DNA of 64,000 nt from a virus. The position numbers and the translations under genes were made by a program. Below, piece after piece: positions 1-64,000 of this stretch. The stretch spans positions 39,159 through 103,158 of IMG/VR virus record IMGVR_UViG_3300043395_004689, one strand, 5' to 3'. Position 1 is the first letter of the stretch. Each line of letters opens with the position of its first letter. The notes under the pieces were generated by a model. The model was not told where the DNA came from. It saw only the letters and a list, made by a program, of their open reading frames with translations, and ran no database searches.

Positions 1-357
1 GAAAGCCTACAAGGACAAGTGGCTGTGGCCAAGGTTACACTAACTCGTCTTGACGAAGGCTATGCTAGAACAGTTTGTGGCGTTGTACAACAGCGATCAC
101 CTGCCGGTTGCCAATTTGAATGGGTCTGCAAAGAATCTTTGCCCAGACCCGCAGGTGAGGTATGGCAGCAGGCCGTTGCTATTTCGGCTCTGTTACTACA
201 TGCACCGAGAGGAACTGTTGAAGATCCGACTAACGGTGCCACCCATTTCCACGCTACATACATTAACTGGAGACCAAGTTGGACCAGAGACAAGGACTCT
301 GTGCAACGAATTGGTAACCATGTTTTTTATAGAGTAAAACCAAGAGAGGAAAAATGA
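1..357 (+). CDS. SleB-like cell wall hydrolase, 5' end missing
   Basis: The C-terminal part of a cell-wall hydrolase of the SleB type, probably the phage endolysin or a tail lysin acting on peptidoglycan. The reading frame is open to the first base of the window, and upstream codons (E-S-L-Q-G-Q) continue the family pattern, so the true start lies outside; a GTG at 19 is only an internal codon. Family features seen: GQVAVAKV near the start, a VCGVVQQ segment, CQFEWVCK, and the C-terminal GATHFHATY followed by RIGNHVFYR. It overlaps the next gene by ATGA, so the two are translationally coupled. Function is from family resemblance; the catalytic Glu would lie upstream of the window. Confidence 0.8.
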   Translation, partial: ESLQGQVAVAKVTLTRLDEGYARTVCGVVQQRSPAGCQFEWVCKESLPRPAGEVWQQAVAISALLLHAPRGTVEDPTNGATHFHATYINWRPSWTRDKDSVQRIGNHVFYRVKPREEK

Positions 358-698
358 GACGATTGTATCCGGCAAGATTGTTAGAAGTACGCGGCACTGA
401 CATGCTTGATGTAGAACTAGATCTTGGCTTCAATGTCTATACCAGACAAAAGATTCGTTTGTTTGGTGTAGCCAGTGCTGGTAAGGACAGCGATGTACGC
501 ATTGTTCTTACTGAACTGTGCAAAGATGGTTTTCTTGTAGAACCAATCATCACCAAACGGGCCAAACTAGGTCGTGTATTAGGATGGGCTTATATCGCCA
601 ACGAAACCGGCGACCCTACCTTAAATATCAATGAAGCCTTGGTAGAGCAAGGATTAGCAACCAGCTTCCAGGCCCCCGAAGAGGATGATGACGAGTAA
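354..698 (+). CDS. Staphylococcal-nuclease-like (thermonuclease fold) protein
   Basis: A 114-residue protein resembling the SNase/thermonuclease barrel: a D-M-L-D-V-E-L-D-L-G-F segment, then RQKIRLFGV, K-x-GRVLGWAYI and a C-terminal N-I-N-E-A-L-V-E-Q-G-L-A. The usual second catalytic region appears poorly conserved, so it may bind nucleic acid rather than cut it. It starts inside the end of the SleB-like gene and is followed without a gap by an oxygenase gene. Related short proteins are common in T4-like marine phages. The tail is acidic (EEDDDE). Confidence 0.6.
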   Translation: MRRLYPARLLEVRGTDMLDVELDLGFNVYTRQKIRLFGVASAGKDSDVRIVLTELCKDGFLVEPIITKRAKLGRVLGWAYIANETGDPTLNINEALVEQGLATSFQAPEEDDDE

Positions 699-1457
699 AT
701 GTATGAGCCCGGTCTAACTGCTAGAAAAGTAGCCACTTTCGATACTGCAATATTTGATCAGTATCGAAAGTGGGAATCAGCATGGGATTGGGATCCGCCC
801 AATGATGCAAATAGATATCTGCGAAGCGTTCCACCGGGTCGGCGACCAGATTATACCTACATGATATATCTCCCGGTCAACGAAGCTCGTTGCCGTGCCT
901 TTTACAACGATATGAAAAAGTATCCACCAGAGATTTATCAAATGTGGGAAAATATATTAAAGCCTGCCTGTGAATTCTTAGCCAGTTTGACTGGCCAAGA
1001 CGACCCTGTTATTGTACAAGCAGATATTGCCAGGATGAAACCATTGAATGGTGATACCCTGCTTCACACAGATACTCGATATAATCAACGCTACGCAAGA
1101 CGCTATAACATAGCAATTAGTACTAATAATAACTGCTGGTTATATCACCACGGATATGATTTAAATACAGGTGGCGTGAGAGATCATATCCACGAAGGAG
1201 AGATGTGGGAGTTGAATAATAAAATCCCACATGCCGCTGTAAACCAAGGAGACACTTGGCGCACACACTTAATTCTGGATATTATGCCAAGGAACTATTG
1301 GAATCGCATGTGCGAGTTGTACGATCCATACGGCAAGGTACCAAATCCTCAGGGAAAGAATTACACCTATGATCTTGATTTAGACGGCAAGCTAATTCAC
1401 GAACCGCTGTTCACAGACTTGCCACATTGCTTTAAAGCAAGGACCAACGCGATATGA
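699..1457 (+). CDS. 2OG-Fe(II) oxygenase, Asp/Asn beta-hydroxylase-like
   Basis: A 252-residue protein with the metal-binding layout of the aspartyl/asparaginyl beta-hydroxylase family of 2-oxoglutarate/iron(II) oxygenases: L-H-T-D (HxD, about residue 125), then an Arg-rich YARRYNIAIS strand, and a downstream NNKIPHAAVNQGD with a second His, followed by WRTHLILDI carrying a possible 2OG-binding Arg. The substrate cannot be read from sequence. It is the first of six such genes in the first 16 kb. It begins directly after the preceding stop codon and overlaps the next gene by ATGA. Confidence 0.7.
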   Translation: MYEPGLTARKVATFDTAIFDQYRKWESAWDWDPPNDANRYLRSVPPGRRPDYTYMIYLPVNEARCRAFYNDMKKYPPEIYQMWENILKPACEFLASLTGQDDPVIVQADIARMKPLNGDTLLHTDTRYNQRYARRYNIAISTNNNCWLYHHGYDLNTGGVRDHIHEGEMWELNNKIPHAAVNQGDTWRTHLILDIMPRNYWNRMCELYDPYGKVPNPQGKNYTYDLDLDGKLIHEPLFTDLPHCFKARTNAI

Positions 1458-2692
1458 ATACAAAAATAACTTTTTCAGATAAACTAGTTGCATGGTTTGC
1501 CCTACTAAGCGGTCTCAGTATCAGTGCTGTAGCTGTGTGGTACAGCGTGGCTGGTTTGGTAGCAATCTTTGCAGCCAGCGTTATTCCCATTATTGTCATG
1601 GGAGTGGTACTAGAAGTTGGCAAGCTGGTTGCTACCATATGGCTCAAACACAACTGGAGTATTGCTCCTAGGCTAATCAAGCTTTATTTGTTTGTGGCTG
1701 TGGTAATCTTAATGTTTATTACCAGCATGGGTATCTTTGGTTATCTATCTAAAGCGCACCTAGATCAAGCAGTACCTACTGGCAATGTTGTGGCTCAAGT
1801 TGAAATCATTGATCAAAAAATTCAAACGCAAAATGATCTTATAACATCTGCTCGTACTGTGCTTAGACAAATGGACGAAACAGTAAACCAAAGTCTAGGT
1901 CGCGGTGCTTCTACACTACCACCCAATGCTACACCTGCACAAATACAGGCTGCACAAGCGGCTGCTGAGCGTAACACAAATGCGGCAGCTACTCTGAGAA
2001 GAAATCAACAACGAGAGCGCGATGCCCAGCAAGCCATTATCAACAAGGCAACTGCTGAAATTCAAAAGCTTCGCGAAGAACGAGCACCACTGGCAGCAGA
2101 AATTCGCAAGGTAGAAGCCGAAGTAGGTCCTATCAAATACATTGCTGCTCTAATCTACGATACCAAGCCTGACGCAGATCTATTAGAAAAAGCGGTGCGC
2201 TGGGTTATTGTATTAATTGTTATGATCTTTGACCCGTTGGCCGTTGTGCTGTTGCTGGCCAGCCAATACAGCTTTGGTTGGTTTAGACGCCAAAGAGAAT
2301 TGGCCGCAGAGACAGCACCAGCGGTTCCTGTGGCAGTTGTAGAACCTGCGCCAGTGAACAATGAAGTAGGCGAAGTGACCACCGAAAGCTTGCCAGAACC
2401 TTCAACTGTGTTGGCAACTTATCCTCGCACCGAGGAAGAAATAAAAGAATTCAGCGATGCCAAAGCAGAAGCCAAAGCAGTTGTCTTAGCAGACAGTATG
2501 CCTGCGCCAGCGCCAGCAGTAGTTGAAGCGCCGCCCGGTACTCCTGGCGAAGTATGGGATGCACCTGCAAAATCTGAACAACCCGGCGACACTGATCTTG
2601 ATAAAATATATAAGGCAAGCTCAGAGGAACTCGCTAAGAAAAAAAGAAGTCGCGGCTGGTTCAACGTTCAATTTCCTAAACGCGACAATTAA
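1454..2692 (+). CDS. Membrane protein with long coiled coil
   Basis: Not recognised at family level. The N-terminal ~120 residues hold three hydrophobic segments, followed by about 120 residues of charged, Ala/Gln-rich coiled coil, another hydrophobic segment (WVIVLIVMIFDPLAVVLLL) near residue 250, and a Pro/Ala/Glu-rich cytoplasmic-type tail ending in a basic stretch. This topology suggests an inner-membrane protein with a large soluble coiled-coil domain. Similar proteins occur in T4-like phages of aquatic bacteria without known role; lysis control or membrane anchoring are guesses. It overlaps the oxygenase gene by four bases. Confidence 0.6.
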   Translation: MNTKITFSDKLVAWFALLSGLSISAVAVWYSVAGLVAIFAASVIPIIVMGVVLEVGKLVATIWLKHNWSIAPRLIKLYLFVAVVILMFITSMGIFGYLSKAHLDQAVPTGNVVAQVEIIDQKIQTQNDLITSARTVLRQMDETVNQSLGRGASTLPPNATPAQIQAAQAAAERNTNAAATLRRNQQRERDAQQAIINKATAEIQKLREERAPLAAEIRKVEAEVGPIKYIAALIYDTKPDADLLEKAVRWVIVLIVMIFDPLAVVLLLASQYSFGWFRRQRELAAETAPAVPVAVVEPAPVNNEVGEVTTESLPEPSTVLATYPRTEEEIKEFSDAKAEAKAVVLADSMPAPAPAVVEAPPGTPGEVWDAPAKSEQPGDTDLDKIYKASSEELAKKKRSRGWFNVQFPKRDN

Positions 2693-2712
2693 TAACATAA
2701 CAAGGTTTTAAA

Positions 2713-3132
2713 TTGGCAGATTCAAGTGTTTATATTGTGAGCCCTCCTACGCTATACATGCCAGCAGCCGGGCTCACTTTTTGTCTGATCAGCAGCGACA
2801 AAAGATGGCAAGAAAATATTGTAGGCCTGCTGGAAAAAGGAATACAGAACCAGCTTTGCTTTTTTACCAACGAAGATGGCGTTAAAGATCCTAAGGTCTG
2901 GGTTTGGTATTGGCATGTGGCTCCAAATTGTGCAATGGTACTTGTTGATGTGGCCAGCTGCTCCGAGCACGAAATAAGAATGACCTTGGGCATGTGTAAA
3001 GAAGGTCTTCCTGTGATATATCATGTTAAGCCAGGCAACCAAGAATTTGTAGCTTTGCTCAAAGCTATAGATGTTCCGCATTGGGAGACTGATGAAGATT
3101 TTATAGCAATAATGGAATCAATGAATGGATAA
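2713..3132 (+). CDS. Unknown protein, TTG start
   Basis: A 139-residue protein of unknown function. The sequence alternates hydrophobic strands and helices ([31 protein letters not shown]) in a pattern that could be a Rossmann-like or receiver-like fold. The start is taken as TTG because the only other in-frame ATG would remove conserved-looking residues. The stop overlaps the clpX start, so it is probably co-expressed with clpX. Confidence 0.55.
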
Positions 3133-4351
3133 AAATCAATCATTGAATTGCAGTTTTTGCTCCAAGCACAGAGACGAAGTCAAGGCGTTGATTGCTGGCG
3201 AACGGGCCTATATTTGCAACGAGTGTATCAGCCTGTGCTTGGAAGCATTGGCGTCGGACAGCGATCAAGAAAAAAACAAGATAGCAGACTTGTCTACTCC
3301 AAGAGAAATTAAAAATTATCTAGATAGGTATGTTGTTGGGCAAGAATTAGCTAAACGCAGTCTTAGTGTAGCAGTACGCAACCATTATAAAAGATTAGGT
3401 CAAGGCGAAAGCAATCTTATTAAGAAAAGCAATGTACTCTTAGTTGGCCCTACTGGCAGCGGAAAAACATTGTTAGCGCGAAAACTTGCTGAAAAACTAA
3501 ATGTCCCCTTTGCCATTGGCGATGCAACTACACTCACTGAAAGCGGTTATGTTGGTGATGATGTTGAAAGCGTAATACATCGCTTGGTACAAGCGGCAGG
3601 CGGTGATATCAAAAAGGCTGAAACAGGAATTGTTTATATTGACGAAATTGATAAAAAGAGTCGCAAAAGTGAAAGCACCAGCATTACCAGAGATGTCAGT
3701 GGCGAAGGTGTTCAGCAGGCTCTACTAAAACTTATTGAAGGCACTGAGTGTCGTGTTCCTGTCAATGGCGGGCGTAAGCATCCTGGGCACGAAGCCAATA
3801 TTGTAAACACCAAAAACATCTTGTTTATTCTAGGTGGTGCTTTTGTTGGCCTTGAGGAACAGGTTAAGAAGCGTACTCGCACCGGCAGTGGCATAGGGTT
3901 TGGCGCAGCCCTAGACAACAAGAATGAGAATGTAAATCATTGGCTATCTAGCGTTGAGCCCGAAGATTTTGTTAAGTTTGGCATGATTCCAGAGTTTATG
4001 GGTCGTGTTCCTGTTATTGCTTCGTTAGAAGAACTAAGTGTTGAAGACCTTGTCAGGGTTATGACAGAGCCCGATGACAGCATTGAACGAGAATATCAGG
4101 CTATTTTTAGTCTCGACGGGGTTGAGTTAGAGTTTAATGATGAAGCTAGAATTGCCATTGCTAAACTAAGTATAGCAAAGAAAACAGGCGCTCGAGGATT
4201 GAGAAATATCATTGAGAATCTGCTGTTAGAACTTCAATTTAGTTTACCCGAGCTGGCCAAAGAAGGTTTAAGCAAGGTGATAATCACTGATAAAAGTGTT
4301 GAAGACCACTTACCAGTGTTAGTATATAAAAGTAGAGAAGAAGTAGCATAA
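3125..4351 (+). CDS. clpX: ATP-dependent unfoldase ClpX
   Basis: A full-length ClpX (408 residues) that would unfold substrates and feed them to ClpP. Seen: N-terminal zinc-binding domain with C9, C12, C31 and C34; Walker A GPTGSGKT at 108-115; Walker B IVYIDEID; a GGRKHPG (RKH-type) pore loop; and the ClpP-docking tripeptide within SGIGFGAAL. The C-terminal small domain includes GARGLRNI, the sensor-2 region. All parts needed for activity seem present. No clpP occurs in this window, so it must use host ClpP, a phage ClpP elsewhere, or act alone as a remodeller. It is followed by bS21 after six bases. A phage-encoded ClpX is unusual, the more so with ClpS and ClpA nearby. Confidence 0.95.
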
Positions 4352-4357
4352 AATAAA

Positions 4358-4597
4358 ATGACGACTGTGACAGTTAAAGACGGCCAATTTGAAAAGGCCC
4401 TACGCAAGTTTAAAAAGAAAGTTCAAGAAAGTGGAATTCTTGACGAGCTTAGAGAACGCGAGCACTATACCAAGCCCACTACCAAGCGCAGAATGGCCAA
4501 AAATAAGGCAGTTCGTCGCCATCAGCGTGAAGTAGAGCAAGAGGAGTTGGAGGGGCTTAGACCGCCCCGTGAGGGCCGTCTTAAACGGTTATACTGA
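4358..4597 (+). CDS. rpsU: Ribosomal protein bS21
   Basis: A 79-residue basic protein matching bacterial bS21: an N-terminal T-V-T-V-K-D-G then F-E-K-A-L-R-K-F-K-K, G-I-L-D-E-L-R-E-R-E-H-Y, KPTTKRRMAKNKAVRRH, and a C-terminal L-K-R-L-Y like the cellular protein. bS21 sits on the 30S platform near the 16S rRNA 3' end and helps mRNA selection; phage homologues are known from aquatic phages (for example pelagiphage HTVC008M). Here it probably replaces host bS21 on ribosomes. It lies six bases after clpX and just ahead of the hsp20 promoter. A Glu-rich insertion (EVEQEELEGLRPPRE) precedes the C-terminus. Confidence 0.88.
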   Translation: MTTVTVKDGQFEKALRKFKKKVQESGILDELREREHYTKPTTKRRMAKNKAVRRHQREVEQEELEGLRPPREGRLKRLY

Positions 4598-4600
4598 TTG

Positions 4601-4629
4601 TTGACACTTTGATCAATAATAAATACAAT
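4601..4629 (+). promoter_or_regulatory. sigma70-type promoter for hsp20
   Basis: TTGACA and TACAAT separated by 17 bases. The -10 also overlaps an ATAAATA late-type core, so the site could serve early and late polymerases. It starts within four bases of the bS21 stop codon and yields a ~90-base structured leader. Confidence 0.75.
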
Positions 4630-4702
4630 TGCAAATGCAGTCAGTGCCTTGAGGGCTGATTGCAATGCAATAACAAGGCCCAAGAGGGATTGTTAATTAA
4701 AA

Positions 4703-4719
4703 CTCGCTTTATTAAGGAG
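4703..4719 (+). promoter_or_regulatory. ROSE-like RNA thermometer hairpin over the hsp20 ribosome-binding site
   Basis: CTC-G-CTT pairs with AAG-GAG around a TATT loop, leaving one unpaired G opposite the Shine-Dalgarno. The strand facing the Shine-Dalgarno contains UCGCU, which fits the UYGCU signature of ROSE thermometers. The upstream leader can form another hairpin (CTTG-A-GGGC with GCCCAAG, 4649-4684), as in multi-hairpin ROSE leaders. Thermosensing itself is inference. Confidence 0.6.
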
Positions 4720-4725
4720 AATAAA

Positions 4726-5154
4726 ATGACCAAGCTAGTACCCTTTCCATCGTACTCTCAAATGAGTATCGGTTTTGACCGCATGTTCCAAGAGTTAGAC
4801 AGGCTAACTCAGGTTGCTGGAAATGCCGGTGGTGGATATCCCCCTTTTAACATTGAACGCATTAGCGAAACTTCGCATCGCATTATCATGGCAGTTGCAG
4901 GTTTCTCTGAGTCAGAGATTGATATCACACTCAGCGAAAATGTACTGTCTATCAAGGGCGAAAAATCAGAAGAGACCAATTCTAATCTAGTGTATCGCGG
5001 CATTGCCAAGCGCAATTTCCGTAGAGAATTTGTTTTAGCTGATCATGTTGAAGTTAAAAATGCTGCCCTTAAGGATGGCATGTTAACCGTGGAACTCGAG
5101 CAGTTAGTGCCTGAGGAAAAGCGTCCAAAGAAAATTCCTTTAATTAAGGAATAA
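4726..5154 (+). CDS. hsp20: Small heat shock protein Hsp20
   Basis: A 142-residue alpha-crystallin-domain chaperone that would hold unfolding proteins in an ATP-independent way. The core runs from PPFNIERISETSHRIIMAVAGF to FRREFVLADHVEVKNAALKDGMLTVELEQ, the usual Hsp20 order, with a short C-terminal tail ending KKIPLIKE (an I-P-L variant of the IXI oligomerisation motif). The ATG at 4726 is chosen because it follows AAGGAG at the right spacing. It has its own promoter and a ROSE-like leader. Hsp20 is common in T4-like phages, where its role is unclear. Confidence 0.93.
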   Translation: MTKLVPFPSYSQMSIGFDRMFQELDRLTQVAGNAGGGYPPFNIERISETSHRIIMAVAGFSESEIDITLSENVLSIKGEKSEETNSNLVYRGIAKRNFRREFVLADHVEVKNAALKDGMLTVELEQLVPEEKRPKKIPLIKE

Positions 5155-5164
5155 TTCAACCTGG

Positions 5165-5191
5165 CCTAGGTGGGTATATTGCCCACCTAGG
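5165..5191 (+). terminator. Hairpin after hsp20
   Basis: CCTAGGTGGG and CCCACCTAGG form a perfect 10-bp stem with a 7-base loop. There is no T-run; the sequence continues GTAAATAA, which resembles a late-promoter core. It may be a transcript-stabilising or weak terminator hairpin next to a late promoter for clpS. Confidence 0.5.
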
Positions 5192-5222
5192 TAAATAACA
5201 TTAGCAAACGGAAACACAAACA

Positions 5223-5534
5223 ATGACAGATACTGCAACCGCTACTGTAAGAAAGACAGAAAACACCACAGGCATTAAAGAGCCTGAAAAGTTTCGCGTT
5301 GTCATTTTAAATGATAATTCAACACCGATGGAATTTGTCATTGAATTGCTTAAGGTTATATTTCATCATACACAAGAAGCTGCTGTACAAATTATGATGC
5401 AAGTTCATAATAACGGCAAGGGTACCGCAGGGATTTATACCTTTGAAGTAGCTGAGCAAAAGGCCATGGAATCAACGCAAATTGCTCGAACCAATGGTCA
5501 CCCATTGGGAGTCAGCGTTGAGCTTGCCGGCTGA
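5223..5534 (+). CDS. clpS: ClpS adaptor (N-degron recognition)
   Basis: A 103-residue ClpS: flexible N-terminal tail, then FRVVILNDNSTPMEFVIELL, HHTQEAAVQIMMQVHNNGKG and a C-terminal strand with HPLGVSVE. In bacteria ClpS binds proteins with N-terminal Leu, Phe, Tyr or Trp and hands them to ClpA. N-D-N-S-T-P-M-E-F-V and the downstream His region form the binding pocket in known ClpS, and these look conserved. A phage ClpA lies at 35.0 kb, so the phage may supply both partners. The HAD gene overlaps its 3' end. Confidence 0.92.
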   Translation: MTDTATATVRKTENTTGIKEPEKFRVVILNDNSTPMEFVIELLKVIFHHTQEAAVQIMMQVHNNGKGTAGIYTFEVAEQKAMESTQIARTNGHPLGVSVELAG

Positions 5535-6117
5535 TATTGAACGCAAACTAATTATCGACATAGATGATACCTGTGTCGATACCTTAACAGGCTTTGTTAA
5601 GTGGTTGGCCAGCCTTAACCGGCTGAAAAATGTAAATGGTAATATCATCACCCATAGAGAACATCTAGGGTCGTGGCTCAATGTTCCAGATGAGTTGGCT
5701 GAGATTTGGACCAAAGAATTCTGCGAGCAGTCATGGGAATGGGGCGCACTATGGCCTTGCCTTGGTGCAGAAAAAGTATTGCCTCAAATCAAACAGCACG
5801 GCTGGCATGTAATAGGTTACAGCAAGAGTTCAGGAGACATGCATCGTGCTACACTACGCCGAGCTAACCTTGAACTGTTGTTTCCAGGAGTGTTCAACGA
5901 ACTTTATGTAATCAATCGAGCCGCTAATTTTAATGCAGTAATCAAGGAAAACACCAATTCTGTTTGCGTTACTGCATTGGAATCTACTGCATTGGCCAGT
6001 GCTGAGGCAGGTCATATTACCTATCTGCTTAACCAACCTTGGAACAAAGACTTTTCTAATATCTCAGTGAGAAAATTCAACAACTGGTTGGAAATTGCAG
6101 ATGTTATGTTGAATTAG
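5494..6117 (+). CDS. HAD-family 5'-nucleotidase-like phosphatase
   Basis: About 207 residues with the HAD nucleophile motif D-I-D-D-T (followed by C-V-D-T-L-T-G-F) near the N-terminus and a likely motif II Ser/Thr in VIGYSKSSGD. The DxDDT-C-V pattern resembles phage and bacterial 5'(3')-deoxyribonucleotidases, which remove phosphate from nucleotides. The acidic motif IV is not obvious, so activity is uncertain. Start is ambiguous: ATG 5494, TTG 5518 or TTG 5524 all lie inside clpS; the first ATG is given. Base use matches the neighbours. Confidence 0.6.
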   Translation: MVTHWESALSLPADIERKLIIDIDDTCVDTLTGFVKWLASLNRLKNVNGNIITHREHLGSWLNVPDELAEIWTKEFCEQSWEWGALWPCLGAEKVLPQIKQHGWHVIGYSKSSGDMHRATLRRANLELLFPGVFNELYVINRAANFNAVIKENTNSVCVTALESTALASAEAGHITYLLNQPWNKDFSNISVRKFNNWLEIADVMLN

Positions 6118-6124
6118 TAAGTGT

Positions 6125-6892
6125 ATGGATCTAAGATTCCTTTCTCACATAAGTCCTACTGCATGGCCACACATCAGCGCAGTAGATGAACAATGGACAC
6201 CGGTTCCTTGGTTGCCATTGGCTGTACCCAAAATAGAACCAGATAACTGGGACCTGTTTTGGAAGCTGTGGAATGAAAAACAAGGTGATATCACTCGAGG
6301 TCTTAACGAAACACAATTCTGGCGAGGACTATGTTGCTGGCTAAACCCCAAAATTGATCACACCAAATTCAACTACAGCAACACAGTGGTCGACGACTGG
6401 AGTCAGCATTTTCCAAAGATGTTTGAACAGATTAAGTCTTGCTTGCCATTTACCTTTTTAGAAAAAGTAGTGCTGTGGAGTAACATCAATGAAGTAACTC
6501 CACACTTTGATCCAGATGCACAGGTTTCGCCATGGCCGGACAGTCTTAGAATAATGATCTGGGACTCAAACGACAGGCCTACTTTTTACATGTGTCGCTG
6601 GCCCGATCGCAATGAAAATTTTAATCCTCCAATAATTACACAGCGCAACAAAGGCTCATATGGTGTCAGCGCATCACGCATACCTCAAAATAAACGCATG
6701 TATGTGAATTTGCCCCCAGACACAAATTCTTTTGTATTCAACAACGGTGCATTCCTACACGGCGCTGACTTGGCCAAACCCAAGATCATCATGGCAGTCA
6801 AAGGTCGCTGTGACAAAGATGCTTGGCTTAAACAGCTAGAACTCAGTAGAGAAAAGTACAAGGATTACATACCCAATGCCAGTGACTATTGA
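6125..6892 (+). CDS. Probable 2OG-Fe(II) oxygenase-like protein
   Basis: A 255-residue protein with a candidate HxD (T-P-H-F-D-P-D, about residue 122) and a later F-L-H-G-A-D-L-A-K-P-K-I-I-M-A-V-K-G that gives the second His and a following basic strand, the order expected for a jelly-roll 2OG oxygenase. It is Trp-rich near the N-terminus. The resemblance is weaker than in the neighbouring oxygenases. It overlaps the next oxygenase gene by 17 bases, so the two are likely expressed together. Confidence 0.5.
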   Translation: MDLRFLSHISPTAWPHISAVDEQWTPVPWLPLAVPKIEPDNWDLFWKLWNEKQGDITRGLNETQFWRGLCCWLNPKIDHTKFNYSNTVVDDWSQHFPKMFEQIKSCLPFTFLEKVVLWSNINEVTPHFDPDAQVSPWPDSLRIMIWDSNDRPTFYMCRWPDRNENFNPPIITQRNKGSYGVSASRIPQNKRMYVNLPPDTNSFVFNNGAFLHGADLAKPKIIMAVKGRCDKDAWLKQLELSREKYKDYIPNASDY

Positions 6893-7772
6893 TAGAAGCG
6901 AACTGCCAGAGCACTATACAATCGCTCATAGTCTTGACAAGCTGGTGGCATTTAGGCAACATGGCATTGTTGCCAAACACACAGATCCTTTGCTAAAACT
7001 TTCAATCCAAGATCTAAATCTGGAATTGTTAATCAAAGACACCATTGCTTCAATGGAGCAGTTTGGGTCGTGGAATTACAGACTTGGCATGAAAGAAAAT
7101 TCTGTATTGCATGATGCAGGCTATGGCGGCATTGGGTTAACATATAATCCTACGCATCACGAACTTGAAAACTCAAATATACACGAACAGGTTCAAGGAA
7201 ATCCTAGACCAGCCCAGGGAATGAAAAATCCATTTAGTTCTCTAACTGCTGATAAAACTCGTCAGTATGCCACTAGAAACTCACACTACGATACCTATGG
7301 ATTGTCATATCGCACACCGGCTAGCCGCTATGCCTATCTAGGAACTTTTTTAGATCGCTGTCAGCGAACCATGGTGCGATCAGCGGTGAGAATTATATAT
7401 GCTGAAAATGAAGGTCCAGTAGGTGAGGATCGTTATGCTGGTGTGACATGGCACCGTGATGAACCAATGTTTGAAAACCTTAGAGTCAATATCCCCTTGG
7501 TTACGGATCCTATCTTTGTCTTAGAGCAGCAAGGACATGCTCCTGTTCATTTAGAAGCTGGTTATGCTTACTCATGGGATACCAATATACTGCACAGGGC
7601 TTATGCTACCAAAAAGGAACCCAAGCACAGAATACATCTAATGCTGGGTTTTAGCTGTTGGTGGGATTTTGACGAAAACACAGGTACATGGACACAGAAT
7701 GAATTTTTTGGCAAAATGCATCCAAAAGACATGCTGGCCGACGGACTTGTAATAAAAGGTGTGTCGTTATAA
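6876..7772 (+). CDS. 2OG-Fe(II) oxygenase, Asp/Asn hydroxylase-like
   Basis: A 298-residue protein with TWHRDEPMFENLRVNIPL (HxD iron ligands followed by an Arg strand), a WDTNILHRAYATKK segment with the distal His, and HRIHLMLGFS carrying a likely 2OG-binding Arg. The N-terminal ~150 residues do not resemble known enzymes and may set substrate choice. The substrate is unknown; protein side chains, nucleic-acid bases and small molecules are all possible. Confidence 0.65.
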   Translation: MPVTIDRSELPEHYTIAHSLDKLVAFRQHGIVAKHTDPLLKLSIQDLNLELLIKDTIASMEQFGSWNYRLGMKENSVLHDAGYGGIGLTYNPTHHELENSNIHEQVQGNPRPAQGMKNPFSSLTADKTRQYATRNSHYDTYGLSYRTPASRYAYLGTFLDRCQRTMVRSAVRIIYAENEGPVGEDRYAGVTWHRDEPMFENLRVNIPLVTDPIFVLEQQGHAPVHLEAGYAYSWDTNILHRAYATKKEPKHRIHLMLGFSCWWDFDENTGTWTQNEFFGKMHPKDMLADGLVIKGVSL

Positions 7773-7819
7773 CGGTACTTTTTGTGTCTGAGTTGGTAGT
7801 TTAATCAAACTCTCTAAGC

Positions 7820-7827
7820 AATAAATA
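7820..7827 (+). promoter_or_regulatory. Putative T4-type late promoter
   Basis: AATAAATA followed by G lies in the 91-base gap ahead of the SprT-like gene. It differs from TATAAATA at the first base and would give a ~30-base leader. Confidence 0.45.
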
Positions 7828-7863
7828 GTAGTACTCAGGAGAGGAATATCGAGGGCCCATAAT

Positions 7864-8280
7864 ATGGCTAAGATTCAACTCTATAAGCTGGTAGAAACTG
7901 CCGAACGGCAAGGCCGCAAATCGCCAGTGGTAGCTACTGTTGCTAAAGTAGAACAAATTTATGACGCCATTAACAACGCAGTTTTTGGCGGAGTTCTTAC
8001 TAGGCCAAAAATCGTAGTACGCGATTACACCAAAAGACAAATGTGGGGCGAGTGTGAAGGCTGGCAACGCGGTAGCCGTTGGGGTCCTCATTATACCGCA
8101 GTTATTCGCATAGAAAAAAATTTCCCAAACTTAAAAAAACTTATTGCGGCAGTGGCACATGAAATGGTGCATCAATATGAATGGGAATATTATGGCGTAA
8201 TGACTCATGGCTCAACCACATTCTTTGCTTGGGAAGAAAGACTTCGTTCTAAGGGAATTAGACTAAGCATTACCCTTTGA
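7864..8280 (+). CDS. SprT-like zinc metalloprotein
   Basis: A 138-residue protein with the zinc-protease motif H-E-M-V-H and a third ligand His 15-20 residues later in GVMTHGSTTFFAWEERL, the layout of SprT-like domains (the SPRTN/Wss1 relatives). The SprT family includes proteases that cleave DNA-protein crosslinks; the phage role is unknown. The C-terminal zinc ribbon of longer relatives is absent. A late-promoter-like site precedes it, and an oxygenase gene follows after 18 bases. Confidence 0.75.
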   Translation: MAKIQLYKLVETAERQGRKSPVVATVAKVEQIYDAINNAVFGGVLTRPKIVVRDYTKRQMWGECEGWQRGSRWGPHYTAVIRIEKNFPNLKKLIAAVAHEMVHQYEWEYYGVMTHGSTTFFAWEERLRSKGIRLSITL

Positions 8281-8298
8281 TAGTTGATAACTATCTGC

Positions 8299-9042
8299 AT
8301 GGAACCAATTAATCAAGATCAATCAGCAATAGTACAGGGCAGTGGCCCCAGTGGAACACGACAAGGCATTGGCGGATTTAATCCCTTGCTTCTAGCTGCC
8401 GAAATGTCTCTTAGTCAACTTGGAAATTTTGAACCGCTGGAATATCGCTTAGACTATCATGCGATACAATCTACTATTATGCAAAAGTACAGCAACGATT
8501 GGGTGCCGTACCTACCGCGCACAGATCGTCCAAACAATCGTAAAGCACTTACTCTTACAACGCTAGAAGGATGGGACCACAAAGCTTTACCAAGCCTAGC
8601 CGAAGCCACACAGAAGCTGGGCAGACCAGTTAAAGAAACCGAATTCTGTCATCCCACACAATTATATAAAGATTGTGATCAAGCATTTCCTGGAAACCTA
8701 AGCCTTAAAGAATTTCTAGACGAGTGGCAACCACTGGGTAGAACTTTTATTGTTAACAGCGGTATTGGTGGATATTTTGTTCCGCATCGAGATCATCCAG
8801 GTATGCCTAGACCAGTGTTTCGTTTAGTGGCATTTTTAAAGAACTGCGGGCCTTTGGAATATGACTGGTGGATGGATGACCGCAAGGCCAACATTGAATT
8901 AGGTCGAGTTTATTATGTCAACACTCGTATGACACATAGAACAATTAGTTGGACAGAAGATAGTTGGCATCTTATTATTAATGTTCCTTTTACTGTAGGA
9001 AATGTAGATAAGTTACTAAGACATTTACAGCATAGACATTAA
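8299..9042 (+). CDS. 2OG-Fe(II) oxygenase, Asp/Asn hydroxylase-like
   Basis: A 247-residue protein with IGGYFVPHRDHPGMPRPVFR (HxD, then Arg), and RVYYVNTRMTHRTISW giving the distal His and nearby Arg, followed by the core strand WHLIINVPF. This is the clearest jelly-roll pattern of the cluster. ATG 8299 is preferred to an upstream in-frame TTG. It is followed after one base by the QueC-like gene, so the two may act in one pathway, although nothing in the sequence proves this. Confidence 0.65.
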   Translation: MEPINQDQSAIVQGSGPSGTRQGIGGFNPLLLAAEMSLSQLGNFEPLEYRLDYHAIQSTIMQKYSNDWVPYLPRTDRPNNRKALTLTTLEGWDHKALPSLAEATQKLGRPVKETEFCHPTQLYKDCDQAFPGNLSLKEFLDEWQPLGRTFIVNSGIGGYFVPHRDHPGMPRPVFRLVAFLKNCGPLEYDWWMDDRKANIELGRVYYVNTRMTHRTISWTEDSWHLIINVPFTVGNVDKLLRHLQHRH

Positions 9043-9043
9043 C

Positions 9044-9694
9044 ATGATTATTTTCAGCGGGCCAGATAACGACAAGCGAGAAATTAAAGTCGAGCTACCG
9101 GCGCACCATCAACGCATAGGTGTAATGCTTAGTGGTGGCGCAGATAGTGCAATACTCTTGTATATTCTTGCACTTGAACTCAAGATGTCTGGCAGCAAAC
9201 AGGAACTAATTACATTGACTGTGCCTAGAGCCGACGGGGCAAGTAACTATGTTGATGCAATTGTCAACAAGGTAAATGAGTTAGTACCAGGTGTAAACAT
9301 TCCTTTGCCAATACGCTTAGGTGATCCAACAGTACATCATAGCCAGCAAGGTAAATCAGGCGAAATAGCTGCCAGACAACATCATAATATTGAGCATATC
9401 TTCTATGGTAGCCAAGCACATCCTCCTGTGCCTATGCCGGGCGAGTACCCAGGCAGACCCGATCGCACTGAATACACAAACAATCAAGGCATAGTCACAA
9501 CAACATGTCCATTTGCACTACTTGATAAGCGTCATACCATAGACCTCTACGAAATATTTCAAGTATGGCCCTTGATTGAGCTAACTCACTCTTGCACACA
9601 CCGCACTGAAGGACGCTGTGGTGAGTGTTATAACTGTAAAGAGCGTGCCTGGGCTATGGAAGCACTGGGCTACACAGATCCAGGTAGACTATAA
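9044..9694 (+). CDS. queC: QueC-like 7-cyano-7-deazaguanine synthase / PP-loop enzyme
   Basis: A 216-residue ATP-pyrophosphatase. The PP-loop SGGADSA lies near residue 30 and the C-terminal zinc site reads C-T-H-R-T-E-G-R-C-G-E-C-Y-N-C-K-E-R, the QueC Cys cluster. QueC turns 7-carboxy-7-deazaguanine into preQ0. QueD and a queuosine-precursor transporter are encoded 16 kb away, so the phage seems to make or gather 7-deazaguanines for tRNA or for DNA modification. Some central residues differ from cellular QueC, and another PP-loop activity cannot be excluded. Its end overlaps the converging oxygenase gene by six bases. Confidence 0.75.
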   Translation: MIIFSGPDNDKREIKVELPAHHQRIGVMLSGGADSAILLYILALELKMSGSKQELITLTVPRADGASNYVDAIVNKVNELVPGVNIPLPIRLGDPTVHHSQQGKSGEIAARQHHNIEHIFYGSQAHPPVPMPGEYPGRPDRTEYTNNQGIVTTTCPFALLDKRHTIDLYEIFQVWPLIELTHSCTHRTEGRCGECYNCKERAWAMEALGYTDPGRL

Positions 9695-10393
9695 TCTACT
9701 AGTGAAAATACTAAGGCCTAGTTTTTTAGCTACACCCTGCCGCGGAAATGCGCTACTGACATGTAGGCGGTCACGTGGGAATGTAATTGGTGTACCGGGT
9801 ATCCATTGAAAAACTTTATCTACTGTTAGCCCGTAAAAGTTTTTCATATTAAGATGCGGACAATGTTCTAGCAGTATGCCATCAACACTAGAGATTTCGT
9901 CTAAATTACCAACCCCTTCATTGTAATAGTCTCTAACCACTACATTGTATTCGTTTGGTTCAGTGTCTTCTCCGCTTAGAAAAAATGCTGCTGGTCCAGA
10001 CCATGTTTGATTTAGAACTAAAAATTTTACTCGATCAAATCTTGGAACAACATTGGGCTTGGGCGTAAAGCGCAAGGGAAATACAAATGTTTGCCAAACT
10101 TTTTCTGGACCTTCTTTACCGGTGTCTGCGTGAACACGATAGCCTGTTTCAGTTTCAAAGAAATTACCTCCAGCTACAGTCCATGAGTCTTGGCCCAAAA
10201 CCTTATCAATAATGGGCTTGACTATTTCCATTGCAGGACCAAGATCCAATCCAAATTTTCTACCTGGATACTCTTGTAATTTTGAATTGTTTTCAAAACA
10301 AGCTATTAGCCCGTTGAGTTGGTCCTGATTTAACGGATCAAGTATGCGCGGTTCAATCATACGATATTTAGTTGACAAAATAAGCAATTTCAT
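9689..10393 (-). CDS. 2OG-Fe(II) oxygenase-like protein
   Basis: A 234-residue protein on the minus strand. Features: GYRVHADTGKEG (HxD), a long strand-rich middle, and PRDRLHVSSAFPRQGVAKKL with a distal His and basic residues, followed by the final strand LGLSIFTSR. This matches 2OG oxygenases found in T4-like aquatic phages. The gene converges on the QueC-like gene, and its first codons overlap a plus-strand promoter for the serine hydrolase. An in-frame ATG ten codons downstream is a possible alternative start. Confidence 0.6.
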   Translation of the reverse strand: MKLLILSTKYRMIEPRILDPLNQDQLNGLIACFENNSKLQEYPGRKFGLDLGPAMEIVKPIIDKVLGQDSWTVAGGNFFETETGYRVHADTGKEGPEKVWQTFVFPLRFTPKPNVVPRFDRVKFLVLNQTWSGPAAFFLSGEDTEPNEYNVVVRDYYNEGVGNLDEISSVDGILLEHCPHLNMKNFYGLTVDKVFQWIPGTPITFPRDRLHVSSAFPRQGVAKKLGLSIFTSRL

Positions 10394-10400
10394 TTACACT
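10372..10400 (+). promoter_or_regulatory. sigma70-type promoter for the secreted hydrolase
   Basis: TTGACA and TACACT with 17-base spacing, lying over the start codon of the minus-strand oxygenase. Predicted transcription start is near 10407. Confidence 0.7.
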
Positions 10401-10431
10401 ATGATTATCGTTGATGACTAGAGGTTCAGCT

Positions 10432-11595
10432 ATGAAAAGAATTTGGCATTATTTTGCGGTCACTGCCGTTGTTGCGGCAGCTTTGTTTCCAACTGCAACG
10501 CAGGCTCAAACACTGCCTAGGACCAGTGATAACCGGCCCACACTACCGGATAATCTTCTCTTAGGAAATCCTTCTCGGCATCATTACCAAACTGCAACAG
10601 CACTAGCGCCTTCTACTCTGGTATTCCGCGAGCCGCGCGGCCGCGAAATAGAAATTGTAGCAAGAGCCCAGCAACTACTGGCCAACAGCGAATCCAAAAG
10701 CTTTGCACTGATCAATGGCAATGAGGTAGTGTGGGTTGGCTACAAGTCTCCTGCATCAAGTAATTCTAGATTTCTTAGCATGAGTGTTGGCAAAACTGTT
10801 ACGGCCATGGCCGTAGGAGCCGCCATATGTGAAGGACGACTACAGTCCAGCTCCCGAGTAGGAGACCTGGTACCCGAACTGGCAGACACTCACTTGGGCA
10901 AGTCTACTGTAACTGATCTTCTTCGCATGAGTAGCGGCACACAGGAAGCCGCCAGTGATTCTACCATTGAAACCCCAGCACAACGAGATGCCATATTTGC
11001 CGGGCGAATGAGTTATCTAGATCTACTACGCACCGAGCGAGCAAGTTCGCAACATCGTAGTTTATTTGGTGGACGGCAACCTGGTGAGACATTTTCTTAT
11101 GGCACCACAGATCCTCTGACATTAGCAGTCATGATTAATCGAGCAACTGGTTCAACCTATGCTCAGTATGTTGAACAGAAAGTTTTGATTCCTGCAGGAA
11201 TTGCACGACCTGGCGCAATTGGCCAAGATCATTTTGGTTATGGGCAAGGAGCAGGCAATGTTAGATTGACCATGGAAGATTGGATTAGGTTTGCCGTCTG
11301 GGTCAAGTCCAGCTCACTGAAAAATGATTGCTTTGGCGACTATGTGCGCGAAGCTACACGAACACAGATTTCCAATTCTTCTCGCACTTCGGGCGCAGCC
11401 TTCTCTGGATATGGTTATTTGATCTGGACTGATAATCAGTACAGTACTAGAGACAGCTTCTGGGCCAGTGGCTATGGTGGCCAACGCATTGGTTGGAATC
11501 GGTCCAACAACCGTATGATGGTTGTGTTTAGCAACGAGCAGAGCCATGTTGTTGACCTGTACCGGCTCTATGCAGATTGGGCCGCACTACGATAA
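10432..11595 (+). CDS. Secreted serine hydrolase, beta-lactamase/DD-peptidase fold
   Basis: A 387-residue protein with a signal peptide (basic MKR, hydrophobic core, cut near T-Q-A-Q-T) and the S-x-x-K nucleophile motif S-V-G-K in FLSMSVGKTVTAM, followed by the family motif DLLRMSSGTQ and FSYGTTDPL. It resembles class-C-like hydrolases and 6-aminohexanoate-dimer hydrolases more than true antibiotic-resistance enzymes. It would act in the periplasm. Its phage role is unknown: peptidoglycan or envelope ester/amide cleavage, or superinfection control. ATG 10432 is preferred because GAGG precedes it and gives a clean signal peptide. Confidence 0.82.
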   Translation: MKRIWHYFAVTAVVAAALFPTATQAQTLPRTSDNRPTLPDNLLLGNPSRHHYQTATALAPSTLVFREPRGREIEIVARAQQLLANSESKSFALINGNEVVWVGYKSPASSNSRFLSMSVGKTVTAMAVGAAICEGRLQSSSRVGDLVPELADTHLGKSTVTDLLRMSSGTQEAASDSTIETPAQRDAIFAGRMSYLDLLRTERASSQHRSLFGGRQPGETFSYGTTDPLTLAVMINRATGSTYAQYVEQKVLIPAGIARPGAIGQDHFGYGQGAGNVRLTMEDWIRFAVWVKSSSLKNDCFGDYVREATRTQISNSSRTSGAAFSGYGYLIWTDNQYSTRDSFWASGYGGQRIGWNRSNNRMMVVFSNEQSHVVDLYRLYADWAALR

Positions 11596-11598
11596 TCT

Positions 11599-11645
11599 GC
11601 TAAGTTGTTGATTTTAAAGCGGTTTTTTGTTGTAAAAATACCACA
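11599..11645 (+). repeat. AT-rich repeat boxes upstream of an early promoter
   Basis: GCTAAGTTGTTGATTTT (11599-11615) and TTGTAAAAATACCACA (11630-11645) are variants of boxes found again at 53.6 and 55.3 kb, each time just upstream of a CGG-TTGACC promoter. Confidence 0.65.
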
Positions 11646-11660
11646 AAAATAGCCCAAAAA

Positions 11661-11693
11661 ACGGTTGACCTTTAGGTACAATGAGCCTATACT
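11661..11693 (+). promoter_or_regulatory. Early promoter, CGG-TTGACC family
   Basis: ACGG-TTGACC, 17 bases, TATACT, preceded by an A-tract (CCCAAAAA). Three further copies of this promoter type occur in the window. It drives the cluster of small genes that follows. Confidence 0.8.
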
Positions 11694-11724
11694 ATAGGCA
11701 TAGTGTAAGAAAAAGGAGCCAAAA

Positions 11725-11895
11725 ATGAAAGTTGAAACTGCAATTAAACAGATCCAAAACGAAGCCAAGTTTTTGGGCATGGAATTTTTGGATGTGATCC
11801 AAGATGTAGAAAAGTTTGGTCGCATGATTTACAGCGAACGGGTAGTTGAAGCTGTTCGCATTGTTCGTGAAAAAGCCCCTCATATCTTTGCCTAA
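11725..11895 (+). CDS. Small unknown protein (56 aa)
   Basis: A 56-residue helical, charged protein beginning MKVETAIKQI. It has a good AAGGAG Shine-Dalgarno and is the first gene after the early promoter, which makes an early host-takeover role plausible. No homologue recognised. Confidence 0.7.
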   Translation: MKVETAIKQIQNEAKFLGMEFLDVIQDVEKFGRMIYSERVVEAVRIVREKAPHIFA

Positions 11896-11905
11896 GGAGA
11901 TCCAC

Positions 11906-12178
11906 ATGTCAGCACTTCAAAAGTTCATTGATCAGAAGAACCATTGGAATAGTTTTTTCAATGGTGAGCAGTACGAAATCCGTACCGCCCAAGGCCGTCA
12001 GCGAGTTGCTGACATGATTGACTCGGCTCTGAGTCCTGAAAATCTGACCTGTGATGGCGAGCTGCCTCGCAGTGAAGTTAACCGCCGCTATCGTGAATTG
12101 ATGTCTGCGGCTCGTGCTCTCTATAAGCTTGATCCTAAGGTCAAGTTTTATGAGTGGTCCAGTGAAATTGAGGCCTGA
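11906..12178 (+). CDS. Small unknown protein (90 aa)
   Basis: No family recognised. Soluble, mixed charge, with GRQRVADMIDSALSP and a helical C-terminal half. ATG 11906 follows AAGGAG at good spacing. Second gene of the early-type cluster, two bases ahead of the next start. Confidence 0.7.
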   Translation: MSALQKFIDQKNHWNSFFNGEQYEIRTAQGRQRVADMIDSALSPENLTCDGELPRSEVNRRYRELMSAARALYKLDPKVKFYEWSSEIEA

Positions 12179-12180
12179 TC

Positions 12181-12408
12181 ATGAAAACCATTTTTGAAAT
12201 TTTTCCGGGCATCCAGGTCTATGACAAGGAGCCTGTTGAAGTGGCTAACCCTTTCAGCGGCGAAACTGCAATCCTTGAACCCGAGGAAGTTGCAGTATAC
12301 GATTACATCAAGGGCTGTGAAATGGTCAGCGACTATGATGGGGTGCGCCGTGGCCTGGATTGGTTTAGCCGCAAGAACCCCGAAGCTTATATGACCCTCT
12401 TGGATTAA
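12181..12408 (+). CDS. Small acidic unknown protein (75 aa)
   Basis: No family recognised. Acidic, with many Glu and Asp residues. It follows the previous stop after two bases and is in the same early-type transcription unit. Confidence 0.65.
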   Translation: MKTIFEIFPGIQVYDKEPVEVANPFSGETAILEPEEVAVYDYIKGCEMVSDYDGVRRGLDWFSRKNPEAYMTLLD

Positions 12409-12419
12409 GGAGAAGACGC

Positions 12420-12620
12420 ATGGGGTATGCTATACTGCCTGCTCGTGATAACAAATGGCAACCTAGGAAGGGACTGGAAGGCCCTTTCTGGTATGTTGAC
12501 CGTGTATTGTATTATGATCCTCGGGCTGGTCAGTACTGGGATCCAACCACAGACTTCTATGTTGAGCAGGATGAAATGGATCTGCTTCAACAGCGAGTCA
12601 TTGACATTCTAGCAAGGTAA
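12420..12620 (+). CDS. Small unknown protein (66 aa)
   Basis: No family recognised; rich in aromatic residues (WYVDRVLYYDPRAGQYWDP) with an acidic helical C-terminus. AAGGAG lies eight bases ahead of ATG 12420; ATG 12426 is an alternative. Confidence 0.65.
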   Translation: MGYAILPARDNKWQPRKGLEGPFWYVDRVLYYDPRAGQYWDPTTDFYVEQDEMDLLQQRVIDILAR

Positions 12621-12625
12621 TTGAA

Positions 12626-13306
12626 ATGCCTCCTGGAGTTCAAATTAGTCAACAAGATGCATGGGCTTTGGTAGCTTATGCTGACCGCATCAACAAGGGC
12701 CAGTATGTAAAGTTTCCCGAGTTTGATCAGGATACTGGCAAAATTTCAGTACAACCAAATCGCGACATTATCAAAGAGCAACTTCGTTGCGAAATGGCAA
12801 ATGTTACAGACGCCGATCGCGCTCTGGGTGTAAAAATGTATGAGCATTTTCAAGGCTTGGCATTTACTGCATTGGGAGGTGGCGGCCAACCTCTGCGAGA
12901 GTACGACCAAAAGATCATTAACTTGATCAGCAAAGACACCATGCCGGCTGGCATCAGTATGGTTTACCTAGCCCCAATGGGTGCTCGCTATTGGCGAGAA
13001 ATCAAGCGAGAAGAACAAACTGAAATTCAGGAAAAGATTGGCGCTACCAGCACACATCAGGGCTCAGTTGGAGGACCGTATGCTGGTAAAGTAGTAGTAC
13101 TATCAAAGTTTATGGGAAAGCTATTTCCTGGCTCAGTGGTTAAGGCCACTGACGGTACTAACCTTTATTTTTGGACCAGCAGTAAGACTGTTGATGTATG
13201 GCCCGATTCGCCAGAACCTTTTACAATCTCTGCTTCAGTTAAAGCACATGGAAGCACAAGAGAAGGTCACCCCGAAACAAGGCTAACTAGAGTAAAGATT
13301 ACATAA
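12626..13306 (+). CDS. Unknown protein (226 aa)
   Basis: Not recognised. A soluble protein with a helical N-terminal half and a strand-rich C-terminal half (GKVVVLSKFMGKLFPGSVVKATDGTNLYFW) that could be an OB- or SH3-like barrel, which would suit nucleic-acid binding. Last gene before a strong terminator, so it closes the early-type cluster. Confidence 0.6.
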   Translation: MPPGVQISQQDAWALVAYADRINKGQYVKFPEFDQDTGKISVQPNRDIIKEQLRCEMANVTDADRALGVKMYEHFQGLAFTALGGGGQPLREYDQKIINLISKDTMPAGISMVYLAPMGARYWREIKREEQTEIQEKIGATSTHQGSVGGPYAGKVVVLSKFMGKLFPGSVVKATDGTNLYFWTSSKTVDVWPDSPEPFTISASVKAHGSTREGHPETRLTRVKIT

Positions 13307-13321
13307 CAAAAATCAAACTAC

Positions 13322-13348
13322 AAATCCTGCTCCGGCAGGATTTTTTTT
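13322..13348 (+). terminator. Rho-independent terminator
   Basis: AAATCCTGC-TCCG-GCAGGATTT: nine-base-pair stem, TCCG tetraloop, and a run of eight T. Confidence 0.93.
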
Positions 13349-13386
13349 GAGTAAACATTCAGCTATCAAGATTGCTACATACAAAC

Positions 13387-13938
13387 ATGTTCGCACCTCC
13401 ACACATTATTAACTACATCAAAGACTCTATTCCTGTATACGCAGATTGGCCAGCGGCAGGAGTACAATACAAAAATACCGTTGAACTTTTAAAGAATCCA
13501 ACGGCATTTGGATACAGTATCGACTGGTTCACCACCCTAGGAAGAACTGTTGGCGCTCAAGCTATTTTTGCCGCAGATGCTCGAGGTTTTATCTGGGGAT
13601 CAGCAACAGCTCGTGATCTAAGACTGCCCATGCATGTGGTACGCAAGCCAGGAAAGTTACCAGGGCTGGTTTGGTCTCAAGAGTATGCCTTAGAGTACGG
13701 CACGGACAAGCTAGAGCTGGGTTGTATTGAACTTGATAGACATCGTCCTGTTTTAATCATTGACGATGTGCTGGCCACTGGCGGAACGGCTGAAGCTATT
13801 TGTAAACTGTTGCACAACAATTTAGGTATAGATTACAGTCTGATGACTGTGGCTGTATTAATTAACCTGGGATTTCTGGGTGGGGATGCAAAATTGACTT
13901 CCATGGGCGTAAAGGTTCATGGACTGATATATGAATGA
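13387..13938 (+). CDS. Adenine-phosphoribosyltransferase-like enzyme
   Basis: A 183-residue type I phosphoribosyltransferase. The PRPP loop is V-L-I-I-D-D-V-L-A-T-G-G-T, and the N-terminal I-P-V-Y-A-D-W-P-A-A-G-V-Q-Y-K-N matches the adenine phosphoribosyltransferase pattern (P-x-P-x-x-G-I-x-F-x-D). It would turn a free purine base plus PRPP into a nucleotide. It overlaps by eight bases with a nucleosidase gene that can release adenine, which strongly suggests a salvage pair. ATG 13387 is chosen over an upstream TTG. Confidence 0.78.
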   Translation: MFAPPHIINYIKDSIPVYADWPAAGVQYKNTVELLKNPTAFGYSIDWFTTLGRTVGAQAIFAADARGFIWGSATARDLRLPMHVVRKPGKLPGLVWSQEYALEYGTDKLELGCIELDRHRPVLIIDDVLATGGTAEAICKLLHNNLGIDYSLMTVAVLINLGFLGGDAKLTSMGVKVHGLIYE

Positions 13939-14476
13939 TATTATATTGTTTGCGCTAGAAGACGAGGCTCCGGGTCTTTTCAAAGAGCTAGACAACATAT
14001 TTTGCATTGGGGTTGGCAAGGTAAACGCAGCCATCAATACCACAAGACTTTGCAACACTTATCGGCCCAAAAGAATCATTAACATGGGCACAGCCGGTGG
14101 CATTAGATTGGGGCATGGCATACATCGCATCAATACAGTATGGCAACATGATGTGAACTTGATGGCCTTGGGCATGAAGCCTGGTATCCACTTTAATGAC
14201 TCTGAAAGTATGATTATAATGCCGGGCGTTGGCAAGACCTGTGCCAGTGGAGATATTTTTATCACTGAGCCAAATAAATTACGAGTAGAGTGCGATGTTG
14301 TTGATATGGAAGCATACAGCGTTGCTAAGGTAGCAAACAAACTTGTCACTGATATCGAAATATGGAAATATATAAGTGACCCAGCAGACGCAGGGGCCGG
14401 AAAAACTTGGAAGGAACAAGTAGCAGCCGGTGAACCTTATTATAGAAAAATATTAAAAGAGCTAGGAGCAATCTAA
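13931..14476 (+). CDS. MTA/SAH nucleosidase-like purine nucleosidase
   Basis: A 181-residue member of the nucleoside phosphorylase/nucleosidase superfamily. Seen: L-F-A-L-E-D-E-A-P-G near the start, NMGTAGGI, VVDMEAYSVAKV (ribose-binding M-E) and I-S-D-P-A-D holding the catalytic Asp. These match 5'-methylthioadenosine/S-adenosylhomocysteine nucleosidase, which releases adenine. It is about 50 residues shorter than bacterial enzymes. Coupled to the phosphoribosyltransferase gene upstream. Confidence 0.75.
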   Translation: MNDIILFALEDEAPGLFKELDNIFCIGVGKVNAAINTTRLCNTYRPKRIINMGTAGGIRLGHGIHRINTVWQHDVNLMALGMKPGIHFNDSESMIIMPGVGKTCASGDIFITEPNKLRVECDVVDMEAYSVAKVANKLVTDIEIWKYISDPADAGAGKTWKEQVAAGEPYYRKILKELGAI

Positions 14477-15075
14477 TGAATGGACCGACTGGATTTGCTG
14501 AAATGTTTCTCTGGTACGACGGAAATCCCAACAACGAAGACCGAGCCGGAATGACAGTGGTCTTAGAAGAAGGCGACAAAGTTAGGGTAGCAGATAAGCC
14601 ATACGATGCTCGTTACACGGAGCAGATCATAGGCGTTATTGGCGGAGACAATACCTCAGTGAGTGCAATAAGCAATGCATCACCGGAGGAGTGGCATGGC
14701 AAACATCTTCGAGATCCTTTTAATAGATTACTCTGGGAACCACAGGTAATGGTTGAATGGATCGTCGACGGATTTAGGCATTGGTATGAAGCCGACCGCA
14801 TACCAGAAGGAGTTGTAGTACCTGCTAATGCTACCTATTACCGCAACGAGTGGAATGGATACAAACTGCAAAGACAAATACTGTCTGAAGAATTTAAAAA
14901 TCCCGGCAAGCCTGTTGCCCCTTATTTGCCTAGATGGGAGCGTCAAGAATGGGCCATTGTAATTTTGCTAGGTCGTGCTGTAGTACGCAACAACCAATTA
15001 ACAAATCCTGGTTGGAAAAAGATTAGATCTATCAGCGATGGTACAGTAGCACTATCCGAGTGGCTAATAAAATAA
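14476..15075 (+). CDS. Peptidase-G2-like (autoproteolytic tail domain) protein
   Basis: A 199-residue protein resembling the IMC/peptidase G2 C-terminal domain of phage tail proteins: I-G-V-I-G-G-D-N-T-S, EWHGKHLRDPFNRLLWEP, NEWNGYKLQRQ, LPRWERQEWAIVILLGRAVVR and a terminal DISDGTV..WLIK-like end. In tail spikes this domain trims itself off after trimer folding. Here it stands alone in a metabolic gene cluster, which is odd; it may be a virion protein. It overlaps the nucleosidase stop by one base. Confidence 0.55.
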   Translation: MNGPTGFAEMFLWYDGNPNNEDRAGMTVVLEEGDKVRVADKPYDARYTEQIIGVIGGDNTSVSAISNASPEEWHGKHLRDPFNRLLWEPQVMVEWIVDGFRHWYEADRIPEGVVVPANATYYRNEWNGYKLQRQILSEEFKNPGKPVAPYLPRWERQEWAIVILLGRAVVRNNQLTNPGWKKIRSISDGTVALSEWLIK

Positions 15076-15086
15076 AAAGGACTACC

Positions 15087-15329
15087 ATGAAAGAAAATCA
15101 CTATGAAATTGTAAACACTATTATCATGGGAAGTCTCAAAGAGATGCTGACCAATTCAGATCTAACCTACATCAGTCAGACTAGCCCTCAACATTCTCAC
15201 CTAAGAAACCCTGGTGAAAAATATGTGCTAGATTTGATCAAGTCAGTGCTGCCTTTGCTAGTCAATGCCCACGCACTAACAGCCAAAGAAAATGCTGAAT
15301 TGCTTATGTTGGACAAACTGAGTAAATAA
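15087..15329 (+). CDS. Small helical unknown protein (80 aa)
   Basis: No family recognised. Mostly helical with a hydrophobic C-terminal half (VLDLIKSVLPLLVNAHALT). ATG 15087 follows AAGGACTACC. It sits between the G2-like and TauD-like genes. Confidence 0.6.
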   Translation: MKENHYEIVNTIIMGSLKEMLTNSDLTYISQTSPQHSHLRNPGEKYVLDLIKSVLPLLVNAHALTAKENAELLMLDKLSK

Positions 15330-15332
15330 TGG

Positions 15333-16184
15333 ATGCAAACCAAAGACATCTACACCCAATGGGGTACGGAATTTACAGACATCTCTGATCTGTTTTCTCA
15401 GGATGTAGTTGAACTGCGAAAACTTTTATATCAGCGCAAGATGCTGGTATTTCATGCTCCGGACTGGACTGAACTAGAATATTGGCGTTTTCTTACTCTT
15501 TGGGGTTCTCCTTGGGAAAGAGAAGAGTATATTAAAAGCACAGAGCGGTGGAAAGCAATTCCTGATCCTGGCTCTGGAAAATATCGCTACATCACCTGGA
15601 TGAGCAACAGGCTCAGCAAGAGGTTGCAAGATTTTGCAATGCCTTGGCATGCTGACATTGCTAATCGCGTGACAGGAATCAACTTCCCTCATCGCTGTAT
15701 CTATATGAAGACTGTGCCAAATCCTGAGGCAGGATTTACATACTGGCTAGACATGGAATTGGCTTACCCTGAAGTGCATCCTAAATTGCGGCAACGATGG
15801 GAATCAAAGACTGTGGTTCAACAAAACTGGCACCACCCAGGCAAGGATATTGTGCAAGTAAGTGCCATGAAACAACATCCCATTACTGGCCGCTGGAGCC
15901 CTAGATGTAATTATCACGGGGTCAGCGATAGCTGGATCTTAGATATCATTGACTCAAACGGCAACAGCTACGGCACTGGAATTGTAGAAGAGCTCATGGA
16001 AGCCATGGCTGAAATCAAAGACTGTGTCTATGAAATGCGTTGGCAACCCAACGACATTGTTCTCTATGACAATTGGCCCTTTGTGCATAGAAGAACCGCC
16101 CCAAACCTCAAAGAAGGTCAAGAGCGGTTAATGTGGCGTGCCAATATTGATCACGATCCTAGCATCAAGGAACTGCTGGATTAA
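15333..16184 (+). CDS. TauD/TfdA-like 2OG-Fe(II) dioxygenase
   Basis: A 283-residue enzyme with the TauD-type metal motif W-H-A-D (HxD, about residue 108) and the distal His in YDNWPFVHRRTAPN, followed by RLMWRANI containing the 2OG-binding Arg. The family hydroxylates small carboxylates, taurine and related molecules. The true substrate is unknown. This is a second structural branch of 2OG enzymes in the window, different from the Asp/Asn-hydroxylase-like ones. Its end overlaps the converging HNH gene by four bases. Confidence 0.72.
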   Translation: MQTKDIYTQWGTEFTDISDLFSQDVVELRKLLYQRKMLVFHAPDWTELEYWRFLTLWGSPWEREEYIKSTERWKAIPDPGSGKYRYITWMSNRLSKRLQDFAMPWHADIANRVTGINFPHRCIYMKTVPNPEAGFTYWLDMELAYPEVHPKLRQRWESKTVVQQNWHHPGKDIVQVSAMKQHPITGRWSPRCNYHGVSDSWILDIIDSNGNSYGTGIVEELMEAMAEIKDCVYEMRWQPNDIVLYDNWPFVHRRTAPNLKEGQERLMWRANIDHDPSIKELLD

Positions 16185-16741
16185 GGTTCTAGCTCAGTAT
16201 CCCAGTAGAGGTAATCTCTCCAGGTTTCGTGCAAGTCCCTGCTCTGCGGCATCTTTCGGGCTTTGACATACAATTGCCAACTAGTTGGTTCCGTTGGCTT
16301 TTTCAAAGGAAGCATACCAACATCCTTGGGCAAATGCGAACCTTTACGATGATTACACGGTCCACAGGCCGCTACCACATTGTGCCATGTGCTAGTACCA
16401 CCATGTGCTCGTGGAATAACGTGGTCAAAGGTCAACTGACGAGTTTCAAATTCGCTACCGCAATATTGACAAGTATAGTCATCCCGTAGGAAAACATTGA
16501 ACCTGCTAAAGGTTGCCATTTGGTCTCGACGCACATATTCTTTAAGGGCCACAACACTGGGTAAACGCCAGGCCCTACGGCTACTGTGAACCTCAATGTC
16601 ATATTCCTCAACCACAGTGACTCTATCACCTATTACAGCCTTGATGGCTTCTTGCCAAGAGATGGTGCTCAGTGGATAAATTTGAACCGGTTGCCAATCT
16701 GCGTTTAGCAGTAGGGCCGGATATTTGCTTTCGTGTAACAT
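16181..16741 (-). CDS. HNH endonuclease
   Basis: A 186-residue HNH nuclease with two zinc-binding CxxC pairs (CQYCG and CGPCNHRKG) flanking the nuclease core LTFDHVIPRAHGG (D-H) and TWHNVVAAC (N). The N-terminal domain (LLLNADWQPVQIYPLSTISW) matches a widespread bacterial HNH family rather than a small homing enzyme. Lone minus-strand gene between plus-strand operons, with a TATAAATA late promoter just upstream. Confidence 0.87.
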   Translation of the reverse strand: MLHESKYPALLLNADWQPVQIYPLSTISWQEAIKAVIGDRVTVVEEYDIEVHSSRRAWRLPSVVALKEYVRRDQMATFSRFNVFLRDDYTCQYCGSEFETRQLTFDHVIPRAHGGTSTWHNVVAACGPCNHRKGSHLPKDVGMLPLKKPTEPTSWQLYVKARKMPQSRDLHETWRDYLYWDTELEP

Positions 16742-16750
16742 AATTTCACA

Positions 16751-16758
16751 TATTTATA
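16751..16758 (-). promoter_or_regulatory. T4-type late promoter for the HNH gene
   Basis: A perfect TATAAATA on the minus strand, nine bases before the HNH ATG. Predicted start lies about four bases ahead of the ATG, so the message would be almost leaderless. It is placed back-to-back with a plus-strand sigma70 promoter. Confidence 0.65.
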
Positions 16759-16763
16759 AGGAG

Positions 16764-16792
16764 TTGACACTGGATGTAGTTTACTATATAAT
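16764..16792 (+). promoter_or_regulatory. Consensus sigma70 promoter giving a leaderless message
   Basis: TTGACA, 17 bases, TATAAT: full consensus. The downstream ATG begins seven bases after the -10, at the predicted transcription start. Confidence 0.88.
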
Positions 16793-16798
16793 GTGTAC

Positions 16799-17008
16799 AT
16801 GAGCAAGAAAATATTACGGAAACTTGTGCGGTCCGATGTTGACATGGACAATATTAATTCTTGGCTGCTGGCATTGCATGAAGCAATTGACTCTGAGACC
16901 ATGCTCACTGTCGAAGAACAAGAAGAATTAGAAGCAATAATTTACGGAAACATAAGCCACTATCTAGAAAGGTTTTTTGATTTTCCAGGCTACGGAAATT
17001 ACAACTAA
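16799..17008 (+). CDS. Small acidic unknown protein (69 aa), leaderless
   Basis: No family recognised. A helical protein with an acidic core (LTVEEQEELEAII). There is no Shine-Dalgarno; the ATG coincides with the predicted transcription start of the consensus promoter. A GTG six bases upstream would lie before the transcription start, so it is not used. Confidence 0.65.
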   Translation: MSKKILRKLVRSDVDMDNINSWLLALHEAIDSETMLTVEEQEELEAIIYGNISHYLERFFDFPGYGNYN

Positions 17009-17012
17009 ATAT
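17005..17012 (+). promoter_or_regulatory. Putative late promoter, leaderless
   Basis: CTAAATAT followed by the next ATG six bases on, without a Shine-Dalgarno. Same CTAAATA core as the terminator-embedded late promoters at 37.9 and 51.05 kb. Confidence 0.5.
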
Positions 17013-17017
17013 ATCAT

Positions 17018-17305
17018 ATGCTAAAATCTTTTGTACGGGCCGCCCGGCCTTTCAAAATTTTTGATCCAACTCTAACTGAGCATCGAGAACTTTTCTACAA
17101 GTTTGAACGAACCCAATCTTGGATAGGGTGCCCTTATCAGTGGGCCATAGATGATGACTGCCTGGATGTAGTGCATCATATCCGCAAAAAAATGCTGGAT
17201 TTTTACATGAAAAATGAATTTGTTGCGAAAAAACAACAAAAACAGCCCAAAAATGTGTTAAAAATCAAGCACTTACAGGCTCAAAAAAGCAGAAAAAACG
17301 GTTGA
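17018..17305 (+). CDS. Small basic unknown protein (95 aa)
   Basis: No family recognised. Aromatic-rich N-terminal two-thirds and a Lys/Gln-rich tail (KKQQKQPKNVLKIKHLQAQK) that may bind nucleic acid. The low-complexity tail is encoded by the A-rich DNA just upstream of an early promoter, and the stop codon lies inside the -35, so the tail may partly reflect promoter constraints. Confidence 0.55.
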   Translation: MLKSFVRAARPFKIFDPTLTEHRELFYKFERTQSWIGCPYQWAIDDDCLDVVHHIRKKMLDFYMKNEFVAKKQQKQPKNVLKIKHLQAQKSRKNG

Positions 17306-17330
17306 CCATTGGCTCCAGCTTTGCTATACT
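17299..17330 (+). promoter_or_regulatory. Early promoter, CGG-TTGACC family
   Basis: ACGG-TTGACC, 17 bases, TATACT, with an AAAAAA tract before it. It overlaps the stop codon of the preceding gene. Confidence 0.8.
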
Positions 17331-17360
17331 ACTTGTATTGTAAATGAGAAAGGGCCACAA

Positions 17361-17585
17361 ATGACTGAATTTGAAAAGAACTGCTACGGAATTTCTGAAT
17401 CAGACATCCGCGAAGAATACATGAATAGCATCACTGCCAAATTCAGTGGGCTAGAAATGGTCGCAATGAGTGTGCTCAGCGATGCACAAGAATTGATGGC
17501 CATGGACCGAGTTGAACAAGCTCGTAAACAAATCAACATCGCCAAGTTCATACTGTCAGAAATGATGGAAGCTCGTGTTGCATAA
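17361..17585 (+). CDS. Small unknown protein (74 aa)
   Basis: No family recognised. Helical throughout. It is the only gene between an early promoter and the next terminator/promoter hairpin, so it is expressed alone. GAAAGG precedes the ATG at wide spacing. Confidence 0.65.
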   Translation: MTEFEKNCYGISESDIREEYMNSITAKFSGLEMVAMSVLSDAQELMAMDRVEQARKQINIAKFILSEMMEARVA

Positions 17586-17598
17586 AAACAACACACAG

Positions 17599-17639
17599 TA
17601 ACCCGTCAGGTTGACGGGTTATTCAAACGGTGCTAGAAT
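17599..17639 (+). promoter_or_regulatory. Hairpin with an overlapping promoter
   Basis: TAACCCGTCA pairs with TGACGGGTTA (17599-17621, three-base loop). The 3' arm contains TTGACG, a -35 with TAGAAT 17 bases downstream (17634-17639). Terminator and next promoter thus share bases. Confidence 0.7.
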
Positions 17640-17667
17640 AGAGTTATTGTTTAAGAAAGGAACGCAA

Positions 17668-18147
17668 ATGAACTGCTCACCCACTCTTACCGCAGACGAG
17701 TTCAAGGACCTTCACAATGCCCTGTGCGAACTTCGTAGCATTCGGGACAGTATGCATCACAGCATGGTCAAGCTGGACCGTGTTGAAGATGTAATCGACC
17801 GCTTTGAGCAAGCTCTTGCTGGTGCATATCAGCAAGACAACGATGCCTTTAGCACCAAGAGCGACCACTATGATGAGGTTCGCAAGGGCTTGGGGCTCAG
17901 TGCTATTTGGAGCATTTACGAAGTAGACAATCTCAGTGAGCCGCATCCGTTTGGCGATGTTACTACAGTGACCTACGAAAGCCATTGGGGACCTAATCCT
18001 GTGGTCAAGGGCATTGCTGGTACTACCTGGGCGGCCCTGTATACTGCGGCCAATGCTTGCATCCGCGACAGCGGCGACGATCATCATGTGTTTATCGAGG
18101 ACTTTAAGGTCCGCGGCGACACCTTGGTTCTTTCAACCGGTTCTTAA
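17668..18147 (+). CDS. Unknown protein (159 aa)
   Basis: Not recognised. The N-terminal half is helical (LTADEFKDLHNALCELRSIRDS and a likely coiled coil); the C-terminal half is strand-rich and ends DFKVRGDTLVLSTGS. ATG 17668 follows AAGGAAC. First gene of a run of small genes reaching to 21.7 kb. Confidence 0.65.
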   Translation: MNCSPTLTADEFKDLHNALCELRSIRDSMHHSMVKLDRVEDVIDRFEQALAGAYQQDNDAFSTKSDHYDEVRKGLGLSAIWSIYEVDNLSEPHPFGDVTTVTYESHWGPNPVVKGIAGTTWAALYTAANACIRDSGDDHHVFIEDFKVRGDTLVLSTGS

Positions 18148-18165
18148 TCCCTAAGGAGACAGCAC

Positions 18166-18453
18166 ATGGAACAGCTCAGCCCGATTCAGCAGATTAACCA
18201 ATCTATCATGTTTGGTAATTTCACTGACGATCAGCTAAACTCAATTATCAGTGCCGTGAAGTTTGCTCGCGGTTGCTTGGCAAAATCTACCAAGCGGCAA
18301 CTTCGAATCGGATCTTCGGTGCGCTGGGCCAGCCAGCGAACAGGCCGAGCCGAAACTGGTACTGTCGAAAAGATTGCCATCAAGTTTGTAACAGTTAAAA
18401 CCCCTACCGGAATGCGTTGGAAGGTTCCAGCTAACATGTTGGAGGTTGCATAA
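18166..18453 (+). CDS. Small basic unknown protein (95 aa)
   Basis: A short helical N-terminus, then a basic strand-rich domain (IGSSVRWASQRTGRAETGTVEKIAIKFVTVKT) that looks like an SH3/KOW-type barrel, which often binds nucleic acid or protein. AAGGAG precedes the ATG. The stop overlaps the next start by one base. Confidence 0.65.
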   Translation: MEQLSPIQQINQSIMFGNFTDDQLNSIISAVKFARGCLAKSTKRQLRIGSSVRWASQRTGRAETGTVEKIAIKFVTVKTPTGMRWKVPANMLEVA

Positions 18454-18914
18454 TGGCAACTCGTAGCACTATTGCAATTGAACACGAAGACGGCACCGTG
18501 TCGCAGGTTTACTGCCACTGGGATGGTTATCTAGATCACAACGGTCGTATTTTGATGGAGCACTATCAAGATCCAGTCAAGGTCGAACAACTGATTGCTC
18601 ATGGATCAATTTCTAGTCTCAAACCCGAAATTGGTGAGAAGCACGACTTTGACTGGTACTTCAATAAAAACGAAATCTCAGAAGAGATGAAGCAGATCTA
18701 CGAAAACCTCTGGACCACATTTTATCATCGGGACCGTGGTGAGGATCTTGCAGTTACCAAATTTTGGAATTTTGATATGTATCGTACCAGTGCTGTTTTT
18801 GAGGAGTACGATTACATTTATCGGTCAGGCAAGTGGTATGTACAGGTACACGGTCGTGGCTGGTCCAGTTTAGAAAAAGCATTTAATGCAGATGCTGCCT
18901 TGGAGGACGCATAA
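18453..18914 (+). CDS. Conserved phage protein, MATRSTIA family
   Basis: A 153-residue protein of a family widespread in phages and mobile elements but without known function: M-A-T-R-S-T-I-A, DGTVSQVYCHWDGYLDHNG, then a variable Asp/Trp-rich body. No catalytic motif is clear. It overlaps genes on both sides by one base, so it belongs to a coupled operon. Confidence 0.75.
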   Translation: MATRSTIAIEHEDGTVSQVYCHWDGYLDHNGRILMEHYQDPVKVEQLIAHGSISSLKPEIGEKHDFDWYFNKNEISEEMKQIYENLWTTFYHRDRGEDLAVTKFWNFDMYRTSAVFEEYDYIYRSGKWYVQVHGRGWSSLEKAFNADAALEDA

Positions 18915-19087
18915 TGAATATTAACACCGATCAATTGATTCAACGACTTGAGCATGGTATTGCCCTTCTCAAAGAATCGCAGTCTGATTTTAGTCGACAG
19001 CAGAAGGTACTAGTTACCATTTCGGCTCTAGCTCGCGAATACGCAAAGCAACTAAACGAAAAGGAATGCGAATATGAAACGCAATGA
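18914..19087 (+). CDS. Small unknown protein (57 aa)
   Basis: Helical protein starting MNINTDQLIQ. Overlaps the previous stop by one base and the next start by 14 bases; supported by tight packing and an intact frame. Confidence 0.6.
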   Translation: MNINTDQLIQRLEHGIALLKESQSDFSRQQKVLVTISALAREYAKQLNEKECEYETQ

Positions 19088-19241
19088 TCAGTGGCTTGAA
19101 GATTTTGATCAACTGATTTGCCAGGTGCCTTCTTTGTTTCTTCCTGAGCCTGTGCGTGATGCTATAATGTTGAAACTGGAAAACATCCAGGAAGAAATTT
19201 CAGAGCAGATTGAACTGCAAAGCACTGACTGGAGCGCATGA
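19074..19241 (+). CDS. Small acidic unknown protein (55 aa)
   Basis: MKRNDQWLEDFDQLI-start; acidic and helical. The Shine-Dalgarno (AAAAGGAA) lies within the previous gene. The stop immediately precedes the next start. Confidence 0.6.
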   Translation: MKRNDQWLEDFDQLICQVPSLFLPEPVRDAIMLKLENIQEEISEQIELQSTDWSA

Positions 19242-19421
19242 ATGGATAAAGAAAATTCTCCCAGATATACTGTTCGCTGGACTCAGCCCTATCGCCTGCA
19301 GATTAATCCAGAGCTGATTGCAATGAAAATGCTTGCAGAACTAATTGAACAGCAACAGCTAGAAGAGTCCGAGTACAAAGAGGCTAACCAAGTAATTCAA
19401 CGCATTAAGGAAAAACTATGA
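19242..19421 (+). CDS. Small unknown protein (59 aa)
   Basis: Begins MDKENSPRYTVRW; Glu/Gln-rich helical second half. No gap to either neighbour, with an ATGA overlap to the next gene. Confidence 0.6.
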   Translation: MDKENSPRYTVRWTQPYRLQINPELIAMKMLAELIEQQQLEESEYKEANQVIQRIKEKL

Positions 19422-19582
19422 ACACGAATCGTCAAAAAAATCTTGCACACGAACAGCGCCAACAAGCCAAACAGCGACCTGCTCAACCTCTTTACGATTT
19501 CTCTGCATTAGAATCTGTAGTGCGGGCCTGGGCTAAGCCACAAGCAGAAGAGCTCAGCCCTTACGCTACCTGCAATTCATAA
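19418..19582 (+). CDS. Small basic/Gln-rich unknown protein (54 aa)
   Basis: Begins MNTNRQKNLA with a Gln/Arg-rich stretch, then LESVVRAWAK. ATGA overlap with the gene before; AAGGAAAAACT gives a Shine-Dalgarno. Confidence 0.55.
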   Translation: MNTNRQKNLAHEQRQQAKQRPAQPLYDFSALESVVRAWAKPQAEELSPYATCNS

Positions 19583-19583
19583 T

Positions 19584-19673
19584 ATGGCTTGGGTTGGAGT
19601 TCTCATGCTTTTGATGCTTGGTCATCTTGGCTGGGCGTTGATCTATGCATTGATAATTTTAATTTTTAGCTAG
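19584..19673 (+). CDS. Tiny single-pass membrane peptide (29 aa)
   Basis: Almost entirely hydrophobic: MAWVGVLMLLMLGHLGWALI and a short aliphatic end. No clear Shine-Dalgarno. Could be a membrane toxin-like or regulatory peptide, or a chance frame; kept because it exactly fills the gap between genes. Confidence 0.4.
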   Translation: MAWVGVLMLLMLGHLGWALIYALIILIFS

Positions 19674-19688
19674 TTGATTATAAATTGT

Positions 19689-20249
19689 ATGAACCTACAA
19701 GAATCATTGCAACAGTTTGTAGCACCGGTCTACGGCAAAACCAAACGCAGTTCAGCAACTTATAAGACTGTGGCCGAACATTGTCACCAGCATCTCATTG
19801 TGCTGAAAACAGAATATGCAACAACTCGCAATGATCAGCAAAAGCTTCGTGAGATTCGTAACGACATGGATTACTATCTTCGTCGGTATCACAAATACTG
19901 CATTGAAGAACGCGACGGCATGGATGCTCATTACCTTGAAATAGGGGCCGATAAGGATACAGATTTTGAACACTTAATTCCTGCGGCTCGCATCCGAGAC
20001 CTGTTGTTGGCTGGTGTGCTCAGTGTGGAGCAGGCCCTAAACGCTCCTACTGTTAAGCTTAGCCGAAGCAAGCACATGGCTCTTAAAGAAGCAGGCTGGG
20101 GCAGTCACACACCAGACATGTGGTTGCCATTTAAACGCTATAGCAAGGTGTTTGCAGGAAGTTACCAAACCCATGATGGAACCATGATAGATCCAGATAC
20201 TTGGACTTTGCAACAGCATTTTGAGTATTTTGCTCACTTGAAAATTTAA
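19689..20249 (+). CDS. HNH-like nuclease candidate
   Basis: A 186-residue protein with an F-E-H-L-I-P segment like the D/E-H-V-I-P core of HNH nucleases, after a helical N-terminal half with His/Tyr-rich YLRRYHKYCIEE. The C-terminal part (WLPFKRYSKVF, then Y-x-T-H-D-G-T-M-I) recalls T4-like aquatic phage proteins of similar length. Zinc ligands are not visible, so nuclease activity is uncertain. ATG 19689 is favoured over the upstream TTG. Confidence 0.45.
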   Translation: MNLQESLQQFVAPVYGKTKRSSATYKTVAEHCHQHLIVLKTEYATTRNDQQKLREIRNDMDYYLRRYHKYCIEERDGMDAHYLEIGADKDTDFEHLIPAARIRDLLLAGVLSVEQALNAPTVKLSRSKHMALKEAGWGSHTPDMWLPFKRYSKVFAGSYQTHDGTMIDPDTWTLQQHFEYFAHLKI

Positions 20250-20266
20250 GCACTCTAGTGTATAAT
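20238..20266 (+). promoter_or_regulatory. sigma70 promoter giving a leaderless message
   Basis: TTGAAA, 17 bases, TATAAT. The ATG of the next gene begins six bases after the -10, with no Shine-Dalgarno. The -35 overlaps the end of the preceding gene. Confidence 0.72.
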
Positions 20267-20271
20267 AAAAT

Positions 20272-20598
20272 ATGATTGATTATATTATTAGCACAGATTC
20301 AACAATTATAGAAGCATCCGCCCACGGCGGTAGTGGTGCTTATATCAGCGGTGCAGTTTATTGGGATTCAAACAGTCGCCAGTTCAAGGTTATTGATGGT
20401 AATGGTAATCCGCAGACATTGTCTGGTGGTACTGCCAACATCAGTGTTGGAACCAAGCTTCGAGAAATGATTGCCTGGTTTGAGCAAAAGCAATTTGAAG
20501 AAAAGCAACTGGCCGAACTCTGCAAGCAATATCCGAATCTTGCTGAAGCCAAAAGAGAATTTGATTCCATATACAATCTTGTCAAGGAGCACAAATGA
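20272..20598 (+). CDS. Unknown protein (108 aa), leaderless
   Basis: N-terminal half is Gly/Ser-rich and strand-like (GGSGAYISGAVYWDSNSRQF), the C-terminal half a coiled-coil-like helix. No family recognised. The first part resembles phage structural beta-repeats. The stop overlaps the next start by ATGA. Confidence 0.6.
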   Translation: MIDYIISTDSTIIEASAHGGSGAYISGAVYWDSNSRQFKVIDGNGNPQTLSGGTANISVGTKLREMIAWFEQKQFEEKQLAELCKQYPNLAEAKREFDSIYNLVKEHK

Positions 20599-20870
20599 TT
20601 ACTTTCACTACCGAAACAGCAGACGCCCGACGCGGCGTTATTCAAGAGCAGCTACGCGAACAGGTTTGTGTGGTAACCTTTACCAAGGTCGACGGCTCTC
20701 AACGAGAAATGCCGTGTACGCTAAAAGAATCGTTGTTACCGGTTTCTACTGCTATTGGAACCAAGACCAAGAAACCAAACCCAGGTGTCATGAGTGTATT
20801 TTGCACCGACAAGCAAGAGTGGCGCAGTTTTAGGTTGGAGAACGTTATCAACATTCGCCCGCAGGAGTAA
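20595..20870 (+). CDS. Small conserved-type phage protein (91 aa)
   Basis: A compact beta-rich protein: LREQVCVVTFTKVDGSQREMPCTL and a terminal EWRSFRLENVINI. The pattern matches small SH3-like proteins found in many phages, often next to replication genes; I cannot name the family with certainty. Overlaps the previous gene by four bases. Confidence 0.6.
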   Translation: MITFTTETADARRGVIQEQLREQVCVVTFTKVDGSQREMPCTLKESLLPVSTAIGTKTKKPNPGVMSVFCTDKQEWRSFRLENVINIRPQE

Positions 20871-20874
20871 CCAA

Positions 20875-21186
20875 ATGTTTGAAGATAGCTTCAGCTTTTG
20901 GTTACTGATTATTGCTTTGTTTTCGCTTTGGATATGGGTTCGTCGTGTTCGACGCGAAGCAGAGGAATTGAGAACTGAGATGCAGAAGGTGCTTGATGCA
21001 ATTCTGTTTATGAAAATTGAAAACCATGGTGAAACTCTTTATGCTTATAATGCACTCACTGGAGAGTTTATTTGTCAAGGAAAAAACCTAGCTGAATTGA
21101 ATCAAGGGTTTGCTAAAAGATTCCCAAAGTCCAAAGGCGTAATTGTTGAGCCCATTGAAAAACTTGTTCCTCTCAAAGGAGAATAA
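20875..21186 (+). CDS. Single-pass membrane protein (103 aa)
   Basis: An N-terminal membrane segment (FWLLIIALFSLWIWV) followed by a basic charge cluster, a helix, and a soluble C-terminal domain. The topology suggests an inner-membrane anchor with a cytoplasmic tail. No family recognised. AGGAG lies ahead of the ATG. Confidence 0.65.
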   Translation: MFEDSFSFWLLIIALFSLWIWVRRVRREAEELRTEMQKVLDAILFMKIENHGETLYAYNALTGEFICQGKNLAELNQGFAKRFPKSKGVIVEPIEKLVPLKGE

Positions 21187-21381
21187 ATGATTTACACAGT
21201 ATTTAAAATAGCAACATATGGAAGTAATCAGCTGCTCTTGGTCAAGAGCGGTGATGACCTTGCTGTATCTGTGTACAACGAGCATACTGGCAATACCTTG
21301 ATGAGGATGGTAGAAGCTAACCTAGATAATCTAGAAATAGCAATTTCCATTCTCAAAGAAACTGCCTGCGGAGATTCATAA
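21187..21381 (+). CDS. Small unknown protein (64 aa)
   Basis: No family recognised; strand-rich N-terminal half, helical C-terminal half. It starts directly at the previous stop, with AAAGGAG as Shine-Dalgarno inside the upstream gene. Confidence 0.62.
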   Translation: MIYTVFKIATYGSNQLLLVKSGDDLAVSVYNEHTGNTLMRMVEANLDNLEIAISILKETACGDS

Positions 21382-21711
21382 ATGGCTCGGCAATGGGTAG
21401 TTTTATTTGACACCCTAGGTGTTGATACCTTGCTTCCTTGGGATGATCTCAAAGGCGAAGACATGCTAACTGTGTTAGCAGGCAAGAAGCCCAAGGATTC
21501 AATTAATAAAAGAATCAACATGATGGTAGTCAGAGCGCAGGCCAATATTCAACGCTGGCCTGAAGTATGGGCATATGACACCAGCGAAGACTATGAAGAG
21601 CCTGTTATGCGACAGGCGTGGGAAGCCAATCCTCAGTACATGGCTGATTTGGTAAGAGAAAAGGGAACTAACCTTTTCAAACATCAAAGGCAAAAAGAAA
21701 TCATTGTTTAA
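21382..21711 (+). CDS. Unknown protein (109 aa)
   Basis: No family recognised. Begins MARQWVVLFDTLGVD; Trp-rich and soluble, with a basic C-terminus. Directly abuts the preceding stop, and ends 30 bases before the Bax-inhibitor-like gene. Confidence 0.62.
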   Translation: MARQWVVLFDTLGVDTLLPWDDLKGEDMLTVLAGKKPKDSINKRINMMVVRAQANIQRWPEVWAYDTSEDYEEPVMRQAWEANPQYMADLVREKGTNLFKHQRQKEIIV

Positions 21712-21741
21712 GATTAAATAATTTATAGGAGGTATCAAAAT

Positions 21742-22443
21742 ATGTTTGGAGCAAATTACACACAACCAGGTGCAATGACCTGGCGTTCTGCGGAACAAAT
21801 TAACTCGGCTATGGCTCGTGTTTATGGTCACATGAGTTTGGCCGTGATTACCAGTATGATTGTAAGTTACCTTGTTGGCACCTCGCCGGCTTTGTTGGCT
21901 TTCTTCTTTACTGGCATAATGAAATGGATTGTAATCTTTGCACCGCTGGCAGCAGTTTTTGCCATTGTTTTCCTAATGGAAAAGGTTGGTAAGCAAGGTG
22001 CTCAGCTTATGCTACATGGCTTTGCGGCTCTAATGGGTCTCAGCTTTGCCACAATCTTTGCGGTGTTTACCATGGGCAGTATTGTCAGCGCATTTATGGG
22101 TGCTGCCATTTTGTTTATTGTAATGAGCGGGTATGGCTATTTTACCAAGTCCAGCCTTGACAGCATGGGCAAGTTCATGTTTGTTGGACTGATTGCAATC
22201 GTTATTGCCAGCATTGTAAATATCTTTATTGGCAGTACTGTAATGCAAATGGTTATCAGTGCTTTAGCTATTATCATCTTTCTAGGACTAACAGCCTACG
22301 ACACACAAAAGATTCGCGAAGAGCTCAGTGTGGAAGCAGATACAGGGTTGGCCGAAGTACGAGGTGCCTTGACATTGTACCTTGACTTTATCAACCTCTT
22401 TATTAATCTCTTACAACTGTTTGGCGTTAAGAATAACGACTGA
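21742..22443 (+). CDS. Bax inhibitor-1/YccA-like membrane protein
   Basis: A 233-residue integral membrane protein with seven hydrophobic segments and family signatures at the N-terminus (a short soluble stretch then VYGHMSLAVITSMIVSYLVG) and the C-terminal LGLTAYDTQKIREE and LYLDFINLFINLLQLFG. Bacterial members (YccA, YbhL) interact with FtsH; YccA protects the Sec translocon from FtsH proteolysis. A phage copy could modulate host FtsH or membrane stress, which is inference. AGGAGG precedes the ATG. Confidence 0.9.
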   Translation: MFGANYTQPGAMTWRSAEQINSAMARVYGHMSLAVITSMIVSYLVGTSPALLAFFFTGIMKWIVIFAPLAAVFAIVFLMEKVGKQGAQLMLHGFAALMGLSFATIFAVFTMGSIVSAFMGAAILFIVMSGYGYFTKSSLDSMGKFMFVGLIAIVIASIVNIFIGSTVMQMVISALAIIIFLGLTAYDTQKIREELSVEADTGLAEVRGALTLYLDFINLFINLLQLFGVKNND

Positions 22444-22996
22444 CCGTTTCTGAGATAATCTTAGTTAACTCTGGGCTTTGTAGCACTTCATTGTGCCCGT
22501 AGTCCAGAGTTATTTCTTTTTCTTTGCTATGCAATTCTTGCTGACTGGCCACTGTGACCACACCATCGTTGGCACCTACACCAAACAAATCAAACCCGTG
22601 AGTGGTTATAACATTGGTCCAAGGAACTGCTGGATCAAGCAATCTGGTTTGTGTAGTCCAAGGTTCCATTCTGCTCAACATGTGTAACCAAGGAACATTA
22701 AGGTTGAACATTTTCCAAAAGCCAGCTTGGATAGATCCACCAAAGGGTGTGCCAACACTGATTCCATGCACAATCTTGTTGGGATTTCGATTTGCCAAGT
22801 GCCATGCGTAAAGACCACCCATGCTGTGACCTACTATGACACAGCGGTCAGGTAGTTCGTCTTCCATGGCTTTTAGATTAACTTCTGGATCTAGCATCAT
22901 GCTCCAAGTCAAACAGCGATGCGGATTGATTTTAGATCCGGCCCAGTTCCATGAAGTTTTGGAAGCATTGGCGCCGTGAATAAAAATTGTTTCCAT
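22427..22996 (-). CDS. Alpha/beta hydrolase (lipase-like)
   Basis: A 189-residue hydrolase on the minus strand. F-I-H-G-A-N-A gives the oxyanion-hole region, V-G-H-S-M-G-G the nucleophile elbow, and a C-terminal D-Y-G-H-N-E-V supplies the His; GVGANDGVV likely holds the acid Asp. There is no signal peptide, so it acts in the cytoplasm. It converges with the Bax-inhibitor-like gene (17-base overlap) and diverges from dCMP deaminase, whose -35 lies between its own Shine-Dalgarno and start codon. Confidence 0.8.
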   Translation of the reverse strand: METIFIHGANASKTSWNWAGSKINPHRCLTWSMMLDPEVNLKAMEDELPDRCVIVGHSMGGLYAWHLANRNPNKIVHGISVGTPFGGSIQAGFWKMFNLNVPWLHMLSRMEPWTTQTRLLDPAVPWTNVITTHGFDLFGVGANDGVVTVASQQELHSKEKEITLDYGHNEVLQSPELTKIISETVSRYS

Positions 22997-23024
22997 TGAC
23001 TTGCTCCTTATTTCTTGTTATACT
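22996..23024 (+). promoter_or_regulatory. sigma70 promoter giving a leaderless dCMP deaminase message
   Basis: TTGACT, 17 bases, TATACT; the ATG follows exactly seven bases after the -10. On the other strand the same bases carry the AAGGAG and start codon of the hydrolase. Confidence 0.8.
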
Positions 23025-23030
23025 TATATC

Positions 23031-23486
23031 ATGAAGCCAAAACATATCAAAGCCCACATGCAAACTGCCGAAAACTATGCTAGACTTAGCACAGCTCGCA
23101 GGCTTCAGGTCGGTGCGATACTTGTCAAGGATGATAGAATTATCAGCATTGGCTACAATGGCATGCCGGCGGGTTGGGATAATAATTGTGAAGAAGAGGT
23201 TGTTGTTGCCATAGTTGACGGGGTACCTCAAAGAGAAATCAAAGAACTCAAAACCAAACCTGAAGTGCTTCATGCCGAAGCCAACGCTATTGCCAAGGTA
23301 GCCCGCAGTCCAGAAAGTTCCGAAGGTGCTGTGTTGTTTGTCACTCATTCGCCATGCATGGAATGTGCCAAACTGGTTTTTCAAAGCGGAATAAAACAAG
23401 TTTTTTGGCGACATAATTACAGAAGCGATGATGGTTTAAATTTTCTGCGCCAAGCAGGCGTAACAACTAACAAGGTAGAAGAGTAA
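23031..23486 (+). CDS. dCMP deaminase
   Basis: A 151-residue deoxycytidylate deaminase converting dCMP to dUMP for dTMP synthesis. Zinc site: H-A-E in VLHAEANAIAKV and P-C-M-E-C; substrate region GYNGMPAGWDNNCEEE. The Leu-containing upstream extension to TTG 23001 is rejected because it lies before the predicted transcription start; ATG 23031 gives the family N-terminus. Overlaps the next start by one base. Confidence 0.93.
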   Translation: MKPKHIKAHMQTAENYARLSTARRLQVGAILVKDDRIISIGYNGMPAGWDNNCEEEVVVAIVDGVPQREIKELKTKPEVLHAEANAIAKVARSPESSEGAVLFVTHSPCMECAKLVFQSGIKQVFWRHNYRSDDGLNFLRQAGVTTNKVEE

Positions 23487-24322
23487 TGCGTAGCAACTAT
23501 TGGTCATGTAGCAAATTTGCAGACTGGCTTCGTGGCACTAAAAAGCTTGGAGCAGGTACATCTGAAGAATGGGATGACTGGACCAAACAGGCCAAGAGCA
23601 AGCATTCTGTTCGCTACTGGCTTGCAGAAGAAGGTTTAGATGCCGTACAAAACTTTATCAATTGGCCCATGGACAAATTAGACAACATTCGTTACTATGT
23701 TAACAATCGTTGGGTCAGTCATAGCCATCGCCTTACTGCACATCCTCGAGACATCAAACCTGGTCAATGGAGTGATGTAGGCAATCGTTTCCTGCCATGC
23801 CTTTTCAATGAGCTTGTGGATTTTGTTGAAATTGAACAAGCCTGGCATCACTGCCTATGGAGCGACGAAATGAAAACCAAGTATAATGTACCTTGGTATC
23901 GCAGTGGATGGTTGCGCTGGCGCACATGGCGCTGTCCAGAAGCTGGTATAGAATATCTGCAATGGGCTAGTACTCTTACCAACGAAGAATGGTTAGAAGA
24001 TCATGAGAAGCACAAAGCAGAACCGACCTATCAAGCTAAGGCTGCTAAGGAGATTATAGAACTTTATACTTGGTGGACTACTACCTATCGCAATCGACCA
24101 GATCCATATGAATCAAGCGGCTGGAGTGCTTACTGTGATGCTTGTCGTGCCGAAAACGGTGGAAGTCTTTGGGGTAGCTTAAAAGATACCAAGAATCCGG
24201 CTCTTAAGAAGCAAGGCGACAAGGCACTTAAATTACTTCGAAAAATTGAACTTGCCTACGAAAAAGAAGACGAAGCTATGATGATTCGCCTTATTAAGAT
24301 TCGACAGGCACTTTGGACCTAA
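23486..24322 (+). CDS. Trp-rich unknown protein (278 aa)
   Basis: Not recognised at functional level. Very rich in Trp (over 20) with SCSKFADWLRGTKKLGAGTSEEW, a middle YRSGWLRWRTWRCPEAG and a helical charged C-terminus. Proteins of this kind are seen in aquatic T4-like phages. Its start overlaps the dCMP deaminase stop, so it is probably made early with nucleotide enzymes. Confidence 0.6.
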   Translation: MRSNYWSCSKFADWLRGTKKLGAGTSEEWDDWTKQAKSKHSVRYWLAEEGLDAVQNFINWPMDKLDNIRYYVNNRWVSHSHRLTAHPRDIKPGQWSDVGNRFLPCLFNELVDFVEIEQAWHHCLWSDEMKTKYNVPWYRSGWLRWRTWRCPEAGIEYLQWASTLTNEEWLEDHEKHKAEPTYQAKAAKEIIELYTWWTTTYRNRPDPYESSGWSAYCDACRAENGGSLWGSLKDTKNPALKKQGDKALKLLRKIELAYEKEDEAMMIRLIKIRQALWT

Positions 24323-24346
24323 TATATTTGGAAAGCGAGAATACAA

Positions 24347-24568
24347 ATGACAATGCCCGATCAACGATACAGAGCCATGCTTGAGGGTATGAGACTGATT
24401 GAAGACCTATTGATTCCTCAGGCAACACCACGAGTTCCGGGTAGCATTAGAGAACGGGCTCGTTGGATTATGAGACATCACCCCAGTCAAAGCGAGCTTG
24501 AACATATGGCTACTCTTTGTCCTCAGATGTTGAGCACTTACGATTTTAATAAACAAAAAATTAAATGA
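24347..24568 (+). CDS. BPSL0761-like small protein
   Basis: A 73-residue protein with M-T-M-P-D-Q-R-Y-R-A-M-L-E, a variable linker containing R-V-P-G-S-I-R-E-R-A-R and then LRHYPS-like IMRHHPSQSELEHMA. This layout matches the BPSL0761 family of small bacterial proteins, found mainly in beta- and gammaproteobacteria and of unknown function. It supports a proteobacterial host. Confidence 0.65.
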   Translation: MTMPDQRYRAMLEGMRLIEDLLIPQATPRVPGSIRERARWIMRHHPSQSELEHMATLCPQMLSTYDFNKQKIK

Positions 24569-24575
24569 GTTAAAA

Positions 24576-24764
24576 ATGAGTACAGAAAACACATGGGTCT
24601 TAACTGTGCAAGAAGACCCTGAAACCGGTGATGCTATCTTAGAATTTCCTCCTGATCTCCTAGAAAAAGCAGGATGGAAAGAAGGCGATACCCTGAAGTG
24701 GACAGATCAGGGAGATGGCAGTTGGATGTTGACAAAGGCGGAAGTTACCGATGAACAAGGCTAA
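24576..24764 (+). CDS. AbrB/SpoVT-like small protein
   Basis: A 62-residue protein with a swapped-hairpin AbrB-type pattern: ILEFPPDLLEKAGWKEGDTLKW followed by an aromatic/charged strand. The fold usually binds DNA or acts as an antitoxin, but phage versions of this type, without a toxin partner, may have other uses. Overlaps the exonuclease gene by 14 bases. Confidence 0.65.
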   Translation: MSTENTWVLTVQEDPETGDAILEFPPDLLEKAGWKEGDTLKWTDQGDGSWMLTKAEVTDEQG

Positions 24765-25323
24765 TCCCGGAAATCACATTATGGTCGACCTTGAGACCTT
24801 GGGTACCAAGCCCAACAGTCTCATGCTTACAATAGGAGCCGTGCGTTTTAATCCGTGGAAAGATGATGCTGATCGCGACCTCGACAGCATGGATACATTT
24901 TACCGCCGAGTAAGTTTTGAAGGGTATGAAGGACTTGATCATGTCATTGATGACGCTACCTTAGAGTGGTGGGGTCAACAAAGCGACGAAGTACGAGAAG
25001 AAGCCTTTGCCGAAGACAACCGACATGACATTCGTGATGTGCTGGCTGACTTTCATCGTTGGTGCGGTGGTGTAGATGCTATCTGGGCCAATGGTACCGG
25101 CTTCGACCTTAATATCTTGGAACACTTTAGTCGAGAACTCAAGCGCGGTGTTGCTTGGAAGTATTGGCAGGCTCGAGACGCTCGCACACTCTATGCTTTG
25201 GTGCCCGGACTTGAACGACCCAAAGGTGCTGCTCACCATGCGCTATGGGACTGTTGGAGTCAGGTTGTTGGAGTACAGCGAGCATTTAAAGCATTAGGCA
25301 TTAATGAGTTAATTAATAGATAA
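24751..25323 (+). CDS. RNase T/Rv2179c-like 3'-5' exonuclease
   Basis: A 190-residue DEDD exonuclease. Motif I is D-L-E-T-L-G-T, motif II ANGTGFDLNILEH, and motif III HHALWDC. The layout, with a large insertion after motif I, matches the Rv2179c-like exoribonuclease family common in phages. It would degrade RNA or single-stranded DNA 3' to 5'. The ATG lies inside the AbrB-like gene; a second ATG at 24781 fits the catalytic start almost as well. Confidence 0.85.
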   Translation: MNKANPGNHIMVDLETLGTKPNSLMLTIGAVRFNPWKDDADRDLDSMDTFYRRVSFEGYEGLDHVIDDATLEWWGQQSDEVREEAFAEDNRHDIRDVLADFHRWCGGVDAIWANGTGFDLNILEHFSRELKRGVAWKYWQARDARTLYALVPGLERPKGAAHHALWDCWSQVVGVQRAFKALGINELINR

Positions 25324-25329
25324 CATAGC

Positions 25330-25338
25330 GATAAATAT
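25330..25338 (+). promoter_or_regulatory. Possible late promoter before queD
   Basis: GATAAATAT, with a second TTAAATAT at 25374-25381, in the gap between the exonuclease and queD. Weak, motif-only call. Confidence 0.35.
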
Positions 25339-25411
25339 GTTTCTAACAGAGGTCTTTAGGCATTCATCCCTCTTTAAATATTCTGCATGCCATCTTTTAA
25401 AGGAGAAAGAG

Positions 25412-25951
25412 ATGGCAGATTTAAATAACGGTGACTTTAGTCACCACCCTTGGCGTTCAAGTAAGCAGTACAAGTACACATCAACCAAAGAGTATCACGA
25501 TGCGTTTCCTTGTGCATATCGACAGTGGCGAGCAGATAGTCATTGTAATCTAATTCACGGCTATAGTTTTAGCATGAAGTTTTATTTTGGCACAGACGAT
25601 CTTGATGTGCGTAATTGGGCCGCGGACTATGGTGGCCTCAAAGAACTTAAAAAGATCCTCGAAGATCAGTTTGATCATACACTTTTGGTAGCACAAGACG
25701 ATCCAGAGTTGGAAACCTTTAAGTTGTTGCAAGAAAAGAAAATGGCCAAACTAACCATATTGCCCCGACTGGGTTGTGAAGGACTTGCTGACATGCTCTA
25801 CAAGTATGTCAATGGAGTTTATATTCCTGATCTGTGGGGACCCGGAGAAGCAGCTCGTCTCTGGTGCTATCGAGTAGAAGTACGCGAAACACAGTCCAAC
25901 ATGGCTTTCCGTGAAGGCCATCGCGAGTGGAATGAAGAGTTGTTTACATAA
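25412..25951 (+). CDS. queD: QueD-like 6-carboxytetrahydropterin synthase
   Basis: A 179-residue PTPS-family protein. The N-terminal region has F-P-C-A-Y-R and C-N-L-I-H-G-Y-S, matching the zinc-binding His pair of the family with a Y in place of the usual second His of HGH; the YGGLKELKKILEDQFDHTLLV segment is the typical subunit helix. QueD makes the precursor of preQ0. The active site deviates, so activity is likely but not sure. ATG 25412 follows AAGGAG. The transporter gene comes 21 bases later. Confidence 0.8.
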   Translation: MADLNNGDFSHHPWRSSKQYKYTSTKEYHDAFPCAYRQWRADSHCNLIHGYSFSMKFYFGTDDLDVRNWAADYGGLKELKKILEDQFDHTLLVAQDDPELETFKLLQEKKMAKLTILPRLGCEGLADMLYKYVNGVYIPDLWGPGEAARLWCYRVEVRETQSNMAFREGHREWNEELFT

Positions 25952-25972
25952 ATTAATCAAAGGAGATAATCA

Positions 25973-26587
25973 ATGCTAGATAAACTTTTACAGGGGGTAG
26001 ATCGCTCCCTAGCTTATAAGTTAATGGCTGCACATATTTTTATTATTGCTGTCAGTAACTATCTTGTTCAATTCAAGTTTAACATTGCTGGTCACCCACT
26101 CGCCGCCGCAGCCTTTACCTTTCCATTGGTAGTTGTTCTTACCGACCTTACTGTAAGAATGATTGGCAAGGAAACTGGGCGAGCAGTAATTAACCTTGCA
26201 TTTATTCCTGCAATTCTTGCTAGTATGCTAGTGGTCAAGCTTGGTGGCGCACCAGACTCAGTGGCATTTAGAATTGGTCTTGGATCAGGTGTTGCTTATT
26301 TTATCAGTAACCTACTTGATGTATATGTCTTCCAATACCTGCGTGAAAAGTACAGTACCTGGTGGATTGCGCCGGCTCTGAGTTGTGTGGTAAGCACATT
26401 CATTGACACCTATGTGTTTTTCTTTACAGCGTTTGCTTATGGCGCCAATGAGTTTATGGCTGCTAACTGGCACATTGTAGCAACCAATAATAGCTGGGCC
26501 AAGATTCTTGTTAGTCTTTTGGTCATACTTCCTTTCTATGGATTATTGCTAAATTGGCTCCAGAAAAGAATTTCCACCAATAGTTAA
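25973..26587 (+). CDS. Queuosine-precursor transporter (YhhQ/VUT family)
   Basis: A 204-residue membrane protein with six or so hydrophobic segments and the family core TFPLVVVLTDLTVRMIGKETGRAVI. VUT-family members import queuosine precursors (preQ0/preQ1 or queuine). A phage copy beside QueD and with QueC in the window points to real need for 7-deazaguanines, perhaps for DNA modification. AAGGAG precedes the ATG. Confidence 0.85.
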   Translation: MLDKLLQGVDRSLAYKLMAAHIFIIAVSNYLVQFKFNIAGHPLAAAAFTFPLVVVLTDLTVRMIGKETGRAVINLAFIPAILASMLVVKLGGAPDSVAFRIGLGSGVAYFISNLLDVYVFQYLREKYSTWWIAPALSCVVSTFIDTYVFFFTAFAYGANEFMAANWHIVATNNSWAKILVSLLVILPFYGLLLNWLQKRISTNS

Positions 26588-26851
26588 ATGAAACTATTAG
26601 CAACCAAGAGCTTCTCGCAAAGTTACAGTTACTACGATGGCCCAAAGCCTTCTAAAGTTTGGGTCATTGGAGTTGCTGATCCAGCTGGGTTTGAAATGTC
26701 GCAGGGCATCAGCCATGATGTGCTAGAAGAAGTATTCAAACACTCCGAAGACTGGGCCGGGTGGGGATTTGTAGAAGGTAAAGCTTGGTTGCTTTTTGCT
26801 ACAAAAAGCGATGCAATGTACGCAAAAATGATGTTTGGCGATGGAAAATAA
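26588..26851 (+). CDS. Small unknown protein (87 aa)
   Basis: No family recognised; a soluble alpha/beta protein with several Trp and Ser residues. Directly follows the transporter stop and overlaps the next gene by 11 bases. Confidence 0.6.
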   Translation: MKLLATKSFSQSYSYYDGPKPSKVWVIGVADPAGFEMSQGISHDVLEEVFKHSEDWAGWGFVEGKAWLLFATKSDAMYAKMMFGDGK

Positions 26852-27047
26852 AATAGAAAAATGGTTGAGTAAAAAAATCAAAGAAGAGGATGCCAGTAAT
26901 CCTTTGATTATAAGCGCACGGCATGACTTAGAATATCTAAATCAGCTAACTAAGAAAGAAGTCATAGCTTATGCTCGCGAGCACCAAATTTTGGTTAATT
27001 CTCGCAAGAAGAAAAATGAGCTAATTGACATTATTTTAAGGGCCTAA
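26841..27047 (+). CDS. Small charged protein, SAP-like (68 aa)
   Basis: Highly charged, with [33 protein letters not shown]: the helix-turn-helix spacing resembles SAP/Rho-N domains, which bind nucleic acid. Starts inside the preceding gene at ATG 26841. Confidence 0.55.
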
Positions 27048-27051
27048 CCAT

Positions 27052-27384
27052 ATGATAGAGATAACCGACTCAGCCAAGATCAAAATTCAAGACCTTTTGC
27101 TTGAGCAAAACAATCCCAAGTTAAACCTTCGTACTTTTGTGCAAGGCGGTGGTTGCAGTGGTATGGAATACGGATTTACCTTTGACGAAGAACAAGCAGA
27201 AGATGACTTTGAATTCACAATCAACAATTTTAAGGTACTAGTTGACTCAATGAGTATGCAGTACCTTCAGGGTGCTGTGATTGATTTCAAAGACGACCTA
27301 GATGGTGCTAGGTTTTCTATTTCCAATCCAAATGCACAATCAAGCTGCGGCTGTGGTAATAGCTTTGCACCATGTCATGACTAA
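27052..27384 (+). CDS. erpA: ErpA/IscA-type iron-sulfur carrier
   Basis: A 110-residue A-type carrier. It carries the family motif [11 protein letters not shown] and the C-terminal C-G-C-G, giving the three conserved Cys. It delivers Fe-S clusters to target enzymes. In a phage with many iron enzymes (2OG oxygenases), a supply role is tempting but unproven. Such genes occur in aquatic phages. Confidence 0.93.
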
Positions 27385-27395
27385 CAGAGGATGTT

Positions 27396-27623
27396 ATGGA
27401 TCCACAATATTTGACAATGACTTTTGAACAATTGATGGAAAGGCAGAGGTTTATTGCTAAAAAATATAATGTTGCTCTTTCTGCTGGTGCTAATCCTGAA
27501 GTCATTAATCAAATGCTTTCACACATGGAAGCAATTAGACATGCCATGTGGGAACTAGGATATAAACAGCAGTTTGATTCCTCAAATAAAGAAGACCCCT
27601 TTGGTGATAGTATTGTCAACTAA
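27396..27623 (+). CDS. Small helical unknown protein (75 aa)
   Basis: No family recognised; Met/Gln-rich helices (MTFEQLMERQRFIAKKYN, INQMLSHMEAIRHAMWELG). Probably a helical hairpin. It ends directly at the start of the polymerase-fragment gene. Confidence 0.62.
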   Translation: MDPQYLTMTFEQLMERQRFIAKKYNVALSAGANPEVINQMLSHMEAIRHAMWELGYKQQFDSSNKEDPFGDSIVN

Positions 27624-28101
27624 TATGCCGGCAACAAGTATCCAAGAACAAGACCTTATAGAGTTGCTCTATCAGGACAAAGCTGGCGCTTTGACCGCAG
27701 ATCATTCAACCTTAAACAGCTATTTGCAAGGCTGTGCTGAATTAGGGCAACCACCAGTGTTTAAAATTGAGGAACTTCCAGATTCTGTTGAAGAAGCTGT
27801 TGGCAAATGGTACATGCCCGAGCAATACCAAAACATCGATCTAGATTTATATTTTGCTCAACGGGTAGGCAGCATAGAAGAAGCAGAACGAGTGGCATTA
27901 GAGCTGTCCTTGTTTAGAGAACGCAACATGGAACAGTTGTTAAAATTTATGATTTATCTGGTAGATATTATGAAAGAAAATAAAATTGTGTGGGGAGTAG
28001 GCCGCGGCAGTTCGGTTAGCTCTTTTTTGTTATTCTTGGTCGGACTACACTCAGTTAATCCGATTAAGTATGAGTTAGATATTAGGGAGTTCATTAGATG
28101 A
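27624..28101 (+). CDS. DNA polymerase III alpha-like fragment
   Basis: A 159-residue protein whose C-terminal part, W-G-V-G-R-G-S-S-V-S-S-F-L-L-F-L, then H-S-V-N-P-I-K-Y-E-L, matches the palm segment of bacterial DnaE (GPGRGSSAGSLVAYALGI). The full polymerase is about 1,100 residues, so this is a small stand-alone derivative that cannot polymerise. It could be a decoy or interaction module for the host replisome, or a relic. ATG 27624 directly follows the previous stop. Confidence 0.6.
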
Positions 28102-28532
28102 GCAAAAATTCAAGATACAAAACTCACCGTGGGTTAGAGTTTAACATGAGTGCCTTTATTGAGAAAAATGGAGACACTCGCGCTGTGGGTAATGCATCAA
28201 TGAATGCCCGCGGCGATATTATTGATCACCGGACCGGTGAAGTAAAGGTGCCTGCTAATAAAATTGCTCAGGCATCGGCTAACCTTTCCAACAACCAATC
28301 TAAAAAGGTTAGCCTAAAAGCTGACCAAACTATTACTCCAGTCAAGCGCGATGCACCAGCAGCCGATTCGACCATTAAGCCTGCTGTAGAACCCGTCGAG
28401 GTTCAAGCGCCTGCGGCTGACGCACCAACTGTTGTAAGCACTAGAAAAGTTGATACGCCAGACGGTCCTGCTACCGAATACGAGTACAGCGATGGTAGTA
28501 TGCAGGTAATTGCAGATTCGGAGAATCTCTAA
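28098..28532 (+). CDS. Pro/Ala-rich unknown protein (144 aa)
   Basis: No family recognised. A basic N-terminus, then a long Ala/Pro/Val-rich disordered region, ending with an acidic stretch. ATGA overlap with the polymerase fragment. Low-complexity composition suggests a flexible linker or scaffold. Confidence 0.55.
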   Translation: MSKNSRYKTHRGLEFNMSAFIEKNGDTRAVGNASMNARGDIIDHRTGEVKVPANKIAQASANLSNNQSKKVSLKADQTITPVKRDAPAADSTIKPAVEPVEVQAPAADAPTVVSTRKVDTPDGPATEYEYSDGSMQVIADSENL

Positions 28533-28533
28533 C

Positions 28534-28848
28534 ATGGCGCAAATGATTCGTCCTTTAAGAGAAAGAATTTTAGCAGAACTGCTAGGGCTTGGTGAAAAAA
28601 CAACAGCCAGTGGCATTATTCTAAAAGCCGAAGATGGAAAGGATCATGGTATTCGCGCTCGTTGGGCGCGAGTCAGGCTAGTCGGTGAAGGCATTGATTG
28701 GGTGCAGCCAGGACAGTATGTGCTTGTGTCACATGGCAGATGGAGCCGCCAGTTTGAATGCGAGCACGATGGTGAAAAACTAAAGTTAGTTCACCTAGAC
28801 AACAAAGAAGTACTGTTAGTCACTGATGATGAACCCAGCGACATATAA
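28534..28848 (+). CDS. GroES-like co-chaperonin
   Basis: A 104-residue protein with the co-chaperonin start MIRPLRERILAELLGLGEKTTASGIIL and a beta-barrel body, similar in layout to GroES and T4 gp31. The mobile loop region (EKTTASGIIL) is the part that would dock on GroEL. The GroES roof-like segment is unusual (ARWARVRLVGEGIDW). ATG 28534 follows GGAG. Many T4-like phages need such a factor to fold the capsid protein. Confidence 0.75.
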   Translation: MAQMIRPLRERILAELLGLGEKTTASGIILKAEDGKDHGIRARWARVRLVGEGIDWVQPGQYVLVSHGRWSRQFECEHDGEKLKLVHLDNKEVLLVTDDEPSDI

Positions 28849-29033
28849 TGAATACTGTTATTATTAAATGCTTAACCTGTGGACGAAATTATTCGTCCAG
28901 CTGTGACTGGCAACAAGGTCGCTGCCCTCATCATCCATCTATGCTAGATCAAATACTAGCAGACTCGCATAAAACAAGATTTTTAACCCTCTTTAGAAAA
29001 CTCAAGGAGTTATTGTGCAGGAAGTCAGCCTAA
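28848..29033 (+). CDS. Small Cys-rich zinc-finger-like protein (61 aa)
   Basis: Carries C-L-T-C-G and C-D-W-Q-Q-G-R-C-P-H-H, a likely zinc-binding knuckle pair, then a basic helix. One-base overlap with the GroES-like stop. No family recognised. Confidence 0.6.
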   Translation: MNTVIIKCLTCGRNYSSSCDWQQGRCPHHPSMLDQILADSHKTRFLTLFRKLKELLCRKSA

Positions 29034-29245
29034 GTTTGGTACTCAGTGAAATTCAAAAACTTGGCTACAACGCCACTGATCCGCGAATGGATGGATACTA
29101 CAACTGGGGACAAAAGCAAAAGCTCTACGAGATTCTCTGGGAAACTGAAAGGCAATTGAAAAAGTGTTCTTCATTTTCCATTGAAGAAGAATGGTTAAAT
29201 GAACGAAAACAAGATAAAATGTTAAAAACGCTACAAGGACAATAA
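29015..29245 (+). CDS. Small unknown protein (76 aa), GTG start
   Basis: No family recognised. Starts with GTG, chosen because AAGGAG lies six bases ahead. Contains YYNWGQKQKLYEILWETERQLK and a charged C-terminus. Confidence 0.6.
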   Translation: MQEVSLSLVLSEIQKLGYNATDPRMDGYYNWGQKQKLYEILWETERQLKKCSSFSIEEEWLNERKQDKMLKTLQGQ

Positions 29246-29436
29246 TGGAAATTCAACCTAAGGATCCTAGCAAGGGTCATTTTTATGTTAGCCTAATCAA
29301 AAGCGGGCTACGAATGATAGCAGGCAGCAGTATTGTTGCAGCCGGATATGTTATTCCTGGTGCTGGTTGGTTAGTTGCCGGCGGAGTATTATTAATTGGT
29401 GCAGAGATTCTAGGCGTCGTTGAGGAATTGGTATGA
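29245..29436 (+). CDS. Small membrane protein (63 aa)
   Basis: Short charged N-terminus then a Gly/Ala/Val-rich hydrophobic region long enough for two membrane passes. Overlaps both neighbours (ATGG and ATGA). A holin-like role is possible but unsupported. Confidence 0.6.
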   Translation: MEIQPKDPSKGHFYVSLIKSGLRMIAGSSIVAAGYVIPGAGWLVAGGVLLIGAEILGVVEELV

Positions 29437-29624
29437 ACACAATTGTATTGTCCAGACGACAAATTGAACAATTAGCCAAAATTGCCAAGCGATTTACGGA
29501 AACTGATACTTTTACCATTGAGTCAGAAAGTACCAGCGGCATTGGACCAAGTATAACAATTCGTTTTGACCTTTTTGAAAAAGCCGATACCAAAGTCGAC
29601 ATCACTGATGTCAGCAACTGGTAA
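29433..29624 (+). CDS. Small unknown protein (63 aa)
   Basis: No family recognised; one helix (RRQIEQLAKIAKRF) followed by a beta-rich half. ATGA overlap with the membrane protein gene. Last gene before the clamp-loader promoter. Confidence 0.6.
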   Translation: MNTIVLSRRQIEQLAKIAKRFTETDTFTIESESTSGIGPSITIRFDLFEKADTKVDITDVSNW

Positions 29625-29633
29625 AGCCAGTCA

Positions 29634-29662
29634 TTGACTATTCAAACCTTATATCGTATAAT
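29634..29662 (+). promoter_or_regulatory. sigma70 promoter for the clamp loader
   Basis: TTGACT, 17 bases, TATAAT. Predicted start at or near the ATG of a seven-codon reading frame. Confidence 0.8.
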
Positions 29663-29669
29663 TTACGAT

Positions 29670-29693
29670 ATGAATAACAGGTGCCAACAATGA
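29670..29693 (+). CDS. Putative leaderless leader peptide MNNRCQQ
   Basis: ATG eight bases after the -10, then six codons and TGA. The TGA overlaps the clamp-loader ATG (ATGA), so translation could pass by termination-reinitiation. A seven-codon frame easily arises by chance; its position is the only support. Confidence 0.3.
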   Translation: MNNRCQQ

Positions 29694-30619
29694 AAGAACT
29701 TTGGGTAGAAAAATATCGTCCAACTACCATTGACGATTATGTATGGATTGACAAGAATCAAAAGCAAATGGTGGAAACCTGGATCAAAGAAAGATACATT
29801 CCACACTTGCTCTTGGCAGGCATTGCTGGTGTAGGTAAAACCACTCTTGCCAAGATCCTGGTTAATCAACTGGGCATTGATCCTGCAGAGTTTATGCATC
29901 TCAATGCCAGTCGTGACAACGGTGTCGATACTCTACGACAGAAGATCACAAACTTTTGTAGCACAATGGCAGTTGGTCCATTTAAGGTTGTTTTGCTGGA
30001 TGAAGCAGACTACATTACTCCACCAGCACAGGGCATCTTGCGCGGTATGCTAGAACAGTATCATGAGGGTGTGCGGTTTATCTTTACCTGTAACTATCCT
30101 AACAAGATTATTCCAGCCCTGCACAGCAGATTGCAGTTTATTTCTTTCCGTAGGCTTGATGAAACTGACTTTACTCGCAGGCTGGCCGAGATCTTAGTGG
30201 CCGAAGGTGTAGAGCTAGATGCTGAGACTCTACAGCTTTATGTCAAGGCCTGTTATCCAGATCTACGCAAGGCTATCAACACAGTACAAATGCGTAGCAC
30301 CACTGGAACTCTGTTGCCTCCTCAGGTGGACGATACTACCACCGACTGGAGATTGGGCATGGTGGATCTGTTCAGGCAAGGTCGTATCAGAGAAGCCAGG
30401 AACTTGATCATTGGTCAGATTACACTGGAAGAATACGATGACATGTATCGCTTCATGTATAGGAATCTAGACCTATGGGGCAAAGATGAGAATACCCAGG
30501 ATCAAGCTCTTTTGCTGATTCGAAAGGGCATGGTTAATCACTCTCTGGCCGCAGACCCAGAAATTAACCTTAGCGCAACTTTTGTTGAGCTTGAGAGAGT
30601 TCACCGAGGTGAACAGTAA
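29690..30619 (+). CDS. 44: Sliding-clamp loader ATPase, gp44-like
   Basis: A 309-residue AAA+ clamp-loader subunit: V-E-K-Y-R-P near the start, Walker A G-I-A-G-V-G-K-T-T, Walker B V-V-L-L-D-E-A-D, and the sensor-1 F-T-C-N-Y segment. It opens the phage sliding clamp with ATP. In T4 it works with gp62 and gp45; neither partner is obvious in this window. AGG upstream of ATG 29690 supports this start; the in-frame GTG 29681 is less likely. It converges with phoH. Confidence 0.92.
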   Translation: MKELWVEKYRPTTIDDYVWIDKNQKQMVETWIKERYIPHLLLAGIAGVGKTTLAKILVNQLGIDPAEFMHLNASRDNGVDTLRQKITNFCSTMAVGPFKVVLLDEADYITPPAQGILRGMLEQYHEGVRFIFTCNYPNKIIPALHSRLQFISFRRLDETDFTRRLAEILVAEGVELDAETLQLYVKACYPDLRKAINTVQMRSTTGTLLPPQVDDTTTDWRLGMVDLFRQGRIREARNLIIGQITLEEYDDMYRFMYRNLDLWGKDENTQDQALLLIRKGMVNHSLAADPEINLSATFVELERVHRGEQ

Positions 30620-30639
30620 GGGGGATTTCTCCCCCTTAC
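30616..30639. terminator. Bidirectional hairpin between converging genes
   Basis: GTAAGGGGGA-TTTC-TCCCCCTTAC: perfect 10-bp stem. It includes the clamp-loader stop and lies two bases from the phoH stop. No T-run on either strand. Confidence 0.6.
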
Positions 30640-30641
30640 AA

Positions 30642-31397
30642 TTAGTCTCCGTAGATTGACAACACTTGAGCGACTGCAGGATGTCGCTCAACGTGACCCA
30701 ATTCAAACTTCACTACAGAAATTCTGCTAGACTGTTTGCTGTCTAGGATCTTTTCAATGAAATCTTTGAGTCCGTTGTTTTCGTAACCACGGTCATGTTG
30801 TTCAAGATCCCCGGTGATAATAAACTTACTGTTTTCACCAATTCTTGTTAACAACATCTTCATTTGGCTCTGTGTGGCATTTTGCATTTCGTCGGCAATT
30901 ACCACGCTGTCCTTGAATGTGCGACCTCGCATGTAAGCCAAAGGAGCAACCTCAATAATACCTTCAGCAATCATTGATTCAATTTGCTTTGCATTCCAAT
31001 ATTCGCGAAACACATCAAATACAGGACGAGTCCATGGTGCCATTTTGCTCATGAGATCACCCGGCAAGAAGCCATGCTGTTCATCAACGCTGACTGCTGG
31101 TCGTGTAATAACAATTCGCTCAATTTCACCTGCTTTTAGTTGTTTGACTGCCCACAATGTGGCCATGAGAGTTTTACCAGTGCCTGCAGGGCCCAAGGCA
31201 AATACCATGTCTTTTTGGGGATTTTCCAACTGCGCCAAATAGTCTTCTTGGCGTAAATTACGAGGCGTAATTTCTACTCGCTTGTACTTGGAGGGTTTTT
31301 CTTCGCGTTCTCTAAAATGGTTTAGGTTGATTACTGCGTTACCATCATACGCAACTTTACGATCTTGGTTATGAGATCGTTTTTGCTGTTTTCTCAT
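30642..31397 (-). CDS. phoH: PhoH-like ATPase
   Basis: A 251-residue PhoH-like P-loop protein with Walker A G-P-A-G-T-G-K-T, a conserved RPAVSVDEQHGFLPGD, and Walker B V-V-I-A-D-E-M-Q-N. The N-terminus is basic and lacks the PIN nuclease domain of long PhoH2-type proteins. PhoH-like genes are phage markers in aquatic environments; the function may involve RNA metabolism. Minus strand, with AAGGAG at the start and a promoter 16-spaced TTGCAT / TATACT upstream. Confidence 0.93.
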   Translation of the reverse strand: MRKQQKRSHNQDRKVAYDGNAVINLNHFREREEKPSKYKRVEITPRNLRQEDYLAQLENPQKDMVFALGPAGTGKTLMATLWAVKQLKAGEIERIVITRPAVSVDEQHGFLPGDLMSKMAPWTRPVFDVFREYWNAKQIESMIAEGIIEVAPLAYMRGRTFKDSVVIADEMQNATQSQMKMLLTRIGENSKFIITGDLEQHDRGYENNGLKDFIEKILDSKQSSRISVVKFELGHVERHPAVAQVLSIYGD

Positions 31398-31417
31398 CTT
31401 GCTCCTTACAATAAGTA

Positions 31418-31445
31418 TATTGTTGGGCTGATTTCATGCAAATAA
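31418..31445 (-). promoter_or_regulatory. sigma70-like promoter for phoH
   Basis: On the minus strand, TTGCAT and TATACT are 16 bases apart, followed by a leader with AAGGAG. The -35 is a weak match. Confidence 0.5.
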
Positions 31446-31549
31446 TCTTAGAGTTGTATGTTCAGCCCAACTAGTTGAGCTGATTCATCGCTGAACCAAA
31501 CTTATTTAACTCAGAAGGCAAACTTGGGTAGGTGAACGGTGTCAAAGAG

Positions 31550-31557
31550 CTAAATAT
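31550..31557 (+). promoter_or_regulatory. Putative late promoter, leaderless
   Basis: CTAAATAT with the next ATG seven bases after it and no Shine-Dalgarno. Confidence 0.55.
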
Positions 31558-31563
31558 CAAACT

Positions 31564-32121
31564 ATGCCAAAGCAAGATACCATTTATCAAAACCTAGATC
31601 GTATACACAACAGCCCTAATGTTATTGATACATTAGTAGAGGTTGACCGTATTCTAGATCGTATGGATGTTTATGCCTACGAAAACTGGATCAACGGCGA
31701 AATTGTTGACGGCCCATTTGTTGAAAGGCACTGGGTTGATTTAACCTTAATGTACCCACATAAAATGATGCCTAATCCTGACGCTGCCATGCGACTTGTA
31801 AAAAATGGCTGCAAGGTAAAATATGGACAGGATGTGCTGGAAACCTTTGCCAAGGTCAAGTCACCAGATGACCTTGTTGCCAACGAAGAAACTGGTGAGC
31901 GTACACCTAGAGTTGTATCCAAACATGTATGGCTGGTAAACCTACGCATACCCAAAACCCTGTTAAATGTCAGCGAAGAGCTCAGTGACCTCGATGACAT
32001 TGACTACGACAGCGTTGATGCAGCCTACGAAGAAGAGCTTGACGGAGCACAGGGTCTTGTAGACAACCAGCAAGAAACAACACAAGAAACACCCAATAAT
32101 GATCAAACAGCGCAAGTATAA
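31564..32121 (+). CDS. Unknown late protein (185 aa)
   Basis: No named family. The central part (VERHWVDLTLMYPHKMMPNPDAAMRLVKNGCKVKYGQ) looks like proteins seen in aquatic T4-like phages near structural genes. The C-terminus is acidic and Gln/Thr-rich (disordered). A CTAAATAT late-type promoter gives an almost leaderless message, in line with a virion role. The next gene starts inside its end. Confidence 0.6.
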   Translation: MPKQDTIYQNLDRIHNSPNVIDTLVEVDRILDRMDVYAYENWINGEIVDGPFVERHWVDLTLMYPHKMMPNPDAAMRLVKNGCKVKYGQDVLETFAKVKSPDDLVANEETGERTPRVVSKHVWLVNLRIPKTLLNVSEELSDLDDIDYDSVDAAYEEELDGAQGLVDNQQETTQETPNNDQTAQV

Positions 32122-32587
32122 ATTACGCGAAAGCCTACGCCACGACGATCTTCGTGACCTGGTCAGCGAACTCATTGAAGTTGATCGCTACAAGCCCAAG
32201 CTTGGTCCAGAAGAAAATACCGTAGTAATTTGCTTTAAAACTTCCAGTGCAGAATCAGCTAGCGATTTGGGTGGATTTTTGGAATGGAGCTCAGCAGGTA
32301 TTGAAGATGTTGAAGTAAGCGATGCCAGCGATAAAGATGGCAAGTTTCATGTGTATATTGAAATCAAACGGCTCCCAGGATTGGCCCAAAAAATACTGGA
32401 CATTGTCAAGGACATTGACAATGTCACAGGAAGCCTGCAATGGAAATTTGCCGGCATGAATGGCAAAAGACTCGACTTGACCTTAGGTAATCTTAGCAGT
32501 ACAATAGTTCAAGATCCAAAGCTTTATCTGTTACCAGCAGAAAGCCGGGATTATTATATGAGAATGAAAAACCTAACTAAGTACTAA
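32099..32587 (+). CDS. Unknown protein (162 aa)
   Basis: No family recognised. A basic N-terminus, then an alpha/beta body with AQKILDIVKDIDNVTGSLQW. Neighbour to the preceding late gene (23-base overlap) and to the IF-1 gene (one-base overlap); probably one operon. Confidence 0.6.
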   Translation: MIKQRKYKLRESLRHDDLRDLVSELIEVDRYKPKLGPEENTVVICFKTSSAESASDLGGFLEWSSAGIEDVEVSDASDKDGKFHVYIEIKRLPGLAQKILDIVKDIDNVTGSLQWKFAGMNGKRLDLTLGNLSSTIVQDPKLYLLPAESRDYYMRMKNLTKY

Positions 32588-32808
32588 TGGCCAAAGAAGA
32601 AAGCTTTACACTTAAAGGGCAAGTGACCGAAGCCCTACCTAATGCACAGTTCCGGGTTGGACTCGAAACAGGACAAAGTGTACTAGGGCACTTAGCTGGG
32701 AAGCTAAGGGTAAATAGAATTACCATAATCCCCGGAGATTATGTGGACATTGAAATGAGTCCATATGATGTGACCAAGGGTCGTATCATATATAGACACA
32801 AAGGATAG
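32587..32808 (+). CDS. infA: Translation initiation factor IF-1
   Basis: A 73-residue S1/OB-fold protein that closely follows bacterial IF-1: MAKEES start, then a G-x-V-x-E-A-L-P-N-A-x-F-R-V pattern, GHLAGKLRVNRITIIPGDYV and the family end S-P-Y-D-V-T-K-G-R-I-I-Y-R. IF-1 sits in the A site of the 30S during initiation. A phage-encoded IF-1 is rare. With bS21 and peptide deformylase also present, the phage can alter at least three steps of early translation. It overlaps the previous stop by one base. Confidence 0.9.
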   Translation: MAKEESFTLKGQVTEALPNAQFRVGLETGQSVLGHLAGKLRVNRITIIPGDYVDIEMSPYDVTKGRIIYRHKG

Positions 32809-32814
32809 AGCTGC

Positions 32815-33381
32815 ATGTGGGCGTTGAATTGGTTACCAGATATAGTGTTTCACCTGATACTGATTGCAGGTGTGCTAGCTCTGTTGGCCGGTTGGGCTCT
32901 GCGGATGGTTCCTTTAATTTCCAAGTATGCATTGCCAATACAAGTTGTAGGTGTGTTGCTGACCATACTTGGAGTGTGGTATGAAGGCGGTATTGCCAAA
33001 GATGCAGAGTGGAAAGCTCGTGTTGCTGAACTTCAGGTAAAGGTAGCCGAAGCTGAAGCCAAGGCAGCTACAGTAAACACTCAGGTAGTTGAGCGGGTGG
33101 TAACCAAAACCCGTGTGATCAGAGAAAAGGCAGATACTGTAGTTCAATATATTGACAGGGAAATAAAGGTTGCTGACGACTCTTGCAAAATAACGCCTGC
33201 CGTTGTTAGAGCGCACGATGCCGCAGCCCAAAATAAATCCATTGCTGAGATAGCTGTTACTGCACCTGCTGCCAATCCGACTCCTCTAAATCCACAAACC
33301 ACAGTAAATACCAGCGAGATAGATCGAGCTGCTCAATCACAACCTAGACGATCATGGCGAGATTTCCTACCAAAACAATAG
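32815..33381 (+). CDS. Inner-membrane spanin (Rz-like)
   Basis: A 188-residue protein with two hydrophobic segments at the N-terminus, a long Ala/Glu/Val coiled coil (about residues 65-120), and a C-terminal periplasmic-type tail with C-K-I-T-P-A-V-V-R-A-H-D-A-A. The next gene, overlapping by 28 bases in another frame, encodes a lipoprotein. That arrangement is typical of i-spanin/o-spanin pairs, which fuse inner and outer membranes in the last lysis step. Confidence 0.78.
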   Translation: MWALNWLPDIVFHLILIAGVLALLAGWALRMVPLISKYALPIQVVGVLLTILGVWYEGGIAKDAEWKARVAELQVKVAEAEAKAATVNTQVVERVVTKTRVIREKADTVVQYIDREIKVADDSCKITPAVVRAHDAAAQNKSIAEIAVTAPAANPTPLNPQTTVNTSEIDRAAQSQPRRSWRDFLPKQ

Positions 33382-33638
33382 TGGTATTAACACTGGCTAC
33401 CATGTTGGGTGCTTGCTCAACCACTGTTCCTGTGGCTAGAAAATTTCCTGCTATCCCTGAAAGCCTAAATCAAGAATGCGGTCCTTTGCAAACTGTAGGT
33501 AAAACCGAAGTCAAGCTCAGCGAACTCTTAACAACTGTTACCACAAACTACGGCAAGTATCACGAATGCTCGGCAAAGCTCGAAGCCTGGCGCGAGTGGT
33601 ACAACGAACAAAAGCGAGTATTTGACAGCGTCAAGTAA
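33354..33638 (+). CDS. Outer-membrane lipoprotein spanin (Rz1-like)
   Basis: A 94-residue lipoprotein with a signal sequence ending in the lipobox L-G-A-C, then FPAIPESLNQECGPLQ and a helical C-terminal half (LEAWREWYNEQKRVF) as in Rz1-type o-spanins. It starts inside the Rz-like gene. Confirms a Gram-negative host. Confidence 0.82.
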   Translation: MARFPTKTIVVLTLATMLGACSTTVPVARKFPAIPESLNQECGPLQTVGKTEVKLSELLTTVTTNYGKYHECSAKLEAWREWYNEQKRVFDSVK

Positions 33639-33646
33639 GGGTAAGT

Positions 33647-34492
33647 ATGCGTATGAGCATACAGCACTACCGCACACTGGGGCTCTCTCCCAGTGCATCA
33701 GAAGAAGAAGTTAAAAAAGCTTATCGCAAGCTGGCTTCTGTGCATCATCCTGACAAGGGCGGTGATACTAAAAAGTTCCAAGAAATACAGACTGCATACG
33801 ATGCTATTCTCAAACAAAAAAGCAGTGGTACTTCTTATTTTTCAGACAGCTCTCGATTTACAGACTTTGAAGATCTAAGAGACTTCTTTGACATGGGTCG
33901 TGCAGCCGCCAGGGATGACACTTTTGCTCAATTTAATTTTAGAATGCATGACGATGCAGGTCGAATTAAAAACCCCGATGTCAATATCAGCGTTCCTTGT
34001 AGCCTAGAAGATGCATTCGCAGGTTTTACAAAAACCGTAGAATTTACCTTGCCTGCTGGTGTAGAGAAACGGCTTGCAGTAACCTTTCCAGCAGGCTCAA
34101 CGCCTGACATTAAAATCCGCTATGCTGGCGAGGGCATGGTTATGACACCAAACCGTCCTCCTGGTGATCTTTATGTAAAGATAGAGCTGTTACCGCATGA
34201 CATTTGGCAGTTAAGAAAAAATGAACTTTTTGCACAAGTAAAGATTAATGTATGGCAAGCCATGCTTGGGGGAGTGATTCAAATTACCGATATTGAAGGA
34301 ACCTTGCTAGATGTTACAATTCCAGCAGGAACACAAGACGGCACCCAGATTCGATTAAAAAATCGTGGATTTATTGTGCGAGGATCAAATCAAAGAACCA
34401 ACGCTTACATTTTAATCCATGTTGAAATTCCAAAACTAGACCAACAGGACTTTGAAAAACAACTAAATGAATTTTATAAACCTAGAAACTAA
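33647..34492 (+). CDS. dnaJ: DnaJ-like co-chaperone (type II/CbpA-like)
   Basis: A 281-residue J-protein: J domain with H-P-D in VHHPDKGGDTKKFQEI, a short linker, then two substrate-binding beta domains (VNISVPCSLEDAFAGFTKTV; GTQDGTQIRLKNRGF). The Cys-rich zinc domain is absent, so it resembles CbpA. It would stimulate host DnaK. Start could be ATG 33647 or 33653. It follows the spanin genes, an unusual place for a chaperone. Confidence 0.93.
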   Translation: MRMSIQHYRTLGLSPSASEEEVKKAYRKLASVHHPDKGGDTKKFQEIQTAYDAILKQKSSGTSYFSDSSRFTDFEDLRDFFDMGRAAARDDTFAQFNFRMHDDAGRIKNPDVNISVPCSLEDAFAGFTKTVEFTLPAGVEKRLAVTFPAGSTPDIKIRYAGEGMVMTPNRPPGDLYVKIELLPHDIWQLRKNELFAQVKINVWQAMLGGVIQITDIEGTLLDVTIPAGTQDGTQIRLKNRGFIVRGSNQRTNAYILIHVEIPKLDQQDFEKQLNEFYKPRN

Positions 34493-34521
34493 TTGACAGC
34501 AGTACTAATGTAGTGTACAAT
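34493..34521 (+). promoter_or_regulatory. sigma70 promoter giving leaderless deformylase message
   Basis: TTGACA, 17 bases, TACAAT; the deformylase ATG begins seven bases after the -10. The -35 begins right after the dnaJ stop. Confidence 0.82.
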
Positions 34522-34527
34522 AATCTT

Positions 34528-35028
34528 ATGATAGAATTAAATTTGGTTAAAAGCAATGACCCAATACTGACAATGCCCATGCCTGCCGTGGGTGAGGACA
34601 TAGATCTAACTCAATTGTCCAAGGACATGTTTTTGATCATGTGGAGCAATGGTGGTATTGGATTGGCCGCCCCCCAGGTGGGCATGGCCTTGCGTATGTT
34701 TGTCATGGGCAGTCAGCAAGGTCCCAATTATGTCTGTATTAATCCAGAAGTGTTAGAGGTTAGCGATGAACTAGCAACTGGAACCGAAGGATGTTTATCG
34801 TATCCAGCTCTTTGGTTAAATATCAAGCGACCTCAATGGGTCCAAGCACGATATCGTACCTTAGGAGGTGAGTTGATCGAGCAACGATTTGAAGGATTGT
34901 TAGCAAGATGTTATCTGCATGAACTAGATCATTTAAATGGCGTAGTGTTTACTAACCATGCCGGCCAACTTAGTTTAAAAATGGCACTTGCTCGACAAAA
35001 GAAGAAATTATCTAAAGGATCAAAATGA
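34528..35028 (+). CDS. def: Peptide deformylase
   Basis: A 166-residue deformylase with all three motifs: G-I-G-L-A-A-P-Q, E-G-C-L-S, and H-E-L-D-H. It removes the formyl group from new proteins. Short C-terminal extension, like other phage deformylases. The ATG at 34528 coincides with the predicted transcript start and has no Shine-Dalgarno; the upstream GTG is therefore not used. Its stop overlaps the clpA start (ATGA), coupling deformylation with N-degron processing. Confidence 0.95.
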   Translation: MIELNLVKSNDPILTMPMPAVGEDIDLTQLSKDMFLIMWSNGGIGLAAPQVGMALRMFVMGSQQGPNYVCINPEVLEVSDELATGTEGCLSYPALWLNIKRPQWVQARYRTLGGELIEQRFEGLLARCYLHELDHLNGVVFTNHAGQLSLKMALARQKKKLSKGSK

Positions 35029-37241
35029 GTCAGGAAGAAAATAATAACAGTCGTATTAACGAAGTTATTGCTAAGGCTTTTCAAGAAGCACTAAATCGAG
35101 AGCACGAGTATGTTACTCTAGAGCACATACTGCGTGTTATGCTCGACGAAGAAGAAATCAAAGATGCCTTAGGTGAGTTCCAAGTTGATGTGGAGGCCCT
35201 CAAAGAAGAAATTGATCTGTGGCTTCGAGATCAAGAAGATATTCGCGTTGAAGGCATTACCAAACCTCGCAAAACTGCAACCCTAGAGCGTTGCTTTAAC
35301 CGTGCTTACACACAGGCTATCTTTACAGGTCGTGGGCACATGGAACCTTTGGATCTGCTGATCAGCATTGCCAGCGAAAAGAACAGCCATGCCAATTTCT
35401 TCTTGGCTAAAAATGGCGTAACCAAAGAAATTATTATCAATTATGTTGGCAAGCTCAAGGATGGTCGTAGCAAGGAAAGCAAGACTGCCAAGAAGCGCGA
35501 CAACGAAAAAATTCTCAACAAATACACCACAAATTTAAACAAGAGCGCAGAAAAGCAATTAATTGATCCACTGATTGGTCGTGAGCGCGAAGTGTTCCGT
35601 CTTGCACAAACACTTACTCGCAAAAAGAAAAACAATGCCATCATGGTTGGTGAACCTGGTGTAGGTAAGACTGCCATTGTTGAAGGTCTAGCAGTGGCTA
35701 TTGTACGCAATGAAGTTCCTGAGGTACTGAAAAAGAAAACTATCTACAGCCTGGACATGGGCAAGCTTTTGGCTGGCACACGCTATCGAGGTGACTTTGA
35801 AGAGCGTATGCAACATGTTCTCGAAGCACTTGAAGAACGCGATGATGCGATCCTGTTCATTGACGAAATCCACATGATCATGGGTGCAGGTGCTGGCGGA
35901 CAAGGTAGCATGGATGTGGCTAACTTGCTTAAACCCAGCTTAGAAAAGGGCAAGTTGCGTTGCGTTGGTAGCACAACCTATGAAGAGTTCCGTGAGAACT
36001 TTGAAAAGGATCGTGCTCTACTGCGTCGCTTTACCAAAATTGACATTGAAGAGCCCAGCGTTGAAGATACCAAGGCCATGCTACGCAGAGTTGCACCTTT
36101 GTATGCTGCCTATCACAAGTTGGCCATTGACGAAGAAAGCATTGATTTGGCCATTGACTTGTCTATGAAATACATGCTGGACAAGAAGTTGCCCGACAAG
36201 GCCATTGACATCATTGATGCTACTATGGCTAACCTTCGTGTAACCAACTGCCCAGAAGGTCAGTTATTGACCAAAGACGACATTCGCAGAGAAATTAGCG
36301 CATTAACTCGTGTGCCTATTGAACAACTTGGCGAACAAAAGAATGTGGCTGTGGCTGACCTTGAAAGCCGTATGCGTACCAATGTGTTTGGTCAAGATGA
36401 AGCCATTGAACGCCTCATGAACATGGTGTATATTGCCAAGTCTGGACTCAAGGAAATTAATCGTCCAATGGCCAACTTCTTGTTTGTTGGCCCTACCGGT
36501 ACTGGTAAAACAGAACTAGCACAACAGCTGGCACAGGGCCTAGGCATGGAACTGATTCGCTTTGACATGAGCGAATACCAGGAGTCGCACAAAATTGCAT
36601 CGTTGATTGGATCACCTCCGGGCTATGTTGGCTACGGCGAAGGCAAAGCTGGCAGCGGTAAGTTGATCAATGAACTAGAGCGTGTGCCTAACTGTGTGTT
36701 GCTATTTGACGAAATTGAAAAGGCACACCCAGCAGTGATTCAAGTGTTGTTGGGTCTCATGGACAATGGCATTGTTACAGGCAGCGACAACAAACAGGCC
36801 TCAGCAAGAAATGCTTTTGTTATCATGACCAGCAACCTGGGTGCTGTGGATGCAGAAAAACAAATGATTGGCTTTGGTGGTGGCTTCAATGAAAGTGCCA
36901 GCGATGAAGCAGTCAAGCGTTTCTTTGCACCAGAATTCCGTAACAGGCTTGATGCAGTGGTTAAATTCAACAGGCTTGAAAAGGAAGTTATTCAACGCAT
37001 CGCTGATAAGTTTATGCGTCAAATTCGTGATCAATTGGTTGAACAAGGTCAAACCATTGTGTACACAGATGGGGCACTGGCTTGGTTAGCTGAAAATGGC
37101 TTCAGTGACACCATGGGTGCAAGACCCATGAAGCGATTGATCAGCGAAAAGATTAGGTTGCCTATTGCCAAGCGCATTATCAAAGACAACCAAACTGTAC
37201 ATACCGTAGCTGTACATAACAACGAACTGCAAATCACATGA
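35025..37241 (+). CDS. clpA: ClpA-type double-ring AAA+ unfoldase
   Basis: A 738-residue ClpA (E. coli ClpA has 758). The N-terminal domain (residues ~1-145) is the ClpS-binding type; first AAA+ module with GEPGVGKT and [10 protein letters not shown]; second AAA+ module with GPTGTGKT and [12 protein letters not shown]; and a MIGFGGGF loop that matches the ClpP-docking IGL/IGF site. It lacks the ClpB middle coiled coil, so it is ClpA, not ClpB. With ClpS upstream in the genome and ClpX, it would target host or phage proteins to host ClpP. Phage ClpA is rare. Confidence 0.95.
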
Positions 37242-37867
37242 TTGTTCGAGATACGCAAAAGCTTTTTTGGAAACAGTGGCCTATAAAGGTTGTTATTTCC
37301 AGCGAAAGAAATTCTTCAAAATCAAGCAAATCATACTTTTTAGGTCGTGAAGAGCGAGCACAACGCCTGAGAAGCATGGCTGATATTGTCAATGCTGTCA
37401 AGCGAGAGCTACCCAATGCAGGCATTCGCAGAGAAGGTAATGTCAGCGTATTTGTTACCAACGAAACAGAACTTGCTCAACTTGTTGATTTATTTGGCAG
37501 TAGAATCTGTGAAGTTTGGAAGCCAAAAAATGAAACGGCAGCTAAATTGTTATTTGAACATACTGCTGATGTAATCAGAGATCGTCCTTGGTATGGACGA
37601 TTCACAATGCGAGCTAGGGTGTTGTTTACACCGCATTTTAAAACCAATGAAGCATTGAATTTTAAAGCAGCAGTTAACTCTCTAGATGCAGAAAAATGGC
37701 ATGCCGCTGGCTTGCTCAAGGATGTCATCAGTTCTGATGGTCATCTAAAACACGGTGCTTGGGGTCAACCACTGTATCTTTACCTAAGTGACAGCGAAGA
37801 TGCAGCCTTGCTCAAACTGCAATGTGGTACAGTTATCGAACGCTTTGAAAGAATAAGACCTCCTTAA
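37238..37867 (+). CDS. Unknown protein (209 aa)
   Basis: Not recognised. A mixed alpha/beta protein with a basic N-terminal third and RDRPWYGRFTMRARVLF in the middle. ATGA overlap with clpA suggests co-expression. It ends the operon at a terminator that doubles as the next gene's late promoter. Confidence 0.6.
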   Translation: MIVRDTQKLFWKQWPIKVVISSERNSSKSSKSYFLGREERAQRLRSMADIVNAVKRELPNAGIRREGNVSVFVTNETELAQLVDLFGSRICEVWKPKNETAAKLLFEHTADVIRDRPWYGRFTMRARVLFTPHFKTNEALNFKAAVNSLDAEKWHAAGLLKDVISSDGHLKHGAWGQPLYLYLSDSEDAALLKLQCGTVIERFERIRPP

Positions 37868-37888
37868 AAAGCCATTGGTCCAAACCAA

Positions 37889-37920
37889 GCCTCCACGCTA
37901 AATAGTGTTGGAGGCTTTTT
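37889..37920 (+). terminator. Composite terminator / late promoter / ribosome-binding site
   Basis: GCCTCCA pairs with TGGAGGC and is followed by TTTTT. The loop holds CTAAATAG (37898-37905), a late-promoter core. The 3' arm supplies GGAGG, eight bases from the next ATG at 37923. Transcripts from upstream fold the hairpin; transcripts starting in it have a free Shine-Dalgarno. Confidence 0.8.
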
Positions 37921-37922
37921 CT

Positions 37923-38087
37923 ATGGCAAAAATACACGAAGAATTAGTTGTAATCAAAATTAGCTCACTGCACAAGGACGATGAAGCTGTGGCCACAATC
38001 CTCAGCGACGAAACCGTTTCAAACCTAGAAGCAGTTGTACAGCAGTTAGTTGGTGAGGTTGCAATTGTTGAAATTATTAAGGAATAA
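37923..38087 (+). CDS. Small unknown late protein (54 aa)
   Basis: Begins MAKIHEELVVIKIS; strand then acidic helix (LEAVVQQLVGEVAIVEII). It is the first gene of the tail-fibre operon and is controlled by the composite terminator/late-promoter element. No family recognised. Confidence 0.7.
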   Translation: MAKIHEELVVIKISSLHKDDEAVATILSDETVSNLEAVVQQLVGEVAIVEIIKE

Positions 38088-38090
38088 CTC

Positions 38091-38459
38091 ATGAGTATGC
38101 GTAACTCAACCATGCTGGTGGCTAACGGACAGCTGGATCAAGTTGGTCCAGCTACTCGTGCTGACGGATACTACGGTTTTGCAGACGGAATGCATACTGT
38201 TGGTTTTTATCTGAAAAATTTCAAAGGCAAGCTATTCATAGAAGCCAGTATAAGCGACAATCCAGGTGAAAATGACTGGTTTCCTATAGGATTAGGAAAC
38301 GGCACAAGTTTCTTTGATGTTGAAGGTCCTGAAACCAAAATAGAAACATTTAACCTGGTAGGGAACTTTGTTTATCTAAGAGCAAAGATTCAGAGAAGTC
38401 ATTTGGGTCAGCCAGTTTCGGCATTGGGCACCTGCGAACGAGTAGTTCTAAGCCTATAA
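38091..38459 (+). CDS. Putative virion protein (122 aa)
   Basis: Beta-rich, with FYLKNFKGKLFIEASISDNP and FVYLRAKIQRS; looks like a small carbohydrate-binding-like or baseplate/fibre accessory domain. Inference from composition and its place directly ahead of the large fibre gene. AAGGAA precedes the ATG. Confidence 0.6.
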   Translation: MSMRNSTMLVANGQLDQVGPATRADGYYGFADGMHTVGFYLKNFKGKLFIEASISDNPGENDWFPIGLGNGTSFFDVEGPETKIETFNLVGNFVYLRAKIQRSHLGQPVSALGTCERVVLSL

Positions 38460-38481
38460 AAGAATACACAGGAGAAATAAA

Positions 38482-41400
38482 ATGGCAATTAATGCATCTT
38501 CGGGAGGACAACTACAAGGCGGAACAGGTGGTGGCGGAGGCCTCACAGAAGAAGATGTTCAAGACATTGTAGCCGAACAAATTGAAGTAGGTAACGATCT
38601 CAGCATCGGCCTACAAACAAGCTACGACGACACTACGGGCAAGCTTACAATCAGCCTGGCTGGTGGTGGCACTGGTGGTGGAACAGCAGGCAGCATTTCA
38701 GTTAAAGAAAATGGCACAGCCCGCGGTACTGCTGGTGTGCTAAACTTTGTTGGGCCAAATGTAAGTGTTACCAATAATGTGGCCACTATCACAGGCGGAC
38801 TAGATTCTATTGCGGTTTATGAAAACACCAGCAATCGTGGAAATTTTACCAGCATTAACTTTGTCAGCGGAGCCACTGTAACAGTTGACAACGGTACTGC
38901 AAATGTCAGCATCGCTGGGGGCGGTGGCAGCTACACATTGCCAACAGCCAGCGGAAGCACACTGGGTGGTATTAAGATTGGTACAGGTCTAAGCATCGAC
39001 GGCAACGGAGTTGTAAGTGCAACTGGCGGTGGCAGCTACACATTGCCAACAGCTAGCACCGGTACACTTGGTGGTGTAAAGGTCGATGGTACAACAATTA
39101 CCATCAATGGCAGCGGTGTTATCAGTGCCGTAGGCGGTGGTACAGGCGGTGGTATTAGTATCAGCGATGTCAGCACATATCTAACAAACAACGGATACAC
39201 TACAACAACTTATGTTGATGGTCAGATTAGCAACTTAATCAATGGCGCACCTGGTGCGTTGAATACATTGAATGAATTGGCTGCGGCGATTGCCAGCAAT
39301 CCAAACTTTGCCACAGACTTAACAACATCGCTAGCTGGTAAGCTGAATATCAGCGGTGGTACAATGACCGGTGCGCTAACACTGGCTGGTGCTCCTACAT
39401 CCGATCTACAAGCATCAACTAAGAAATATGTTGATGACAGTATTGCAGCTATTCCTGCGCCAACAACAGCGTTGGCAAGTTTAACAGATGTTGATGTTGC
39501 TTCTAAGAGTTCTGGTCAGATTTTAGGCTGGAATGGTACAAAATGGGTAGCGGTAAACAACAGTGGTACAAAAGGTGATACTGGCGAAGCCGGTCCTCAA
39601 GGTCCAGCTGGTCTTAGCATTACTTCTGCTACAGTTAGCGTAAGTGGTCGCTTGTTGGTTACTCTTAGCAATGGCTCTGTGGTAGATGCTGGTAACGTTG
39701 CTGGTGTTAGCTCAGCCACAGTTAATGGCAGCGGACAATTAGTATTAACCAAGCAAGATGGTTCGACTATCAATGCAGGTAGTGTAATAGGACCCACAGG
39801 TGCAACTGGTGCTACTGGTGCTCAGGGACCACAGGGTGACACAGGTGACACTGGCGTTGGAATTGCCGGGGCCGTAGTCGATGGCAGCGGCCGTTTAATT
39901 ATTACTCTCACTGACGGAAGCACAGTTGATGCAGGCAGTTCAGTGGGTCCTCAGGGACCACAAGGTAGCACAGGTGCCACAGGTGCCACAGGTGCCACAG
40001 GACCTGCTGGTAATGGAATATTCAGTGCAGTAGTAGATGGCGATGGCAATCTACAAATTACTCTAGACGATGCTACTTCAATCAATGCTGGTAGCGTGAT
40101 TGGTCCACAGGGACCACAAGGCAGTCAAGGCCCTGCGGGTCGTAGCATTGCCAACAGCGGTGTTGTAGTTGATAGCAGTGGTTATTTACAAATCACATTA
40201 ACCGACGGCAGCACAATCAATGCTGGTTATGTTGTTGGTCCACAAGGTAGCACAGGTGCTACAGGTGCCAAGGGCGATAAAGGTGACACAGGTGCTACAG
40301 GTGCTACAGGTGCTACAGGTGCTACAGGCACAAGTTACACAGTCAACGGCTCAAGCGGTAGCGTACAGATATATGGCTTATCAAGCACAACACAATCTGG
40401 CTATAACTTTGAAGTTGATTTATCTAACAAAGCCAACAAACTTACAACAGCCAGAAATATCAGCTTAACTGGTAAAGTCACTGGTTTGACCAGCTTTGAT
40501 GGCAGCGGCAACGTTAGCATTACAACAGCACTTAGTGGTGTAACAACCAGCGATGTAACTGAAGGTACTAGACTTTACTATAGTGATGGTAGAGCAAGAC
40601 TAGCAATAAGTTCATCTAGCGATAGCAGCATCAGCAGTTTGATCAGTTACGACGACACCACTGGTGTTATCAAGTATCGTGCTAACACTAGCTACATCAC
40701 TGAAGGCAGCAACCTATATTTTACAAACACAAGAGCTGATGCTCGCGCAGATACACGAATTGCTGCCAGCAGTATTAACGCACTCAGCGATGTGGATACA
40801 GTAACAACTGCACCAACCAATGGTCAGGTCTTGACCTGGACTGGTAGTGCATGGACACCTAGCTCTGTAAGTGGAGGTAGCGGTGCTGTATCGAGTGTTA
40901 ACTCTAAGACAGGTGCAGTTGTCCTAAGTACAGATGATGTCACAGAAGGTACAAGTAACTTGTACTTTACTAACTCTCGCTGGGACACAAGATTATCTTC
41001 TAAGTCAACAGATAACCTAAGCGAAGGTACTACAAACAAGTACTTCAGCAACACACTTGCTCGCAATGCTTTGGCTGCTGGTACAGGTTTGAGCTACAAC
41101 AGTTCAACTGGTACATTCAGTATCAATACCAGCACAGACAATGTCACAGAAGGTAGTACAAATCTTTACTACACCAGTGGAAGATTTGATACTCGACTAG
41201 GTCAAAGCAATCTTAACCAACTTGCTGATGTAGCCGACACTACGCCAACAACAGGACAGGCTCTTGTATGGAATGGTAGTGCTTGGTCGCCAAGCACAGT
41301 CAGTGGCGGTGGTTCAGGTGGTACTGGTTCAACCAGTGGTGTGTTCCGTGCCGCAGTTCAAGTTGAATATGATGCATCAGGTAACCTATCAAGTGTAAGT

Positions 41401-41739
41401 GTATTAAGTGGCGGTATCAGTGCTGTGATTGCAACTGCAACAAGTACAACAGCTACCGTGACATTTACTTTCACTGGCAGCGTATGTGCTCCACTAGGTG
41501 TACAGGTTTATGGTTATCAGAGAGCAAGTAATGTTTATGTTTCTCGTGCATTGGCCAGTGACTTTACTTCAAGAACACTGGCTGCTGGTGGTAGCAGTGG
41601 TAGTCCAAGTGCATTCAGTGCATTTGATTCCAGCGTTAACACCATGACATTGAGTTTAACTAAGTCGCTGACAGGTGCCACAGCCGCAGTTGGTCAGACC
41701 ACTCACTGCGTTGTACAATTTTTACTAAGTTCATCATAA
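38482..41739 (+). CDS. Large tail fibre with collagen-like repeats
   Basis: A 1,085-residue fibre, Gly/Ser/Thr-rich. About residues 365-620 hold five collagen-like Gly-X-Y blocks (for example GPQGPQGSTGATGATGATG) that alternate with a ~34-residue unit of the form V-V-D-G-S-G-R-L-I-I-T-L-T-D-G-S-T-V-D-A-G. Downstream are at least five E-G-T-x-N-L-Y-F-T-N-x-R repeats, as in phage fibre shafts, and a beta-rich C-terminal tip (from ~residue 950) likely to contact the receptor. Collagen blocks probably trimerise. Repeats in the DNA make length variation likely. Confidence 0.88.
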   Translation: MAINASSGGQLQGGTGGGGGLTEEDVQDIVAEQIEVGNDLSIGLQTSYDDTTGKLTISLAGGGTGGGTAGSISVKENGTARGTAGVLNFVGPNVSVTNNVATITGGLDSIAVYENTSNRGNFTSINFVSGATVTVDNGTANVSIAGGGGSYTLPTASGSTLGGIKIGTGLSIDGNGVVSATGGGSYTLPTASTGTLGGVKVDGTTITINGSGVISAVGGGTGGGISISDVSTYLTNNGYTTTTYVDGQISNLINGAPGALNTLNELAAAIASNPNFATDLTTSLAGKLNISGGTMTGALTLAGAPTSDLQASTKKYVDDSIAAIPAPTTALASLTDVDVASKSSGQILGWNGTKWVAVNNSGTKGDTGEAGPQGPAGLSITSATVSVSGRLLVTLSNGSVVDAGNVAGVSSATVNGSGQLVLTKQDGSTINAGSVIGPTGATGATGAQGPQGDTGDTGVGIAGAVVDGSGRLIITLTDGSTVDAGSSVGPQGPQGSTGATGATGATGPAGNGIFSAVVDGDGNLQITLDDATSINAGSVIGPQGPQGSQGPAGRSIANSGVVVDSSGYLQITLTDGSTINAGYVVGPQGSTGATGAKGDKGDTGATGATGATGATGTSYTVNGSSGSVQIYGLSSTTQSGYNFEVDLSNKANKLTTARNISLTGKVTGLTSFDGSGNVSITTALSGVTTSDVTEGTRLYYSDGRARLAISSSSDSSISSLISYDDTTGVIKYRANTSYITEGSNLYFTNTRADARADTRIAASSINALSDVDTVTTAPTNGQVLTWTGSAWTPSSVSGGSGAVSSVNSKTGAVVLSTDDVTEGTSNLYFTNSRWDTRLSSKSTDNLSEGTTNKYFSNTLARNALAAGTGLSYNSSTGTFSINTSTDNVTEGSTNLYYTSGRFDTRLGQSNLNQLADVADTTPTTGQALVWNGSAWSPSTVSGGGSGGTGSTSGVFRAAVQVEYDASGNLSSVSVLSGGISAVIATATSTTATVTFTFTGSVCAPLGVQVYGYQRASNVYVSRALASDFTSRTLAAGGSSGSPSAFSAFDSSVNTMTLSLTKSLTGATAAVGQTTHCVVQFLLSSS
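39971..40000 (+). repeat. 9-bp tandem repeat in a collagen block
   Basis: GGTGCCACA repeated three times in frame, coding Gly-Ala-Thr. Confidence 0.75.
40291..40326 (+). repeat. 9-bp tandem repeat in a collagen block
   Basis: Four exact copies of GGTGCTACA (Gly-Ala-Thr). Slippage would change fibre length without frameshift. Confidence 0.85.
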
Positions 41740-41748
41740 GGATAGTAA

Positions 41749-43734
41749 ATGTCAATTAATGCTTGGAAAACCAGTTTCATTGGGTTAAACAAGCCAGCAA
41801 AGGTAATTGCTGGGGTTGCTGAATCATTCTTACCAGTGGCACTTTGGCCTCATGCCAATGCCACTGACGATCCTTATTGGAGTGGCGGATCAAATCCTCA
41901 GTATTATCGTTGGGAAGTAACATTTACGGTCAATGACAGAATACATGGTAGTAATTTAACTCGCACACCATATGCTTTTAATGCACAAGACATTGAAGTA
42001 GGCGACTTTGTTGCTGGTGCTCAAGATGGCAAGGTTTGTCAAATTATGAGTATCAGCGAAAAAGGCAACAACACACTAACTGCCGTTGTCGAAGACAGAT
42101 TGCGCTATAACACATTTAGAGATCCCACTGGCTTTGGCTTGTTTGGTACTCCGGGTACTGTTATCTTCTTCCAAATCAACGAACTAGGATTCCCAATGCT
42201 GGATCCGGTCCCTGGTGAAGCAGCCGCAGACTTCTTTACCAATGTGATGAGTAGATTCCAATACATGAATCCGCTGACAAATTACTTGCTAGAACAATCA
42301 AGTCATGGATTTCAGCAAGGCGATTCTATCTGTATTGAAAATGGACTTTTTGCTCTAAGTAACCCAGACAACATTGATCGCTTTATTGGTACTGTGGTAT
42401 ACCCAGGTCCAGGGCCCGATCAATTTATTTTAAGACCGGCTAACGGCATTATTGATTTTGTTCCAGGATTGCCCGGCTCCGTTGGAGACTATCTGTATCC
42501 TAGCTTGGATGGCAGCGGTGACTTGACTACCAGCGCAGATAGTCGCAGACCTATCTACTTGAAAATTGCTGATGCTATAACCACTTCAACTACAGGCACT
42601 GGTATTGATCCAACTGGCGTTGATGGTGACATTGTAGAAATTAATAGAATACAGATTACCCTTGCCAGTGGCAGCGGCACATATACCTTAGATGATGCAG
42701 TAACACTGATCAATGCTGCCAGTGCTAGCCACAAAGTAACAGCAGTCAAAGTAGGAGCCGCTACAGAAGTGGCCAGCGATGTTGCTGGTCAAGGTAGTGC
42801 TTATGGTATCATTGCTGGTTATGTGCCTTTTAGTGCAAGTATCAATGGTGTCACAGTTAATTTTACAACAACTACCAGCGGTGCTGCCGCATACGGCGAC
42901 CCAAGTGTAGCTGATGCCAATGACATGATTGCAGATATTAATGCTGCCGGAATAACCGATATTGTTGCCAGCTTGGTCAACGGCAGTGAATTAAAACTTA
43001 GACACAATGCAGGTGGTGCAATTACTATCGTTAATATCAGTGCTGACCTTAACGGTAATAATTTTGCTGGCACAAATTCAGTTTCAAGCTTGCCAGAGTC
43101 TACTCCAGCAAACACAACAACATTTGCGTTGAGACTGATTAGAACTGACGGCGGTCCATTGACCATCAGAGACTTTGCTGGTGTATTCTTAAATACCGCA
43201 GGAGTACTCAGTGGACAAAATGGTCGCTATGCTCTGGGACTAAACATTGAGCAAGGTATCCGCACTGGCGGAATCACCGTAGTAGCAGACATAACAGCCA
43301 GAGATGCTCTCAACTCTCTAGTAGGCGACCAATGTCATGTCATCAACGACGGCAACAACGAATGGGCTACATTTACCTATGATGGCAGTCAGTGGATTAA
43401 AACTGGTGGTCAGCGTAGCGTGGCCGTTGATGCAAGAACACTCAAAGGAACAGTGGCCCTACCAGGTACAACAACCACAATTGGTACAGTCAGCGAAGAT
43501 CGTAGAATTTTAAATGTAAGCGTAGCAGTCTTACAGGACCTAGTAGGAGCGCCTGATTTCACAATTGATGTAGGCAGCGCCACAGTTTGGCAATTTAGTC
43601 AACACGGTGCCAGCAAGGTTGGCACCTATGTAGTAGACACAGATTTGGTTACAACCACAAGAGAAGATGTGGTTGTAAATATACCTAGCAATAGTGCAAC
43701 AGGCAACATCAGAGTAGAGGTATCCTACATATGA
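41749..43734 (+). CDS. Large virion protein (661 aa), fibre or baseplate
   Basis: A long Ser/Thr/Asn/Ala-rich, beta-heavy protein with an N-terminal aromatic region, two copies of a domain with E-I-N-R-I-Q-I-T-L-A-S-G-S and then D-A-V-T-L-I-N-A-A-S, and a C-terminal repeat ending E-D-V-V-V-N-I-P-S-N. Similar in layout to phage fibre-associated or adhesin proteins. The part from ~residue 520 (GDQCHVINDGNNEWATFTYDGSQW) resembles a small adhesin domain often seen in aquatic phages. AAGGAT precedes the ATG; ATGA overlap with the next gene. Confidence 0.65.
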   Translation: MSINAWKTSFIGLNKPAKVIAGVAESFLPVALWPHANATDDPYWSGGSNPQYYRWEVTFTVNDRIHGSNLTRTPYAFNAQDIEVGDFVAGAQDGKVCQIMSISEKGNNTLTAVVEDRLRYNTFRDPTGFGLFGTPGTVIFFQINELGFPMLDPVPGEAAADFFTNVMSRFQYMNPLTNYLLEQSSHGFQQGDSICIENGLFALSNPDNIDRFIGTVVYPGPGPDQFILRPANGIIDFVPGLPGSVGDYLYPSLDGSGDLTTSADSRRPIYLKIADAITTSTTGTGIDPTGVDGDIVEINRIQITLASGSGTYTLDDAVTLINAASASHKVTAVKVGAATEVASDVAGQGSAYGIIAGYVPFSASINGVTVNFTTTTSGAAAYGDPSVADANDMIADINAAGITDIVASLVNGSELKLRHNAGGAITIVNISADLNGNNFAGTNSVSSLPESTPANTTTFALRLIRTDGGPLTIRDFAGVFLNTAGVLSGQNGRYALGLNIEQGIRTGGITVVADITARDALNSLVGDQCHVINDGNNEWATFTYDGSQWIKTGGQRSVAVDARTLKGTVALPGTTTTIGTVSEDRRILNVSVAVLQDLVGAPDFTIDVGSATVWQFSQHGASKVGTYVVDTDLVTTTREDVVVNIPSNSATGNIRVEVSYI

Positions 43735-44129
43735 AAACTTTTAATAACACAGCAGGCACTACCTCAAGCGAATTTACCATTGGTGCAGGCACCACTGGTT
43801 GCAGACAAATTGCGTTGGGCGCAGTTTGCTCGGGCGCAGACACCCTGGCCACAGATCGCAACGGAGAAAATGTCAGCATTGCCGGCACCGAGTTTTATGA
43901 TCTAAAATTTTTAGCCACTGACCAAACAGGCCAACGAGTTGCCAAACAGTTCCGCGGTACCATCACCGCTGGTGGTGCCATCAGCAAGATTGAAGATATA
44001 TTTGAAGAAGGGTTCGACGGAGATGTTGAACTGTCAGTGTCAGGTTCTGACCTAGTGATTAACTGCAAGATTGGAACCGCTAGCACAGCAACATACAACA
44101 TTTATGTTTCGTTGCAAAGAATTGAATAA
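43731..44129 (+). CDS. Virion-type beta-rich protein (132 aa)
   Basis: Small Thr/Gly-rich protein between two fibre genes. Likely a fibre connector or tip protein. No family recognised. Coupled to the preceding gene by ATGA. Confidence 0.6.
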   Translation: MKTFNNTAGTTSSEFTIGAGTTGCRQIALGAVCSGADTLATDRNGENVSIAGTEFYDLKFLATDQTGQRVAKQFRGTITAGGAISKIEDIFEEGFDGDVELSVSGSDLVINCKIGTASTATYNIYVSLQRIE

Positions 44130-44143
44130 GAGAGAAAATCAAC

Positions 44144-45277
44144 ATGTCAAATTTACTTGAAGGAAAAGTGTTTGTTAAAATCAGTGAGCTTGATGCAACC
44201 ACCACCTTTGATACCAACGACGAATTTGTATTGGTACGCAACGGCACCACAGTAAAAACTGCCGGTATTGACTTTGTTGATACTGTGGTCAGCATTGGTA
44301 ACCTTGCTACAAAAACCTACACTGATGCTGCTGTGGCAGCATTGGTTGCTGGAGCACCTGGAGCCCTAGACACACTGAATGAGTTGTCTGCGGCTCTCAA
44401 CAACGATGCTGATTTTGCCAGTACCATTACCAACCAACTGTCTTTGAAATTAGATGTTGGTGACTTTGGTTTGTATTTCTGGAATGAGTTAACCGCAGTA
44501 ACTACCTATCACATTGCTGAAGGTACCAATCTTTACTACACAGAAGATCGCGTTGATGCAAACTTTGCTACAAAGAACACAGATGCATTAGCAGAAGGCA
44601 CAACTAATCTTTACCACACAGATGCTCGTGTGCTTGATATTGTTAATCCATTGATTCCTACAAGTGTATTTGATCTTGATATTCCAGCAATATCTGTTAG
44701 TATTCCTGGGTTTCTTTACTATGATGGCACTAGCCTAAGCTGGCAAACTGTTAATGCATTTTCAACCACAGATGATTTGGCCGAAGGTGCAACTAACCTT
44801 TACTTTACAGATGCTCGTGTTGATGCAAACTTTGCTACAAAGAACACAGATGCATTGGCAGAGGGCTCAACTAACCTTTACTATACAGATACTCGTGTAC
44901 TTGATATTGTTGGACCGTTGATTCCTGCTAGCACAGATGATCTCAGTGAAGGATCAAATTTATTCTTTACCACCAGCCGTGCTAGAAATGCAATTAGCGC
45001 AAGCACCGGCATCACATACAATTCTTCAACAGGAGCCATTGGATTAACTCCAACACCAACATTTACCACAGTAACCACTACTAACTTAAATGTTCAAAAT
45101 GTCACATTTACTGGCACCGGTGCAGTTACAATTACCAGTGGCAACGACTTAAATTTGGTTGCCGCAGGCAGCGTCAATGCCAATGGTAGTCCTGTTATTA
45201 CTAAAGCTCAATTAAAAGCAGTAGTAGCAGCGTCTACGGACTTTGCTGATTTCAAAGCAAGAATTGCAGCGTTGTGA
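44144..45277 (+). CDS. Tail fibre with repeated shaft motif (377 aa)
   Basis: An N-terminal KISELDATTTFDTNDEFVLV segment and a short GAPGALDTLNELSAAL region shared with the large fibre, then repeats of the form L-A-E-G-T-T-N-L-Y-x-T-D-x-R-V-x-x, and a beta-rich tail. The C-terminal tail ends in KAQLKAVVAASTDFADFKARI, which looks like a peptide that other tail proteins may bind. A ~110-base direct DNA repeat (starting 44552 and 44819) encodes two shaft units. Confidence 0.8.
   Translation: MSNLLEGKVFVKISELDATTTFDTNDEFVLVRNGTTVKTAGIDFVDTVVSIGNLATKTYTDAAVAALVAGAPGALDTLNELSAALNNDADFASTITNQLSLKLDVGDFGLYFWNELTAVTTYHIAEGTNLYYTEDRVDANFATKNTDALAEGTTNLYHTDARVLDIVNPLIPTSVFDLDIPAISVSIPGFLYYDGTSLSWQTVNAFSTTDDLAEGATNLYFTDARVDANFATKNTDALAEGSTNLYYTDTRVLDIVGPLIPASTDDLSEGSNLFFTTSRARNAISASTGITYNSSTGAIGLTPTPTFTTVTTTNLNVQNVTFTGTGAVTITSGNDLNLVAAGSVNANGSPVITKAQLKAVVAASTDFADFKARIAAL
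44552..44928 (+). repeat. ~110-bp direct repeat in fibre gene
   Basis: Near-identical blocks from 44552 and 44819 (GTTGATGCAAACTTTGCTAC...) encode V-D-A-N-F-A-T-K-N-T-D-A-L-A-E-G units. Confidence 0.8.
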
Positions 45278-45297
45278 TTTGGTCAAGGCTTTGAATT

Positions 45298-45435
45298 GTG
45301 TACGAACCTAGAAGAAGAAGATATAACAGAGATTCGGTAGCCATTGGCAGATATGCCGGAGAAGAAAGCGATACTGAATATACTGTTTCTGCAGGTCGCC
45401 GAGCTTACCAGCTTTATAAAGGAACCTTCAAATGA
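45298..45435 (+). CDS. Small basic protein (45 aa), GTG start
   Basis: Starts GTG as MYEPRRRRYN, with four Arg in a row, then Gly/Glu. It fills the gap between the fibre and subtilisin genes and overlaps the next ATG by four bases (ATGA). No family recognised. Confidence 0.5.
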   Translation: MYEPRRRRYNRDSVAIGRYAGEESDTEYTVSAGRRAYQLYKGTFK

Positions 45436-46970
45436 AAGAATACATTATTACAGTTAAAGACCCAATGGTATGGGACACTGGTCTATGGAACGAACTAACA
45501 GTAGATGGCCTTGGGGATAACTTTATTCCTACACGCGGTGTTGAAGTACTCAACGAAAGACCTTTCAATGAATGGTGCGCTCATTTTAATCTCACCGATG
45601 AAGAAGCAGCACAGATAAGACAGGATTCTAGAATTGATACAGTTGAGCTACAGGCTGATCTGCAAGAAGGAGTTGAGAAAGGCTTTTCAGCAGTTCGTAG
45701 CAGTTACAGCTATAATCGTCATCCAAGTCAAACAACCAACACCATGAAGAACTGGGGGTTGCTTCGATGTATAAACCAAGCTGACCCTTACGGTGTCAAC
45801 ACAGCCGTAACAGCAGAGTTTCCTTATAATCTAGATGGCACAGGTGTTGATGTCATTGTTATGGATTCGGGTGTGGAACCTAATCACCCTGAGTTTGCGG
45901 TAAATGCTGATGGCACAGGCGGAAGTAGAGTTGTTGACTTTAACTGGGCCAGTCTTGGTGTTCCAGGAACACCATCGTCAGCCAGCATTGGAGGTTATCT
46001 CGGTGATGGCGACGGCCATGGTAGTCACTGCGCCAGTGTAAGCTGTGGTAACACACAGGGTTGGGCTTCAGGTGCAGCCATTTATTCTATTCGTATTTTC
46101 TCTGGCACTAACATTAGAACCGGTTCTTTTCTAGGTGCCATTAGCTCAGACATTGGATTTGACCTAGTGCGAGCATTTCATTTAGCTAAAATTGCTGCGG
46201 GCAACACTAGACCAACCATCTGTACCAACAGCTGGGGTTATCGTTCCACCTACAGTGGTATGACTTCCACAGTCTACAGAGGAACCACATATCCAGGCAG
46301 CTCGCCCAATGCCACATATGGACAAGTAAATTACCTACATCCATATGTGGTCAACTACCTTGATGCCAGTGCTACCAACTGCATCAATGCTGGTGTTATA
46401 TTGGTTGGTGCTGCTGGCAATTACTATCATAAAGCCGATGTGTCTGGTGGACTAGACTACAACAACTACTATAATTCATACTATGGTGTAACTTACTATC
46501 ATAGAGGAAGTAGTCCTACACGAGCCACAGGATTTATTAATGTTGGCGCAGTTGATACCATACAAACCAGCCCACCAATAGAAAGAAAAAGTAGCTTTAG
46601 TGAAACAGGTCCTAGAGTTGATATCTATGCACCAGGCTCTATGGTCATGGGTGCTTATGCAAATAAACCTTATGCCACTGCTGCGGTTGCAGATCCAAGA
46701 GCCAGCGGGTTTTATCTAAACAAGGTGTCTGGTACTAGCATGGCATGTCCTCAGGTCACTGGAGTATTGGCTTGTTTACTACAGGCTCGACCAACAGCCA
46801 CAGCCGCTGACTGCCTGGCATGGCTTGTTGAAAACAGCACCAAAAATGTGCTGGATCAAAATCCCAGTGGCGGCACAGGATACACCAACAACTTTTTCCT
46901 ACAAGGCGGCAACAACAGATTACTATATCAGCCCTTTAAGAGTGCAACTAGAGGAAGTATTACCAGTTAA
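45432..46970 (+). CDS. Subtilisin-like serine protease (S8)
   Basis: A 512-residue peptidase S8 with catalytic triad D145 (in V-M-D-S-G-V-E), H196 (in D-G-H-G-S-H-C) and S436 (in G-T-S-M-A-C-P). There is no signal peptide; the first ~100 residues are a likely pro-domain or virion-attachment region. It lies in the tail-fibre operon, so it is probably carried in the virion, where it could cut fibres or surface proteins. The Asp, His and Ser sites all look intact. Confidence 0.92.
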   Translation: MKEYIITVKDPMVWDTGLWNELTVDGLGDNFIPTRGVEVLNERPFNEWCAHFNLTDEEAAQIRQDSRIDTVELQADLQEGVEKGFSAVRSSYSYNRHPSQTTNTMKNWGLLRCINQADPYGVNTAVTAEFPYNLDGTGVDVIVMDSGVEPNHPEFAVNADGTGGSRVVDFNWASLGVPGTPSSASIGGYLGDGDGHGSHCASVSCGNTQGWASGAAIYSIRIFSGTNIRTGSFLGAISSDIGFDLVRAFHLAKIAAGNTRPTICTNSWGYRSTYSGMTSTVYRGTTYPGSSPNATYGQVNYLHPYVVNYLDASATNCINAGVILVGAAGNYYHKADVSGGLDYNNYYNSYYGVTYYHRGSSPTRATGFINVGAVDTIQTSPPIERKSSFSETGPRVDIYAPGSMVMGAYANKPYATAAVADPRASGFYLNKVSGTSMACPQVTGVLACLLQARPTATAADCLAWLVENSTKNVLDQNPSGGTGYTNNFFLQGGNNRLLYQPFKSATRGSITS

Positions 46971-47044
46971 ATATGATTGTACTGCTAACTTGATTGAGTT
47001 TAAGTACATGTGAAGACGGTTTTAATTATACAAGGAAGAATGTC

Positions 47045-47425
47045 ATGGAAACCTTAGAACCAAAAAATTATGTAAGAGTATGTGTTGAAAGAGAACTTAC
47101 AAATACAGAATTTGATCAGATCACTGAAATCATCGACGATGAAATTGGTGACATAGTAGGCAGCGACGAAGTCATTGAACACATCAATGAACTTGGTATG
47201 GTCTGCTATCTTTTTGAACTAGCCACAGACATTCACAACAGCGAGCAAGGAACCATTGCTGGTGACCTAATCAGCTACGAAATAGATCAAGTACTGCCTG
47301 AGGGACTTCAATGGGAATTTGAAGCCAGCACCGAGGATGTGGAACTTGATGTTGCTGACAATGTTTCTGACGAAGAAATCCGCGAAGCTGCTGTAAAACA
47401 CTATCAAAACCTACTAAAGGGTTAA
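47045..47425 (+). CDS. Acidic unknown protein (126 aa)
   Basis: Highly acidic (many Glu/Asp), helical, starting METLEPKNYVRVCVER. CAAGGAAG lies upstream. Directly precedes the thioesterase gene (no gap). An early upstream start is rejected because it has no ribosome-binding site. Confidence 0.6.
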   Translation: METLEPKNYVRVCVERELTNTEFDQITEIIDDEIGDIVGSDEVIEHINELGMVCYLFELATDIHNSEQGTIAGDLISYEIDQVLPEGLQWEFEASTEDVELDVADNVSDEEIREAAVKHYQNLLKG

Positions 47426-47902
47426 ATGAGATATACGCCTGCGGCCCTGAGGTTATTGGGTTATAACCTCAGAAGTCGGCACTGGAACGACTTTGCCGCA
47501 CATACCATGGAAACATGGTTCAAGTTCAGTGCCGACCATACCTTCAGTGATTTTGCATGGTACTCGACCAAACAACACCGAAACATCATGAATGTCACAC
47601 ACGGCGGTGCCTTGGTCACCTACATGGATTATGCCATGGCTGCTAGTATTTGGGATATCACTGCTGGCGGAAATGCATGGACTGTGTCCTTAAACAATGA
47701 ATTTGTCAAGCCTGCTAGAATCAATCGTTGGCTGTTTGCACAGGTAAAAACTGTGGCTCTAGGAGAACTCATTGAGCTTGAAGGAACTATCAGAGCCAAT
47801 GATCCAGATGGTATGCTCGTAATGCGAAGTTTTGGCAAATTTACTCAGCCTAAACGCATTGACATAGAAAATAATTCTGCTATAATTGCGTATAGAGAAT
47901 AA
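47426..47902 (+). CDS. PaaI-like hotdog acyl-CoA thioesterase
   Basis: A 158-residue hotdog protein with N-V-T-H-G-G-A-L-V-T-Y-M-D-Y-A-M, the PaaI-type active-site region (H-G-G-x..D), and a beta core (WTVSLNNEFVKPARINRWLFAQ). It would hydrolyse acyl-CoA or aryl-CoA thioesters. Phage thioesterases are unusual. A good promoter for the next gene lies inside its 3' end. Confidence 0.82.
   Translation: MRYTPAALRLLGYNLRSRHWNDFAAHTMETWFKFSADHTFSDFAWYSTKQHRNIMNVTHGGALVTYMDYAMAASIWDITAGGNAWTVSLNNEFVKPARINRWLFAQVKTVALGELIELEGTIRANDPDGMLVMRSFGKFTQPKRIDIENNSAIIAYRE
47859..47886 (+). promoter_or_regulatory. Consensus sigma70 promoter
   Basis: TTGACA, 16 bases, TATAAT, inside the thioesterase 3' end. 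Start near 47893, leader ~33 bases with AAGGA before the next ATG. Confidence 0.8.
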
Positions 47903-47925
47903 TTCAACCCATTAAGGATTACCCA

Positions 47926-48510
47926 ATGAAGATCAATCTACGCAAGGCCAGTGTTGTTCAAGACCAAATTCAAGCAGAGCTCAAGTTGCTGGGCTCTGAA
48001 AAGACTGCAATCAATGTCAGCATTTTTGACACCGACATTGTCGGTAAGCTAGATGTGCAATTGGCCAAGATCCGTGAAACCAATCACCGTGCAGGTCGCC
48101 TGCTGGAAGCCAACTCTTATCTCAGAGCCACTGTGGCTTTGAAGAATGCCGAAGCAGGTATCACTGGGTATCTTGCTGAAGATGCCATGTTGGCCGCGGC
48201 TGAGGCTCGCACTCGTGCTGTCACTGAACTTGAAGTTCGCCCAAACATTGAGTCGTTGACTCAAGAAATGGAAGCGCGGCGTGCCAGTGCCAGTGCTGTT
48301 GATCGTAACAGCATCTACGGTGGCCGGTCCTATGATATGAATGTTGATGTGGCAACACAAGAATATGTCGACGAGGCTCGTCGTAGTTTGGAAACAATTC
48401 GCCGGCGCCGTCGCAAGATCAAGGATGAGATGGTCACCATCAATGTTCGTACCGAGTTTGAAGTACCCGAAAAGGTAGCACTTGTGCTTACCGAACTTGG
48501 GCTAGACTAA
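47926..48510 (+). CDS. Coiled-coil unknown protein (194 aa)
   Basis: Mostly helical, Ala/Glu/Arg-rich, with a Tyr/Gly-rich gap (DRNSIYGGRSYDMN) and an Arg-rich RRRRRKIK segment. Probably a long coiled coil. Driven by a near-consensus promoter. Function unknown. Confidence 0.62.
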   Translation: MKINLRKASVVQDQIQAELKLLGSEKTAINVSIFDTDIVGKLDVQLAKIRETNHRAGRLLEANSYLRATVALKNAEAGITGYLAEDAMLAAAEARTRAVTELEVRPNIESLTQEMEARRASASAVDRNSIYGGRSYDMNVDVATQEYVDEARRSLETIRRRRRKIKDEMVTINVRTEFEVPEKVALVLTELGLD

Positions 48511-48536
48511 GCCGCCACACTTGGTCCAGAGGAATA

Positions 48537-48671
48537 ATGGAAACACCTGCATCCTACAATGATGCAAAGCTTATAGATGGTCTTGAAAACCCGTCTGACT
48601 CAGCCTTGTTTAGGTATCAAAAAATTATATTGATATTTGATGGTATACCTAAGCAACAAGCACATGTTTGA
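48537..48671 (+). CDS. Small unknown protein (44 aa)
   Basis: Starts METPASYNDA with GAGGAATA upstream. It fills most of the 180-base gap between the coiled-coil and secreted-hydrolase genes. No family recognised. Confidence 0.5.
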   Translation: METPASYNDAKLIDGLENPSDSALFRYQKIILIFDGIPKQQAHV

Positions 48672-48691
48672 TGTTCAATGGTTGATATTCC

Positions 48692-49195
48692 ATGTTTGTT
48701 AGTTTCCGTTACCTCTGCTTCGTGGCACTATTCTTAGGCGTTTGCGCTACTGCACAAGCCCACGATAAAAACTATCGTGGGTTTATTATTGGCTTCACTG
48801 GTCTCAACGAAGCCTTTGATGATTCTGCCTTTACTACCTTTGCTCGCGATCGGCGATTGATTCCTATTAAACTGTCTTGGACACAGGAAAGTGTGGCTCT
48901 AACACTGATACGCAACTCGCAAGGCTACTATGAACTTTATGGTTTTAGCAAGGGTGCTGAAACTGTTGGCGCTGTAATAAAAAAGAAAGTTGGTAGGCCT
49001 CCGGGCTGTGCAACCACAGTTGGCGCTTACAGGACCACCAATGTTGACTTCCGCCTGTACAAGATTCCTTTTATCAATTACTTTGACGCATCTGGTCGAG
49101 GTAACACTGGACCTGGAATATTCATTGACAATGTAGACCACTCTAGTATACAATCGCATATAAATCGTTTTGACTATGAGTGCAAGCAACAATGA
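48692..49195 (+). CDS. Secreted alpha/beta-hydrolase-like protein
   Basis: A 167-residue protein with a signal peptide (LFLGVCATAQA) and a G-F-S-K-G nucleophile elbow. Short for the fold and lacking a clear acid/His pair, so activity is uncertain. Its phage role is unknown, perhaps envelope modification. ATGA overlap with the next membrane gene. Confidence 0.6.
   Translation: MFVSFRYLCFVALFLGVCATAQAHDKNYRGFIIGFTGLNEAFDDSAFTTFARDRRLIPIKLSWTQESVALTLIRNSQGYYELYGFSKGAETVGAVIKKKVGRPPGCATTVGAYRTTNVDFRLYKIPFINYFDASGRGNTGPGIFIDNVDHSSIQSHINRFDYECKQQ
49125..49154 (+). promoter_or_regulatory. Possible sigma70 promoter
   Basis: TTGACA, 18 bases, TACAAT, inside the hydrolase-like gene and upstream of the small membrane gene and uvsE. 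Confidence 0.55.
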
Positions 49196-49383
49196 ATAGC
49201 ATAGAAAAAATTTGGGCAAGAGCAACAGGGCACCTTATGGGTCATACCGATGAGGATCGCCCCGATGTGCCAATTCTAACTATTCGTGAAGCCCGCATTG
49301 CACTTTTTTTAAAAACATTTTGGGTAGTGATACATGTGATTACTTGTTTCTTTATCATTGCTAATGTTATCCATCACTGGTAG
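49192..49383 (+). CDS. Single-pass membrane protein (63 aa)
   Basis: Soluble N-terminal half, then one membrane segment (FWVVIHVITCFFIIANVI). ATG 49192 overlaps the preceding stop (ATGA). No family recognised. Confidence 0.6.
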   Translation: MNSIEKIWARATGHLMGHTDEDRPDVPILTIREARIALFLKTFWVVIHVITCFFIIANVIHHW

Positions 49384-49391
49384 GAGCCATT

Positions 49392-50396
49392 ATGGGACGA
49401 ATTGGATTTTGCTGTAAGTTTGTAGATCCTCATCCAAAAAAGATTTTTGAAAATGTTGAAGGCTACAATACTGGTGCAACCACTGTGGCTTGGCTTAACC
49501 GCCAAAGTCGAGATGTTGCTGAGGAAAAGCTGTGGAACCTCATGGTCCAAAACATTGAGGCCACTCGCAAACTAGTTGAAAAGGTAGGAGCATTAGATGA
49601 ACATCTACGTATGGTACGGCTTTCTAGCGATATCCTTCCTATGTATACTGAGCCTAGTTGGTCTTACTATTGGCGCAGGCCTGAGGTGCTTCAATATTGC
49701 GAAAAGCACTTTCAACAAGTGGGAGATACCGCTCGGCAACTTGGCGTTAGGGTGTCTTTTCATCCTGGTCAGTTTTGTGTGTTGGCTTCTGCTTCACCCG
49801 ATATTGTCAATCGTTCTATAGAGGAGTTTGAATATCATGCAGACATGGTACGCTGGATGGGATACGGAAAGTCGTTCCAGGACTTTAAGATTAATGTACA
49901 TATATCTGGACGACTGGGGCCAAGCGGCATTAGGGAAGCATATAAGCGTCTTAGTGTAGAAGCACAAAATTGTATTACTATTGAAAATGAAGAAATATCA
50001 CATAATCTTGAAACCTGTCTCAGCCTTGCTGACCTATGCCCAATCGTGTTGGACATTCATCACCACTGGATTAATTCGGGAGAGTATATCTCTGTGGACG
50101 ATGACCGTGTTAAAAGGGTTATTGACAGCTGGCGTGGTGTTCGTCCTGCTATGCATTATAGTGTTAGCCGCGAAGACCTACTCGCAGATCATGCCCGAGA
50201 TCAGCTCCCATCCATGGCCCATCTCTTGGAAGTAGGCTATAAGAAACAACAGCTACGAGCACATTCGGATTTCTACTGGAATTCCGCAGTCAATGAATGG
50301 GCCGCAACCTTTAGTCCCCATTTTGATATCCAATGCGAAAGCAAGGCAAAGAATCTGGCCAGTCGGCGATTTGCAAAGGAAATGAATCTAGGCTAA
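49392..50396 (+). CDS. uvsE: UV damage endonuclease UvsE
   Basis: A 334-residue UVDE of the TIM-barrel type: MVRLSSDILPMYTEP, VRVSFHPGQFCVLASAS, ITIENEE (Glu ligand), VLDIHHHWI and the C-terminal RAHSDFYWN. These include the metal-binding His/Glu/Asp positions. It nicks DNA 5' of UV photoproducts. Known in some phages of aquatic hosts. A separate membrane-like frame with its own Shine-Dalgarno is embedded inside (see next). Confidence 0.93.
   Translation: MGRIGFCCKFVDPHPKKIFENVEGYNTGATTVAWLNRQSRDVAEEKLWNLMVQNIEATRKLVEKVGALDEHLRMVRLSSDILPMYTEPSWSYYWRRPEVLQYCEKHFQQVGDTARQLGVRVSFHPGQFCVLASASPDIVNRSIEEFEYHADMVRWMGYGKSFQDFKINVHISGRLGPSGIREAYKRLSVEAQNCITIENEEISHNLETCLSLADLCPIVLDIHHHWINSGEYISVDDDRVKRVIDSWRGVRPAMHYSVSREDLLADHARDQLPSMAHLLEVGYKKQQLRAHSDFYWNSAVNEWAATFSPHFDIQCESKAKNLASRRFAKEMNLG
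49597..49821 (+). CDS. Possible overprinted membrane protein inside uvsE (74 aa)
   Basis: In the +1 frame, an ATG preceded by AGGAG with six-base spacing opens a 74-residue frame with two convincing membrane segments (WYGFLAISFLCILSLVGLTI and CLFILVSFVCWLLLH). An unrelated-looking frame with a membrane segment follows later in the same phase. Hydrophobic frames occur often in alternative phases, so this is a candidate only. Confidence 0.3.
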   Translation: MNIYVWYGFLAISFLCILSLVGLTIGAGLRCFNIAKSTFNKWEIPLGNLALGCLFILVSFVCWLLLHPILSIVL

Positions 50397-50432
50397 TTTC
50401 TCCAAAACTCATTATATTGGGTTAGAATTATA

Positions 50433-50461
50433 TTGCACCGCAGCATAATTATTGTTATACT
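50433..50461 (+). promoter_or_regulatory. sigma70-type promoter for the phasin operon
   Basis: TTGCAC, 17 bases, TATACT. Start near 50468; ~54-base leader with a ROSE-like hairpin. Confidence 0.65.
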
Positions 50462-50497
50462 GTGTATTGGTGCTCATGATGAGGCCATTGCAGTTAA

Positions 50498-50514
50498 CTC
50501 GCTTAATAAAGGAG
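50498..50514 (+). promoter_or_regulatory. ROSE-like hairpin over the phasin ribosome-binding site
   Basis: CTC-G-CTT pairs AAG-GAG around AATA, the same bulged-G design and near-identical sequence as in the hsp20 leader. An upstream CTCA-TGA-TGAG hairpin may be a second element. Confidence 0.58.
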
Positions 50515-50521
50515 AATAAGC

Positions 50522-50749
50522 ATGTTTGATTTTTACAAGACCTACCAAGCCAACACCAAGTTGGCACAAGATGTTGCTACTGATGTTGTTGCTGCCAGCA
50601 CAGCATTTGCCAAGACACTTTATGATGTAAACACACGCCTAGCTCAGACAGCCCAGGCACAATTTGCCGAAGCTTACAAGAGCATGGAAACATACAAGTT
50701 CCCAGGTTTTGAAGGTACAGCCAAGGCCAGCAAAAAGACCGCAGAATAA
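50522..50749 (+). CDS. Phasin-like protein (75 aa)
   Basis: A 75-residue helical protein: YQANTKLAQDVATDVVAASTAFAKT then ARLAQ-type amphipathic helices and a short disordered tail. Pattern and length resemble phasins, which coat polyhydroxyalkanoate granules in beta- and alphaproteobacteria. The phage role could be granule or stress management. Its leader shares the hsp20 thermometer-like hairpin. Followed by two small coupled genes. Confidence 0.62.
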   Translation: MFDFYKTYQANTKLAQDVATDVVAASTAFAKTLYDVNTRLAQTAQAQFAEAYKSMETYKFPGFEGTAKASKKTAE

Positions 50750-50907
50750 TGCTGTCTTTTATAGCAGAAAAAATAAAAGCATTTTTTGAAACAAGTACGG
50801 ACATAGATCGTTTTATAAACAGTAAATGTCCTACTAACTCAGCCGAAGTAGATTATTGGGTGCGTGAATTTCAAAGAATGCAATTTAATCGGAGGCCTTA
50901 TTTTTAA
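50749..50907 (+). CDS. Small unknown protein (52 aa)
   Basis: Begins MLSFIAEKIK, then FFETSTDIDRFINSKCPTN. One-base overlap with both neighbours. Bacterial-looking in style; resembles small proteins found near phasins in proteobacteria. Function unknown. Confidence 0.6.
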   Translation: MLSFIAEKIKAFFETSTDIDRFINSKCPTNSAEVDYWVREFQRMQFNRRPYF

Positions 50908-51023
50908 TGAAGTACCTAAAAGCATTTTTAAATTTCATTGACAGTCTTCAAAGAGCCAATCATGCAGCTCATTTAGCTAGATCTGGAGACTATGAGGCAG
51001 CTAAACAGGTTATTACACAATAA
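50907..51023 (+). CDS. Small unknown protein (38 aa)
   Basis: Begins MKYLKAFLNF, ends in a helical repeat-like HLARSGDYEAAKQVI. Coupled to the gene upstream. It ends just before the terminator/late-promoter element. Confidence 0.55.
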   Translation: MKYLKAFLNFIDSLQRANHAAHLARSGDYEAAKQVITQ

Positions 51024-51041
51024 TCTGTTGCCAAACACAAA

Positions 51042-51074
51042 AGCCCTCTGCTAAATAATGCAGAGGGCTTTTTT
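51042..51074 (+). terminator. Composite terminator / late promoter / ribosome-binding site
   Basis: AGCCCTCTGC and GCAGAGGGCT form a perfect 10-bp stem followed by T-run. The 8-base loop and closing base carry CTAAATAA (51051-51058). The 3' arm contains GAGGG, seven bases before the ATG at 51075. Same architecture as the element at 37.9 kb with different stem sequence. Confidence 0.85.
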
Positions 51075-52154
51075 ATGAAAATTAGTGATTTAGATCAGCC
51101 GAGAATTGGCGACATTGTTGAGTTTGAAACTGACCCAGATACTGTGGTCGAGGGCGTCATTGTTGGCGAAACAGAAGACGGATACATCTACGAATTCAGC
51201 GACACTGGCTACACTGAGCTAGTTGAAACATGTACCTATGGCAAGTATTACTGCTCTACAGACAAGAAGTACAAGTGTCGTCAAGGCCCTAAACAAAGTC
51301 GTGATGTAAGCGAAGATGCCGAGCCTATGGATCGTGAATTTGCGCTGGTCAAAAAGCTAGGCAGATTGGGTGAGCGTATTGTGCAAAATCCCAAACTTTG
51401 GGAAAAATATGACGAAGCTATTGCCAACGACAATATTGACTGGATCATTAGTTTAATACAGGACGAAACCGGTGCCACAGCCAGCGAGGTGTCAAAGCTG
51501 GCTGACTTGTTTGGTGAAATCGGCGGCGGCGTGGGACGACTGACAGATTTTGCTTGGGCTGTGAAAGAAGGCCGCTGGGACGAAGATTTCATGAACCCGT
51601 ACAGAGCGCATAGAAGTCAGGGTGTAGCAGAAGCACACCCCAACAGTAAAATCTACGACAAGTGCTGGGATGGTTATAAGAAAGTCCCTGGTAAGAAGCG
51701 CGGCGAAAAGGGTTCGTGCGTTGAAGAATCCAGCGGATATATTCCTCGCAATAGCAAAGAAGCCCAAGACCCTCGCTGGAGTAGTGCATTAACAGGTGAT
51801 GTAACAACACATACCATGCGCGACCAACTTGCTGATTTTTTTCCTTCTGCCGCACCCAGTGATAGACAACAACAAGTCACTGAAGCAGAGTATCAAGGTC
51901 GCGAAGTTCCGTTGGGTCGCCCAATGCGCGGCGATGTTAAGAAATTCAAAGTCTATGTGCGTGACCCAAAATCTGGTAATGTGAAGAAAATTAACTTTGG
52001 ACACGGCGGTTCAAGTGCAAGACGACTTGGTCAAAAGACCATGCGTATCAAAAAAAGTAATCCAGCAAGACGCAGGAACTTTCGTGCAAGACATCGCTGT
52101 AATACTGCCAAAAACAGAATGACAGCAAGATATTGGAGTTGCAGAGCATGGTAA
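51075..52154 (+). CDS. Virion-type protein with basic C-terminus (359 aa)
   Basis: Starts with an SH3-like domain (residues 1-80: EFETDPDTVVEGVIVGETEDG, then CxxC-like TCTYGKYYCSTDKK), a helical middle, a SKIYDKCWDGYKKVPGKKRG segment and a C-terminal basic tail VYVRDPKSGNVKKINFG to FRARHRCNTAKNRMTARYWS. This tail occurs in many T4-like aquatic phage proteins of virion type. Late-controlled by the composite element. Role unknown. Confidence 0.65.
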   Translation: MKISDLDQPRIGDIVEFETDPDTVVEGVIVGETEDGYIYEFSDTGYTELVETCTYGKYYCSTDKKYKCRQGPKQSRDVSEDAEPMDREFALVKKLGRLGERIVQNPKLWEKYDEAIANDNIDWIISLIQDETGATASEVSKLADLFGEIGGGVGRLTDFAWAVKEGRWDEDFMNPYRAHRSQGVAEAHPNSKIYDKCWDGYKKVPGKKRGEKGSCVEESSGYIPRNSKEAQDPRWSSALTGDVTTHTMRDQLADFFPSAAPSDRQQQVTEAEYQGREVPLGRPMRGDVKKFKVYVRDPKSGNVKKINFGHGGSSARRLGQKTMRIKKSNPARRRNFRARHRCNTAKNRMTARYWSCRAW

Positions 52155-52555
52155 AGAAACTTAACGAAGGCCTAACTAGCCAGAACATTGACACAGAATA
52201 TGATGTTAGTGAAATTCGCAAACTAGCAGGTATTGCCAACAATTCAACAGAAAAAACAGGTGCTGTCCGAGAAAGCCTTCACGTTCAAGACGATCTTACT
52301 GCTGACGAAGCACAGGGCATTGCCGATGACATTGAAGCACAAATGCATGTCATTGCAGAAGCAATGGAAAGCATTGAAATGCTGGTGCGTAATCATTTAC
52401 CCAGTGAATATCGCTACATGGATTCGTACACTTTCCCTCAAATCAAAATCGCACTTGGCGGATATGGTTATGCAGATCGCATGGTAAGATCCTTTGAAAG
52501 CCTAGTTGAAGATTTAAGAGAGTACGCCGAAAATCAAGGCAACGAGGAGATTTGA
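52148..52555 (+). CDS. Unknown protein with RKLAGI motif (135 aa)
   Basis: Acidic, helical. Contains I-R-K-L-A-G-I near the N-terminus, a motif also seen in the next gene (L-K-K-L-A-G-I). Overlaps the basic-tail gene by seven bases. Likely a virion component, as the operon is late-controlled. Confidence 0.6.
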   Translation: MVKKLNEGLTSQNIDTEYDVSEIRKLAGIANNSTEKTGAVRESLHVQDDLTADEAQGIADDIEAQMHVIAEAMESIEMLVRNHLPSEYRYMDSYTFPQIKIALGGYGYADRMVRSFESLVEDLREYAENQGNEEI

Positions 52556-52556
52556 T

Positions 52557-52763
52557 TTGGACCAAGTAGATCTAGCACGATTAAAAAAACTTGCTGGTAT
52601 TGAAGAGCCCACTGGTGAAAACGCCAGTCCACTTACACACGGCGGCACAGAAAAAGGCGAATATATGCGAAAGCACAACATTCGTCCGGGGACCGATGAA
52701 TGGTTCCGCTTGTGGTTTGCTCGTCCGGGCCTCACTGGCGAACAGCCAATGAGCAAGGAATAA
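52557..52763 (+). CDS. Small unknown protein with KKLAGI motif (68 aa), TTG start
   Basis: TTG start after GAGGAG. Contains R-L-K-K-L-A-G-I-E; C-terminal half has TDEWFRLWFARPGLTG. Both this and the previous protein share the motif, so it may be a common docking or packaging signal. Confidence 0.6.
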   Translation: MDQVDLARLKKLAGIEEPTGENASPLTHGGTEKGEYMRKHNIRPGTDEWFRLWFARPGLTGEQPMSKE

Positions 52764-52782
52764 TTGGACCTAAACTAGCTGG

Positions 52783-52811
52783 TTGACATTGCGTTTGCAG
52801 GTTGCTATACT
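52783..52811 (+). promoter_or_regulatory. sigma70 promoter
   Basis: TTGACA, 17 bases, TATACT, preceded by GG. Leader of ~23 bases with AAGGTG ahead of the next ATG. Confidence 0.82.
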
Positions 52812-52840
52812 GTAGGTAAAGTAACTTGCCAAGGTGAACC

Positions 52841-53266
52841 ATGACAATGCATTTGGTTGGTCCGTATCTAACTACCACCAACTATAAAAAGCGCAAAACC
52901 AAGATGACTCGAGCTAAACAAGCCGAGTTAGATCTGCGCTGGCGCGAGCGTAACAAGTTCCTTAAAAGCATGGGCCTGCCTACAGACACCTTTGAGCAGT
53001 TCCTTGACTATGTGCATGGCAAGAAGGTCCGTGGACCTAAAACAGCCGTTGAACCGTTACAGCGGCCCATGCCTGCATATAGAGAAACAGAACGCATTCC
53101 AAGCTTGCCAATGAGCACCGAAGGCATGCAAAATGCCTGTGCCAAACGGGAGCCAAATCGCTATACCGGAACACTAATCAAAGGTATTGCTACCATGCAC
53201 AAGAGCAATGCGGTGCCAGTCATCAATGATGAGCAGGCACGAGACATCAGCCGTATGCGTCGATAA
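52841..53266 (+). CDS. Unknown basic phage protein (141 aa)
   Basis: Lys/Arg-rich N-terminal half with ELDLRWRERNKFLKSMGLPTDTFEQFLDYV, then a Pro-rich, disordered C-terminal half. The middle region recalls conserved proteins in T4-like phages of aquatic bacteria. An ATG 21 codons in is a possible start. Function unknown. Confidence 0.62.
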   Translation: MTMHLVGPYLTTTNYKKRKTKMTRAKQAELDLRWRERNKFLKSMGLPTDTFEQFLDYVHGKKVRGPKTAVEPLQRPMPAYRETERIPSLPMSTEGMQNACAKREPNRYTGTLIKGIATMHKSNAVPVINDEQARDISRMRR

Positions 53267-53269
53267 ATA
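53262..53269 (+). promoter_or_regulatory. Possible late promoter for the lipoprotein gene
   Basis: GATAAATA followed by TT, with a short leader that includes AAGGAG. Confidence 0.4.
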
Positions 53270-53288
53270 TTGTCAAGGAGATCGCACT

Positions 53289-53609
53289 ATGAAAAAGTTT
53301 GCAATCATCGTATTAATGTCCGTGGCTTCGGCTATATTGCTATCTGGTTGTGCTACTCGCACCGGTACAGCTCTATTGGCCGGCGGTGCAGGTGTACTAG
53401 TTGGATCAGCCATTGCCAATGCCCATGCACAACCTAGGACTGTGGTTGTACAAGAGCGTTCTGCTGTGGTTATTGTTGCTGAACAATGCCAGCATTATCC
53501 ACACTACACCGCAGAGCGTGCCGCTTGTGAACGCGGTGCTCGCCAGCGTTATTATGAAGAGCTTCGCCGCCGTGAAAACGAAGCTTACAGAACTGGTTTG
53601 GGCCGTTAA
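53289..53609 (+). CDS. Gly-zipper lipoprotein
   Basis: A 106-residue lipoprotein: signal peptide ending in lipobox L-S-G-C, a Gly/Ala-rich zipper (GGAGVLVGSAIANA) and a basic C-terminal half. It resembles bacterial YMGG-like outer-membrane lipoproteins. Role in the phage life cycle unknown; a surface or exclusion function is possible. AAGGAG at good spacing supports ATG 53289. Confidence 0.78.
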   Translation: MKKFAIIVLMSVASAILLSGCATRTGTALLAGGAGVLVGSAIANAHAQPRTVVVQERSAVVIVAEQCQHYPHYTAERAACERGARQRYYEELRRRENEAYRTGLGR

Positions 53610-53624
53610 TAGTTAACCAATGCT

Positions 53625-53655
53625 AAACTGTTGCAAAAATGCCACAGTTTTTGTT
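53625..53655 (+). terminator. Weak intrinsic terminator
   Basis: AAACTGT and ACAGTTT form a 7-bp stem, followed by TT. The loop contains the first TTGCAAAAATGCCACA box. Confidence 0.45.
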
Positions 53656-53726
53656 GCAAAAATGCCACAATTTAGGGGCTCGCTAAGTCATTGATTTTAT
53701 TAGCATCAGCTAAGTCATTGATTTTT
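53631..53726 (+). repeat. Repeat module upstream of an early promoter
   Basis: Two direct copies of TTGCAAAAATGCCACA (53631-53646 and 53654-53669), then two of GCTAAGTCATTGATTTT (53682-53698 and 53709-53725). The same boxes stand upstream of the early promoters at 11.6 and 55.4 kb. Confidence 0.85.
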
Positions 53727-53769
53727 AAGGGTTTTTTAGCCCAAAAAAGTGCTTTTTTAGCCGAAAAAA

Positions 53770-53801
53770 CGGTTGACCTCACGGTCCAGAAGCACTATAA
53801 T
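53770..53801 (+). promoter_or_regulatory. Early promoter, CGG-TTGACC family, leaderless
   Basis: CGG-TTGACC, 17 bases, TATAAT, preceded by A-tracts. The GIY-YIG ATG begins seven bases after the -10. Confidence 0.88.
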
Positions 53802-53807
53802 AAGAGC

Positions 53808-54137
53808 ATGAACAGTAAGAAACCCACCACCCGCAAGCGCCGCTCAGATCGCAACCATGCGATTTATGAGCTCTATTGCGAAGTTACTGGCGAGAGCTAC
53901 ATTGGTATTACCGTGGTCAGCGGTACTGCTCTTAGCTCAGTTCGTGGCCGCTTTAACCGTCACCTGAGCCGCGCTCGTACAGAGAGCAAAGACTGGCTCT
54001 TGTGCGAGGCTCTGCGTAAATATGGTCGCGAAGGTTTTACTCCGTACCTGCTGGAAGTGGTGCGTGGTAAGACTGCCGCTCACGCTCGCGAGCGTGAGCT
54101 GACTGCTCAACTGAAGCCTGCTCTTAACACACTCTAA
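53808..54137 (+). CDS. GIY-YIG nuclease
   Basis: A 109-residue basic protein with an I-Y-E-L-Y..Y-I-G-I-T core and the later R-G-R-F-N-R-H basic helix and E-L-T-A-Q-L-K-P-A-L-N acid-Asn end, as in UvrC-type GIY-YIG domains. The N-terminus is Lys/Arg-rich (KKPTTRKRRSDR). A stand-alone GIY-YIG may be a homing-type or host-DNA nuclease. Leaderless: the ATG coincides with the predicted transcript start, without Shine-Dalgarno. Any longer upstream start is rejected for this reason. Confidence 0.82.
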   Translation: MNSKKPTTRKRRSDRNHAIYELYCEVTGESYIGITVVSGTALSSVRGRFNRHLSRARTESKDWLLCEALRKYGREGFTPYLLEVVRGKTAAHARERELTAQLKPALNTL

Positions 54138-54148
54138 GGAGAAGCAAC

Positions 54149-54436
54149 ATGGACCGTCAAAGTTACACCCTTAAGGTCTTCAAGAAGGACCGTCGTTGCC
54201 GCAGTGGCGAGCGCATGGTTGGTACCTATGAGTACACCAATGTCACGCCTCGTTGGATGCAGGAAGAAGTAGCCGATCTGCGCCATGCATTGTATCGTCC
54301 CCAGGATGGTTACCATCTTGAGTTTGACGAAACCTACAAGGTTGTTCGCAACCTTATGAGTGGTGCAGAAGTGGTCATTGCCCGAGATACTCCGCGGTGC
54401 TGTGATCCAAGCTCGGAACTCTACTGGAGTATGTAA
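54149..54436 (+). CDS. Small unknown protein (95 aa)
   Basis: No family recognised; basic N-terminal region (KKDRRCRSGER), two Cys near the end. AAGGAG lies ahead of the ATG. Second gene of the early-type cluster. Confidence 0.65.
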   Translation: MDRQSYTLKVFKKDRRCRSGERMVGTYEYTNVTPRWMQEEVADLRHALYRPQDGYHLEFDETYKVVRNLMSGAEVVIARDTPRCCDPSSELYWSM

Positions 54437-54483
54437 CCTTCTGCTGGAGCAGAAGGATGTCACAACGAGCCAAGGAGGCTCAC

Positions 54484-54690
54484 ATGAGAAAACTACTGCA
54501 TACAGCGGTCGCGTTAGGATCGCTGGTTGTGCTCAGCGGTTGTGCAGTACACGGAACAGGCTACACCTATGTGGAACCCAGTCCTGTGTATGTGTCACCG
54601 CCTGTGGTAAGGTACCAGTACTATCGTCCTTACTATTATCATCGTCACTACACTCCGCACTACTATCGACCACGCTACTATTATCGCTGA
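54484..54690 (+). CDS. Tyr/His/Pro-rich small lipoprotein (68 aa)
   Basis: Signal peptide ending in lipobox L-S-G-C, then an extreme Tyr/Pro/His/Arg-rich tail. Probably tethered to the outer membrane. Aromatic-rich composition suggests surface binding or metal binding via His. Function unknown. AAGGAG precedes the ATG. Confidence 0.72.
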   Translation: MRKLLHTAVALGSLVVLSGCAVHGTGYTYVEPSPVYVSPPVVRYQYYRPYYYHRHYTPHYYRPRYYYR

Positions 54691-54710
54691 CGGTACAAAG
54701 GAGTCATAAC

Positions 54711-55331
54711 ATGAAGGAGTGGCCAGGCTGGCAGGTTAAACGAATGTTTGACCTAGTGCTGTCAGCCTTGTTGTTGCTTTTACTATCGCCCCTGATGTTG
54801 TTAATTGCTGTGGCTGTGGGGCTACAAGGCAGGCCCATTATATTTTCACACCAACGAGTAGGCCAGGGAGGACGACTGTTTCCTTGCTATAAATTTCGGT
54901 CCATGATTCCCAATGCCGAACAACATCTGCAAACTTTGCTGGCTACTTTCCCAGCCCTGCGGGCTCAATGGGAACAAGATCATAAACTCAAATATGATCC
55001 AAGAGTTACCAGGCTTGGTGCTTTTCTAAGACGAACCAGCTTGGACGAGTTACCTCAGTTGTTCAATGTGTTGCGAGGTGAAATGAGTTTGGTTGGACCA
55101 AGGCCTGTGGTGCAAGCAGAGCTGGAAAAATATGGGCCGGATCAAATCTACTACCTCATGGCCAAGCCCGGCATCACTGGCTTGTGGCAAGTGAGTGGAC
55201 GAAGCGAGCTTGACTATGCCAATCGAGTGGACCTAGACAAGTGGTATGTAAATCATTGGTCCTTGGGCTTTGATTTTTCTATCCTCTACAGGACTGCGGG
55301 CGTGGTGCTAGCAAGGCAGGGCGCCTACTAA
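54711..55331 (+). CDS. Polyprenol-phosphate sugar transferase (WbaP/ExoY-type)
   Basis: A 206-residue bacterial sugar transferase. It has a membrane segment near the N-terminus, an S-H-Q-R-V-G-Q-G-G-R-L-F signature, Y-K-F-R-S-M, then L-R-R-T-S-L-D-E-L-P-Q-L-F-N-V-L-R-G-E-M-S-L-V-G-P-R-P, and K-P-G-I-T-G-L-W-Q-V-S-G-R-S. These cover the catalytic domain that moves a sugar-1-phosphate onto undecaprenyl phosphate, the first step of capsule or O-antigen synthesis. Complete minimal enzyme. ATG 54711 follows AAAGGAG. In a phage it may rewire host surface glycans. Confidence 0.92.
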   Translation: MKEWPGWQVKRMFDLVLSALLLLLLSPLMLLIAVAVGLQGRPIIFSHQRVGQGGRLFPCYKFRSMIPNAEQHLQTLLATFPALRAQWEQDHKLKYDPRVTRLGAFLRRTSLDELPQLFNVLRGEMSLVGPRPVVQAELEKYGPDQIYYLMAKPGITGLWQVSGRSELDYANRVDLDKWYVNHWSLGFDFSILYRTAGVVLARQGAY

Positions 55332-55343
55332 TAAAAGTGTTAC

Positions 55344-55381
55344 AAATCAATGACTTAGCGGGTGTACTAAGTCATTGATTT
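55344..55381 (+). terminator. Perfect 15-bp inverted repeat, likely terminator
   Basis: AAATCAATGACTTAG and CTAAGTCATTGATTT flank an 8-base loop, followed by TTGTGG. The right arm is the same box that occurs as direct repeats at 53.7 kb and in variant form at 11.6 kb. It ends the sugar-transferase operon and sits upstream of the next early promoter. Confidence 0.75.
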
Positions 55382-55436
55382 TTGTGGCAAAAAAACCACA
55401 AAAATCCTGAAAAAAAGTGGTTTTTAGACCAAAAAA

Positions 55437-55468
55437 CGGTTGACCTTTGGTCCTAGCTAGTGCATAAT
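55437..55468 (+). promoter_or_regulatory. Early promoter, CGG-TTGACC family
   Basis: CGG-TTGACC, 17 bases, CATAAT, preceded by A-tracts and a CCACAAAAAT box. Leader of ~25 bases with AAGGAG. Confidence 0.8.
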
Positions 55469-55499
55469 AGAAGCATAGTAAGCAAAAAGGAGCCACTAA

Positions 55500-56144
55500 A
55501 TGTTTGCATACAAGACCCGTAAGCCCGTGCAAGTTGATGCCGCCCAAAAGCCGGCTGTGGATGCACTGGCCGCTGTCGTTGACAAGCTGAGCCAAAGCGA
55601 TGCCGCTTTTGCCGGCTCCCTGATTGCCAATTTCAACCGCTGGGGAAAGCTCAGCGACAAGCAGATGCCCTGGGTTGATACCCTGACCCAGCGGGCCACT
55701 GCACCCAAGCCCGAACCCAAGGCCTATGTCAATGTTGACTTCAAGCCTATCCAGGACCTTTTTGACACCGCGGCTCGTCGACTCAAGCGAGTCAAAATCA
55801 AGACTCAAGATGCCACGGGTCAGGCTGTGGTTTTCAACCGTGCTGGCCCCAACAGCAAGTATGCGGGCCAGATTATGATCACTGATGGCCAGCCTTTTGG
55901 TCAGAACAAGTTCTTTGGTCGCATCGACACCACAGGCGAGTTCTTTGCAACCCGTGCTGCCACCCAGCAGGTGTGTGAAGCTGTCAAGGACTTTAGCGAT
56001 GATCCGGCCGGTGCCGCGGGTCGCTATGGTAGGCTCACTGGCGGTTGCAGTTTTTGCAATCATGGTCTTACCGATGACCGTAGCCTTGCAGTTGGTTATG
56101 GCCCGGTGTGTGCTCGTAACTTTGGCTTGAAGTGGGGTAACTGA
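55500..56144 (+). CDS. DUF6011-like zinc-ribbon protein (214 aa)
   Basis: A basic N-terminal two-thirds followed by a C-terminal zinc-binding module C-S-F-C-N-H-G-L..S-x-x-x-G-Y-G-P-V-C-A-R-N-F-G, similar to the DUF6011 zinc-finger found in phage and bacterial proteins. The N-terminal part resembles phage proteins handling nucleic acid, without firm assignment. Early-promoter gene; base use shows more GC-rich codons than the fibre genes. Confidence 0.65.
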   Translation: MFAYKTRKPVQVDAAQKPAVDALAAVVDKLSQSDAAFAGSLIANFNRWGKLSDKQMPWVDTLTQRATAPKPEPKAYVNVDFKPIQDLFDTAARRLKRVKIKTQDATGQAVVFNRAGPNSKYAGQIMITDGQPFGQNKFFGRIDTTGEFFATRAATQQVCEAVKDFSDDPAGAAGRYGRLTGGCSFCNHGLTDDRSLAVGYGPVCARNFGLKWGN

Positions 56145-56145
56145 A

Positions 56146-56289
56146 ATGCGTATCGTGTTCAACAAGATTCTCAACGGCTGGTACATTGTGCGTGGTCGGC
56201 ATGACACGCCCATCAGTGGCAGGTTTGAAACCAAGGAAGCCGCACTGGCACACCTTCGTCAACGCAACCCGCTTCACGCAGGAGTCTAA
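56146..56289 (+). CDS. Small basic unknown protein (47 aa)
   Basis: Begins MRIVFNKILN; contains Arg/His-rich stretches. Follows the previous stop after one base and ends two bases before the next ATG. Frame fills the gap. Confidence 0.6.
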   Translation: MRIVFNKILNGWYIVRGRHDTPISGRFETKEAALAHLRQRNPLHAGV

Positions 56290-56290
56290 C

Positions 56291-56557
56291 ATGAACCAGG
56301 AGTTACCGCGCATTGCATTAAAGCTCTGTGAGTACGACAAAGGTCGTCGTGTGCTAAAGTTAGCCAGTGAGTTCTTTGGTATGCCCAGTGAGTTCTTTAT
56401 AGTAAGCCATCACACTGGCAAGGAAGTTCGCTTTGTGCCTGTTGGTGAGCACGATGTACTGTTTGACTCGGACCAGTGGGACGGCGAACAGCAGATTTAT
56501 CGTCCCGTAGGCAATGTGCCTGGCGTGGATCACATGGTTATCTATCATCAGTGGTGA
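56291..56557 (+). CDS. Small unknown protein (88 aa)
   Basis: Begins MNQELPRIALKLCEYDK, soluble, alpha/beta. No family recognised. Belongs to the same early-type operon as its neighbours. Confidence 0.62.
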   Translation: MNQELPRIALKLCEYDKGRRVLKLASEFFGMPSEFFIVSHHTGKEVRFVPVGEHDVLFDSDQWDGEQQIYRPVGNVPGVDHMVIYHQW

Positions 56558-56562
56558 TTAAT

Positions 56563-57105
56563 ATGCTTAAAAAATTAATTGTTACTGCTGTCGTTGGTCT
56601 CAGTATCACTTCCATAGTGCATGTTGGGACTCCTTATATCGCGCTATACCAAGCAAAGTCAACTATTGACTCTGGCGACGAAGCATCTATAAAAATGATG
56701 CTTAAAGAGCATGTGGACTTCAATGAAGTTCGTTCAGATATTAAGAGCATTTTAACCGAAGCTTCAGCTATTATCTTGAATGATCTTGACAAGGACTTAA
56801 CAGGCAATCCTTTTAAAGGATTTGCAAGAGGAATAGCAACCTTAATGATTCCTGCTTTTGTTGAAAATTTACTCAATGAGGTTACCCCCGATCGTATAGC
56901 TACTATGATTGTCAAAAGAGATCAAAATAAAATTACAAACTGTAAAGTAGAGCTAATAGGTTTTGGTAAGGCGCAATATAATTGCTTTGATAATTCTGGA
57001 AAACAGCAGGTTTCATTATTGGCCCAATCCATTGGTTTTACCTGGAAGGTTACTGGTATATCTGTCACTAATAAAGAAGAATTTTTTAAGAGTCTTAAGA
57101 AATGA
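56563..57105 (+). CDS. DUF2939-like membrane-anchored protein (180 aa)
   Basis: An N-terminal hydrophobic anchor followed by YIALYQAKSTIDSGDEASIKMMLKEHVDFNEVRSDIK, the start of the DUF2939 domain, and a helical body. Bacterial proteins of this family are mostly anchored periplasmic proteins of unknown function. It is more AT-rich than its neighbours in base use, which suggests separate acquisition. ATGA overlap with the next gene. Confidence 0.75.
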   Translation: MLKKLIVTAVVGLSITSIVHVGTPYIALYQAKSTIDSGDEASIKMMLKEHVDFNEVRSDIKSILTEASAIILNDLDKDLTGNPFKGFARGIATLMIPAFVENLLNEVTPDRIATMIVKRDQNKITNCKVELIGFGKAQYNCFDNSGKQQVSLLAQSIGFTWKVTGISVTNKEEFFKSLKK

Positions 57106-57365
57106 ACAGCCAAGAAATTCAAACCGCAGTTTACGAATGGGCACAGGCTCAGAACTTCTCTGCACCCTACGGTGTGCTCACTGGCGATCATGTCAACAAG
57201 AAAGGCACCAAGTACCTGAGCGTGACTTTTGGTCGTGCTCGCATTCTAGACGCCACTGTGGAAATTTATAACCGCAATTTTATAATTTTGAGAACCAGCC
57301 GGGAAGTTACCGGGCAGGTGTTTCGTTCTGTTGAGGACCTGCAAACAGCATTGGACCTGCTTTAA
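57102..57365 (+). CDS. Small unknown protein (87 aa)
   Basis: No family recognised; a beta-rich middle (KYLSVTFGRARILDATVEIYN) and helical end. Coupled to the preceding gene by ATGA. Confidence 0.62.
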   Translation: MNSQEIQTAVYEWAQAQNFSAPYGVLTGDHVNKKGTKYLSVTFGRARILDATVEIYNRNFIILRTSREVTGQVFRSVEDLQTALDLL

Positions 57366-57368
57366 GAC

Positions 57369-57397
57369 TTGACCACTTGCCCAAAATTGTGTAGAAT
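57369..57397 (+). promoter_or_regulatory. sigma70 promoter
   Basis: TTGACC, 17 bases, TAGAAT, four bases after the preceding stop. Leader of ~25 bases. Confidence 0.75.
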
Positions 57398-57428
57398 ATC
57401 AACTGTAAACTAGAAATTGGAGTAAACT

Positions 57429-57713
57429 ATGAGCCACGGAACTTGCCCTGTTTGTAATGGTACTGGTCGCCGCCCTGCGGGCAATGACCAATACAAGCAT
57501 GTCTATGCTGGGTATGATAAGGAAACTGATACCTTGGCTTGCAATAACTGTGGTGGGCAAACCATGTACGGTCGACCCACGGGTCGTGTTCCGCTTCGGC
57601 CCGATGGCACACCTTGCAAGCATGAATACACCAGTGCTACAGTGGGTCGTTGTTTGACTCGCTATACTTGTAAACATTGTGGCAGTAGCCACGAAATTGA
57701 TTCGGGAGATTGA
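57429..57713 (+). CDS. Small zinc-ribbon protein with DnaJ-like CxxCxGxG (94 aa)
   Basis: Carries C-P-V-C-N-G-T-G, C-N-N-C-G-G and C-K-H-x-Y..C..C-K-H-C-G, so two or more zinc sites. The first motif recalls the DnaJ central zinc repeat. Might bind nucleic acid or protein. A short-gene promoter precedes it. Confidence 0.62.
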   Translation: MSHGTCPVCNGTGRRPAGNDQYKHVYAGYDKETDTLACNNCGGQTMYGRPTGRVPLRPDGTPCKHEYTSATVGRCLTRYTCKHCGSSHEIDSGD

Positions 57714-57714
57714 C

Positions 57715-58005
57715 ATGACTACTGTGGTTGATCCAGCAATGGATAAAATATTTAAAGGCACATTCAACATGCCTAGTCCAGTGGCAGTGACCACTATTGG
57801 CAAGCTGACCATCAGTACCGTTGACCTCAATGATGCGGCTTTGGGTCAGGCTGCGTATGAAACCTGTGTTTTCTATCCCAATGGCAACAGCTCAGTGGTT
57901 GGCCGTTGGGTGTCAGAGTCTGAGGCTCTGCAAAATCATGCCAAGATTGTTGAGCATGAAGTTGGCCACATTGTGGCTCGTAAAAAGATCCGCATGATTG
58001 AATAA
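57715..58005 (+). CDS. Small unknown protein (96 aa)
   Basis: Begins MTTVVDPAMDKIFKG. Thr/Val-rich N-terminal half, and a helix ending EVGHIVARKKIRM. The HEVGH-like stretch is not convincing as a metalloprotease. Last gene of the early-type cluster, before a strong terminator. Confidence 0.6.
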   Translation: MTTVVDPAMDKIFKGTFNMPSPVAVTTIGKLTISTVDLNDAALGQAAYETCVFYPNGNSSVVGRWVSESEALQNHAKIVEHEVGHIVARKKIRMIE

Positions 58006-58030
58006 AAAGACCAAGACTCAGATTACCACA

Positions 58031-58084
58031 GCCTGCTCAATGAGCAGGCTTTTTTTTGACTTTGTTTGACTATCAAGCTACAAT
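58031..58084 (+). terminator. Terminator fused to the next promoter
   Basis: GCCTGCTC pairs with GAGCAGGC (AAT loop) followed by eight T. The T-run continues into TTGACT (58056-58061), a -35 with TACAAT 17 bases downstream (58079-58084). Confidence 0.88.
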
Positions 58085-58213
58085 GTAGAAACATTAACAA
58101 ATTTTGTAATTTTTGCGTTTTTCGTAGATTTATAATACTGATGTTTATCTACTACTTCCTAAAGGGTTGGCCTTACAGATTTAGTTTTAAGTACTACACT
58201 TGAAAGGCCTCTT
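58085..58213 (+). promoter_or_regulatory. Long AT-rich leader before the LuxR-type gene
   Basis: A 129-base leader with no reading frame of note. An inverted repeat (GGCCTT near 58172 and AAGGCC near 58204) can pair with the region next to the Shine-Dalgarno GAAAGG, so translation may be regulated. Confidence 0.4.
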
Positions 58214-58906
58214 ATGTTGTATTTTTCAGATTCTCCAGGTTCGCCCATGGTTATAAATTTTAAACCTGATTGGAAAGGGAAGATTCGCCCAGAGTATTTT
58301 GACAAAATACACGAAGAAAATTTTTGTAGTCTGCGAGTGCTTGGAGATCTAAGCAACCTTGGCACAGCTTTATATCTTGCACCTGACCTTATAACTTTCA
58401 ATGCAGACATCTTGCTAACCAACAAATGTTCTCCCAGTGAACTCATGACAACCTTAGATCTATTGTCCAGGCTCATTGGATTAAATAAAAAATATACTGT
58501 TGCCCTTGGCGTTAATGCCAACACACCAAGTAGTCTAATCAAAGAATGCAAGCGAGCTGGAATGCAGGGAATAGTACCCAGCAATGACTGGAATGTTGAT
58601 GAAACATTAACAGCAACCAAAAAGCTATTGAGTGGCGAATCCTACTGGCCTAATCACATCATTGAGAAGTTACCGGGCGCAGTGATTCGTAGTCGGCGAG
58701 CAAGCGAAGAAATACAGCTAACCCCAAGGCAGCAAGAAATCTTAGATTTGATATGCCGGCGTGGTGCTAGCAATAAAAAGATTGCTCAGATCTTACACAT
58801 CAGCGAAAGCACAGTTAAGGTTCACGTGAGTGCAATTTTAAAATCCTACAGAGTAAGAAACCGAACGCAGTTAGCTCTGTCAGGTATACAGACCATGAGT
58901 GTTTAA
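58214..58906 (+). CDS. LuxR/NarL-type response-regulator-like transcription factor
   Basis: A 230-residue protein. The C-terminal HTH is a clear GerE domain: LTPRQQEILDLICRRGASNKKIAQILHISESTVKVHVSAILK. The N-terminal part has the late half of a receiver-like fold (AGMQGIVPSNDWNVDETLTATKKLLSGESYWP), but the usual phospho-acceptor Asp region is not clear, so it is a pseudo-receiver. It could switch host or phage genes. Own promoter and a long leader. Such regulators are unusual in lytic phages. Confidence 0.87.
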   Translation: MLYFSDSPGSPMVINFKPDWKGKIRPEYFDKIHEENFCSLRVLGDLSNLGTALYLAPDLITFNADILLTNKCSPSELMTTLDLLSRLIGLNKKYTVALGVNANTPSSLIKECKRAGMQGIVPSNDWNVDETLTATKKLLSGESYWPNHIIEKLPGAVIRSRRASEEIQLTPRQQEILDLICRRGASNKKIAQILHISESTVKVHVSAILKSYRVRNRTQLALSGIQTMSV

Positions 58907-58927
58907 ATCCCCGTCAAGGGGATTTTT
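58905..58927 (+). terminator. Rho-independent terminator
   Basis: AAATCCCC-GTCAA-GGGGATTT then TT. Stem 8 bp. Its T-run leads into a 13-codon frame of unclear value. Confidence 0.85.
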
Positions 58928-59066
58928 ATGAGTTGGTTTTCTAATACTGGAGTTAATATCATACTTTAGCTAGATCAAGGTCAGCTGTTTTTATTCTAAG
59001 TAATTGTGTTACCGCAAATAAATTGATTTTATTGTAGTGACATTTTTACTTAAAGGAAAAATTAAC

Positions 59067-59630
59067 ATGGCTGACATGACAAGTCTAACAACTGATCCTT
59101 TCTTTGCACTAACTGGACAAGTTAACGGTGTAAGAGAAAAAGTTTCAGATAGTATTTTTGAAAACTACAAACTTCAAGTTGCACAAACCAATGATATCAA
59201 CAACCGTGCAATGCAAGTTGCACTACACGACGCCAGCGAACTAGCTGCTATCAAGCAAGAAATTGCCAACAGTACGCTACAAGCTATGCTGGCTGCTGCT
59301 CGCACAGATGCACAGATTGGCGCCACAAGTGCTGCTCAACAGCGTCTGGTAATGGAGCAAGCTGAAGCTACTCGTCGTCTAATTGTTGACCTGAACACTC
59401 AGAACCTCAACACCGCACTGATCAATACAAACACAGCATTAAATGGCCTAAATGGTCAGTACGCTGGTTTAGGTCTTGCTTATGGTGGTGCCGTTGCTGC
59501 TTACCAAAGTGCAAACACTAACAGCGCATTGAGTGCGTTGAATAGTGCTATTGCTAGCCAAAGCTCTAACGTCATTGGCGCTGGCGCTGTAGGTGGCACA
59601 CAAACTGCTACACCAACAACAGTTGTTTAA
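59067..59630 (+). CDS. Unknown, Ala/Gln-rich protein with GGTQTATPT end (187 aa)
   Basis: Helical Ala/Gln/Asn-rich protein, ending S-N-V-I-G-A-G-A-V-G-G-T-Q-T-A-T-P-T. The same C-terminal motif ends a small Tyr-rich protein 250 bases on. Helical part suggests a coiled-coil-like virion or packing protein. AAAGGA precedes the ATG. Confidence 0.62.
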   Translation: MADMTSLTTDPFFALTGQVNGVREKVSDSIFENYKLQVAQTNDINNRAMQVALHDASELAAIKQEIANSTLQAMLAAARTDAQIGATSAAQQRLVMEQAEATRRLIVDLNTQNLNTALINTNTALNGLNGQYAGLGLAYGGAVAAYQSANTNSALSALNSAIASQSSNVIGAGAVGGTQTATPTTVV

Positions 59631-59650
59631 GCAACTAAAGGAGGACCGCT

Positions 59651-59827
59651 ATGTATAGAACATGGGGTTACAGTTATCCGCGTGGCTATCTAGGCGCCGG
59701 GCTTGGCTATCCATATGGAGCATACGCTGTTCCATACTATGGCTGGGGTTACCCAGGCTATGGCTATCCAGGACCATTCTGGGGTTACCCAGGCTGGGGC
59801 TACTACGGATCAGGCGGCCTGTTATAA
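59651..59827 (+). CDS. Gly/Tyr/Pro-rich low-complexity protein (58 aa)
   Basis: Begins MYRTWGYSYPRGYLG; repeats of Y-P-G, G-W-G-Y and G-Y-P. Composition resembles adhesive, silk-like or phase-separating sequences. AAAGGAGG precedes the ATG, and a terminator follows directly. A homologous composition occurs in the next gene. Confidence 0.7.
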   Translation: MYRTWGYSYPRGYLGAGLGYPYGAYAVPYYGWGYPGYGYPGPFWGYPGWGYYGSGGLL

Positions 59828-59842
59828 AATAGGCTGCTGAAT

Positions 59843-59876
59843 GATGGGTTAGCTCACAAGGCTGACCCATCTTTTT
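59843..59876 (+). terminator. Rho-independent terminator
   Basis: GATGGGT-t-AGC and GCT-g-ACCCATC with one mismatch, followed by TTTTT. The next Shine-Dalgarno (AAAAGGAG) begins right at the end of the T-run. Confidence 0.82.
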
Positions 59877-59890
59877 AAAAGGAGTGAAAA

Positions 59891-60088
59891 ATGTTTACAG
59901 GTTATTATTATCCATTTTACAGAGGTTTTGTTAACCCATACTATGCATGGGGAGCTCCGTACTATGGATTCAACAACAATTATGGCAACTCAATTATAGG
60001 AAGTGCCATTGCCAATCAAAACATGAATGTGATTGGCCCCGGAGCCATTGGTGGTACACAAACTGCCACACCAACAGTTATTTGGTAA
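59891..60088 (+). CDS. Small Tyr/Gly/Asn-rich protein with GGTQTATPT end (65 aa)
   Basis: N-terminal Tyr/Phe/Pro-rich part like the gene before it, and C-terminal N-V-I-G-P-G-A-I-G-G-T-Q-T-A-T-P-T shared with the 59.1-kb protein. The shared end may be a docking or processing tag. AAAAGGAG precedes the ATG. Confidence 0.65.
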   Translation: MFTGYYYPFYRGFVNPYYAWGAPYYGFNNNYGNSIIGSAIANQNMNVIGPGAIGGTQTATPTVIW

Positions 60089-60096
60089 AGAACAAT

Positions 60097-60789
60097 ATGT
60101 ACAGCAAAGTTACTCATAACATTGTCGAGGAACATTTTCAAGAACAGGCCCGACTAGGCATGGCATTGCCTGGAACAGTACTTCCTGGAACAGACCTGCC
60201 AATGGTGGTATTAAACGAAGCTACCTTGGTATTCAGAATGGATTCTAGAAGTCTATGGGCAAAGTATGCTTGGAGTCTGTTGAACTATTCAATTAGCATG
60301 AATTCCAATCTACCTGGCACGCCGCAAGTTGAGTCTCGCCTTTTAAAGGCAGGCACGGCAATTGGAGACTTTTTAGTTCCATATTATGGCATCACGGCCG
60401 GCAACCTGGTAGGAGATAAACTTGCGGCGATTGCCAAGGTAGGCACACAAGTAGTTGATGCAGTAAAAGATCGTCGCAACTTAGAAAAATTTGACAAGAT
60501 CTGGGAAGAGCTTATTGAAGATCTTGTTGATTTTTTAAATCAACAGAATCCTACTCAGTGGCCAAAGACCTTACTAAATGAGCTGTTTACCAACCTAGTT
60601 CAAACCTGGACCAAAGCTATAGTTTCTAGATTTGATGAAAATTGGAATGAAAACGAAGAAGCTATCAACAATTTAGAAAAATTAGTTGTTACTGGTATTG
60701 CCAATCATGTTAACAAAGGCTTTAGCAGTATAGCCGATGTTGTTAGCAGAGGTGTTATTGCTCAATATCCAAGTTTATTTGTAAAGTAA
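60097..60789 (+). CDS. Unknown helical protein (230 aa), host-like family
   Basis: Helical, with LAKYAWSLLNYSISMNSNLPG, IGDFLVPYYGITAGN and LEKFDKIWEELIEDLVDFLNQQNPTQWP. The layout resembles a small family of bacterial proteins of unknown function with the same N-P-x-x-W helix end. Sits between a Tyr-rich gene and a holin-like gene. Confidence 0.6.
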   Translation: MYSKVTHNIVEEHFQEQARLGMALPGTVLPGTDLPMVVLNEATLVFRMDSRSLWAKYAWSLLNYSISMNSNLPGTPQVESRLLKAGTAIGDFLVPYYGITAGNLVGDKLAAIAKVGTQVVDAVKDRRNLEKFDKIWEELIEDLVDFLNQQNPTQWPKTLLNELFTNLVQTWTKAIVSRFDENWNENEEAINNLEKLVVTGIANHVNKGFSSIADVVSRGVIAQYPSLFVK

Positions 60790-60790
60790 T

Positions 60791-61024
60791 ATGTCAGTGA
60801 TCAGGTTATCAGATAACAAGAATCAAGAATTTAGTAATCTTGAAACGCATGTGATCTTGGCCGAACAACGCCGGTCTCTCATTGAGGACAGAATTAAAAA
60901 GCTTGAAGAAAAATTTTCTGTCTTAGAACAAGACGAGCGACTGAGTAGACGCTTGCTGATAGGAAGCTTGATCACAATCTTGGGCGGAATACTCACTACA
61001 ATTTTGACTATTTTACTTCGTTAA
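60791..61024 (+). CDS. XhlA-like holin-associated membrane protein (77 aa)
   Basis: A coiled-coil N-terminus (IEDRIKKLEEKFSVLEQDERLSRR) followed by a single C-terminal membrane segment (LLIGSLITILGGILTTILTILL). This matches haemolysin XhlA-like proteins, which act with holins at lysis. It is also compatible with a signal-arrest pinholin. The rest of the lysis set (SleB-like, spanins) is elsewhere in the window. Confidence 0.65.
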   Translation: MSVIRLSDNKNQEFSNLETHVILAEQRRSLIEDRIKKLEEKFSVLEQDERLSRRLLIGSLITILGGILTTILTILLR

Positions 61025-61033
61025 GGATACATC

Positions 61034-61507
61034 ATGAGCGACGTTGATCAGAAAAAATTAATGGAAATATTGAGACTTGCTAGATCAAGCCTCAATGAGG
61101 AACTTATGAAGCGACAACACGAAGCCTACCAAGCATGGCAAGTGTCTGCTTTAAATTCATGGCAATCCAATGGCATGTTGTTGCCCCCATACAGCATCAA
61201 GTTTGCGTATCCCACTGAGCAAGACATAGTAAAAAAAGCATTGGAAATTTACAACACACTGACTCCGCCAGCTGCTCCGGGTGCTGCGTCTTCTCCGACA
61301 ACAGCATCGGAGCCAGCCAACATAATACCACCAGGGGATGCAGTTGACAACGAGAAGCCACTGGTCGATGCAGTTGCAACACCAGCTGAAGAAACAAAAA
61401 TTGAAGATACCACAGCACAAGATAGTATCCAACCAGAATCTACAGAAACAACCGAAAACAAATTTAAAAGCCTACTCACCAAGTGGGGTGGCCGAGGAAC
61501 ATTCTAA
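61034..61507 (+). CDS. Unknown protein, helical with disordered tail (157 aa)
   Basis: N-terminal helix-rich domain with QHEAYQAWQVSALNSW, then a Pro/Ala/Glu/Thr-rich disordered stretch, ending FKSLLTKWGGRGTF. Likely an accessory fibre or baseplate component, since fibre genes follow. AAGGAT precedes the ATG. Confidence 0.55.
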   Translation: MSDVDQKKLMEILRLARSSLNEELMKRQHEAYQAWQVSALNSWQSNGMLLPPYSIKFAYPTEQDIVKKALEIYNTLTPPAAPGAASSPTTASEPANIIPPGDAVDNEKPLVDAVATPAEETKIEDTTAQDSIQPESTETTENKFKSLLTKWGGRGTF

Positions 61508-61515
61508 GGAACACA

Positions 61516-61980
61516 ATGTTTAATAATCTAGGCTTTTATAGTCGTCGACCTGTGAGAAGAGTAGTACCTGTACGCAGAGCTTATCCTGTGGTTGCACAAT
61601 ATGGTGGTGCTGGCGCAGATGTGTTTTACAACAGCAGCGGAGTAGGGCCACCGGGACCTCCCGGGCCACCTGGACCACCAGGACCGGCCGGAGCACCAAG
61701 TCCTGTGCCAACCACAGAAGTAACAACTCCAACCTTCACTCCCACTGCCTCGGATTACTTTTTGTGCGTAGATCATACCGCACCTGTGATCATTACATTG
61801 CCTGTTGGTATACTGGGTACAGTTTACATTGTTAAAGACTGCTCAGGTAATGCACAGACATTTCCTATCATTGTGGCAGGCAGCGGAGGTCAAACAGTTG
61901 ACGGAAGCTTTGCCACTATTAACACCAACTATGGAAGTCTAACTTTCATATTCAATGGCACAGAATGGAGCATTGTGTAA
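61516..61980 (+). CDS. Collagen-like fibre protein, array member 1 (154 aa)
   Basis: Basic N-terminus (RRPVRRVVPVRR), then five Gly-Pro-Pro/Gly-Pro-Ala triplets, then a C-terminal ~70-residue beta module: I-T-L-P-V-G-I-L-G-T-V-Y-I-V-K-D, T-V-D-G and F-I-F-N-G-T-E-W. The same module recurs in three following genes. A trimeric fibre is likely. One-base overlap with the next gene. Confidence 0.78.
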   Translation: MFNNLGFYSRRPVRRVVPVRRAYPVVAQYGGAGADVFYNSSGVGPPGPPGPPGPPGPAGAPSPVPTTEVTTPTFTPTASDYFLCVDHTAPVIITLPVGILGTVYIVKDCSGNAQTFPIIVAGSGGQTVDGSFATINTNYGSLTFIFNGTEWSIV

Positions 61981-62546
61981 TGGGCTACAAAGAACCACTG
62001 GCATCAATTGCTGACTTTGGTGTGATGAAAGTTGGCTCAGGTCTATCAGTAACTGACGGAACTGTGTCTGCTGTTCCAGTGGCATTGCTTGATCAAGGCT
62101 ATTTTTATAACACCGCCACACAGACCAATCCAGTTGCCAGCGGTGTTAATTTGGTAGCATATGATAGCACAGCAGTTAACGTTGGAATAACTGTGGTTGG
62201 AGGGTTGCCGGGTACACAACTTCAAGTATCACGAACAGCAAACTACAACCTACAGTTTACTGTTCAACTAGAAAAGACCACGGGTCCAAAAACTGATGTC
62301 AACATTTGGATTCGTCGTAACGGTGCATTATATCCTGACACCAATACCACCCTGGCCTTGACTGGCAGTAATACTGTTCTCTTAGCAGGGTGGAGTTACA
62401 TTTTGGCTCTCAACGCAGGAGACTATGTTGAGATAGCCTGGGAAAGTCCAGATACTTCTGTTACTCTAACAGCAGTACCGGCAACAGCAGGGCCTCCAGC
62501 AAGGCCAGCATCACCTAGTGCAAGATGCACCATGGTACAATTATAA
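61980..62546 (+). CDS. C1q-like or fibre-tip protein (188 aa)
   Basis: N-terminal GVMKVGSGLSVTDGTVSA, like the fibre-array starts, and a C-terminal beta domain: NYNLQFTVQLEKTTG, VNIWIRRNGALYPDT, WSYILALNAGDYVEIAWES, the pattern of C1q-like phage receptor-binding domains. Terminal hydrophobic strand CTMVQL. Probably a receptor-binding tip. Confidence 0.72.
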   Translation: MGYKEPLASIADFGVMKVGSGLSVTDGTVSAVPVALLDQGYFYNTATQTNPVASGVNLVAYDSTAVNVGITVVGGLPGTQLQVSRTANYNLQFTVQLEKTTGPKTDVNIWIRRNGALYPDTNTTLALTGSNTVLLAGWSYILALNAGDYVEIAWESPDTSVTLTAVPATAGPPARPASPSARCTMVQL

Positions 62547-62557
62547 GGAAGACAATC

Positions 62558-62962
62558 GTGTCATATACAAATAATCCAACCTCGATACTAGCAGGAGCAG
62601 GTATTACAGTGGCGCCAACAACAGGTACAGGTGCCAACACAATCACAATCAGCGCCAGTGGCATTAATCCTCTGGCTGTTAGAGTTGCAGTGGCTACTCC
62701 TGTTGCAGTTAGTGGAACCACCGATGAAGTCATCAGTGTTCAAGTACCCGGCCCAGTTGCTGTGGCAGTGAACTTGCCAGCAGGCGTACTAGGAAAAGTG
62801 TTCACTATCAAAGATGGATTGGGTTTGGCTGCGCCAGCAACACCTATTACTATTACACCCACAGGTGCTGACACCATTGACGGTGCTGCCACTGCCACTA
62901 TCAATGCTCCATTTGGTTCATTGACCATGGTGTTTGATGGCACACAATGGATTTTAATCTAA
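62558..62962 (+). CDS. Fibre-array protein 2 (134 aa), GTG start
   Basis: Starts GTG after AAGGAAGAC. N-terminal MSYTNNPTSILAGAGITVAP, then the shared beta module: NLPAGVLGKVFTIKD, TIDG, PFGSLTMVFDGTQWILI. Paralogue of array member 1 without the collagen part. Confidence 0.75.
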   Translation: MSYTNNPTSILAGAGITVAPTTGTGANTITISASGINPLAVRVAVATPVAVSGTTDEVISVQVPGPVAVAVNLPAGVLGKVFTIKDGLGLAAPATPITITPTGADTIDGAATATINAPFGSLTMVFDGTQWILI

Positions 62963-62971
62963 TAGAATAAT

Positions 62972-63445
62972 ATGGCTTACAATAGACCACCACAAGTAAC
63001 ATTGGCTGGCGTAGGACTTAAACAAAATCCTCCTCCATCTATTATTCAGCCTCCGGGTATTGTTCCGGTAACGCTGGATGCTGAAATTGCAACTACCAAC
63101 AGCCTTGGTGTAATTCAGGTTGGCAGTGGCTTGTCTATCACACCCAGTGGTGTATTATCAGCAACAGGCAGCAGCGGAAGTAATTTTGTAAATGTTACTC
63201 TCACAGGTGTTAGCTATCTAATCACTGCTGATGATTCATATGTTGGTGCTACTAGTAAAAACATTACGCTAACTTTGCCCACTGGTCTATTGGGTAGAGT
63301 GTACTATATTAAAAACCAAAGTGATGGAAACATCAAAGTACAAGGCTCGGGAGGTGAAACCATAGATGGTAGTGCTTTCCAAACATTGGGTTCCAACAGC
63401 GGCTTTATGGTCGTGTTTGATGGCGCCAGATGGAATATTTTATAA
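62972..63445 (+). CDS. Fibre-array protein 3 (157 aa)
   Basis: N-terminal Pro-rich part (NPPPSIIQPPGIVP), GVIQVGSGLSITPSG, then the shared module LTLPTGLLGRVYYIKN, TIDG and VVFDGARWNIL. Paralogue of the other array members. Confidence 0.75.
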   Translation: MAYNRPPQVTLAGVGLKQNPPPSIIQPPGIVPVTLDAEIATTNSLGVIQVGSGLSITPSGVLSATGSSGSNFVNVTLTGVSYLITADDSYVGATSKNITLTLPTGLLGRVYYIKNQSDGNIKVQGSGGETIDGSAFQTLGSNSGFMVVFDGARWNIL

Positions 63446-63454
63446 GGAAACGAA

Positions 63455-64000
63455 ATGTCATATCTATTCCCCGAAGGTTCTACCACTGAGCGCGGTGTAG
63501 TAGAAATTGGATCTAACATTGATGTCTTAGATGGCATCATATCTATACCGCAAAGTGTTGCACCAACTGCCGCAATCTTTTTTGATGAGCTTGATGCAAC
63601 CAGTGCGCTAAGACTAGACGGCAAGTCTGTTGTTACAGAAATTACACCCACAGCCGGTAGCGGTATCAGCATAACCAACTTGGTTGGAACTGGCCCTGAC
63701 TCTAGCTTTACTGTAAACAACACCGGTGTTCTGAGTCTGGTTGCTGGTGCCGGTATTACTCTATCAGCCAGCACTGGCATTATCACTGTCAGTGCCACTG
63801 GCGCTGATTTTTTAAACACCATTGGCGTCACCAACAATTATACTGCAACAGCCACAGACGAGTATATTGGAGTTAACAGTACAAGCTTGGTCACTGTTAC
63901 TTTACCAGCAGGTGTCCAAGGGCGACAGTATATCATCAAAGAAGAAAGAGGCACAGGCACAGGAAGAGTAAATGTGCAAGGCACTGGCAATGAGACCATT
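63455..64000 (+). CDS. Fibre-array protein 4, 3' end beyond window
   Basis: At least 182 residues and open at the window edge. N-terminal MSYLFPEGSTTERGVVEIG, two repeated Gly-Ile units (GSGISITNLVG and GAGITLSASTG), then the start of the shared module (VTLPAGVQGRQYIIKE... G-N-E-T-I). AAGGAA precedes the ATG. Truncated by the window end, so the gene continues. Confidence 0.75.
   Translation, partial: MSYLFPEGSTTERGVVEIGSNIDVLDGIISIPQSVAPTAAIFFDELDATSALRLDGKSVVTEITPTAGSGISITNLVGTGPDSSFTVNNTGVLSLVAGAGITLSASTGIITVSATGADFLNTIGVTNNYTATATDEYIGVNSTSLVTVTLPAGVQGRQYIIKEERGTGTGRVNVQGTGNETI

Follow-up and report, generated by a model that had tools for sequence, protein, structure and literature searches.

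We propose that the clpA operon and the following tail operon of a T4-related jumbo phage are separated by a palindrome that probably serves as a three-in-one junction between co-directional operons, combining an intrinsic terminator, a late promoter and a lock on translation. The hairpin, its U-tract, the late promoter motif in the loop, the Shine-Dalgarno (SD) sequence in the 3′ arm, their spacing, their conservation and a gp55 homologue in related phages are all seen in the sequence, and from these features we infer termination, promoter use, start site and translation control.

Genomic context and anatomy of the element

The window, i.e., the whole 64,000-nucleotide stretch of DNA that was analyzed, belongs to a 103-kb virus fragment of a T4-related jumbo phage of freshwater type. 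Its clamp loader and the one of Pseudomonas phage PA5oct (Arenbergviridae) share 54% identity, and both phages have the gene order PhoH, virion proteins, DnaJ, ClpA, 122-aa structural protein and tail fibers in common. The 122-aa protein shares 32% identity with a PA5oct protein annotated as ‘structural protein, ESI-MS/MS’. Among named phages no similarity match was found for the junction DNA, and no known Rfam element was matched within the window. Likewise, the 54-aa protein encoded first in the downstream operon has no match in PHROG or Pfam, while its orthologs in the compared genomes are 60–76% identical to the window copy. The junction and its surroundings comprise the following features:

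31550..31556, + strand: CTAAATA, late-type promoter motif for the virion/chaperone operon upstream; in 7/7 clade genomes it immediately precedes the start codon of the same gene
34493..34521, + strand: sigma70-type promoter TTGACA-17-TACAAT feeding the deformylase, clpA and 209-aa genes; similar TTGAC[T/C]-TAAA[A/C]T in the four relatives compared
35025..37241, + strand: gene of a ClpA-like ATPase in the upstream operon (PHROG 4871, E 3.5e-241)
37238..37867, + strand: 209-aa gene of unknown function, last in the upstream operon, with orthologs at the same place in relatives
37887..37917, + strand: hairpin AAGCCTCCA [CGCTAAATAGTGT] TGGAGGCTT, putative fused terminator and SD-sequestering element, kept in 10/10 loci found via the downstream protein
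37898..37904, + strand: CTAAATA, predicted T4-type late promoter core in the loop, positions -12 to -6, with motif and register as in phage Aeh1
37910..37910, + strand: predicted late +1, the first SD base, inferred from the register -12 to -6 and the 5-nt spacing peak
37910..37914, + strand: SD sequence GGAGG within the 3′ arm, from the sequence
37916..37920, + strand: U-tract (T5) of the putative intrinsic terminator, overlapping both the two final A-T pairs and the spacer from SD to ATG
37923..38087, + strand: gene of the 54-aa protein (MAKIHEEL...), first of the downstream operon, with orthologs in relatives
38091..38459, + strand: gene of the 122-aa virion structural protein homolog (PHROG 13657 and 14467), with the tail fiber genes next

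The original prediction had placed a hairpin at the end of the clpA operon, with CTAAATA in its loop and GGAGG eight bases before the next ATG, and a renewed reading of the coordinates confirmed each of these elements. The intergenic sequence between the stop of the clpA operon at 37867 and the ATG at 37923 is AAGCCTCCACGCTAAATAGTGTTGGAGGCTTTTTCTATG. The stem arms, AAGCCTCCA at 37887–37895 and TGGAGGCTT at 37909–37917, form 9 bp with 5 G-C pairs, in addition to an inner helix, and the eight-base spacer between GGAGG and ATG reads CTTTTTCT. As in intrinsic terminators, a U-rich tract (U5) comes immediately after a GC-rich stem. The 40-nt core RNA folds with -18.8 kcal/mol (z = -5.4), none of 200 shuffles being as stable, and the z-score is -4.3 in a 91-nt context. 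CTAAATA occurs five times in the 64-kb window against 9.2 expected copies, and two of the five lie inside such hairpins.

Assignment of the predicted late promoter

The CTAAATA at 37898–37904 has the form and place of a T4-type late promoter core (TATAAATA or (N)TAAATA, from -13/-12 to -6) and is predicted to act as one. The late promoter of phage Aeh1 takes the same CTAAATA form, starting at -12 (PMC1524935). Upstream of genes, TAAATA is the hexamer with the strongest enrichment in G1, a relative of 285 kb (26 versus 3.1 expected), and it is enriched in the window genome (11 versus 1.3) and in PA5oct (48 versus 15) as well. A late sigma factor of the gp55 family (phrog_234) is encoded by G1 (E 3e-25), PA5oct (4e-18) and a further relative, G9 (2e-26); the window’s own record, a 103-kb fragment, gave no gp55-family match. 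A gp44-like clamp loader is present, and two profiles of the gp45 sliding clamp (phrog_223 and PF02916) found no match in the relatives. The late-promoter assignment of the original prediction is thus supported by the enrichment of the motif upstream of genes and by the gp55 homolog in relatives.

The same motif often lies at a fixed distance from start codons. Across nine clade genomes, TAAATA is located exactly 11 nt before an ATG in 41 cases (1.95 expected) and the variant TAAGTA in 27 cases (1.58 expected), while TAAATA takes this position three times each in PA5oct and T4. At such a distance the A of the ATG coincides with the predicted +1, pointing to leaderless late genes, most of which are predicted in G1 (L232–L246) and G9 (L274–L282). 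Near-leaderless examples in the window are the CTAAATA copies at 17005 (ATG 17018) and 31550 (ATG 31564).

Conservation of hairpin and loop

A search of viral contigs that used the 122-aa protein encoded downstream as its query, independently of the element itself, yielded ten loci. A hairpin with GCTAAATA in its loop is present at all ten, so the conservation of loop and stem in relatives that the original prediction called for is observed. All 11 distinct orthologous elements share GCTAAATA and GGAGG without change, and their adjacent loop bases vary. Base pairing is kept where the stem changes: in L271 an A-T pair replaces G-C at the foot, and above CCUCC the pair occurs as A-U, G-U or G-C. 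In two of the 11 elements the U-tract is reduced to UUU, with hairpin, loop and SD retained. Termination is therefore the least conserved function, and at 37.9 kb it may be weak or dispensable.

Proposed mechanism and its relation to T4 gene e

We envisage a mechanism in three steps. RNA of the clpA operon would fold the GC-rich hairpin, and the adjoining U-tract would stop most polymerases. In RNA that reads through, GGAGG would stay paired with CCUCC, leaving the downstream gene untranslated from such transcripts. Late in infection, a gp55-like sigma factor would bring RNA polymerase to the CTAAATA in the loop, and initiation at 37910 would yield an mRNA that begins with 5′-GGAGGCUUUUUCUAUG and lacks the 5′ arm. 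Consequently, this late RNA would not be terminated there and its ribosome site would be exposed. The downstream tail operon would be read solely from its own late promoter. A late 5′ end near 37911 had been predicted before; T4 geometry likewise gives a late RNA devoid of the 5′ arm, but places its first base at 37910, one position off. The computed probability that the SD is unpaired rises from 0.00 in the long transcript to 0.54 in RNA starting at 37910; the corresponding values are 0.00 and 0.67 for a second element at 51.0 kb, and 0.00 and 0.62 for T4 gene e.

The promoter/SD half of this arrangement is, as judged from its sequence, of the T4 gene e type and hence already known. In T4 gene e the SD is hidden in the long RNA, and RNA from the late promoters is without the 5′ strand of this hairpin, a control that has been established experimentally (PMC3014915, a review that cites McPheeters et al., 1986). 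The gene e hairpin, AATACCTTCTA[TAAATACT]TAGGAGGTATTATG, resembles the 37.9-kb element in carrying TAAATA in the loop and the SD as the 3′ arm, and in losing its 5′ arm in the late RNA. Unlike the element, it has no U-tract and is, by its sequence, no terminator; moreover, it lies within an early transcription unit before the lysis gene, whereas the element marks the boundary between two operons, ahead of tail genes. Early or middle RNA of I-TevI, I-TevII, I-TevIII, segB and Aeh1 mobE similarly contains a hairpin that hides the ribosome binding site and that late RNA escapes (PMC2988022). These are, however, homing-endonuclease genes, where the purpose is to delay the endonuclease or to protect intron splicing, and the I-TevII hairpin, which our hairpin scan recovered too, differs from the 37.9-kb element in having no U-tract. 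The comparison with T4 e and I-TevI made at the outset holds in the sequence and comparative tests. The suggested merger of a putative terminator, promoter and ribosome site is likewise seen in the sequence, but promoter, hairpin and SD are already merged in T4 gene e. The new part would be that, between operons, the same hairpin doubles as an intrinsic terminator, a design repeated in one clade. In the open-access literature searched, no late promoter located within the loop of a terminator was found described.

A translational switch of the gene e type alone is the most serious alternative. The U-tract would then be a U-rich spacer between SD and ATG, and termination would be marginal. Gene e itself has the matching geometry while the U-tract is absent, the two orthologous elements with only UUU fit such a view, and U-less versions exist in relatives (G1 95416, G9 60476). 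On the other hand, in most elements four to six U immediately follow a GC-rich stem, the operon boundary is located there, the syntenic PA5oct junction has a classical terminator, and the SD-bearing terminators of the nine clade genomes constitute a class with strong U-tracts. We consider a purely translational switch unlikely, albeit worth retaining, and keep to the three-in-one junction as the preferred explanation.

The PA5oct junction between clpA and the structural gene illustrates how the same task may be arranged otherwise. Between the same neighbors, it contains a terminator, AAAAATAGCCCCGAACGGGGCTATTTTTTT, then an GATAAATA promoter, SD and ATG. In contrast to the element, terminator and promoter are separate and non-overlapping in a 117-bp intergenic region, and the SD lies outside the terminator stem. 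Elsewhere in PA5oct (NC_071039, 65967–65990), AGGGGGTTAAGTAACTAACCCCCTATTTTTATG is a terminator with the TAAGTA variant in its loop just before an ATG, with no clear SD in the arm. Hairpins that lack a U-tract and whose loop contains or adjoins TAAATA also precede other genes of the clade, at G1 95416 (minus strand), G9 60476 (minus strand), G3 77782 and G5 75432; of these, the ones in G1 and G9 have their SD in the 3′ arm, as in T4 gene e.

Tests against chance and other functions of the loop

The possibility that an ordinary intrinsic terminator has acquired an AT-rich, late-promoter-like loop by chance, with the SD overlap resulting from gene packing, was addressed by a search that disregards the loop. 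It covered nine clade genomes and required an intrinsic terminator whose 3′ arm includes an SD, with an ATG following after 3–14 nt. Of the 14 terminators found, 13 have TAAATA; the remaining one is one of these 13 read on the opposite strand. This search covers the one suggested with the original prediction, namely for the late motif in terminator loops before an ATG in related phages, and its outcome agrees with what was anticipated. In IMG/VR, we counted distinct elements with an ATG in proximity and set raw counts of loop hexamers aside, as these are inflated by single lineages. TAAATA is found in 22 distinct elements with an ATG just downstream, TATTTA in seven and ATAAAT alone in one. 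The TATTTA control yielded 72 ATG-proximal hits, but 65 of them have one spacing and nearly one sequence. Most of the 72 hits correspond to the terminator AGCCCTCCTATTTATTAGAGAGGGCTTTT (e.g., L316–L383), which carries a late-promoter-like TAAATA on the opposite strand.

In a spacing test, the IMG/VR pattern was searched without requiring the 5′ arm. At distinct sites with a perfect 5′ arm, the gap between TAAATA and GGAGG is 4–6 nt in 29 of 32 cases and exactly 5 nt in 17, whereas at armless sites it is mostly scattered, from 0 to 13. A gap of five combined with the late register of -12 to -6 places the +1 on the first base of GGAGG.

Many unrelated phages do have terminators whose 3′ arm GGAGGC can act as the SD of the next ATG, and in 90 of 97 such sites the loop is without TAAATA. 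They share a possible SD role with the element, but mostly miss its loop motif. Within the clade, by contrast, TAAATA is nearly universal in such terminators, the motif is invariant amid varying neighbors, and the preferred 5-nt spacing to the SD accompanies the 5′ arm. A chance AT-rich loop is ruled out by the loop-agnostic search together with the spacing test, and we accordingly give an ordinary terminator very little credence: on these comparative grounds, the 37.9-kb element is not a chance arrangement.

Even less probable is an RNA operator whose conserved loop, GCUAAAUA, is bound by a repressing phage protein, as with gp43 or RegA in T4: the loop is indeed conserved within a conserved stem, and gp43 operators have short conserved loops too (PMC3014915), but TAAATA stands upstream of many hairpin-less genes in the same register to the +1, and in other elements part of it is in the stem, which an RNA-loop binding protein is unlikely to tolerate.

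Some findings outside the orthologous set are noted separately. Three more distant contigs (L408, L437, L489) have a CCTCCT...AGGAGG hairpin with TAAATA in a larger loop, preceding an ATGGC(T/A)AA(G/A) start similar to the 54-aa gene. Cultivated relatives were sought for other element families (L048, L051, L043) with no match. Near matches of the bare element in named phages were rejected as unrelated or devoid of the hairpin; in RB49, the junction uvsY - uvsY.-2 has CTAAATA and an SD, and the stem is absent.

A second element at 51 kb and the timing of upstream transcription

The hairpin scan of the window revealed a second fused element with the design of that at 37.9 kb, i.e., AAAAGCCCTCTGC[TAAATAAT]GCAGAGGGCTTTTTTATG ahead of a gene for a 359-aa protein:

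51039..51072, + strand: second putative fused element AAAAGCCCTCTGC [TAAATAAT] GCAGAGGGCTTTT, with counterparts in G1, G4, G6 and G8
51051..51057, + strand: CTAAATA of the second element, with the predicted +1 at 51063, the first base of the SD GAGGG
51075..52154, + strand: 359-aa gene begun by the second element; its C-terminus matches PHROG 7595, of unknown function

Its fold is the more stable of the two (-23.6 kcal/mol, z = -7.7). Sigma70-type promoters are located upstream of it at 47859 and 49125, and the counterpart in G1 likewise has strong sigma70-type sites upstream. An early-to-late hand-over is for this reason more plausible at the 51-kb element than at 37.9 kb.

At 37.9 kb the supposed succession of early upstream and late downstream transcription is retained in part. 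The operon would be fed by the sigma70-type promoter at 34493–34521, with the deformylase ATG (34528) 6 nt past its -10 box, but the conserved late-type CTAAATA at 31550 lies upstream too, so the RNA reaching the element need not be all early. The operons on either side of the junction may both be active late, and the element probably marks the boundaries of late and early operons alike.

Strong sigma70-type promoters of the form TTGACA-17-TATAAT number 17 in the window genome against about 3 expected, all on the + strand. Many sigma70-type promoters have an ATG 5–6 nt after the -10 box, possibly indicating leaderless early genes too; examples in the window are 34493–34521 (ATG 34528), 16764 and 53773, with many more in L232–L246.

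Implications for late operons of the clade

In summary, our analysis suggests that a single part of ~36 bp can unite a late promoter of the T4 style with a terminator and a lock on translation, PA5oct being a relative that keeps terminator and promoter apart. Such a part would offer a portable design for insulating co-directional operons. TAAATA in a terminator loop, 5 nt before GGAGG, is a candidate marker for the places where late operons begin in uncultivated jumbo phages related to T4. For the clade as a whole, we lean towards the view that the ~36-bp palindrome is a complete operon switch which is used repeatedly, in which a promoter with its +1 at the first SD base would split the terminator in two. 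Combined with the numerous late genes predicted to be leaderless, this would mean that much of late translation in these phages proceeds from leaders of 0 to about 15 nt.
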